A stretch of 32,691 bases of DNA from the NCBI GenBank assembly GCA_902774185.1, contig CACYHE010000019.1, positions 1 to 32,691 of the forward strand, written 5' to 3'. Of this stretch, positions 1 through 32,691 are shown in pieces (within the stretch, counting starts at the first letter, position 1; the number at the start of each line of letters is the position of its first letter). Position numbers and translations under genes: made by a program. The DNA comes from an uncultured Bacteroidales bacterium (GTDB lineage: Bacteria > Bacteroidota > Bacteroidia > Bacteroidales > Paludibacteraceae). Under the pieces are notes generated by a model, which saw nothing but the letters and a program-made list of their open reading frames with translations, had not been told where the DNA came from and searched no databases.

Positions 1-98
1 ACCATCTTCTGGTCCGCTGCGTGCGGCGATTTCTTGTTGATTTTGGTGAGGGCACCGCTGACAGTCTTGATCGCGTCAGCATATTCTACTTTTGCCAT
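1..98 (-). CDS. Unknown protein, 5' end only
   Basis: An ATG read on the minus strand at 98-96 opens a frame that stays open to the window edge (32 full codons). The visible start reads MAKVEYADAIKTVSGALTKI and continues with a basic stretch and SPHAADQK. I do not recognise a domain with certainty. The opening resembles short conserved hypothetical proteins of Bacteroidales, but that is recollection, not a search. It is the last of three minus-strand genes in this accessory stretch, separated from the next by over 400 bases of A+T-rich DNA. The absence of stops and the plausible soluble composition support coding; function is unknown. Confidence 0.5.
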   Translation of the reverse strand, partial: MAKVEYADAIKTVSGALTKINKKSPHAADQKM

Positions 99-531
99 TT
101 GCTGCTGGCTATGAACTTAAGAAAATAAATCTAAATAAACACTGATTATTGATTATCTAACCACAAAAGGAAAAGAAAAATAGATTTATTGATTTTATTT
201 CATCGAATCTTTATTTTAAAACTGCTCTCACAAATAAATTTGCAGACCACTTTTAAAAGTAAAGCTTCCCGATTTTTGGCAAAATCCAAATCAATAAATC
301 TTCAAAAATCTCCAAAAATGCCAAAAATAATCAATAATCAGCGCGCCAAGTGGGCACATAGATAAACATTTCAAAGTCCGAAATCCTCTAAGCCAGATGA
401 GAGGGGTTAAGGTTGGTTAGTAAATAAAAAAACAGATAAAACACTGAATATTGATTTTCTTTGATCGAATCTTTATTTGCAAAACTGCTCTTTTAAATAA
501 ATTTATATTCAGAGATAAACATAGATAAACA
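99..531. other. A+T-rich gap with a direct repeat pair
   Basis: I see no gene here. Two related blocks occur, at 203-241 and 465-504. Both read TCGAATCTTTATTT, then AAAACTGCTCT a few bases later, then AAATAAATTT; both are preceded at about 60 or 20 bases by CACTGA(T/A)TATTGATT. Between them is a 12-base palindrome ACTTTTAAAAGT (249-260) and a 10-base inverted repeat (272-281 with 319-328). AGATAAACAT recurs at 360, 515 and 525. The blocks could be copies of a downstream flank of small minus-strand genes or remnants of a mobile element. Confidence 0.45.
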
Positions 532-732
532 TTACCTGTGTTTGTCGCCACGGTAAGTCTCCGTGGTCTTGGTCATGATCGTGGTGGTGGTGTCGCCGCG
601 TTGGACATAACTGGCGGTGGTGGAGACGACTCGGGAGGCAGTGCACGATTGCAATCCGAGGGCTGCGCCAAGGGCTGTGAGGGCCGCGATGAGCACCGAA
701 ATCACGATTTTGATGATTTGTTGTTTGGTCAT
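532..732 (-). CDS. Small lipoprotein-like membrane protein (smalltalk-like N-terminus)
   Basis: A 66-residue protein. Residues 1-6 are basic or polar, about 7-27 form one hydrophobic segment, and LQSC at 27-30 fits a lipobox with Cys30 as the lipidated residue. Residues 31-66 are a polar, Thr-rich tail with no recognised domain. The N-terminal half resembles the very short smalltalk proteins of Bacteroidales, which end close to such a Cys; this one carries a longer tail. That likeness comes from memory of the family. In Bacteroidales these small proteins often lie near HU-like and amidase genes of phage-like islands; neither is visible here. Location is probably the cell envelope. Function is unknown. 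Confidence 0.6.
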   Translation of the reverse strand: MTKQQIIKIVISVLIAALTALGAALGLQSCTASRVVSTTASYVQRGDTTTTIMTKTTETYRGDKHR

Positions 733-759
733 ACTGGTTTTGGGTTTAGGTTGTTAAAT

Positions 760-778
760 GTCCGGATAAAATCCGGAC
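760..778. other. Perfect hairpin GTCCGGAT-aaa-ATCCGGAC
   Basis: An 8-base-pair stem with a 3-base loop lies between two small minus-strand genes (stop at 858, next start at 732). No U-run follows on either strand, so a classical terminator is not well supported. It could be an RNA-processing or attenuation hairpin. Confidence 0.5.
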
Positions 779-814
779 GGAATGGACGGAGATTCTTATT
801 TCAGAACGGGATCA

Positions 815-869
815 GATACGTGATTGATACGATATTGATACGTAGTTGATACGTGATTCATACGTGATT
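815..869. repeat. Five tandem 11-base repeats (GATACGTGATT)
   Basis: Units begin at 815, 826, 837, 848 and 859 and read GATACGTGATT, GATACGATATT, GATACGTAGTT, GATACGTGATT and CATACGTGATT. The period is an exact 11 bases, close to one helical turn. The array covers the stop codon and last codons of the 55-residue minus-strand gene and runs on downstream of it. It looks like a minisatellite or a row of protein-binding sites on one face of the helix; nothing here identifies a binding protein. Confidence 0.75.
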
Positions 870-1025
870 GCCCGATATTGATTCGATTATGGACGGTAAA
901 TCATCGTTGTTTTTGTCCGCCCGTTTGACATATTGCTTGCCGTTTCGGGTGTAGAAGATGCAGTTACCTAATTTGCCGGAGATAGAGGCTATTCCGAGGC
1001 CTTTGATTAATGATACTTGTGCCAT
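858..1025 (-). CDS. 55-residue protein with SGKLGN-FYTRNGK-YVKR motif
   Basis: The frame runs from ATG at 1025-1023 to TGA at 860-858. The N-terminal part reads MAQVSLIKGLGIASISGKLG, followed by NCIFYTRNGKQYVKRA and a short acidic tail. The core (small residues, GN, aromatic, RNGK, YV+R) resembles the start of a group of Bacteroidota proteins with a (S/T)GK(V/L)GNxxFYxRNGKxYVR motif that are usually longer. This one stops soon after the motif, and its last codons lie in an 11-base repeat array, so it may be truncated. A promoter of the Bacteroidota type lies about 75 bases upstream, with a 7-base repeat tract in the leader. Function is unknown; coding is supported by the motif. Confidence 0.6.
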   Translation of the reverse strand: MAQVSLIKGLGIASISGKLGNCIFYTRNGKQYVKRADKNNDDLPSIIESISGNHV

Positions 1026-1030
1026 GTTGT

Positions 1031-1079
1031 GTAAGGTGGAAGGTGGAAGGTGTATGGTGTAAGGTGTAAGGTGTAAGGG
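1031..1079. repeat. Seven tandem 7-base repeats (GTAAGGT type)
   Basis: Units from 1031 read GTAAGGT, GGAAGGT, GGAAGGT, GTATGGT, GTAAGGT, GTAAGGT and GTAAGGG. On the minus strand this is a pyrimidine-rich leader between the promoter at 1129-1098 and the start codon at 1025. It is one of many period-7 tracts in this window. Confidence 0.85.
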
Positions 1080-1097
1080 TGATTTTTAAATTCGATG

Positions 1098-1129
1098 CAA
1101 AGGTACTGCTTTTTTCTGACATGGGCAAT
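1098..1129 (-). promoter_or_regulatory. Bacteroidota-type promoter for the 55-residue gene
   Basis: Read on the minus strand: ATTG at 1129-1126, a 20-base spacer, then TACCTTTG at 1105-1098, matching the -33 (TTTG/TTG) and -7 (TAnnTTTG) boxes of the Bacteroidota primary sigma factor. The spacer CCCATGTCAGAAAAAAGCAG closely matches the spacers of the RAYT and rplM promoters. Confidence 0.75.
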
Positions 1130-1243
1130 AGTTTGTCCCCCAGGTTGTGGTATTTGTCCCCCATCTCGTAACATGGTCCCGAAAGGATATCCAATCACAT
1201 CTAATCTCTTCTCTCTAATCTATAATTATAATAGTATCTATAG
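1130..1243. other. Gap without a recognised gene
   Basis: Between the minus-strand promoter and the first 7-base repeat arm I see only A+T-rich DNA with pyrimidine runs near 1201-1220. Short open frames here lack start context, and their composition follows the repeats. Confidence 0.5.
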
Positions 1244-1427
1244 GTTAAAAGTTAAAAGTTAAAAGTTATCGAATTTGTAAATGCAATTCGTGTGCGCGCG
1301 ATATATCATTATTGAGTGAGACTATTAATTATTCCGGTAGCGGTCGCATAAATACGACCTACATAAACGCTAAATAGGCTAAAAGTGAAAAGTAAAAATC
1401 GCAGACTTTTAACTTTTAACTTTTAAC
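1244..1427. repeat. Inverted pair of 7-base repeat arms upstream of the RAYT gene
   Basis: The left arm (1244-1267) is three copies of GTTAAAA plus a partial one. The right arm (1405-1427) is its exact reverse complement, built on CTTTTAA units. About 137 bases lie between, with no gene seen. The first REP copy starts ten bases after the right arm, so this element marks the left border of the REP cluster. The arms could pair as a cruciform or RNA hairpin. Confidence 0.8.
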
Positions 1428-1437
1428 CTTTGGGGAT

Positions 1438-1537
1438 CTCGTCGCTATCACGCGAAGCAGGGAACGGACTAAAGAAACGAGAAGCAGGGGACGGACTAAG
1501 ACAGATCGGAGTTGTTACGACGAGCAGAAAACGGAAT
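1438..1537 (+). repeat. REP cluster upstream of the RAYT gene
   Basis: A REP copy begins at 1438: half-stem CTCGTCG, loop CTATCA, half-stem CGCGAAG, then GCAG and a tail with ACGGACTAA. The two half-stems belong to different REP variants, so the stem is only partly paired. A truncated copy follows (about 1478-1500), and a third at 1506-1537 has loop TTGTTA with half-stems ATCGGAG and CGACGAG, again a mixture. The copies lie upstream of the RAYT promoter and are therefore probably not translated, although the frame happens to be open through them. Confidence 0.75.
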
Positions 1538-1563
1538 AGAAAAATGAGAAAAAAGGAGATATA

Positions 1564-1595
1564 TTTGCATATGTCAGAAAAATGTTGTAACTTTG
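1564..1595 (+). promoter_or_regulatory. Promoter of the RAYT gene
   Basis: TTTG at 1564-1567, 20-base spacer CATATGTCAGAAAAATGTTG, TAACTTTG at 1588-1595. A start of transcription near 1602 would place the upstream part of the open frame outside the message and fixes the ATG at 1628 as the likely start. The palindrome GCGCCAAAATTGGCGC (1596-1611) directly follows, at or near the RNA 5' end, and could be a 5' stabilising hairpin or an operator. Confidence 0.75.
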
Positions 1596-1627
1596 CGCCA
1601 AAATTGGCGCAGAAAGGAAAGCACGAT

Positions 1628-2821
1628 ATGGAGGAACAAGAAAAGACTAGTCCGTTGACTGCTTCACGTGACAGCGTGAAGAGAGATTACTATGCGCCTG
1701 TCAAACACAATAAGCAAAGGAGAAAGAGAGGACATGACTATACCTCCGTATCGCTATATTTGATAACGGTTACGACGGTAGAAAGGCAGCGGATATTAGG
1801 GAAACTGGTAGGGGGAAGTGCTGATGAGGCACACGTAGAAGCGACAGACTTAGGGAAGATGGTGATTGCGCTCTTTAACCGCATACCGGAAGTTACAAAG
1901 CAGAAGACGGGGTGCCGGGTGCAGGTGGTTCAGTATCAGTTGATGCCGGATCATTTTCACGGGATATTGTACGTAAGGGACGAATTGCCGAAGGAATGGC
2001 CATTAGGGCAGATTATTGCCGGCTGGAAGGGGGTATGTACAAGGGCGTATAGGGAGACCTTCGCGCTATCACGCGAAGCAGGGGACGGACTAAGGGACTC
2101 GGAGCTGTCACTCCGAGCAGAAAACGGACTAAAGAAACGCGAAGCAGGGGACGGACTAAAGAAACGCGAAGCAGGGGACGGACTAAAGAAACGCGAAGCA
2201 GGGGACGGACTAAAAGATAGTCTGTTTAATGCAGGGTATAATGATCGAGTGCTGAATCAGTATGGGCAGTTAGAGGGGTGGATTGAGTATTTGCGGGATA
2301 ACCCGAGGCGATTGTGGTTAAAAGTGCATAATACGGACCGATTGCGAAAAGTGTATGAGTTTGAGGCAGGAAAGCAAGGGCATCGCTATACGGCAGTTGG
2401 TGAGACATTCTTGGTGAAATATCCGGAGCGAGCACAGGTGCGATGCCATCGTAATCTGACAGAGGAGGAGATAAAAAAGGAAGTAGCTTATTATTTAGGA
2501 TTGGCACGGCAGGGAGTAGTGTTGGTGTCGCCGTTTATATCACCGGCAGAGAAGGCAGTCTATGAGGCGTGCTATCAGGAGAAACTGAAGATGATACGGA
2601 TTGTGAACCGGGCATTGGATGGGAAGTTTGTGTATCCGTCCGGGAGAGATTTACAGGGATGCTCGGATGGTTTCATGCTGGTGTTAGCGCCTTATATGGA
2701 GAATAGCGAGGAGACGAGAGCTGTACGGATATCGCGTGCGACATGCTTGGATATGAACGGGTATGCAGCGGATTTGGCGACCTTCGCGCTATCACGCGAA
2801 GCAGAAAACGGAATAAGATAA
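1628..2821 (+). CDS. REP-associated tyrosine transposase (RAYT, Y1/HUH family) with internal REP array
   Basis: A 397-residue single-strand DNA transposase of the IS200-like Y1 family. YLITVTTVERQRIL (about 44-57) is the first core strand. MPDHFHG holds the HUH pair His109 and His111, which bind the metal. WIEYLRDNPRR places the probable nucleophile at Tyr221; Tyr141 (RAYRE) is a less likely alternative. RAYTs bind REP hairpins and are domesticated rather than freely mobile; that is family knowledge. The start at 1628 is chosen because the promoter at 1564-1595 excludes earlier codons. Oddly, residues 145-195 are encoded by REP repeats (KKREAGDGL occurs three times), residues about 7-19 by an inverted REP, and the last 12 residues plus the stop by another REP. 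The C-terminal half (about 240-385) continues the Bacteroidota RAYT type. Whether the internal insert allows activity is unknown. Confidence 0.85.
   Translation: MEEQEKTSPLTASRDSVKRDYYAPVKHNKQRRKRGHDYTSVSLYLITVTTVERQRILGKLVGGSADEAHVEATDLGKMVIALFNRIPEVTKQKTGCRVQVVQYQLMPDHFHGILYVRDELPKEWPLGQIIAGWKGVCTRAYRETFALSREAGDGLRDSELSLRAENGLKKREAGDGLKKREAGDGLKKREAGDGLKDSLFNAGYNDRVLNQYGQLEGWIEYLRDNPRRLWLKVHNTDRLRKVYEFEAGKQGHRYTAVGETFLVKYPERAQVRCHRNLTEEEIKKEVAYYLGLARQGVVLVSPFISPAEKAVYEACYQEKLKMIRIVNRALDGKFVYPSGRDLQGCSDGFMLVLAPYMENSEETRAVRISRATCLDMNGYAADLATFALSREAENGIR
1646..1681 (-). repeat. Inverted REP inside the RAYT 5' coding end
   Basis: Read on the minus strand this is CTTCACG, loop CTGTCA, CGTGAAG, then GCAG, three bases and ACGGACTA. 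It thus has a perfect 7-base-pair stem, the common loop, and the common tail, but faces opposite to all other copies. Together with the plus-oriented cluster at 1438-1537 it brackets the RAYT promoter and start codon. It encodes residues about 7-18 of the transposase. Confidence 0.8.
2059..2211 (+). repeat. REP array inside the RAYT reading frame
   Basis: Full REP at 2059-2095: stem CTTCGCG/CGCGAAG, loop CTATCA, GCAG and ACGGACTAA tail. Full REP at 2098-2133: stem CTCGGAG/CTCCGAG, loop CTGTCA, GCAG, same tail. Then three identical 27-base units (2131-2157, 2158-2184, 2185-2211) that keep only the right half-stem CGCGAAG, GCAG and the tail. The whole block is 153 bases (51 codons), so the frame is kept; it encodes FALSREAGDGL and three KKREAGDGL units. 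The block separates the HUH motif from the GYNDR and Tyr221 region. Confidence 0.9.
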
Positions 2822-2896
2822 CTCGTCGCTATCACGCGAAGCAGAAAACGGAATAAGATAACTCGTCGCTGTCACGACGAGCAGGAGACGGAGTAA
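2782..2896 (+). repeat. REP cluster at and after the RAYT stop
   Basis: Three copies: 2782-2821 (perfect CTTCGCG/CGCGAAG stem, loop CTATCA), 2822-2861 (left half CTCGTCG with right half CGCGAAG, a mixed copy) and 2862-2896 (perfect CTCGTCG/CGACGAG stem, loop CTGTCA). The first two carry the tail AAAACGGAATAAGATAA, which supplies the RAYT stop codon at 2819-2821. From 2897 to 3021 I see no gene. Confidence 0.85.
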
Positions 2897-3021
2897 AGAA
2901 AGGAAGGATAATATAAGATACTATGACACAGATACATCGTCTAATAATCTGCTGAAATTCCGGATGATTATGCAAAGAAATGATAGAAAATGCACTTTTT
3001 TATAAAAAAAATGCTCAAAAA

Positions 3022-3053
3022 TTTGGTCATGTCAAAAAAAAGTAGTAATTTTG
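3022..3053 (+). promoter_or_regulatory. Promoter of the rplM-rpsI-rpsB-tsf genes
   Basis: TTTG at 3022-3025, 20-base spacer GTCATGTCAAAAAAAAGTAG, TAATTTTG at 3046-3053. It is a good Bacteroidota-type promoter, and its spacer matches those of the RAYT and 55-residue genes. No other promoter this clear is seen before tsf ends. Confidence 0.8.
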
Positions 3054-3063
3054 CAGGCTTTTT

Positions 3064-3168
3064 CGCGTGAACGGGTGTAACGCGCATGCGGAAACGCACG
3101 TAAAACAATAATTATTAATCGCTGCGTTGGGCAGTGCCGAAAGGCTTAATAGATGTCTGTCGGCGCAG
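3064..3168 (+). promoter_or_regulatory. Structured rplM leader (candidate autoregulatory RNA)
   Basis: The untranslated leader has three hairpins. Stem CGCGT/ACGCG spans 3064-3084. TGCG-GAAA-CGCA (3087-3098) is capped by a GNRA loop. A longer stem has CTGCG (3122-3126) with CGCAG (3164-3168), GGCAG (3130-3134) with CTGTC (3157-3161, one G-U), and inside it GCC-GAAA-GGC (3136-3145). An A-rich single strand then leads to the ATG at 3188. Leaders of ribosomal protein operons often bind one of the encoded proteins. That this one does so, through L13 or S9, is inference; I cannot match it to a named family. Confidence 0.55.
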
Positions 3169-3187
3169 TCAAAAACAAAAAAAATTA

Positions 3188-3643
3188 ATGGAATACAATT
3201 CTTACAAGACAGTGTCTGTAAACAAAGCTACCGCTAAGAAAGAGTGGGTAGTGGTTGACGCTGAGGGCCAGATCTTAGGCCGTATGTGCTCCAAAGTAGC
3301 TAAATTGCTGCGTGGTAAGTACAAACCGTCCTACACTCCGAATGTGGACTGTGGTGACAACGTAATCATCGTGAACGCTGACAAAGTGCAGCTGACAGGT
3401 AACAAATGGAATGATCGCGTTTATGTTCGTTACACCGGTTTCCCGGGTGGCCAACGTGAGTTCACTCCGGCTGACCTGATGGCAAAAGGTGCTGACAAGC
3501 TCGTTCGCAAAGTAGTAAAAGGTATGCTGCCGAAGAATCGTCTGGGTGCTCGTCAGATCACGAACCTGTACATTTTCGCAGGTGCAGAGCACAACATGCA
3601 GGCACAACAACCGAAAGTAATTGATATTAACACCCTGAAATAA
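3188..3643 (+). CDS. rplM: 50S ribosomal protein L13
   Basis: A 151-residue protein, typical for L13, a large-subunit protein that binds 23S rRNA early in assembly. Recognisable stretches are WVVVDAEGQILGRMCSKVAK near the start, RGKYKPSYTPNVDCGDNVI, YTGFPGGQR, and VKGMLPKNRLGARQ. The start is the ATG at 3188, where the Bacteroidota L13 N-terminus (SYKTVSVNKAT) begins. An in-frame GTG at 3134 falls inside the leader hairpin and is rejected. rpsI follows after 8 bases, as in most bacteria, so the two are co-transcribed. Upstream lie a strong promoter and a structured leader. Nothing unusual in the protein. Confidence 0.98.
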   Translation: MEYNSYKTVSVNKATAKKEWVVVDAEGQILGRMCSKVAKLLRGKYKPSYTPNVDCGDNVIIVNADKVQLTGNKWNDRVYVRYTGFPGGQREFTPADLMAKGADKLVRKVVKGMLPKNRLGARQITNLYIFAGAEHNMQAQQPKVIDINTLK

Positions 3644-3651
3644 TAGAAGAT

Positions 3652-4038
3652 ATGGAACAAGTTAATGCATTAGGTCGTCGTAAAGAGGCAGTAGCTCGTG
3701 TTTACGTTAATGAAGGTGCCGGCAAGATCGTTATCAACGGTCGTGACATCGAGACATATTTCCCGTCTTCTATTCTGCGCTATATCGTTCTTCAGCCGCT
3801 GAACAAGCTCGGTGTTGCTGAGAAATACGATATCAAAGTAACGCTTGACGGCGGTGGTTTCAAAGGTCAGGCAGAGGCTCTGCGTTTGGCTATCGCACGT
3901 GCGCTGGTGAAGATCAATCCGGAAGACAAGGCTGCGTTGAAGGCAGAAGGCTTCATGACTCGTGACGCTCGTGAGGTTGAGCGTAAGAAACCGGGTCAGC
4001 CGAAGGCTCGTAAGCACTTCCAGTTCAGTAAACGTTAA
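3652..4038 (+). CDS. rpsI: 30S ribosomal protein S9
   Basis: A 128-residue S9. It opens with NALGRRKEAVARVYV, contains the GGGFKGQAEALRLAIARALV glycine-rich region, and ends in the basic tail KHFQFSKR; in the family this tail reaches towards the tRNA in the P site. It starts 8 bases after rplM and shares its promoter. The gap to rpsB is 215 bases, filled by period-7 repeats and an inverted repeat, so expression of the downstream genes may be adjusted there. Length and ends are normal. Confidence 0.98.
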   Translation: MEQVNALGRRKEAVARVYVNEGAGKIVINGRDIETYFPSSILRYIVLQPLNKLGVAEKYDIKVTLDGGGFKGQAEALRLAIARALVKINPEDKAALKAEGFMTRDAREVERKKPGQPKARKHFQFSKR

Positions 4039-4055
4039 TACTTGGAACAAATCCA

Positions 4056-4244
4056 AATCGAGAGGACTTCTTGTCTTAATTAAAAATTAAAAATTAAGAA
4101 TTAAGAATTACCTCTCGATTGCGATTGTTTAGTTAATAGTGAACTCTTGTTCCTATGCGTGCGTATAAATGATGAACGTGCGCGCGTGAATACTACATGA
4201 TCGTATAAGGAGATAATTAATTTTTAATTTTTAATTTTTAATTC
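4056..4244. repeat. rpsI-rpsB gap with period-7 arms and a 10-base inverted repeat
   Basis: AATCGAGAGG (4056-4065) pairs perfectly with CCTCTCGATT (4111-4120). Its loop holds a 7-base tract ATTAAAA, ATTAAAA, ATTAAGA, ATTAAGA (4079-4106). A second tract of TTAATTT units (4217-4244), complementary to the first, ends just before the rpsB start. About 110 bases of non-repeat sequence with several GCG clusters lie between. No clear promoter is visible. This could control readthrough into, or translation of, rpsB. Confidence 0.75.
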
Positions 4245-4253
4245 ATTATTATT

Positions 4254-5090
4254 GTGAGAACAAATTTTGATCAATTGCTGGAGGCTGGTGCACATTTTGG
4301 CCACCTCAAACGCAAATGGAACCCGGCAATGGCTCCGTACATCTACATGGAGCGCAACGGTATTCACATCATCGACTTGAACAAGACGGTTGTTAAGGTT
4401 GACGAGGCTGCTGAAGCTTTGAAGAACCTGGCACGCAGCGGCCGTAAGGTGCTGTTCGTTGGTACGAAGAAACAAGCTCAAGAGGTAATCGCTGCTCATG
4501 CACAAGAAGTAGGCATGCCGTACATCACCGAGCGTTGGGCCGGTGGTATGCTGACTAACTTCCCGACGATCCGTAAGGCTGTGAAGAAAATGAGCCAGAT
4601 CGACAAGATGACTACCGATGGTACGCTGGATAACGTTTCGAAGCGTGAGAAACTGCAAATCGCACGTCAGCGTGAGAAACTGGAGAAGAACCTTGGTTCT
4701 ATCGCCGACATGACTCGTCTGCCGAGCGCTGTATTCGTAGTTGACGTGATCAAAGAGAAGATCGCTGTTGCAGAGGCTAACCGTCTGGGTATTCCTGTAT
4801 TCGGTATCGTTGATACGAACTCGAATCCGAACAACATCGACTTTGTGATCCCGGCAAACGACGATGCAACGAAGGCTATCGACGTGATTCTCACCGCTGT
4901 TTGCGACGCTATCAAAGAAGGACTCGAAGAGCGCAAGGTAGAGAAAGCTGACGAGGAAGCTGCAGAAGCACAGGCTGCTACGGAAGCTCCGGCTCCGAAA
5001 GAGCGTCGTCAACGTATCCGCAAAGCGCAGCCTAAGGCAGAGGCAGAAAAAGTTGCTGAGGTAAAAGAAGCTACTGAAGCAGCAGAATAA
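4254..5090 (+). CDS. rpsB: 30S ribosomal protein S2
   Basis: A 278-residue S2. Landmarks: NFDQLLEAGAHFGHLKRKWN at the start, MAPYIYMERNGIHIIDL, the ERWAGGMLTNFPTIRKAVKK signature, and FGIVDTNSNPNNIDFVIPANDD. From about residue 225 a charged Ala/Glu/Lys-rich tail follows, longer than in enteric S2 but usual in this phylum. The start codon is GTG at 4254: the usual N-terminus (RTNFD) begins directly after it, and no ATG is available nearby. S2 is the partner of tsf in a near-universal pair, and tsf follows after 36 A+T-rich bases. Confidence 0.97.
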   Translation: MRTNFDQLLEAGAHFGHLKRKWNPAMAPYIYMERNGIHIIDLNKTVVKVDEAAEALKNLARSGRKVLFVGTKKQAQEVIAAHAQEVGMPYITERWAGGMLTNFPTIRKAVKKMSQIDKMTTDGTLDNVSKREKLQIARQREKLEKNLGSIADMTRLPSAVFVVDVIKEKIAVAEANRLGIPVFGIVDTNSNPNNIDFVIPANDDATKAIDVILTAVCDAIKEGLEERKVEKADEEAAEAQAATEAPAPKERRQRIRKAQPKAEAEKVAEVKEATEAAE

Positions 5091-5126
5091 TTCGTAATTT
5101 TTAATTTTTATTTTTTAATTAAGATT

Positions 5127-6119
5127 ATGGCTGTAACATTAGCAGATATCAAGAAATTGCGTGACATCACCGGTGCCGGTATGATGGACGTAAAGAAGGC
5201 TCTGGAAGAGGCAAACGGTGATTTCGAAGTTGCGAAGGACTTGCTCCGCAAGCGTGGACAGGCTATCGCAGCAAAACGTTCTGATCGTGAGGCTTCGGAA
5301 GGTTGCGTGCTGGCAAAGGTGAAAGACAACTTCGGCGCTATTGTTGGCGTGAAGTGCGAGACGGACTTCGTCGCTAAGAACGAGGACTTCGTAGGTATGG
5401 TGAAACTGATCCTGGACGCTGCTTTGGATAACAAAGTACAGAGCCAAGAGGAGCTGAAGAACCTGAAGATCGGTAACTTCACCGTTGCTGAGATCATTAC
5501 GGAGCGTTCGGGTGTTACCGGCGAGAAGATGGAATTGGCAGACTACGCATGCCTGGAGGCACCGGTAGTGGACGCTTACAACCACCTGGGTAATAAACTG
5601 AGTTCGTTGGTTGCTGCAGAGGCAGGTGCTGATCACGAGACCGTTCACGGTATCTCGATGCAGGTAGCTGCCATGAGTCCGATTGCTTTGGACGCTGATC
5701 ACGTAAGTGAAGAGGTGAAGAAGCACGAGTTGGAGGTTGCTATCGAGAAGACCAAACAGGACGAGATCAATAAAGCCGTTGAGAACGCTCTGCGCAAGGC
5801 TGGTCTGAACCCGGCTCACTGCGATAGCGATGACCATATCGCTTCCAACACTACGAAGGGTTGGTTAACCGAGGAGCAAGCTCAAGTAGCTCGCGACATT
5901 CGCGCAACCGTTCCGGCAGAGGCAGAGGCTAACCTCGCTTCTCAGGCTAAGAAAATCGAGATGATCGCACAAGGTCGTCTGAACAAGTTCTTGAAAGAGA
6001 GCACGCTGGTTGAGCAAGCTTACATCATGAGCGAGAGCAAAGAGCTCGTGAAGGATGTGCTGAAAGCTAAAGGCGTGAAGATTATTGACTTCCGTCGTAT
6101 CACATTGGCTGCAGAATAA
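5127..6119 (+). CDS. tsf: Translation elongation factor Ts
   Basis: A 330-residue EF-Ts, the nucleotide exchange factor for EF-Tu. The N-terminal UBA-like domain reads [20 protein letters not shown], followed by [20 protein letters not shown]. The EF-Tu contact motif [11 protein letters not shown] lies near residue 80. The C-terminal part continues to [19 protein letters not shown]. It is longer than the E. coli protein (about 283 residues), as is common in Bacteroidota. The last 20 bases overlap the 3' end of recQ on the other strand, so there is no separate terminator between these convergent genes. Confidence 0.97.
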
Positions 6120-7836
6120 TCCGCTCCAATTCACGACAAACATCGCAGTGCCCACAAGGCGCTGCGTTTTTTTCTCCAAAATAGGAGAGCAGCACCTGTT
6201 CGCGGCAGAACTGGTTTTGGTCGGCATACTCGACCATCGCCTTCAGTTTGGCGATGAAGCGTGTTTGCCGTTCATCATAGATAGCGGGCGATAGATAGAT
6301 CTCTGTCTGTCGCTCGTTGGTCATAGTAAGGCTACATCCCACAGAACGAGGTATATACGTGATGATACCGCGTTGGGCCAACGATACCAGTAATTGATGC
6401 GTAGCGTCATTATCCGCTTCACGAACATACTGCAGGTCGGTATAGATGCCTGTATAACTGCGCATTAACAGATCGAGCAGTTCGGCCTGTTCGTAAGACA
6501 AATTATACTCTCCCAGTTGATGGCGCGGCACATGGATCTGAACACGGGGTTGGGTTTCATGTTCCTCTTCGAAATCGATGTACCCGGCTTGCGTCAAGAT
6601 ATGCAGGGCAGAGTAGGTTTGCAGAACCGGCAAGTGCATGACGTGGCACAGTTGATCCATATGCAACATGAACCGATGACCTAAACCACTACCGGCTCCT
6701 ACTTGCAGAAAGTCCATGGTCTTATGATACACGCTCTCCACGAACTCTTTCGGCGGATAGGTATCTGTGGCTCTTTTGCGGATCTTGGCTTTGTCTTCCT
6801 CGGCGTTATACAGCAGTACGGCGTAGGAAGTCTGACCGTCTCGACCGGCACGTCCCGCCTCCTGGTAATAACTCTCCATCGTATTGGGCAGATCCACATG
6901 GATCACCACCCGCACATCGGGTTTGTCGATCCCCATACCGAACGCATTCGTCGCCACTATCACCCGTGTGTCGCCTCGTGTCCAGGCTTCCTGACGGTCG
7001 TTGCGTTCCTTAGTTGTTAATCCGGCGTGATAGAAATCAACTTTGTTTGATGTCGTTTGAGATTGTTTGAGATTGTTTGATGTTAGCCATTCGGCGAGTT
7101 CTTGGGCGCGCTTGCGATTGCGGACATAGACGATGGCCGAACCTGACACTTTGGATAAGATATGTGCAACCTGTTCGGGTTTGTTGTTCGTACGCCGCAC
7201 CACATAGATCAAATTATCCCGATGGAACGATTTGCGTAATACATTCTTTTCGGCAAAACCCAATTTATCCTGTATATCATCGATCGTCTCCGGTGTAGCC
7301 GTTGCCGTCAGAGCCAAAACAGGCACATTCGGCAGTAACTCCCGTACTGCTGCAATATTCAGATACGATGGCCGGAAGTCATAACCCCATTGACTGATAC
7401 AATGCGCTTCATCAACGGCTATCAGACCTATCGGCAGATCTGCCAAACGCTTACGAAACTCTTCACTTTCAAGCCGTTCCGGACTACAATAGAGAAAATG
7501 GTACGGACCATAGAGGCAGTTATCCAAGGCAACGCGTTGTTTGTCGTAACTCATGCCGGTATAGACAGCTGCCGCATGGATGCCTCGTTCCTGAAGGTTC
7601 GCCACTTGGTCACGCATGAGCGCTATCAATGGCGTGACAACCAGACACAAACGCTTGTTCGGATCGTCCTGCGCCATGACGAGAGTAGGTACCTGAAAAC
7701 AGATACTCTTACCTCCACCGGTAGGCATGAGCGCAAGGGTATCGCGATGCGCCAACACGGACTCGATGATCTCCGACTGTAATGGTCGGAAATCATCGTA
7801 TCCGAAGAATGTATGTAATGCCTCGCGGGGAGTCAT
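6100..7836 (-). CDS. recQ: ATP-dependent DNA helicase RecQ
   Basis: A 578-residue superfamily 2 helicase. Walker A TGGGKS is at 39-44 and DEAH at 142-145, followed by the aromatic loop [12 protein letters not shown]. The second helicase domain includes [12 protein letters not shown]. The C-terminal zinc-binding part holds Cys544, Cys561, Cys564 and Cys567, and the protein ends about ten residues later, so it lacks an HRDC domain; such short RecQ forms are known. RecQ acts in recombination and fork repair. Residues encoded by 7045-7084 ([11 protein letters not shown]) form an extra loop made from a 10-base repeat before KVDFYHAGL. The gene is last in a long minus-strand run after gltX, and its 3' end overlaps tsf by 20 bases. 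Confidence 0.95.
7045..7084. repeat. In-frame 10-base repeat inside recQ
   Basis: GTTTGA occurs at 7045, 7055, 7065 and 7075, each followed by four bases (TGTC, GATT, GATT, TGTT). It encodes the low-complexity segment around [11 protein letters not shown] in RecQ. Relatives have a shorter loop here, as far as I recall the family alignment, so this looks like expansion in a tolerant surface loop. Confidence 0.75.
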
Positions 7837-7838
7837 GG

Positions 7839-7938
7839 AATTGACGATTTTACGATTTACGAATGGACGATTTATTGAACGATTTAATCAATTGTACAAT
7901 TTTATCCAATAGAACAATCAATCGTTAAATCGTCAATT
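7839..7938. repeat. gltX-recQ gap with 19-base inverted repeat
   Basis: AATTGACGATTTTACGATT (7839-7857) and AATCGTTAAATCGTCAATT (7920-7938) are reverse complements with one mismatch. Further ACGATTT words fill the gap. The right arm contains the gltX stop (7927-7925) and its last codons; the left arm ends two bases before the recQ start codon. On the message this would be a large hairpin joining the end of gltX to the start of recQ. Confidence 0.8.
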
Positions 7939-9526
7939 GTCCAATCGTCAATATCGCGTCTTTTACGCGTTTGATTGTTTCTTCTTTTCCGAGGACATCG
8001 GTAATGGCCCAGATATGCGGACCACGTGCGGCACCGACGAGACAGATACGGAAGGCGTTCATGACGATGCCTACTCCGTATTCGTGTGCTTCAATCCAAG
8101 GCATGACGATACCATCCAAAGTCTCTGCATCCCATGAAGGAGCGCCTTCGAGCACCTCGAGTAACTCCGTCATGTGACGCGGAGATTCCTCTTTCCAACG
8201 TTTCTTGAGCGATTTCTCGTCGTACTCCGTCGGTGCGACAAAGAAGAAATTGGTTTGTTCCCAGAGTTCCGGAACGAAGTTCACACGATCCTTCGTCAAA
8301 CCGATGACTTTGGCAATAGTTGAGAGTTCTTCCGATCTGCTGACGCCGTATGGAGAGTTGAGAGTTGAGAGAAGTGGAGAGTTTAAAGAAGCCAGTTTCT
8401 CTTTCAGCACGGGCAGGAACATCTCGGCAAGTTCCTCATTACTACGCAATTGCAGGTATTGATGGTTGAACCATTTACCTTTCTCGTAGTCAAATTTAGC
8501 ACCTGATTTGGAAACACGGTCCAAACTGAAATCCTTTATCAGTTCCTCCATCGTGTACATCTCTTGATCTCCTGAACCATGCCATCCTAACAATGCCAGG
8601 AAGTTGATAACAGCCTCCGGCAAATAACCGCTCTCCCGATATCCGCTGGATACGGTACCATCTTTCTGGTTATGGAACTCGAGCGGGAAGACAGGGAAAC
8701 CGAGACGATCACCATCACGCTTGCTCAGTTTACCGTTTCCATCCGGTTTGAGGAGCAACGGCAGGTGTGCAAACTCGGGCATCGTGTCCTGCCAACCGAA
8801 TGCACGGTAGAGCAGCACGTGGAGTGGGGCAGAAGGTAACCATTCCTCGCCACGAATCACATGACTTATCTCCATCAAATGGTCATCCACGATATTGGCC
8901 AAGTGGTACGTAGGCAGATCATCAGCCGATTTGTACAGCACCTTATCATCCAAGATATTGCTATTGATGACCACTTCGCCACGAATCAGATCATGCACAT
9001 GTACATCCTCATCGGGTTCTACTTTGAAACGTACCACGTATTTCTCACCCTTATCGATCAGCGCCTTCACTTCCTCTGCCGGCATCGTCAGGGAGTTACG
9101 CATTTGGAGACGGGTACGTGCGTCGTATTGGAAATTGGGGATCTCCGCACGCTTGGTTTCCAGTTCTTCCGGCGTATCAAACGCGATATACGCATGACCG
9201 CTATCCAGCAGTTGCTTCACGTACTGATGATAGATCTCCCGACGCTCACTTTGTCTGTAAGGCCCATGCTCTCCGACTGCCTCAATCTTGCCGTCGCGCA
9301 TGCGAAGACCTTCATCGATGCCGATACCAAGCCAGTCGAGGGCTTCGAGGATATATTCCTCTGCGCCCGGCACGAAACGGGTGGAGTCCGTATCTTCGAT
9401 ACGGAGCAGCATGTCCCCCCCGTGCTGACGGGCAAACAGATAGTTGTACAAAGCGGTACGCACACCGCCGATGTGTAATGCGCCTGTCGGACTTGGCGCA
9501 AAACGAACTCTAACTCTTCTTTCCAT
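7925..9526 (-). CDS. gltX: Glutamyl-tRNA synthetase
   Basis: A 533-residue class I synthetase that charges tRNA-Glu. The catalytic HIGH box appears as HIGG at 18-21 ([20 protein letters not shown]), and the KMSKS loop as KLSKR at 266-270. The C-terminal anticodon-binding part includes [18 protein letters not shown], typical of Bacteroidota. Residues 381-394 ([14 protein letters not shown]) are encoded by a 7-base repeat tract and are not normal for the family. The last residues (LTIGQLTI) are also encoded by repeat-like sequence. Its ATG overlaps the stop of the upstream aminotransferase gene (TAATG), so it is probably translationally coupled to the end of the polysaccharide operon. That is unusual for a housekeeping gene. 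Confidence 0.96.
8352..8388. repeat. In-frame 7-base repeat inside gltX
   Basis: The tract is built from GAGAGTT units. The 20 bases AGTTGAGAGTTGAGAGAAGT at 8356-8375 occur again, identical, at 32083-32102 in the ntpB-ntpD gap. In gltX the tract is read on the opposite strand, giving Leu-Asn-Ser-Pro-type residues. An intergenic repeat family has thus entered an essential gene without breaking the frame. Confidence 0.85.
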
Positions 9527-10767
9527 TATAGTAATGCATTTTTGATTTGCGAAATGATATAGTGTACCTCTTCATCGCTTACCATAGGACCGCTTGGCAG
9601 ACACAGACCACGGCGGAACAGGTGTTCACTCACCCCGTTGATGTAAGCAGGACAATTGGCGAATACCGGTTGCGTGTGCATAGGTTTCCAGAGAGGTCTG
9701 CTCTCAATTCCGGCTTTATCCAGTTGAATACGCATCGCTTCCACATTAGGATTCGGTTCACAATCAGTGTGTATGCTTCCTCCACCGTGTACCACGCCGG
9801 CAGCACCACCAACGGCTCCTTGTACCGCTTGTGCATACGCTTCTTTCTCTCCGCGCACACGCAGATTCTCATCCAAGAGAATCGTGCTGAGCCAGAAATT
9901 GGAGTCAAACGCTTTGGATGGCGCCTCATGGTAAGTGATTCCTTTTATTTGTCGGAATGCCTCCCGATACATGTCTGCGATATGTTTATGGTGGGCAATA
10001 TGTTCGTTGAGAATGGTCATCTGTCCCCGACCGATACCGGCACATATATTCGACAGACGGTAGTTAAAGCCAATCGCCTCGTGTTGGTAGTACGGATAGG
10101 CTTCCCGTGCTTGGGTGGCTAACCACATGATATGCTGTTTGGCTTGTGCATTAGGACAAATGAGCGCACCTCCGCCGGAAGTGGTAATCATCTTATTACC
10201 GTTAAATGACAAAACGCCAAAAGCGCCGAACGTACCCAATACCTGTCCTTTCCAACGGCTACCCAAACCTTCGGCTGCGTCTTCGATGACAGGAATACCG
10301 TACTTATTCGCCACTTCCATAATCTCTTCAATTCGGTACGGAAAACCGTATAATGCCACGACGACAATCGCTTTGGGTGTACGACCTGTACGTGCCATAC
10401 GATCAAGGATGGCTTGTTCGAGTAGGGCAGGATCCATATTCCAGGACTCAGGTTCGGAGTCCACAAACACAGGAACAGCACCGAGATAAGTAACCGGATT
10501 CGCCGAGGCGCAGAAGGTGAACGATTGGCATACCACTTCGTCTCCTGCCTGCACGCCACAAGCGATAAGCGCCAGGTGGATAGCTGCCGTACCTGAAGAG
10601 AGGGCAACCACTTCTTTGTTCTGTCCCACGAATTGCTTGAGATCCTCTTCAAAACCATTCACATTAGGTCCCAAGGGCACCACCCAGTTGGTATCAAAGG
10701 CCTCTTGAATAAATGCTTGTTCTTTGCCGCTCATATGAGCGAGGCATAGGTATATACGTTTGTCCAT
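9526..10767 (-). CDS. DegT/DnrJ/EryC1 sugar aminotransferase (PglE-like)
   Basis: A 413-residue PLP enzyme that transfers an amino group to a nucleotide-linked keto-sugar. The PLP lysine is Lys192 in [14 protein letters not shown], the pattern seen in PglE-type enzymes; [11 protein letters not shown] (57-67) and [14 protein letters not shown] (161-174) are further cofactor-site motifs. The neighbour upstream is a PglC-like transferase. Together they suggest a bacillosamine-like or other amino sugar as the first residue of the glycan. No matching dehydratase or acetyltransferase is in the window, so the exact sugar is open. It starts 4 bases after the sugar-transferase gene, and its stop overlaps the gltX start. 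Confidence 0.88.
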
Positions 10768-10771
10768 AGGA

Positions 10772-11386
10772 TTAAATTATTTCATTATTATAGGTCATGT
10801 GTTTGCCCAAAACGGTACAAACAATCATCTGTATGTCTTTGACGAACGAGTAATGCTCCGCATAATAGCGGTTGATACGCACTTTATCGGGATAAATGAC
10901 GGTATCGTTGTATCGCTGCGGATCTGCTACTGTCGCCAACAGTTCTTCTTCATTACGGTATTTGAGCGTAGCAGGACCTGTGATTCCGGGTCGAAGTGTC
11001 AGAATAATTCGATCTTCTCCTTGCAGTTGGTCGGCATAACCGGGTACATCCGGTCGCGGTCCCACAAAAGACATCTTTCCGATGAGCACATCCCATAGTT
11101 CCGGCAGTTCATCCAGTTTATATCTGCGCAGTTTGGCGCCAAGCGGAGTGATACGACTTTCTCCGGCTACACTTACGCTGCTTCCGTTATGACCGATCGT
11201 CATGGAGCGGAATTTATGGCAGGCAAATAGTTTGCCGCCTTTGCCCACACGTTGTTGCACAAAGAGCACAGGACCGGGCATTTGGATCTTGATCAGCAAT
11301 GCCACGATCAGCAATATCGGCCAAAGGAAGAGTAGGCCGAGTAATGCCATCAAGCGATCGAATATGTATTTGAGTGCCTTCTGCAT
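10772..11386 (-). CDS. PglC-like phosphoglycosyl transferase (initiating sugar transferase)
   Basis: A 204-residue protein of the bacterial sugar transferase family, small PglC-type form. One N-terminal hydrophobic segment (about 10-33, with a Pro that makes a re-entrant helix in the family) is followed by the cytosolic domain. Motifs: KFRSMT, RRYKLDELPELWDVLIGKMS and SFVGPRPDVPGY; the Asp-Glu pair in LDELPEL corresponds to the catalytic dyad. It moves a sugar phosphate from UDP-sugar to undecaprenyl phosphate and so starts the lipid-linked glycan. It abuts the upstream glycosyltransferase with no gap and the aminotransferase with a 4-base gap. Confidence 0.9.
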   Translation of the reverse strand: MQKALKYIFDRLMALLGLLFLWPILLIVALLIKIQMPGPVLFVQQRVGKGGKLFACHKFRSMTIGHNGSSVSVAGESRITPLGAKLRRYKLDELPELWDVLIGKMSFVGPRPDVPGYADQLQGEDRIILTLRPGITGPATLKYRNEEELLATVADPQRYNDTVIYPDKVRINRYYAEHYSFVKDIQMIVCTVLGKHMTYNNEII

Positions 11387-12133
11387 TTATGCGATTTTTG
11401 ATCTATATCGAATTTTCTTATAAAGTCCTGCCACGCCGTTGAGGAACGTATAATACAATGCTCCCATCTTGGAGTAGTGCATCTCCTGCCGCCATAGTAT
11501 ATAATGCCATTTTAATAGCGTGAAGGGGTTCGCATCGCTAACAGAACCTTGGTGCTTATTATAGCCGAACAGGTCTTCATCCAATAAATAACAATCTGCT
11601 TTCTGAACGGCATGCAGCCACATAGCGTAATCGTTATTCTTGCGCAGGTCGGATATCTGGATGAGTCCTATTTTCTCTTGGTCATACATGACGGTCGGGC
11701 AGGCAGGCCAACAGAAAGCATACATCATTCGTTTGCTGATGCGTTTCGGACCGGATATGCGGAGAGGCTTATCTATTCGGTGGAATGCGGTATAGGTAAA
11801 GGCATAGTTGTTCTGCAGCATGAAAGCAATCTGTTTCTCTAATTTCTCGGGCGCCCATATGTCATCAGCATCCAAGAATGCAATATATCTGCCTTTCGCC
11901 TCACGCAGGGCTTTATTGCGTGAGAGAGCGGCTCCCATATTCTGATTATTGTGCGTATAATGGATTCGCTCGTCTTTGTACGCCGCAACAACCTCCGCTG
12001 TATTGTCTGTGGAGCAATCGTCCACAATGAGCAATTCCCAAGCCGTATAGGTTTGTGCGAGGACGCTGTCAATCGACTTCCCGATAAAACGGGAACAATT
12101 GTATGCGGGCATTATGATAGATATAAGTTCCAT
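11387..12133 (-). CDS. Family 2 glycosyltransferase
   Basis: A 248-residue GT-A fold enzyme. It starts with ISIIMPAYNCSRFIGKSIDS, has VDDCSTDNT at about 38-46, and the metal-binding motif DADD at 88-91. The C-terminal third (FGYNKHQGSVSDANPF and an aromatic, basic end) may contact the membrane or the lipid-linked acceptor. Sugar donor and acceptor cannot be told from sequence. It overlaps the upstream glycosyltransferase by one base (TGATG) and abuts the PglC-like gene, so it is part of the same polysaccharide operon. Confidence 0.9.
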   Translation of the reverse strand: MELISIIMPAYNCSRFIGKSIDSVLAQTYTAWELLIVDDCSTDNTAEVVAAYKDERIHYTHNNQNMGAALSRNKALREAKGRYIAFLDADDIWAPEKLEKQIAFMLQNNYAFTYTAFHRIDKPLRISGPKRISKRMMYAFCWPACPTVMYDQEKIGLIQISDLRKNNDYAMWLHAVQKADCYLLDEDLFGYNKHQGSVSDANPFTLLKWHYILWRQEMHYSKMGALYYTFLNGVAGLYKKIRYRSKIA

Positions 12134-12921
12134 CAGTTAACAAGAATGCTATGTAAAACTCCTAATATACGCGTTCTGTAAAAGTATCGATTATATTTCT
12201 CTTTATGGAATAATTGTGTGTATTGGCAGATGAGTTTCCATCCATTCTGCAAGGCTTGCTTGCGTGTGTATGTTTTGGAAGCACTGCCGATACGGAAACG
12301 TCGGTAGTAAATAGCGTTTGTGTCCGTAAAGCGGATATACCGGATCTTGGGCGAAATAGCAAACATAAACAAAGAGTCTTCTCCATTACGGAAACGGGTG
12401 TCGAAGCGTTGTTCGTCAATCATATCCCGATGTATTAATTTCATGCAAGGCCCACCGAAGTACTTTTTGGCTTTATAAAACGGTTGTTTGCCTGCTTTGG
12501 CTTTGTTGTTATACTCTTTTTCCAAATAGTAAGGTATATGTGCCTGCTCATCGGAGAAACCGATGGTGTTGGACGCGGCAATGGTGTCGATGTCCGCTAT
12601 TTGTAGCAATGCTTCCAAATAGGAGGGAGAGACATAGTCATCATCATCGATGAAGGCGATGTATTCTCCTGCTGCGTTGTCCAGGCCTATATTTCGCGCA
12701 TTGGAAACTCCGGCAGTGTCTGTTTGGATGATGCTTAGCCGCATGGTCAAATGCTCCTTTGCATAGTTTTGAATTTCCGTCAGCCAAGGTTCATTACATC
12801 CATTGAGAACCAACACCACTTCCCACAAACGTTTATCAAGCGTTTGTGCTTCCAGGCTATCGAGACATTTCCAAAGATAGTCCTGCGGTTTATATGTAGG
12901 TATGATGACGCTTATGGACAT
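12133..12921 (-). CDS. Family 2 glycosyltransferase
   Basis: A 262-residue GT2 enzyme. SVIIPTYKPQDYLWKCLDSL opens the nucleotide-binding part, GVSNARNIGLDNAAGEYIAF leads to the acidic motif DDDD at 92-95, and NGEDSLFMFAISP (about 181-193) is the usual acceptor-side segment. The C-terminus is basic and aromatic. Both ends overlap neighbours (10 bases with the upstream GT4-like gene, one base with the next GT2), typical of a co-translated set. Sugar specificity is unknown. Confidence 0.9.
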   Translation of the reverse strand: MSISVIIPTYKPQDYLWKCLDSLEAQTLDKRLWEVVLVLNGCNEPWLTEIQNYAKEHLTMRLSIIQTDTAGVSNARNIGLDNAAGEYIAFIDDDDYVSPSYLEALLQIADIDTIAASNTIGFSDEQAHIPYYLEKEYNNKAKAGKQPFYKAKKYFGGPCMKLIHRDMIDEQRFDTRFRNGEDSLFMFAISPKIRYIRFTDTNAIYYRRFRIGSASKTYTRKQALQNGWKLICQYTQLFHKEKYNRYFYRTRILGVLHSILVN

Positions 12922-14048
12922 AAGATGGCTTTTAATCGTTCTATCCCGGCTTTTAAACCAAATAGGGCGTAGTATTGAGCCTGTATCTGACTGCGGGAAT
13001 AATCTTTTGAGTTGATATATTGCACGATATGCTTCAATCCTTGACGGAAACTATCGGCATCCTCATAGGTGCAGAACCACGGCTGTTGGAGCAGCGCATC
13101 GTATCCGCGCGCTGAACGAACATGAGTAAGCACAGGCTGTCCTGCGCGCAGGCCGTCCATGATACGCAGTTTGAGTCCTCCTCCAGCGTCCATCGGACAG
13201 AGGTATATCGCACTCTCCGCTGCTAAGACACGGATATCTTCGGGATCCGGAATGAGCAGAATCGTATCGTGCTTCTCTGCCATTTCCCGAATGGTGTCAG
13301 ACGGGTTGCGTCCCATCAGACGTATCTTCCAATCCGGAAGTGTGTTTTCGAAAACCGGCAGGTAGTGCTCTGCAAACCGCATCAGTGGAGCCTGGTTCTG
13401 TATATCGCTTAGGGCACAGGTGATAACTGCGCTTTGATCTATCGGTCCTTGTTGCAATTCCTGCTGAGTCTCCGTGGGTTCAAAAATGCCGGTAACATAG
13501 TTGTTGGTCCGAGAACCATATTCTTTTTCGAAGCGATTCAAATCGTCTTGGGTCAGGAACAAGTTGATATCTGCCAGACGGTATCCTTTCCTTTCCCAAT
13601 GCCGAACCAAGATGTCGGTTTTTCCCTTTAGTGTTAAGATCGATTTGCTGTCTATGCGATATTCCGGTTCGTAGTTATGATGCAGCACAATCACCTGTAT
13701 GCCCAAAGCATGAATGTCGTCCATGACACCACCGGCAAACAAGCCGGTACTGATAAGCACCGTTTGATAAGTGTCCTTGTTCTGACGCAGATAATCGACA
13801 ATAAATGGAGCGCATCGATGAAAATATCCCTTGCAGGCACCTGTTATTTGTTGTATACGTGTCCGTCGAGGCACATCTATCGTGCGATATCGTCCGTCAC
13901 GGATACCAGCCTCCTTGGGATGGATCACATCTACTTGTCCCGGGAATAGTCTGACAAAAGCATCGATATATGCTTTTGTGCAGAATGAGCCTCCTCCCGG
14001 GATGGAGATATTCACGTTTGTGGCATCTATGAGGATTCGTTTATTCAT
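12912..14048 (-). CDS. GT-B fold glycosyltransferase (family 4-like)
   Basis: A 378-residue protein with a two-lobe GT-B layout. The N-terminal lobe opens with RILIDATNVNISIPGGGSF, including the glycine-rich loop of the family. The C-terminal lobe has DWKIRLMGRNPSD, ILLIPDPEDIRVLAAESAIY and CPMDAGGGLKLRIMDGLRAG; the last corresponds to the donor-binding region, although the usual Glu-x7-Glu is not exact. It probably uses a nucleotide sugar to extend the lipid-linked glycan at the inner membrane. It lies 3 bases after one GT2 gene and overlaps the next by 10 bases. Confidence 0.82.
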   Translation of the reverse strand: MNKRILIDATNVNISIPGGGSFCTKAYIDAFVRLFPGQVDVIHPKEAGIRDGRYRTIDVPRRTRIQQITGACKGYFHRCAPFIVDYLRQNKDTYQTVLISTGLFAGGVMDDIHALGIQVIVLHHNYEPEYRIDSKSILTLKGKTDILVRHWERKGYRLADINLFLTQDDLNRFEKEYGSRTNNYVTGIFEPTETQQELQQGPIDQSAVITCALSDIQNQAPLMRFAEHYLPVFENTLPDWKIRLMGRNPSDTIREMAEKHDTILLIPDPEDIRVLAAESAIYLCPMDAGGGLKLRIMDGLRAGQPVLTHVRSARGYDALLQQPWFCTYEDADSFRQGLKHIVQYINSKDYSRSQIQAQYYALFGLKAGIERLKAILCP

Positions 14049-14051
14049 GCT

Positions 14052-14870
14052 TTAAAAAAGGATGTAATAGCATTTTCGAGCGGTGTGCGTTACTATGTGC
14101 CGACGTACGTAACGCCGGTAATGCTTGTCTTGTTCGTTATCTGCCGGTTTACGCAGAAATTTGCATATCCAAAAGCTCTCCTTAATAATGGCGCATAATT
14201 TGCCTGCCACATATGGGTGTCTGGTGATAGAGGCACTATTGTCTCTATATTCAAAAACCGTTTCTTGTGTATTGGCTATACCATGAAGAGCAGCTGCCCG
14301 AATAGCAGATATATCATCGCTTCCCCATGCGTAGGGAAGGTAATAGAATCCTCCCTGTGCCCGTAGTTCCTCCGTACGATAACAGAAGTCTCCGATGAAT
14401 TGGGGTCGTCTATCTGCAATGCGATGATACAGCAAACTCATCGCAGATTCTATCTCAGAACGCTTAGGAGTATGGCGCAATAAAGAACCTTGTTCGTCAA
14501 TGATATCCGTCTGTCCATGGAGAATAGCAACATCCGGATAACGTGCAATAAGTTGTGCATACTGCTCCATACAATCCGGTTTCAACCGATCGTCGTCTCC
14601 CATACAAATAATATACTCTCCCTTTGCCAAACTGAGGCAATGATTCCATTGGTCAACAATTCGCTTGGCACCGAAATTATGCGCATTCTTATAATAATGG
14701 ATGCGTTGGTCGGTGTAGGTCTGCACGACGCTGTCGATATCCTCCGGCGATGCATCATTCACAATAATCAATTCCCAGTTCGGATACGTCTGTCCCAGAA
14801 TGCTGTCAATACATTCCTTCAAGTATCGGCATTTGTAAGCAGGAAGTAAGATGGAGAAGAATGTACTCAT
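14052..14870 (-). CDS. Family 2 glycosyltransferase
   Basis: A 272-residue GT2 enzyme. FFSILLPAYKCRYLKECIDS and LIIVNDASPEDIDS mark the nucleotide-binding half. YIICMGDDDRLKP gives the acidic motif at 92-94, here Gly-Asp-Asp-Asp. Residues about 178-190 (PYAWGSDDISAIR) are the acceptor-side acidic segment. The C-terminal 45 residues are Arg/Lys-rich and probably membrane-associated. Its start overlaps the polymerase stop by 4 bases (ATGA). Specificity is unknown. Confidence 0.9.
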   Translation of the reverse strand: MSTFFSILLPAYKCRYLKECIDSILGQTYPNWELIIVNDASPEDIDSVVQTYTDQRIHYYKNAHNFGAKRIVDQWNHCLSLAKGEYIICMGDDDRLKPDCMEQYAQLIARYPDVAILHGQTDIIDEQGSLLRHTPKRSEIESAMSLLYHRIADRRPQFIGDFCYRTEELRAQGGFYYLPYAWGSDDISAIRAAALHGIANTQETVFEYRDNSASITRHPYVAGKLCAIIKESFWICKFLRKPADNEQDKHYRRYVRRHIVTHTARKCYYILF

Positions 14871-16168
14871 TGTGCTAACCTCCTTTCTTTTCTATGCCGC
14901 ATGAGATAGTCCAGTCCAAAGAAGACATAAAACACAAAGATCGCCAATATCTGCAAATTCCCGTCGAAGGAATAATTAAACAGATAAAAACCTCCTTGCA
15001 TGCATACGCTCATCGCAAAATAAATCAAAATCAAACGATGGAAAGGAATCTGATTGGGTCCATTCGTCGGTGTTAATCGGATAAAAAGAATGCTGAATAG
15101 GATAAAGATAATAGCAGTCGTAGTGGCACCAAAATCCAATACAAAGTCTCCGATAAACGTAGAGAATATCGAATCGTCCATTCTCATTTCCGGATAAGCG
15201 TCCCGGACTCCAAAGATACCTTTGGGAGCCGACATTCCGATCATTTGTTTGAATATATTGCAAGTCCGGTCTCCGTGCCTCGTGCCGTTAGCATCCAAGG
15301 CATAATTGTTGAAATAGTATGGCGCTTCCCCGGCATAATACACCAATCCACCGGTTGCACCGCCTTCCTTCTCTCCAAATCGACTGACAGTCAGCGCAAT
15401 GAAAGGTATTGTGATGCTGATAGCAAGGACTGCCAAAACAATCCGGACATAGCGTTTGATACGATCGGACAAGATGGGTTTGAGCGCTACATAAGCCACG
15501 AAGATATTGACCACGGACATGGTCACTTCGGTGCGTTGTCCGTTACTGAGCGAATGGAAGGATTTGATCAAAACGCAAAGGCCAAAACCTATGATAGCCC
15601 ACAGGTATTTCCTCCCTAAGGTCATGTAGTAAAAAAACAAGATAAACGCTAAAGGAGAAAAAATATTGAAGATAATAGCCGTCAAGTTATTGACACTTCC
15701 ATCGTAACTGCTATCCACTATTTGAGAGTCCAGATACATATCTACGCCGGCTGCTGTATCGACCATAATATTACGTATCCCATCTGCTATGTTCGCTATG
15801 ATAGGCGGAATCTGCAGCAAGGTGCAAACAATATAGATGGCAGCAAATATATTGAGAAAGGACATTGATGGCGGTTCGATCTGTTGTATGTGATTCTTGT
15901 CGTATTGCAGGATGGGGCACACCGCAATCCATTCTAATACGGCCAGATAGATAAACGGGAAGAGTTTTAGCGGCGCTATATCACCGTATATATTATTCTG
16001 ATTAAAGAACCAAAAAGCACCAATAATAGGATAGAGTACATAACTGAGCAGAATATAACCGCCTATACCCCAACGGCCATCTACGCTTCGTTGGTGTCTA
16101 TATAGCATCCATGCCAATATAGCGGTATATAGGACGGTATATGAGATATTCAGTGCTCTTTCTTCCAT
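14867..16168 (-). CDS. Probable O-antigen/capsule repeat polymerase (Wzy-like)
   Basis: A 433-residue integral membrane protein with about ten or eleven hydrophobic segments. It has a large hydrophilic loop around residues 270-330 (with GDRTCNIFKQMIGMS), as expected of Wzy proteins, which join lipid-linked repeat units outside the inner membrane. Wzy sequences diverge strongly, so the call rests on topology and on position between flippase and glycosyltransferases. It starts 6 bases after the flippase stop. A membrane protein of other function in the same operon cannot be excluded. Confidence 0.72.
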   Translation of the reverse strand: MEERALNISYTVLYTAILAWMLYRHQRSVDGRWGIGGYILLSYVLYPIIGAFWFFNQNNIYGDIAPLKLFPFIYLAVLEWIAVCPILQYDKNHIQQIEPPSMSFLNIFAAIYIVCTLLQIPPIIANIADGIRNIMVDTAAGVDMYLDSQIVDSSYDGSVNNLTAIIFNIFSPLAFILFFYYMTLGRKYLWAIIGFGLCVLIKSFHSLSNGQRTEVTMSVVNIFVAYVALKPILSDRIKRYVRIVLAVLAISITIPFIALTVSRFGEKEGGATGGLVYYAGEAPYYFNNYALDANGTRHGDRTCNIFKQMIGMSAPKGIFGVRDAYPEMRMDDSIFSTFIGDFVLDFGATTTAIIFILFSILFIRLTPTNGPNQIPFHRLILIYFAMSVCMQGGFYLFNYSFDGNLQILAIFVFYVFFGLDYLMRHRKERRLAQ

Positions 16169-16174
16169 GCTCTC

Positions 16175-17560
16175 TTATTTTTCCTTTTTCCCCCATAGTT
16201 CTTTGATGACCACACTTGGCCATTTCCAGTTCTGGTATGCCAATTGCGCGATACCGGGTGCCAAGATCAAACCCCAAAGGCCCAACTGCAACGGACCAAG
16301 TAAAAGCCATAACAGCAATACCGTAGCCGCTCCGCTTACCAAGGACGGAATGAAGAACGGGATCTTGTTATCCGCCATAATGAAACCTGCCGAAACGGCG
16401 TGATTCTGTTCCAACGTACTGATAAGCAGCATCACCATCAACATTATTGTCGGCACAAAATGCGTCTGACTGCCAATCAGATCCAACGCCCAATTACCGA
16501 ACAATACCCACATTAGACCACCTACCGCATAGACAGCCACCAGACTACCTGTGCAGAGTAGGTAATACCGTTTCAAACCCGTCAGATCTTTCTCTGCCCG
16601 ACATTGAGCCAACTTAGGCATATAGGATTGGTAGAACACCGTTGCACAACGTGCCAGGATATCCATCACTTGTACGGTAATGCCGAAACAAGCCACCATC
16701 TCCAAGGATACAAAGACGGGCGCGATGAGCATAGATGCTTTGTTTACCAGGAATCCGCCTAACTGCGTCAGACCGATCTTGATGGCATTAGGTGTGATGG
16801 CACTCAGTATCTGTTTGGGTTCATTGGGTACCACTGCCTCCAGTCTCGCTTTCAGTTCCGGCGTGAAGAACACACGGTACATCAGCACACGACGAATGAC
16901 GGTGGATATCATCTGCGACGCCACAATGGCGGTTAATCCCAAACCCGCATAAATCAAACCGATCGCCAAAGCGATATATATCGTCTGACCGAACATGCTG
17001 ATCTGTTGGATCCGCTTGACGTACCCTTTGCCGGTCAGCAAGGCATCGTAGTATAACGTGTAAAGGTTATAACAGTTGATAGCTATCAGCAGTATCCATG
17101 CGATCAACGCGTCTTGCCGATCTCCCGAGTATTTCTGCAGGATATAATAGAAATACGCCGTACCGCCTGTCGCCAGCAAGCCGAATACACCCATCGCTAT
17201 CCATCGGTAGAACCGCTGCATGGCAATGAGTGTGCCCTTGAGCAGACCGTAATCGACTTCCGAATCCGCGTTCGCATGTGCCACACCTTCTTTTTGTAAG
17301 GTTTTGACACCCGAGAAGATATAACTGATGTTACGGGCAAAGGATGGTCGGAAACCGAAGTCAAGCAGGAGTACCAGGAACGTGATTGTCTGGAATATAT
17401 TCCAGATCCCCACCGTCTCTTGCGGCATTTTATGCAAGATGAACGGCAGCAGAATCACACCCGCACCAATCATAAACGCTGTGCCGGCATAACTCCACAC
17501 GATCTCTTTCTTCCCGATATGTTCTACTTTCTCTGCCAAATTACCAATTACAAATATCAA
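16175..17560 (-). CDS. Polysaccharide flippase (Wzx-like, MATE/MVF superfamily)
   Basis: A membrane protein of about 461 residues with around 12 to 14 hydrophobic segments, from VWSYAGTAFMIGAGVILLPF near the N-terminus to LLLGPLQLGLWGLILAPGIA near the C-terminus; the QETVGIWNIFQT and LLDFGFRPSFARN stretches are typical of this exporter group. It would flip lipid-linked repeat units. No ATG exists near the expected start: the frame opens after TGA at 17566-17564, and only TTG codons at 17560 and 17539 fit (the second gives LAEKVEHIGKK). The first seven codons come from repeat-like A+T-rich sequence, so 17539 is quite possible. A 13-base inverted repeat lies just upstream, overlapping the ugd stop. 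Confidence 0.85.
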   Translation of the reverse strand: MIFVIGNLAEKVEHIGKKEIVWSYAGTAFMIGAGVILLPFILHKMPQETVGIWNIFQTITFLVLLLDFGFRPSFARNISYIFSGVKTLQKEGVAHANADSEVDYGLLKGTLIAMQRFYRWIAMGVFGLLATGGTAYFYYILQKYSGDRQDALIAWILLIAINCYNLYTLYYDALLTGKGYVKRIQQISMFGQTIYIALAIGLIYAGLGLTAIVASQMISTVIRRVLMYRVFFTPELKARLEAVVPNEPKQILSAITPNAIKIGLTQLGGFLVNKASMLIAPVFVSLEMVACFGITVQVMDILARCATVFYQSYMPKLAQCRAEKDLTGLKRYYLLCTGSLVAVYAVGGLMWVLFGNWALDLIGSQTHFVPTIMLMVMLLISTLEQNHAVSAGFIMADNKIPFFIPSLVSGAATVLLLWLLLGPLQLGLWGLILAPGIAQLAYQNWKWPSVVIKELWGKKEK

Positions 17561-17567
17561 ATGTCAA

Positions 17568-17600
17568 ATATTTTCAGACGTCAATCGCGTCTGAAAATAT
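17568..17600. promoter_or_regulatory. Perfect 13-base-pair hairpin at the ugd-flippase junction
   Basis: ATATTTTCAGACG (17568-17580) and CGTCTGAAAATAT (17588-17600) are exact reverse complements with a 7-base loop. The ugd stop (17583-17581) is in the loop, and the first possible flippase start is 8 bases beyond. On the minus-strand message the stem is followed by TTGACATTTGATATTTG, not a clean U-run. It may be a weak attenuator, a processing site, or a stop-start spacer affecting flippase level. Confidence 0.7.
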
Positions 17601-18819
17601 CCCTCGTATATACTTTCTCCTGCACATCGTCCAATGCTGCATCATACCGATTGGCGATGATGGCTTGACTGCGAAGCTTGAATTGCACCAAGTCATTTAC
17701 CACTTCGCTTCCGAAGAATGTAGTTCCATTCTCCAATGTCGGTTCATAGATGATGACCGTAGCACCTTTGGCTTTCACACGTTTCATGATGCCTTGGATA
17801 GACGACTGACGGAAATTATCGCTATTCGACTTCATGGTCAGACGATACACACCGATTGTACAACTCTTCTCTTGATTGGCATCAAAATCACCCTTGTGGT
17901 AATAATCGTAATACCCGGCTTTCGCCAATACACGGTCGGCAATAAAGTCCTTTCGGGTACGGTTGGATTCCACAATCGCCTCAATCAAGTTCTCCGGCAC
18001 GTCTTGGTAGTTCGCCAACAACTGTTTTGTATCTTTAGGCAAACAATAACCGCCGTAACCGAAGGATGGATTGTTGTAATGCGTACCGATACGGGGATCG
18101 AGACATACACCATCGATGATAGCCTGCGTATCCAGTCCTTTCATCTCGGCATAGGTGTCCAGTTCATTGAAGTAACTGACACGCAACGCCAGGTAGGTAT
18201 TGGCGAATAACTTCACCGCCTCTGCCTCTGTCGTGCCCATAATACGAGTCTCGATTTGCTCTTTGAGCGCACCTTCTTGCAGCAAAGCAGCAAAACGTTC
18301 GGCAGCCTGTACCAAATACGCATCATCCAGTTTCGTACCTACGATGATACGACTCGGGTAGAGGTTGTCGTACAACGCTTTACTCTCCCGCAGGAACTCA
18401 GGCGAGAAGAGAATGTTGTTGCAATTGAATTTTTTGCGGACGCTCTCCGTGTAACCAACCGGAATGGTCGATTTGATGACCATGATCGCCTTCGGATTGA
18501 CACGCAGTACGGTCTCAATGACGTTTTCTACTGCTGAAGTGTCGAAATAGTTACGCTGACTGTCATAGTTCGTCGGCGCAGCAATAACGACATACTCCGC
18601 TCCCTTGTACGCCGATTCGGCATCAAGGGTGGCGTTCAAATGGAGATCTTTCTCTACAAGGTATTTCTCAATATACTCATCCTGAATAGGCGATTGCCGA
18701 CGATTAATCATATCGACCTTCTCGGGCACGATATCTACCGCCGTCACTTCATGATGTTGAGCTAGTAGGGTAGCAATACTTAACCCTACATACCCCGTTC
18801 CTGCTACTGCAATTTTCAT
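17581..18819 (-). CDS. ugd: UDP-glucose 6-dehydrogenase
   Basis: A 412-residue enzyme that oxidises UDP-glucose twice to UDP-glucuronate with NAD. The Rossmann motif GTGYVG is at 7-12. [12 protein letters not shown] (113-124) and [12 protein letters not shown] (138-149) are family signatures, and the catalytic Cys259 lies in [11 protein letters not shown]. The C-terminal UDP-binding domain is complete. UDP-glucuronate feeds acidic capsular sugars. The gene starts one base after the stop of the short paralogue upstream. A related UDP-sugar (such as a UDP-hexosamine) cannot be fully excluded as substrate. Confidence 0.93.
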
Positions 18820-18820
18820 A

Positions 18821-19576
18821 TTAAATATGTTCTTCTACACCTCTAAAGTGTACATTTAACTCATGAAGATGTTCTAACAACGTACCGAGCGAAGTTCCCT
18901 TTGTCATTTCGGCAAACGCATTCACATCTTTCGGGAAACATTTACCGCCGTAACCGTATTTGCCATCCGGACCCGGCACATAGGTATGCGTGTCGTTGAT
19001 GTAACCGGAGAGCAGAACACCCGTGTGTACCTTACGCCAGTCTGCACCCATCTGCTCGCAATACTCCTTGCAGGCATTGAAATAGGTCACTTTGTACGCA
19101 CCAAACACATTGTGCATGTACTTGGTCAACTCAGCCTCTAACGGCGACATAACGGTAAATTTCTTACCCACAAAGATCTTCGTCAGCAACTCTTGTGCAC
19201 CCGTGAAGACCATCGTCTGTTTGTTAAAGTCCTCGATGAACGTGCGTTCGGTCAAGAACTCCGGCATGTAATAGACGTTGTGCCCGGTCTCTTTGGTCAG
19301 CATGGCACTCGTTCCCGGCAGAATGGTCGTACGAACGAATACCGGTACGTCCGGTAAGTTCTTAATCAGTTCTTTCATCAGCGTCAAGTCTTGCGTACCA
19401 TCTTCCTCTGTCGGCACATGGATCTGCAAGAAAGCAATGTCGATGTCGCTTAAGTCATCGTTGTAACCCTTGTACGGATCGCTGATGAACAGTTTACATT
19501 CAGGATTGTTGTTCTCCAACCAGTTTTTCAGGGCTCCTCCCACGAAGCCACACCCGATAATTCCTACTTTAATCAT
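18821..19576 (-). CDS. Short UDP-sugar dehydrogenase-like protein lacking the C-terminal domain
   Basis: A 251-residue protein. [12 protein letters not shown] (5-16) is a Rossmann dinucleotide loop, [10 protein letters not shown] (81-90) matches the IKSTIPVG position, [14 protein letters not shown] (104-117) the PEFL signature, and Cys213 in [12 protein letters not shown] is the catalytic cysteine position. The chain ends about 38 residues later, so the C-terminal UDP-binding domain of Ugd is absent. It is the first gene of the operon, directly before complete ugd. It may act on a different substrate, form mixed oligomers with Ugd, or be regulatory; these are guesses. The sequence is intact, so a recent frameshift is unlikely. 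Confidence 0.82.
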
Positions 19577-19654
19577 AACTTTGTATATTGTTTATATTAT
19601 TTCCATTTTTGTAATTCAGTCTGTGCTCTATGCTCTTTTTACACAAAAAGCCCG

Positions 19655-19686
19655 CAAAGATACAATAATTTTTTTACATACGCAAG
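19655..19686 (-). promoter_or_regulatory. Promoter of the polysaccharide-gltX-recQ run
   Basis: On the minus strand: CTTG at 19686-19683, 20-base spacer CGTATGTAAAAAAATTATTG, TATCTTTG at 19662-19655. The leader is about 75 bases and begins with a small hairpin (CTTTTT-ACAC-AAAAAG, 19635-19650). No other good promoter is visible on this strand down to recQ. Confidence 0.75.
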
Positions 19687-19732
19687 TGCGCGCGTACTTT
19701 TTTGTAAAAAAATACAAGTATATGCAAATTTT

Positions 19733-19758
19733 CAATTTTCAATTTTCAATTTTCAATT
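19733..19758. repeat. 7-base repeat CAATTTT in the DUF2723 promoter region
   Basis: Three exact CAATTTT copies start at 19733, 19740 and 19747, with a partial fourth. The tract covers the position where a -33 box would lie for the -7 box at 19767, so a change in repeat number would change the sequence context of that promoter. Confidence 0.75.
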
Positions 19759-19766
19759 AATTTTCG

Positions 19767-19774
19767 TACCTTTG
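19767..19774 (+). promoter_or_regulatory. -7 box for the DUF2723 operon
   Basis: TACCTTTG at 19767-19774 fits TAnnTTTG. Twenty bases upstream the sequence is TTTT (19743-19746) rather than TTTG, inside the repeat tract, so the -33 box is weak. The start codon follows 66 bases later after an A-rich leader. Confidence 0.6.
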
Positions 19775-19839
19775 CACCAAATTTGGCATATTGTGCCCAA
19801 ATTCGTAGAAAAACAAGAACAATTAAAATATCAACAACA

Positions 19840-22800
19840 ATGAAACAATTCAAATTATGGAATACGCTCTGCGGGTGGCTCGTTTTTGCCATCGCTGCAG
19901 CTACGTATCTCCTTACGATGGAACCGACCGCTTCCTTCTGGGACTGCGGCGAGTTCATCTCCAGCGCCGCCAAACTGGACGTTGGACACCCGCCCGGAGC
20001 ACCATTCTTCATGCTCATGGGACATTTCTTCAGTCTTTTTGCGTCAGACCCGGCACATATCGCTATGTGCGTTAATGCCTTGTCTGCACTCGCCAGTGCC
20101 TTCACCATCCTCTTCCTTTTCTGGACGATCACGGCACTTGCGAAGAAACTGGTAGAACCCGACACCGTCGGTCGTGGAGTAGGTATCCTGCTTGCAGCTG
20201 CGGTAGGTGCGTTGGCGTACACGTTCTCCGACACCTTCTGGTTCTCAGCGGTCGAAGGAGAGGTCTATGCGTCCTCATCCCTCTTTACCGCTGTCGTCTT
20301 CTGGTTGATCCTCAAATGGGATGAACAGGCCGATGAAGAAGGTTCGGACCGTTGGCTCATTGCCATCGCTTATCTGATGGGTCTGTCTATCGGTGTGCAC
20401 CTCTTGAACTTACTGACGATTCCGGCAATCGGATTGGTTTATTACTTCCGTCGCTATCGCTTCACATGGTGGGGCGTGTTTGCCGCTTTTGCCGCTTCCT
20501 GCGGTATTTTGCTGGTGATCCTGTACGGTATCATTCCGGGCTTCCCGACTGTTGCCGGTTGGTTTGAACTGTTGTTCGTCAATAAGTTAGGCTGTCCGTT
20601 CAACACGGGTCTGATTGTCTATATCGTCTTGGCGATAGCAGCTCTCACATGGGCAATTATTGACACTGCCAAAGAGGAACACAGTCGCTTGCGTCAAGTG
20701 TTCGCGTTTGCCGCTGCTTTCTCCCTTTCCGGAGGTGCTTTTCTCTTTGAGAAATGGTGGATGGGAATACTTGTCATCGGTACGCTATTAGGTGTGATGA
20801 TTCCGTTGCGTCGCTTCATCTCGGCACGTTGGCTCAACACCATCTCCGTCATGATTGCGGTCATCCTCATCGGCTATAGTTCCTATGCGGCACTTGTTAT
20901 TCGTTCTAATGCCGACACGCCGATGGATCAAAACAGTCCCGATAACGTCTTCAGTCTCAAATACTACCTCAATCGTGAGCAGTATGGTGACCGACCCCTT
21001 TTCTTCGGTCAGTATTACAACGCACCCGTTCAACTGCGGATACAAGGAAACATGTGTATCCCGGTAGAGAAAGTGGGACATGCGCAGTACGCACCCGCTC
21101 CACGTGAAGAAGGAAAGAAAGACCGTTACGTAGTAACAGGTTACAAGTCATCCTATAAATACATGCGTCAGTTCTGCACGCTCTTCCCGCGTATGTACTC
21201 GTCGCAAGGCAGTCATCAAGCAGCTTATAAGTCATGGGGGGCGGTCAAAGGCAAACGCGTCAAATATGACTACTGCGGACAGGTTAAGTCCGACCGTGTG
21301 CCTACCTTCGGAGAGAACCTGCGGTTCTTCTTTCGGTACCAGGTACATTTTATGTACTGGCGCTATTTCATGTGGAATTTCTCGGGTCGTCAGAATGACC
21401 TGCAGTCTTACGGAGAGATCACCAAAGGTAACTGGATCACCGGCTTCCCTGTTATTGATAATGCCATGTTGGGAGACCAATCCAAACTGCCTGCCGAACT
21501 CAAAGAGAACAAAGGTCATAATGTCTATTATTGCTTACCTTTGCTTTTAGGTATCATCGGCATCCTCTGGCAACTCATACGCGTAAATAAGAAAGGTGAA
21601 GCGGTAGGCGCCAAGAGCTTCACGCTCACCTTCCTCCTCTTCTTCCTTACCGGTCTGGCAATCGTGATATACCTTAACCAGACCCCGTACCAACCGCGTG
21701 AACGAGACTATGCATATGCCGGTTCCTTCTATGCTTTCTGTATCTGGATCGGTCTGGGTGCTTTGGCGCTCATCGACTGGTGCACCCGTGCTATCAAATC
21801 CAAAGCAGGACAGACTATTGTCACGGTTCTGGTAGGCCTCATTTGTCTGCTCGTACCGGCTCAGATGGCAAGTCAGAACTGGGATGACCATGACCGTTCC
21901 AACCGTTACTCCTGTCGGGATTTCGGAGCGAACTACCTCAAGTCCTGCGAGACGCAAGGTATCCTCTTCTCCAATGGTGATAACGATACCTTCCCGCTTT
22001 GGTATAACCAAGAGGTGGAAGAAGTGGGTACAGACCTGCGTGTGTGCAACCTGTCGTATCTCCAGACCGATTGGTATATCTCCCAGATGAAACGTCCGTA
22101 TTATGAGTCAGAAGCCCTTCCTATCTCTTGGGAGTACAAAGACTTTATGCCGGGTAAGAACGAGATTGCACGTGTTGATAACCGACTTGGTCAACCTATC
22201 TCGGTAGAGCGTGCGTTTAACTTCCTGCGCTCTGAGGATCCACGTACCCTCAATCGGGAAGGAGAGCATTACATCCCGTCCGATAAACTGTATGTCGAGA
22301 CGCCTGACGGCGAACAGATTACTTTCAAATCCAAACGTATGTACACTCGTTCGGAGATGATGATCATGGAGATGCTGTCCACCAATAACTGGGAACGTCC
22401 TATCTATTTCTGCGCAACTGTAGGAAATGACTACTATCTGGGGCTTGAACCTTGGATGGAACTGACCGGTCTTACGTACCAAGTGACTCCGATCCGTAAT
22501 CGTGACGGTCAACCGCGTGTCAACTCAGAGAAGATGTACGAGAACATGATGCATAAGTTCCAATACGGGAACATGAATATCAAGGGCATCTATATCGATG
22601 AGAACTTGATGCGTATGTGTCGTACCCACCGTATGATGTTCGCCCAACTGGCAGAACAGCTGATTCGGGAGAACCAACGTGACAAAGCACTTGAAGTACT
22701 GGACTATGCGGAAGAGATGCTGCCCGGTTATAATATCCCGTACGACTACACCTCCGCTTCCATGGCTTCCATGTATTTCATGTTGGGCGAGAAGGAGAAA

Positions 22801-23040
22801 GCCCTTGCCATCATGAAAGCGGTAGCGGATAACTGCGTGGAGTATATGCAGTTTGAGAAAGCGGTTACAGAGCAGTTTGCTCCTAAGAAAAAGAACGTCA
22901 AACCGCGTGTTGTAGCACCTAAGATGGATCGCGAGCATGCTATCTTAGGCTATGTTCTCCAAGTGTGTGAACGTTACGGAGAGAATGATTTTGTCGATAT
23001 GTACTACCCGGAGTATTTGGCTTATGGAAACAATCAATAA
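19840..23040 (+). CDS. DUF2723 multi-pass membrane protein, probable GT-C glycosyltransferase
   Basis: A 1066-residue protein. About ten hydrophobic segments fill residues 1-370, and a further group lies around 560-700. The first outside loop carries FWDCGEFISSAAKLDVGHPP, the acidic Asp-Glu motif and His-Pro-Pro typical of DUF2723, in the position of the catalytic acids of GT-C enzymes. The last 350 residues are soluble and end in a helical repeat-like region (RDKALEVLDYAEEMLPG, EKEKALAIMKAVAD) that looks TPR-like. The human relative TMEM260 is a protein O-mannosyltransferase, so a role in protein glycosylation is plausible; that is family inference. The start at 19840 is preceded by A-rich AACAACA and fits the membrane N-terminus. 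The end overlaps the next gene by 17 bases. Confidence 0.85.
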   Translation: MKQFKLWNTLCGWLVFAIAAATYLLTMEPTASFWDCGEFISSAAKLDVGHPPGAPFFMLMGHFFSLFASDPAHIAMCVNALSALASAFTILFLFWTITALAKKLVEPDTVGRGVGILLAAAVGALAYTFSDTFWFSAVEGEVYASSSLFTAVVFWLILKWDEQADEEGSDRWLIAIAYLMGLSIGVHLLNLLTIPAIGLVYYFRRYRFTWWGVFAAFAASCGILLVILYGIIPGFPTVAGWFELLFVNKLGCPFNTGLIVYIVLAIAALTWAIIDTAKEEHSRLRQVFAFAAAFSLSGGAFLFEKWWMGILVIGTLLGVMIPLRRFISARWLNTISVMIAVILIGYSSYAALVIRSNADTPMDQNSPDNVFSLKYYLNREQYGDRPLFFGQYYNAPVQLRIQGNMCIPVEKVGHAQYAPAPREEGKKDRYVVTGYKSSYKYMRQFCTLFPRMYSSQGSHQAAYKSWGAVKGKRVKYDYCGQVKSDRVPTFGENLRFFFRYQVHFMYWRYFMWNFSGRQNDLQSYGEITKGNWITGFPVIDNAMLGDQSKLPAELKENKGHNVYYCLPLLLGIIGILWQLIRVNKKGEAVGAKSFTLTFLLFFLTGLAIVIYLNQTPYQPRERDYAYAGSFYAFCIWIGLGALALIDWCTRAIKSKAGQTIVTVLVGLICLLVPAQMASQNWDDHDRSNRYSCRDFGANYLKSCETQGILFSNGDNDTFPLWYNQEVEEVGTDLRVCNLSYLQTDWYISQMKRPYYESEALPISWEYKDFMPGKNEIARVDNRLGQPISVERAFNFLRSEDPRTLNREGEHYIPSDKLYVETPDGEQITFKSKRMYTRSEMMIMEMLSTNNWERPIYFCATVGNDYYLGLEPWMELTGLTYQVTPIRNRDGQPRVNSEKMYENMMHKFQYGNMNIKGIYIDENLMRMCRTHRMMFAQLAEQLIRENQRDKALEVLDYAEEMLPGYNIPYDYTSASMASMYFMLGEKEKALAIMKAVADNCVEYMQFEKAVTEQFAPKKKNVKPRVVAPKMDREHAILGYVLQVCERYGENDFVDMYYPEYLAYGNNQ

Positions 23041-24232
23041 GATTCCGGTTTTACTAATCACCGGTTATCTGGGAAGTGGTAAGACCACGTTGCTCAATCG
23101 TATTCTTACTAACCAAAAAGGTATTCGCTTTGCCGTTATCGTGAATGATATCGGCGAAGTGAATATCGACGCTTCCCTCATTCAGAAGGGCGGGGTGGTG
23201 TCGCAACAGGACGACTCCCTGGTTGCCCTGCAGAACGGCTGTATATGCTGCTCCCTCAAGATGGACCTCATCAGCCAACTGCATGACTTATGTGCGCAAA
23301 AGGCATTCGATTATATCGTAATCGAGGCTAGCGGAATTTGTGAACCGGCTCCGATTGCTCAAACGCTTTGCAGTTATGCGCAGATGGTGCCCGGATTTGC
23401 ACAAGACGGTCTGCCGGTACTCGATTGTATCTGCTCCGTCGTAGATGCTCTGCGCCTGCGTGATGAGTTCGATAAGGGAGATGCTTTGGCACACTATGTA
23501 CCCAAGGAAGAAGACCTTGCTGCACTCGTTATTGAGCAGATCGAGTTCAGCAACCTCATTTTATTAAATAAGGCTTCCGAAGTTAGCGAAGATGAGCTTT
23601 CTCGAATCAGGTCTATCATTCGCGCTATACAACCAAATGCCGAAATAATCGAAACGAACTACTGCGATGTGGACTTGGAGAAGCTGCTGAACACCCGTCT
23701 GTTTGACTTCGATCGTACCGCTACTTCTGCCAAATGGATCCAGGAAGTGGAGGATGCAAGTCATCATCACCACCATGACGAAGAGGATGACGATGATGAC
23801 GATGAGGAGGAACACGAGGAACATCATCATCATGACCATGAACATGGGGACCATGACCATCTTGCTGAGTTCGGTATCGATACCTATGTCTATTTCGCGC
23901 GCAAGCCGTTTGACTTAGGCATGTTCGATGAGTTCGTCGCGGCGCACTGGCCGTCCAACGTTATCCGTTGCAAGGGAATGTGCTATTTTGCGGAAGAGTA
24001 TGACATGTGTTATCTCTTCGAACAGGCAGGTCGCCAGTTTAACCTCCGCAAAGCCGGAGAGTGGTTCGCTACCATGCCGAAAGAAGAGTTGATGCAACTC
24101 ATGGCAGATGATGCCCAACTGCGCAAAGACTGGGATGACCAGTACGGCGATCGAATGCAGAAACTGGTCTTCATCGGTCAACATCTGGACAAACCGGCCC
24201 TCAAAGCTGCCCTTGACAACTGTTTACAATAA
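23024..24232 (+). CDS. CobW/ZNG1-type G3E GTPase with His/Asp-rich metal loop
   Basis: A 402-residue GTPase of the COG0523 group. It has Walker A GYLGSGKT (14-21), the metal-binding GCICC motif at 72-76, and SVVDALRL further on; the base-recognition motif is NKAS rather than NKxD. Residues about 246-281 are almost only His, Asp and Glu, a likely zinc- or other metal-binding loop. A CobW C-terminal domain follows (FARKPFDLGMFDEFVAAHWP, CYLFEQAGRQFNLRKAGEWF). Such proteins insert metals or act as zinc chaperones under limitation. The start at 23024 is chosen because ETINKIPVLLITGYLGSGKT begins there; it overlaps the DUF2723 stop by 17 bases in another frame. The client protein is unknown. Confidence 0.92.
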   Translation: METINKIPVLLITGYLGSGKTTLLNRILTNQKGIRFAVIVNDIGEVNIDASLIQKGGVVSQQDDSLVALQNGCICCSLKMDLISQLHDLCAQKAFDYIVIEASGICEPAPIAQTLCSYAQMVPGFAQDGLPVLDCICSVVDALRLRDEFDKGDALAHYVPKEEDLAALVIEQIEFSNLILLNKASEVSEDELSRIRSIIRAIQPNAEIIETNYCDVDLEKLLNTRLFDFDRTATSAKWIQEVEDASHHHHHDEEDDDDDDEEEHEEHHHHDHEHGDHDHLAEFGIDTYVYFARKPFDLGMFDEFVAAHWPSNVIRCKGMCYFAEEYDMCYLFEQAGRQFNLRKAGEWFATMPKEELMQLMADDAQLRKDWDDQYGDRMQKLVFIGQHLDKPALKAALDNCLQ

Positions 24233-24266
24233 ATTTGAAATTATAAATTTGAAATCATAAATCAAT
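24233..24266. repeat. Period-7/14 tract directly after the GTPase stop
   Basis: From the base after the stop the sequence runs in 14-base steps (AAATTTGAAATTAT, AAATTTGAAATCAT, AAATC), that is, pairs of 7-base units. It fills nearly the whole 37-base gap before the next start codon. Confidence 0.75.
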
Positions 24267-24269
24267 ATT

Positions 24270-25454
24270 GTGCTTGAATATGTAAATCGTAAAGATTCCG
24301 ATTGCTATAAATGGGATTCGGAATGTGCACAAGGATGTCTGCCTTTATGGATTGCAGACATGGATTTTAAAGCTGCAAAGCCTATTCGTGAAGCTATGCA
24401 ACGTCGGCTTGACCATGGTGTGTTCGGCTATTCCATCGTGCCGCAAGCTAACTACGACGCAGTAGCGCATTGGTTCGAACGTCGGCATGGATGGAAAGGT
24501 ATCAATCGGGATAACCTCCTCTATACCACTGCTGTCGTACCGGCTATCTCTGCTATCTTTGCCGCTTTGGAAGCGAATATGGAGGCTTTCCGGACGCATT
24601 ACGGTAAGACTGGTATATCCGGTTCTCCCTTGAAAATTCTTACCTTCACGCCGGCATATAACGCCTTTTTCAGCAGCATTGAGAATATGGGTTGCGAACT
24701 GGTGCCTTGTCCGCTTGTGTTGGTAGGAAACCGCTTTGAGATCAACTGGTCAGACCTTGAAGCCAAAGCCAAAGAAGCCGACGTCTTCTTGCTCTGCAAC
24801 CCGCATAACCCGACGGGTAGGGTATGGTCTCGTGCCGAACTGGAACGTATTGCTGATATCATGCGACGCGAACATTTGTTTGTACTCTCCGATGAGATCC
24901 ACTGCGAGTTCGCTTTTCCGGGACATGCCTACACACCTTTCGCGTCCATTGTCATCAATGATACCGATTTCTGCGTCTGCACTTCTGCCAGCAAAGCGTT
25001 TAACATCGCAGGATTGCTTTGTGCGAACATCTTTGTGCCGAACAAGGAACTCTTTGCACAGATCAACCATGCCCTGGAGGTACACGAAGTGAACGGACTC
25101 AATCCGTTTGGATTGGTAGCGCAAGTGGCTGCATATAATGAGTCGGAAGCATGGCTCGATGAACTGAACGAATACGTTTATGGTAACTTCTGTTACCTGC
25201 GTGATTTCATTCAAAAGGAATTACCTCAACTGCGTATCCATGAGACTGAAGGAACATACCTCGGTTGGGTCGATATATCGGCGCTTAACATGCCGGCTGA
25301 GCAGTTCTGCTGTGACTTGGCGAAGAATGGACATGTCCTCTTTAACCCCTCGGAGATGTATGGTGCGGAGCACTATGTGCGTATTAACTTGGCCACCTCG
25401 CGTGACATCCTTGTTGAAGCCCTTAACAGACTTAAATCCTACTTGAATAAATGA
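24270..25454 (+). CDS. PatB/MalY-type PLP C-S lyase or aminotransferase
   Basis: A 394-residue fold-type I PLP enzyme. LPLWIADMDFKAAKPIREAM (24-43) is the MalY/PatB N-terminal signature, NPHNPTGRVW (177-186) the substrate-site loop, LSDEIHCEF (206-214) holds the ring-contacting Asp, and Lys242 in SASKAFNIAGL binds PLP. Members cleave cystathionine or cysteine to pyruvate or homocysteine; the true substrate cannot be read from sequence. The start is GTG at 24270: the frame has no earlier plausible codon, and the next Met (31) lies inside the signature. Its stop overlaps the next start (ATGA). Confidence 0.9.
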   Translation: MLEYVNRKDSDCYKWDSECAQGCLPLWIADMDFKAAKPIREAMQRRLDHGVFGYSIVPQANYDAVAHWFERRHGWKGINRDNLLYTTAVVPAISAIFAALEANMEAFRTHYGKTGISGSPLKILTFTPAYNAFFSSIENMGCELVPCPLVLVGNRFEINWSDLEAKAKEADVFLLCNPHNPTGRVWSRAELERIADIMRREHLFVLSDEIHCEFAFPGHAYTPFASIVINDTDFCVCTSASKAFNIAGLLCANIFVPNKELFAQINHALEVHEVNGLNPFGLVAQVAAYNESEAWLDELNEYVYGNFCYLRDFIQKELPQLRIHETEGTYLGWVDISALNMPAEQFCCDLAKNGHVLFNPSEMYGAEHYVRINLATSRDILVEALNRLKSYLNK

Positions 25455-26740
25455 AAAAAATCTTATCCCTTATCGCCGGTATTGTATTGACAGTCAGCGC
25501 AACAGCTGCCACTGTCACTATCGATGCACGGGATCTCAAACTGTATGAAGAATACGCCGGTTTTCCGTCGTATATCTTGGATATGGAAGCAGCAGGAACT
25601 ACCGCCCAAATTCGTATCCGGATACGAGCTACAGCAGAAGACTATACCGGTACTTATACCATCGATTCCGATAACTCCGCACTCGTCTTACCGGCAGGTG
25701 CTTCTGCGGCGAATGCCACCCAAGCTACAAGCGGAACGATGGAGATAACCCGTCCTAACGGCGAAGTCCTTGTGTCCGGTTCTATCACTTGCACCAACGG
25801 AAATACCTACGTGCTCAACCTGCGTAATGACCCCGTTCCGACCAGCACGCAGAACCTGACGATGAATTTCCTCACTCTCGAGGACAGGATCCTCTCCGAA
25901 GGAGAGTTCCAGATTTACGGAGAGAATGACACCAAGGATCTGTACCTCCAACTGACGATTTTTGCCACCATGCTTGAAGGTACGTACACCTCCAATGATA
26001 TCTATAAAACGATGTCCATGGTGCGGCTCAAGAAGAACGGATCCTATGTCTATTATGACGTCCTTAGCGGTTCACTCACCGTCCGTAAAGACGGAAATCG
26101 GGTAGCTGTTACAGGTTATATCATTTGTCAGAACGAGAACGATCGGTATGAACTGCCCAAATATAATCTGTATTTGTCCTGTGCGCGCGATAAAAAAGAT
26201 GACCCGATGGACGGCGATGTCACAAACGCCGATTTCGAGGCTTTCTTTGCCGATTATACGCTCGACACAAGCGAGCAACCCGTTAACGGCGATATCTTTG
26301 TCTATGCGCGCAATGATAATTTCCAATGCGTCGCTCTTGATGTCTATATCGCAGATGGCGAGACGGAGATTACGCCGGGCGTTTATCCGATTCTGCAAGG
26401 TACCGACCTCTCTAATCCGTACATGTCCGTCCATGCGTCAGAAGGATACATATCCGGCTTCTGCACACCCTCTTATGCGGGTTATCTGAATAAGGGCAGC
26501 GAACTTTCTTCCGTCTGGTTTATCATGGCAGGAACGGTTACCGTCGATGCCAAAGGACGTATGGAAGTGAATGCTATTAACTCTGCCGAACGCACGGTTC
26601 ATTGCATCCTTCGTGGCACTCCACAAGGCATCTCTAATCGCAAATTACAAATTACAAATCACAAATACATACGGGATGGTCACCTCTTCATCCGTCACGG
26701 AGATGAGACCTACACGATAACCGGTCAACCGGTTGAGTAA
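25451..26740 (+). CDS. Secreted protein with three repeats and a C-terminal sorting-like end
   Basis: A 429-residue protein. A signal peptide (MKKILSLIAGIVLTVSATAA) is followed by three units of roughly 110-130 residues (about 21-125, 135-253, 265-390). Each unit starts with an acidic/aromatic stretch and ends in a pattern like GT(M/L/V)TV...G.V.G.I.C.N...Y.L. These look like beta-sandwich repeats found in several Bacteroidota secreted proteins; I know no function. The last 25 residues (YIRDGHLFIRHGDETYTITG) resemble the C-terminal end seen on many surface or secreted proteins in this order, possibly an export signal. The linker before it (SNRKLQITNHK) is encoded by a 7-base repeat. The gene overlaps the lyase stop by 4 bases and ends in a strong terminator. 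Confidence 0.82.
   Translation: MKKILSLIAGIVLTVSATAATVTIDARDLKLYEEYAGFPSYILDMEAAGTTAQIRIRIRATAEDYTGTYTIDSDNSALVLPAGASAANATQATSGTMEITRPNGEVLVSGSITCTNGNTYVLNLRNDPVPTSTQNLTMNFLTLEDRILSEGEFQIYGENDTKDLYLQLTIFATMLEGTYTSNDIYKTMSMVRLKKNGSYVYYDVLSGSLTVRKDGNRVAVTGYIICQNENDRYELPKYNLYLSCARDKKDDPMDGDVTNADFEAFFADYTLDTSEQPVNGDIFVYARNDNFQCVALDVYIADGETEITPGVYPILQGTDLSNPYMSVHASEGYISGFCTPSYAGYLNKGSELSSVWFIMAGTVTVDAKGRMEVNAINSAERTVHCILRGTPQGISNRKLQITNHKYIRDGHLFIRHGDETYTITGQPVE
26641..26667. repeat. In-frame 7-base repeat at the C-terminal linker
   Basis: Units CAAATTA, CAAATTA, CAAATCA and CAAATA follow each other and encode the short linker before the C-terminal sorting-like end of the secreted protein. Confidence 0.85.
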
Positions 26741-26780
26741 CACAAAAAAAATCGTTCGTTTCGAGCGATTTTTTTTGTGT
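26740..26780. terminator. Two-way intrinsic terminator
   Basis: A 19-base-pair stem with a 3-base loop: ACACAAAAAAAATCG pairs with CGATTTTTTTTGTGT, with one G-U pair near the loop. The A8 and T8 runs give a U-run on either strand, which suits the convergent arrangement of the secreted-protein gene and the SprT-like gene. The first base is the last base of the upstream stop codon. Confidence 0.93.
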
Positions 26781-26870
26781 TCTTTCGTGAAATGTTTCAT
26801 TTTCCCGATCGGTATCATTAGCTATGCATCACGTGGTCAATAGCTATGCATTGCCTACTCGGTCAATGTT

Positions 26871-27254
26871 CTATTTTTCTGACGATAATCGATAGGAGAT
26901 GCGTATATGACGGTTTCCTTCTTTGTTGATACGCGCCATCTCGGCACGGAAGAGTTTGCCATGAGCCGAGGTATCTTTCCATTGATTAACCGCGATATAA
27001 TAATGAATCATCTCGTGCAGAATGGTGTCCTGTACCACCTCTTCCGGCAGGTCAATTCGCACATTGATACGTAATACAAAGTTCTCGTTTTTATACGGAC
27101 CAAACAACCATGAACGCCGCTTCACAAAGGTCACTTTTCCAAGAAATCCCCTTGCATGACTGAGTTTAATCGGCAAGGTAGGTAATGCTCCGCCAAAATA
27201 CTGCCGGTTATATTCGTCAAAATGCGCTTGTATGTATTCCAAACTCGGTTTCAC
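26871..27254 (-). CDS. SprT-like zinc metalloprotease domain protein
   Basis: A 127-residue protein consisting of a SprT-like domain. HEMIH at 80-84 is the zinc-binding HExxH, with a third ligand probably His98 in SAHGKLF. The N-terminal part (YIQAHFDEYNRQYFGGALP) is typical. It lacks the C-terminal zinc-finger part seen in longer SprT proteins. The eukaryotic relative SPRTN degrades DNA-protein crosslinks; the role of short bacterial forms is less clear. It has its own promoter, divergent from the ATPase operon, and converges on the terminator at 26740-26780. Between them (26781-26870) I see only two copies of AGCTATGCAT and GGTCAAT. Confidence 0.88.
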   Translation of the reverse strand: MKPSLEYIQAHFDEYNRQYFGGALPTLPIKLSHARGFLGKVTFVKRRSWLFGPYKNENFVLRINVRIDLPEEVVQDTILHEMIHYYIAVNQWKDTSAHGKLFRAEMARINKEGNRHIRISYRLSSEK

Positions 27255-27258
27255 GCTG

Positions 27259-27290
27259 CAAAGATACGACTTTTTTACGAATTATGCAAA
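27259..27290 (-). promoter_or_regulatory. Promoter of the SprT-like gene
   Basis: On the minus strand: TTTG at 27290-27287, 20-base spacer CATAATTCGTAAAAAAGTCG, TATCTTTG at 27266-27259, only four bases before the start codon region at 27254. The message is therefore leaderless or nearly so. Confidence 0.75.
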
Positions 27291-27295
27291 TTTTA

Positions 27296-27327
27296 TTTGC
27301 ACATTCGGATTTTTTTTCGTAACTTTG
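27296..27327 (+). promoter_or_regulatory. Promoter of the V-type ATPase operon
   Basis: TTTG at 27296-27299, 20-base spacer CACATTCGGATTTTTTTTCG, TAACTTTG at 27320-27327. Its -33 box is five bases from that of the divergent SprT promoter, so the two may compete or share a regulator. A leader of about 50 bases precedes the first gene. Confidence 0.82.
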
Positions 27328-27385
27328 CAGCCGATTTGGCGCAAAGCCGGAAGGAAAAGAAATAAAATAAAAATAACTATACAAA

Positions 27386-27970
27386 ATGAACTTATCAGAG
27401 ATTACTGAAAAGATCTACGCCGAAGGTGTAGAAAAGGGAAATGCGCAAGCGCAAGAGATCGTTGCAGAAGCGCAGAAAAAAGCAGAGGCTATCGTGGCTG
27501 ATGCACAGAAGAAAGCAGAGGCACTGGTGGCAGAGGCAGAGTCGAAAGCGGCTGATTTGGACAAGAAGACACGTGCAGAACTGAAGTTGTACGCTGAGCA
27601 GAGCGTGAATGCGGTGAAGACCGAGATCGTAAACCTGCTCTCAGACAAGATCGCTGCGGACAGCGTGAAGGCGGCGACCGCAGATGCAAAGTTCATGCAG
27701 GGCTTGATCGCGAAGTTGGCAGAGCAGATGGCTAAGAACGGCGAGGTGCTGATCGAGACCAAAGATGCAGAGGCATTGCAAAAATACTTTGCTGCCAATG
27801 CAAAGGGCTTGCTCGAGAAGGGCGTGAAGATCAGCGAGGTGAAGGGTATCAAGACCGATTTCACCATTCAGCCTGCAAAGGGTGGGTACAAACTCGCCTT
27901 CGGTGACGCTGAGTTTATCGCATATTTCAAGGAAATGCTGAGACCACAGTTGGTGGAACAACTGTTCTAA
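27386..27970 (+). CDS. ntpE: V-type ATPase subunit E
   Basis: A 194-residue peripheral stalk subunit. Residues about 15-70 are a long Ala/Glu/Lys helix (EIVAEAQKKAEAIVADAQKK), which pairs with another stalk protein. The C-terminal part from about 100 is globular (VLIETKDAEALQKYFAANAK, FTIQPAKGGYKLAFGDAEFI). The stalk holds V1 against rotation. It is the first gene of the operon, as in other Bacteroidota. The ATG at 27386 follows an A-rich leader. Its stop is directly followed by a repeat element. Confidence 0.9.
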   Translation: MNLSEITEKIYAEGVEKGNAQAQEIVAEAQKKAEAIVADAQKKAEALVAEAESKAADLDKKTRAELKLYAEQSVNAVKTEIVNLLSDKIAADSVKAATADAKFMQGLIAKLAEQMAKNGEVLIETKDAEALQKYFAANAKGLLEKGVKISEVKGIKTDFTIQPAKGGYKLAFGDAEFIAYFKEMLRPQLVEQLF

Positions 27971-28094
27971 TGTACCATTTGTTCATGTACCATGTACCAT
28001 TTATGTACCATTTAGCTATTTAGCCATTTTGATTAAATGACTCAATGACCAAATAAATGAAAAAATGGTAAATGACAAAATCGTAAATGACAAG
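27971..28094 (+). repeat. Operon-gap element, type I (first copy)
   Basis: It begins at the base after the ntpE stop and fills the gap. The first 59 bases (27971-28029) match 28710-28768 at 57 positions. It consists of GTACCAT and CATTTA words on the left and complementary AAATGGTA/TAAATG words on the right (from about 28040), so it can fold as an imperfect hairpin. Confidence 0.85.
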
Positions 28095-28709
28095 ATGACT
28101 TACGAATATTTATTGGCGGGATTGCCGGAACTGAAGGCAGGAAGTGATAGTCCGATCTCGATGGAGAAATTGGACGAACTGCTGGATGAACAGCTGTCTG
28201 CGTCGGATAAGAAATACCTGGCACTACTGCGCGCACCGATGGACGAGGCGACTTTGGCGGAAGGCTTGAAGGCGCGGAACCGGTTCGTGCGCGAGTGGTT
28301 TGCGTTCAATCAAGACATGAATAATGTGCTGGTGGCGCAGATATGCCGTAAGCACGGGTTCGATGCCAAGACCCAGATCGTTGGAGAAGGGGAAGTGGCG
28401 GAACAGTTGCGGAGCCACGTGAACCAGAAAGACTTCGGTCTGAACGAAGTAACCGGTGACTGGACGGAGATATTGGCGCTTGCCGGTATCGAAGATCTGA
28501 TGCAACGCGAGAAGGCACAAGACGCGATTCGGTTTGAGTGGTTGCAAAGCCGCACGGAGTTCGATTTCTTCTCGCCGGAGATGGTGTTTGCGTACTACCT
28601 CGAGGCAGTAATGCTGCATAGATGGAGCATTCTGACCATCGAAGAAGGCGAAAAGATCTTCCGCGAGTTAGTGGCGGATATGAAGAAAGGCGTCAAGCTT
28701 GACGCATAA
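28095..28709 (+). CDS. DUF2764 protein, V-type ATPase-associated (subunit C-like position)
   Basis: A 204-residue, mostly helical protein. MTYEYLLAGLPEL is the usual DUF2764 opening; FRFVREW-type helices and the end region FYFSPEMVFAYYLEAVMLHRW-like (here DFFSPEMVFAYYLEAVMLHR) are typical. In Bacteroidota this family always sits, as far as I know, between the E and A genes of the V-type ATPase and probably takes the place of subunit C, which links V1 to the membrane ring; that is inference. The start at 28095 is preferred over an ATG at 28065 because the ten extra codons are repeat-derived (VNDKIVNDK). The gene lies between two near-copies of the type I gap element. Confidence 0.85.
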   Translation: MTYEYLLAGLPELKAGSDSPISMEKLDELLDEQLSASDKKYLALLRAPMDEATLAEGLKARNRFVREWFAFNQDMNNVLVAQICRKHGFDAKTQIVGEGEVAEQLRSHVNQKDFGLNEVTGDWTEILALAGIEDLMQREKAQDAIRFEWLQSRTEFDFFSPEMVFAYYLEAVMLHRWSILTIEEGEKIFRELVADMKKGVKLDA

Positions 28710-28842
28710 TGTACTATTTGTTCATGTACCATGTACCATTTATGTACCATTTGGCTATTTAGCCATTTAGACGTAGTTGGCTCAATGACTCAATGAACAA
28801 ATAAATGGCCAAATTGTAAATGAGAAAATCGTAAATATATTT
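28710..28842 (+). repeat. Operon-gap element, type I (second copy)
   Basis: It begins at the base after the DUF2764 stop. The left 59 bases match the first copy except at two positions. The right part shares CTCAATGA, CAAATAAATG and AAAATCGTAAAT. The left change to TTTGGC is mirrored on the right by GGCCAAA, which suggests that pairing between the arms is kept. Confidence 0.85.
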
Positions 28843-30600
28843 ATGACACAAGGTAAAGTAAAAGGAATTATTGCCAACTTGGTGACTGTCGCAGTGGACG
28901 GACCGGTTGCGCAAAACGAAATCTGTTACATTTACGTCGGTGAGACCCGACTGATGGCGGAAGTCATCAAGGTCATCGGCGCAAATGTGTACGCGCAGGT
29001 GTTCGAGTCCACCCGTGGCCTGAAAGTGGGCAATAAAGTGGAGTTCACCGGTCACATGCTGGAAGTGACATTGGGTCCGGGTCTGCTGAGCCGTAACTAC
29101 GACGGTTTGCAGAACGACCTCGACAAACTGACGGGTGTGTTCCTCAAGCGCGGTGAGTATAACTTCCCGCTGGACGAGAACAAGAAATGGTCGTTCACGC
29201 CGATCGCTAAAGTGGGCGATAAGGTAGAAGCCGCTTCTTGGCTCGGTGAAGTGGATGAGAACCACCAGCCGCATAAGATCATGGTGCCCTTCGTATTCGA
29301 AGGCACGTACACGGTGAAAACTATTGTCAAAGCCGGTGAGTACACCATCAACGAGACGATGGCGGTGCTGACTGACGCAGAGGGTGTGGACCATAACGTG
29401 ACGATGGTGCAGAAATGGCCGGTGAAGAAAGCCATCCTTGCCTACCGCGAGAAACCGCGGCCGTTCAAGTTGCTGGAGACCGGTGTGCGTACGATCGACA
29501 CGGCAAACCCGTTGTGCGAGGGTGGTACAGGATTTATCCCCGGTCCGTTCGGTACGGGTAAGACGGTATTGCAACACGCTATCTCCAAACAAGCGGAGGC
29601 TGACATCGTGATCATCGCAGCCTGCGGTGAGCGTGCGAACGAGGTAGTGGAGACCTTTACGGAGTTCCCGGAACTGGATGACCCGCACACAGGCCGTAAG
29701 CTGATGGAGCGTACGATCATCATCGCCAACACCTCGAACATGCCGGTCGCATCCCGTGAGGCATCTGTCTATACGTCCATGACGATTGCGGAGTACTACC
29801 GTTCGATGGGTCTGCGTGTCCTTTTGATGGCGGACTCCACCTCTCGTTGGGCACAGGCGCTGCGTGAGATGTCGAACCGTCTGGAGGAACTTCCGGGTCA
29901 GGATGCCTTCCCGATGGACCTCTCCGCGATCATCGGTGCGTTCTACGCACGTGCAGGATACGTGTACCTCAATAATGGTGCAACCGGATCGGTAACGTTC
30001 CTCGGAACCGTTTCGCCTGCCGGTGGTAACTTGAAAGAACCGGTGACCGAAGGAACGAAGAAAGTGGCACGTTGTTTCTATGCACTTGAGCAGGCACGTG
30101 CGGACCGTAAGCGTTACCCGGCTGTGAACCCTATTGACAGTTATTCGAAATATGTGGAATATCCTGAGTTTGAGGAGTATATCAGCCAACTGATCGACAA
30201 AGACTGGCTGCCGATGGTGAACGACATGAAGACCTATCTGCAACGCGGTAAGGAGATTCAGGAGCAGATCAACATCCTTGGTGACGACGGTGTACCTGTT
30301 GATTACCACGAGGCGTTCTGGAAAGCCGAAGTGATCGACTTCGTGATCCTGCAGCAAGACGCGTTCGATAAGATCGATGCCGTGTGTCCGCTGGAGCGTC
30401 AGCAGTATATCCTGCGCATGGTGATGGACATCTGCAAGCACGATTATGACTTCGATAACTTCCTCGATGTAACCGATTACTTTAAGCGCGTGATCAACTA
30501 CTGCAAGCAGATGAACTACTGCGAGTTCCACTCGCCTGAGTTCGAGGATTATCGCAAGAAGTTGGACGAGTTATTGGCTGAGAAACAAATCGCAGCATAA
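28843..30600 (+). CDS. ntpA: V-type ATPase subunit A (catalytic)
   Basis: A 585-residue catalytic subunit. Walker A is GPFGTGKT at 234-241 (many relatives have GPFGSGKT). The long insert between the N-terminal barrel and the nucleotide domain (about 100-200), a mark of A/V-type A subunits, is present. AACGERANEVVETFTEFPEL and RMADSTSRWAQALRE-type segments (here LLMADSTSRWAQALREMSNR) line the active site. Three A and three B subunits form the V1 head. Whether it makes or uses ATP, and moves H+ or Na+, depends on subunits outside the window. An antisense frame over its whole length is a codon-use shadow. Confidence 0.97.
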   Translation: MTQGKVKGIIANLVTVAVDGPVAQNEICYIYVGETRLMAEVIKVIGANVYAQVFESTRGLKVGNKVEFTGHMLEVTLGPGLLSRNYDGLQNDLDKLTGVFLKRGEYNFPLDENKKWSFTPIAKVGDKVEAASWLGEVDENHQPHKIMVPFVFEGTYTVKTIVKAGEYTINETMAVLTDAEGVDHNVTMVQKWPVKKAILAYREKPRPFKLLETGVRTIDTANPLCEGGTGFIPGPFGTGKTVLQHAISKQAEADIVIIAACGERANEVVETFTEFPELDDPHTGRKLMERTIIIANTSNMPVASREASVYTSMTIAEYYRSMGLRVLLMADSTSRWAQALREMSNRLEELPGQDAFPMDLSAIIGAFYARAGYVYLNNGATGSVTFLGTVSPAGGNLKEPVTEGTKKVARCFYALEQARADRKRYPAVNPIDSYSKYVEYPEFEEYISQLIDKDWLPMVNDMKTYLQRGKEIQEQINILGDDGVPVDYHEAFWKAEVIDFVILQQDAFDKIDAVCPLERQQYILRMVMDICKHDYDFDNFLDVTDYFKRVINYCKQMNYCEFHSPEFEDYRKKLDELLAEKQIAA

Positions 30601-30738
30601 ACAAGTTGAGAGTTGAATGTTGAGTGTTGAGAGAAGTTAAGAGTTAAAAGTTGAAAGTTCGTTATTAACTAACTACTTTAAACTAAAAACTACCCTAAAC
30701 ACTAAACTCTAAACGCTATACTTATAAAATATAATATT
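30601..30738 (+). repeat. Operon-gap element, type II (first copy)
   Basis: It begins at the ntpA stop. The left arm has GTTGAGA, GTTGAAT, GTTGAGT, GTTGAGA units followed by GAAGT; the right arm has AAACACT, AAACTCT and AAACGCT units. The unit-specific change of A to T on the left (GTTGAGT) is matched on the right (ACACTAAAC), consistent with paired arms. Confidence 0.85.
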
Positions 30739-32067
30739 ATGGCTAAGGCATTTCAAAAAATATATACGCAGATTACTGCAATTACGAAAGCGACTTGTTC
30801 GCTTAAGGCCGAAGGAGTAGGTAACGACGAGTTGGCTACCGTGAACGGTAAGTTGGCGCAGGTGGTGAAGATCATCGGTGACGAGGTGACGCTGCAGGTG
30901 TTCCAAGGAACCGAAGGTATTCCGACCAACGCGGAAGTGGTGTTCCTCGGTAAGGCTCCTTCGTTGAAGGTTTCGGATCAACTCGCCGGTCGTTTCTTTA
31001 ATGCGTACGGTGACCCGATCGATGGCGGACCTGCTATCGAAGGTAAGGATGTGGAGATCGGTGGTCCGAGTGTAAACCCCGTTCGTCGTAAACAACCGTC
31101 AGAGTTGATTGCTACCGGTATTGCCGGTATTGACTTGAATAATACGCTGGTGTCGGGTCAGAAGATCCCGTTCTTTGCGGATCCGGATCAACCCTACAAC
31201 CAAGTGATGGCGAACGTAGCGCTGCGTGCGCAGGCCGATAAGATCATCCTTGGCGGTATGGGTCTGACCAACGATGACTACCTCTATTTCAAGAACGTCT
31301 TCACCAACGCAGGTGTGCTGGATCACATCATCTCGTTTGTCAACACGACCGAGAACCCGCCGGTTGAGCGTCTGCTTATTCCGGATATGGCATTGACAGC
31401 AGCTGAGTATTTCGCAGTGGAGAAACACGAGAAAGTGCTCGTTCTCCTCACCGATATGACGCTGTACGCCGACGCACTCGCTATCGTCTCCAACCGTATG
31501 GACCAGATTCCGTCGAAAGACTCTATGCCGGGTTCGCTCTATTCGGACCTCGCTAAGATCTACGAGAAGGCCGTTCAGTTCCCGGAGCAGGCAGGTGGTG
31601 GTTCGATCACGATTATCGCCGTAACGACCCTGTCCGGTGGTGACATCACACACGCTATCCCGGATAACACGGGTTATATCACCGAGGGTCAGTTGTACCT
31701 GCGCCGTGACTCCGAGATCGGTAAGGTCATCGTCGATCCGTTCCGTTCGTTGTCTCGTCTGAAACAGTTGGTTGCCGGTAAGAAGACCCGCGAAGATCAC
31801 CCGCAAGTGATGAACGCAGCTGTTCGTCTGTACGCCGATGCCGCTAACGCTAAGACTAAAAAAGAGAATGGTTTCGACTTGACGGACTACGATTTGCGTT
31901 GCCTCGATTTCGCACGCGACTACAGCCGCGAGATCTTGGCTATCGACGTGAACATCAACACCGTTCAGATGCTCGACATCGCATGGCAACTCTTCGGTAA
32001 GTACTTCAAACCGGAAGAGGTGAATATTAAGGCTGCTCTCGTAGAGAAATACTGGCCAAAGGCTTAA
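30739..32067 (+). CDS. ntpB: V-type ATPase subunit B
   Basis: A 442-residue non-catalytic head subunit. It lacks a Walker A motif (SGQKIPFFADPDQPYNQ at that place), as expected. Landmarks are FFNAYGDPIDGGPAI, PVNPVRRKQPSELIATGIA-type text (here VNPVRRKQPSELIATGIAGI), VLLTDMTLYADALAIVSNRM and PGSLYSDLAKIYEKA. It shares the inter-subunit nucleotide sites with A. Its gap elements on both sides are type II copies, mirroring the type I copies around the DUF2764 gene. Confidence 0.97.
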   Translation: MAKAFQKIYTQITAITKATCSLKAEGVGNDELATVNGKLAQVVKIIGDEVTLQVFQGTEGIPTNAEVVFLGKAPSLKVSDQLAGRFFNAYGDPIDGGPAIEGKDVEIGGPSVNPVRRKQPSELIATGIAGIDLNNTLVSGQKIPFFADPDQPYNQVMANVALRAQADKIILGGMGLTNDDYLYFKNVFTNAGVLDHIISFVNTTENPPVERLLIPDMALTAAEYFAVEKHEKVLVLLTDMTLYADALAIVSNRMDQIPSKDSMPGSLYSDLAKIYEKAVQFPEQAGGGSITIIAVTTLSGGDITHAIPDNTGYITEGQLYLRRDSEIGKVIVDPFRSLSRLKQLVAGKKTREDHPQVMNAAVRLYADAANAKTKKENGFDLTDYDLRCLDFARDYSREILAIDVNINTVQMLDIAWQLFGKYFKPEEVNIKAALVEKYWPKA

Positions 32068-32199
32068 AAGTTGAGAGTTGAAAGTTGAGAGTTGAGAGAA
32101 GTCAAATAGTTGAAAGTTAATAGTTAAAAGAAAAACTTTCTACTGAAAAACTCTCTAACTTCTTTAAACTTTAAACTCTAAACTCTAAACTATAGTATT
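32068..32199 (+). repeat. Operon-gap element, type II (second copy)
   Basis: It begins at the base after the ntpB stop. The left arm (32068-32110) has AGTTGAG units and ends in AGAAGT; the right arm (about 32150-32190) has ACTTCT followed by AAACTTT and AAACTCT units. Aligned without gaps, the left arm and the reverse complement of the right agree at about 33 of 43 positions by my count. It ends shortly before the next ATG. Confidence 0.85.
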
Positions 32200-32691
32200 A
32201 TGGCAATAACTTATCAATTTAATAAAACATCGTTGCAGAGTCTGGAGAAGGACTTGAAAATGCGGCAACGAACCTTGCCCACATTGCAGAGCAAGGAAAC
32301 GGCACTTCGTCTGGAGGTGAAGAAAGCCAAGAATGAGTTGGCAGACCTCGACGAGGAAGTGAACCGCCGCATCAAGGACTATGATCAGATGATTGCGCTT
32401 TGGGGTGAGTTTGACACTTCGTTGATTCACGTGGACGACGTACGCATGTCTATTAAAAAGATTGCAGGTGTGCGCGTGCCTGTGTTGGATGAAGTGGTCT
32501 ATTCAACCAAAGAGTTCTCGCTATTCTCCAGCCCGAAATGGTTTGCAGATGGTTTTGAGCAACTCAAAGCTATCGCCGATGTAGGTATCCGTCAGGAGTT
32601 TGTGCGCCGCAAAGTGGATCTGCTCGAGTATGCGCGTAAGAAAACGACGCAGAAAGTGAACCTCTTTGAGAAAGTGCAAATACCTGGTTAT
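32200..32691 (+). CDS. ntpD: V-type ATPase subunit D, 5' part
   Basis: 164 codons are visible and the frame is open at the window edge. The N-terminal part is a helix (SLQSLEKDLKMRQRTLPTLQ and on), consistent with the rotor coiled coil. The C-terminal part ends in ARKKTTQKVNLFEKVQIPGY, matching the conserved end region of subunit D (TTQKVNLFEKxxIP). Subunit D is the central shaft turning inside the A3B3 head. Full length in the family is about 200 residues, so roughly 40 are missing. Confidence 0.93.
   Translation, partial: MAITYQFNKTSLQSLEKDLKMRQRTLPTLQSKETALRLEVKKAKNELADLDEEVNRRIKDYDQMIALWGEFDTSLIHVDDVRMSIKKIAGVRVPVLDEVVYSTKEFSLFSSPKWFADGFEQLKAIADVGIRQEFVRRKVDLLEYARKKTTQKVNLFEKVQIPGY

Follow-up and report, generated by a model that had tools for sequence, protein, structure and literature searches.

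How does a RAYT transposase gene come to carry REP repeats in frame within its own coding sequence, and are the repeats kept there for a function? The question is raised by one gene in a stretch of 32,691 nucleotides from an uncultured Bacteroidales bacterium (contig CACYHE010000019.1), referred to as a whole as the window. To our knowledge, the role of RAYTs for their hosts and the way in which REPs stay tied to them are open questions. The gene and its surroundings have the following features, in window coordinates.

1438..1538, plus strand: three upstream REP units, with stems of 4, 1 and 4 of 7 pairs
1564..1595, plus strand: possible Bacteroidota-type promoter, proposed from the window sequence (TTTG 1564-1567, TAACTTTG 1588-1595)
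1628..2821, plus strand: RAYT gene, 397 aa from ATG 1628, with a Y1/HUH transposase domain and a C-terminal domain predicted to be DprA-like
1648..1681, minus strand: inverted full REP in the N-terminal codons
1943..1960, plus strand: HUH motif MPDHFH (His109, His111)
2059..2092, plus strand: REP hairpin 1, in frame, 7/7 stem pairs
2098..2131, plus strand: REP hairpin 2, in frame, 7/7 stem pairs
2132..2212, plus strand: three tandem identical 27-nt partial REP units without hairpin, in frame (2132-2158, 2159-2185, 2186-2212)
2288..2290, plus strand: codon of catalytic Tyr221 (YLRDNP)
2333..2776, plus strand: predicted DprA-like C-terminal domain, with approximate borders taken from the structure model
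2782..2821, plus strand: REP hairpin (2782-2815) supplying the last codons, and stop TAA (2819-2821)
2822..2895, plus strand: two REP copies past the stop codon, with stems of 4 and 7 of 7 pairs

The window gene belongs to a two-domain type of Bacteroidales RAYT, in which a Y1/HUH domain is joined to the predicted DprA-like domain. Motifs and alignment identify its open reading frame, with HUH and Tyr221, as a Y1-type transposase, and it has the combination of HUH and a single catalytic Tyr in Y---NP expected of a RAYT. His109, His111 and Tyr221 were invariant across 7 aligned sequences, and HUH and Tyr were kept in 45. The NCBIfam model REP_Tyr_transpos (NF047646) matched the window protein at E 5e-5 with 23 bits, below its curated cut-off of 80, and matched 45/45 members of alignment A2, window included, at E <= 0.01. 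Pfam Y1_Tnp matched at E 0.036, also below cut-off. The low copy number and REP flanks typical of RAYTs were found as well. The gene is single copy in its genome, in which the other RAYTs are paralogues at 29-42% identity, with five paralogues on contigs C4, C16, C17, C25 and C32. Another of the genome's RAYT genes has a CRISPR-like array with a period of about 77 nt next to it (L007:837-1492).

The assignment of the candidate promoter follows what we take to be the Bacteroidota-type consensus, and this promoter, if genuine, favors the start at ATG 1628. A sigma-70 and terminator scan gave nothing over shuffles, with a sigma-70 model that does not cover Bacteroidota-type promoters. Upstream of the RAYT, TTAAAAG-type units form an inverted repeat (1242-1276 and 1395-1429), and the gene of locus L157 has a similar pair upstream (780-810 and 884-914). 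Elsewhere in the window, positions 22952-24232 encode a long His/Asp/Glu-rich stretch inside one protein, presumably a CobW-type GTPase metal chaperone.

In the window REP unit, CAGnnnACGGAnTA comes after a hairpin of 20 nt with 7-bp stems and a 6-nt loop. As the initial annotation described, positions 2059-2212 comprise two REP hairpins and three 27-nt partial units; all five of these loop units are read in the RAYT frame without a stop and separate HUH (His109/His111) from Tyr221. The array is not a product of chance, since the 27-nt unit recurs three times exactly, the REP tail pattern (<= 2 mismatches) gave 33 sites genome-wide versus 9 for its reversed control, and 8/9 perfect matches genome-wide fall inside the window. 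The proposed tie of these repeats to the RAYT was borne out, the loop units belonging to the REP family that flanks the gene. BLAST with the array gave one more strong match beyond the window, at C25:22814-22899. By eye, the GTAG/GTGG tetranucleotide is absent from the foot of the window hairpin units on both strands. It had also been proposed that the frame stays open through GGACTAAG and is closed by GGAATAAGATAA, but both are read through (GGA CTA AGG and GGA ATA AGA) and the stop is the TAA that follows. Since both units are open in the frame used, the C/A difference between them is no sign of selection. In-frame REPs of the window family were also found in a DUF3987 gene on contig C20 of the same genome (L154:2842-4245, minus strand), as three 63-nt units. 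An ORF on contig C33 (L155 about 2840-2930), which is partly the same sequence as the DUF3987 gene, holds two 63-nt REP units.

An AlphaFold2 model of the window RAYT was built from 45 aligned sequences and had a mean pLDDT of 82, with 232/379 residues at pLDDT >= 90. Most residues of the REP-encoded loop were at pLDDT < 50, and the loop between HUH and Tyr is therefore predicted to be disordered. In Foldseek searches, the first domain matched TnpAREP 4ER8 (prob 1.00, E 2.2e-3) and also the IS608/ISDra2 transposases. For the second domain, searched with the window protein only, ShosA was the first-ranked match and DprA 4ljr was matched at prob 1.00, E 2.5e-4 and a target TM of 0.49. The C-terminal domain (2333-2776) is thus predicted to fold like DprA, a single-stranded DNA-binding protein. 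Sequence profiles did not detect DprA. At E <= 10, the DprA profile PF02481 found one gene (on contig C22) in the window's genome and no RAYTs, and a profile search against PDB chains reached E 0.33. Because the sequence profiles fail to confirm it, the DprA likeness is one of modeled structure. Such a domain hints at a tie of the window RAYT to single-stranded DNA handling. No description of a tyrosine transposase fused to DprA was found in the open-access literature searched, and the papers listed by a broader search appeared, from title and opening of the abstract, to have no bearing on such a fusion.

The window protein had matches at E <= 1e-10 in 39/61 genomes of the genus. From these genomes, 87 RAYT loci were taken, window included, and HUH and Tyr could be placed in 85; the gene set left out L111 (interrupted gene), L139 (one motif unmatched) and the second RAYT ORF piece in L133. 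A wider set drew on named genomes, whose titles place almost all of them in Bacteroidota; it began with 80 loci, and removal of 7 duplicates left 73. In the genus, the HUH-Tyr loop ranged from 4 residues (L073, L074) to 95 (L122), with tandem peptides in many, and a few genus members had internal stops. The loops of L117, L081 and L086 consist of short tandem peptides with no hairpin of >= 7 bp, suggesting more in-frame slippage.

Loop hairpins occurred far above chance throughout the genus. Perfect hairpins, defined as inverted repeats with a stem >= 7 and a loop of 3-8, were present in the loops of 70/85 genus genes, compared with 14/85 and 18/85 for two conserved cores. Synonymous shuffling of the genus loops gave a mean of 4.3 and a maximum of 7 of 85 genes with a perfect hairpin. 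The corresponding densities were 9.0/kb in loops versus 0.46 and 0.62/kb in cores. The 73 wider genes had a perfect loop hairpin in 32/73 (shuffles: mean 2.3, maximum 6) and densities of 6.35/kb in loops versus 0.22 and 0.18/kb in cores. Folding relative to synonymous shuffles reached a best-window z < -3 in 43/85 loops, versus 6/85 and 3/85 cores. These synonymous-codon shuffles ruled out chance or codon bias as the origin of the loop hairpins. The hairpin was missing in 15/85 genus genes and 41/73 wider genes. On a core tree of 93 rows, its presence required 11 changes, 9 of them forced by well-supported branches, so the loop hairpin is neither universal nor the result of a single event.

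Loop DNA was compared with the flanks of its own gene in 81/85 loops, four being too short, with each ranked against 84 foreign flanks. Own flanks ranked in the top 5 for 37/81 loops, versus 6/85 and 4/85 for the core controls, and the score between loop and own flank was >= 18 in 27/81 loops, versus 0/85 and 1/85. Among the matches listed for 26 strong loci, loop-like copies lay on the 5' side 48 times, on the 3' side 32 times and in the core once. This placement covers 1.5 kb on each side and up to 12 copies per locus, L125 having at least that many, with L133 omitted because of a tandem gene copy.

One clade is marked by a Tyr motif ending in NPQR, and its loop element consists of an outer stem and an inner stem. 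Covariation was assessed in an alignment of 24 elements (23 distinct), drawn from 43 hairpins in 38 genes and lying 130-149 nt from the HUH start. The inner stem was picked for perfect pairing, and covariation was judged on the outer helix, which was unused in the choice of rows. The outer helix was paired in 81.4% of cells. Its covariation of 0.791 compares with 0.228 for shuffled alignments (0/500 as high), a test that kinship among rows can inflate, and with at most 0.324 for the safer slid controls. Pairs with two-sided changes showed no excess (6 versus 6.4 shuffled), and 18 pair types versus 16.2 shuffled were counted as not exceeding shuffles. As neither stood out from shuffles, the covariation signal comes from paired cells and score. 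In this clade, then, the paired bases of the loop element covary.

A covariance model of the element found it in the loops of 33/38 clade genes, 24 of which had built the model. In the same 38 genes, copies occurred on the 3' side in 15/38 and on the 5' side in 8/38, some of them distant, and in no core. Across 87 sources, 65 sites were typed, to E 0.043, on one strand each and with L111 omitted. Loop sites numbered 36 (24 being model rows), 3'-side sites 20, 5'-side sites 9 and core sites 0; two distant ones were in L109, 1.5 kb past the stop (counted 3'), and L105, 2.9 kb before HUH (counted 5'). Searched against the 61 whole genomes at E 1e-5, the model gave sites in 24 genomes, 49 being distinct once strands were merged. 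Model rows accounted for 23 of these, and the other 26 were 15 loops (one in the interrupted L111), 9 sites near gene starts or ends and 2 elsewhere. Among the 10 model-site loci beyond the RAYT set, 8 contain a RAYT whose HUH and Tyr enclose the element, and the other 2 have copies near the start of a non-RAYT gene. Two-stem elements were seen in two genomes near a lipoprotein-like gene start, at L279 (about 2012-2060) and L280:1695-1743, with no RAYT in the examined stretch. Identity between loop and end copies was 0.762 within a locus (n=19) and 0.625 between loci (n=716), and in only 8/15 loci was the loop copy matched best by the end copy of its own locus. Core identity and element identity were modestly correlated (Spearman 0.32, over 528 non-independent pairs).

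The nearest relatives of the window gene, L071 and L157, share 97-99.5% DNA identity with each other over the gene and downstream, and 94-95%, with indels, in the more distant upstream DNA. The loop of L071 contains 6 copies at a 45-nt period, that of L157 contains 2. A change in array size thus alters DNA sites and protein together, as the initial annotation anticipated, and the comparison of homologues that it proposed revealed variation in both presence and copy number. L073 and L074 carry hairpin repeats at both gene ends without a loop insert, and the internal copy is therefore dispensable. A 54-nt C-terminal REP is present in L071 and absent in L157, with no target duplication visible. 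The window gene also ends in a REP at this position, which makes loss in L157 the more economical interpretation. Given metagenome assemblies, the tandem difference could partly reflect collapse; the single-copy C-terminal difference hardly could. The N-terminal codons of both relatives hold a REP copy in the same orientation as the window's 1648-1681, while their loop copies are on the minus strand and those of the window on the plus strand. These orientation flips in the window clade, together with the missing hairpin in 3/5 window loop units, look like turnover. Loop copies match the flanking REPs, and their number, orientation and presence vary among relatives while the frame stays open.

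On balance, we favor the explanation that cognate hairpins settle in a loop that tolerates them, undergo in-frame turnover and are kept as nucleic-acid recognition sites, the retention for function being what we infer from the patterns above. The enzyme's own REP hairpins sit at the gene start, the HUH-Tyr loop and the gene end, and copies would arrive through REP mobilization near their own RAYT gene. Loop copies may then grow or shrink via in-frame recombination or slippage. Since the loop is predicted to be disordered, the enzyme should be little harmed by sequence inserted there in frame. The hairpin rather than the peptide would be kept, recognized by the RAYT in the gene that encodes it, whether as single-stranded DNA or as mRNA. 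The covarying hairpins favor such putative binding of the RAYT to its own gene or mRNA, an effect suggested in the initial annotation, and the outcome may be autoregulation or a lasting enzyme-substrate linkage. Several observations count against retention: the in-frame REP of the same family in the DUF3987 gene, the genes without a loop hairpin (L073 and L074 among them), the signs of turnover in the window clade, the two covariation counts that did not exceed shuffles, and the 8/15 loci in which the own end copy matched best. The covariation could also have arisen outside the gene and then been copied in. A broader proposal, which we put forward tentatively and with some doubt, is that most genes of this Bacteroidales RAYT-DprA family are self-tagged, carrying a maintained, private cognate hairpin in one loop of the catalytic domain that covaries and is matched to gene-end hairpins. 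If true, enzyme and substrate would be inseparable, and paralogues within one genome would stay orthogonal. A likely substrate hairpin inside the enzyme's own gene, together with natural copy variants between close relatives, brings binding, autoregulation and REP movement within reach of direct experiment.

The same observations can be read as insertion that is tolerated only, in which REPs land in or near the RAYT gene, persist where the loop makes them harmless and undergo slippage there with the hairpin unselected. The authors of PMC6006769 take a similar view and, in the available excerpts of their paper, suggest little impact on activity. It also agrees with the predicted disorder of the loop, the missing insert in L073 and L074, the varying orientation and copy number and the REP in the unrelated DUF3987 gene. 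It is harder to reconcile with a two-stem element in 33/38 clade loops (24 having built the model), compensatory changes in its outer helix and perfect hairpins in 70/85 loops versus 4.3 under synonymous shuffling, and we regard it as possible but rather doubtful. Retention might also take a narrower form at the RNA level, with hairpins at the start, middle and end of the mRNA binding the RAYT or a ribonuclease and limiting expression. The start-loop-end layout of copies would suit such control, and the covariation test is blind to RNA versus DNA, but hairpin orientation differs among orthologues. Judged from sequence, this form seems unlikely.

The initial annotation had further offered a regulated linker and self-inactivation as possible effects. 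A function of the peptide itself would suit a repeat that is always in frame and variable in length. Orthologue loop peptides are unrelated because opposite strands are read, the loop is predicted to be disordered and some relatives have no loop insert, all of which makes a protein-level linker very unlikely. Inactivation of the gene by the array would be in keeping with the internal stops of a few genus members, but the window gene is open with HUH and Tyr present, and dN/dS was 0.05-0.30 in 8/10 compared RAYT pairs, those with a finite estimate. These pairs indicate that the RAYT genes are under purifying selection; the window's own two pairs had a dN of 0.10 with dS saturated. We give decay almost no weight.

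The IS200/IS605 TnpA enzymes, such as those of IS608 and ISDra2, have hairpin substrates and share the Y1/HUH fold with the window RAYT. Unlike them, the window RAYT has no second genomic copy and has an extra domain predicted to be DprA-like. A closer precedent corrects the initial annotation, which held REPs to be normally confined to the DNA outside a RAYT gene. Quentin et al. 2018 (PMC6006769) had already described TnpAREP genes with REPs in frame, as a rule in the stretch from HuH to Y, and the available excerpts of that paper call in-gene REPs unique to subclass 2.4. According to these excerpts, subclass 2.4 and the window gene have in common flanking REPs, a variable peripheral extension and REPs that are read in frame in the HuH-Y interval. 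They differ in motifs (MPDHFH and YLRDNP in the window, NH[IFV]H and YIxNNP in subclass 2.4), in length (397 aa with the DprA-like domain versus 194, taken as the mean length) and in their REPs, which lack the GTAG/GTGG foot in the window and carry GT[AG]G in subclass 2.4. Although the hallmark is common to both, the motifs, length and GTAG REP description in the excerpts would set the window gene apart, and we do not file it in subclass 2.4. Subclass 2.6, as presented in the same excerpts, resembles the window gene in its Bacteroidetes hosts and atypical flanking structures; it differs in having NH[LIV]H, YIH[QN]NP and a length of 179, and in-gene REPs are credited to 2.4 alone.

Repeats inside coding sequence are also known from other genes. 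The available part of PMC3733652 describes GTAG/CGTC REPs within the ORFs of many genes, including Rickettsia palindromic elements. As in the window, these are in-frame palindromic repeats in coding genes, often in dimers or groups. Their hosts, as listed there, are repair, replication and tRNA enzymes and more, whereas the window host is a transposase flanked by the same repeats. In the later literature searched, no mention of in-gene RAYT REPs was found beyond the available excerpts of PMC6006769. The general form of the window array is therefore already published, and the array itself is real and non-random. Beyond the published cases, many genes of the family carry hairpins at one spot, with paired bases that change together. 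Within the literature searched, the covarying loop hairpin, the start-loop-end layout, the turnover and the predicted DprA-like domain appear to be additions to what is known.
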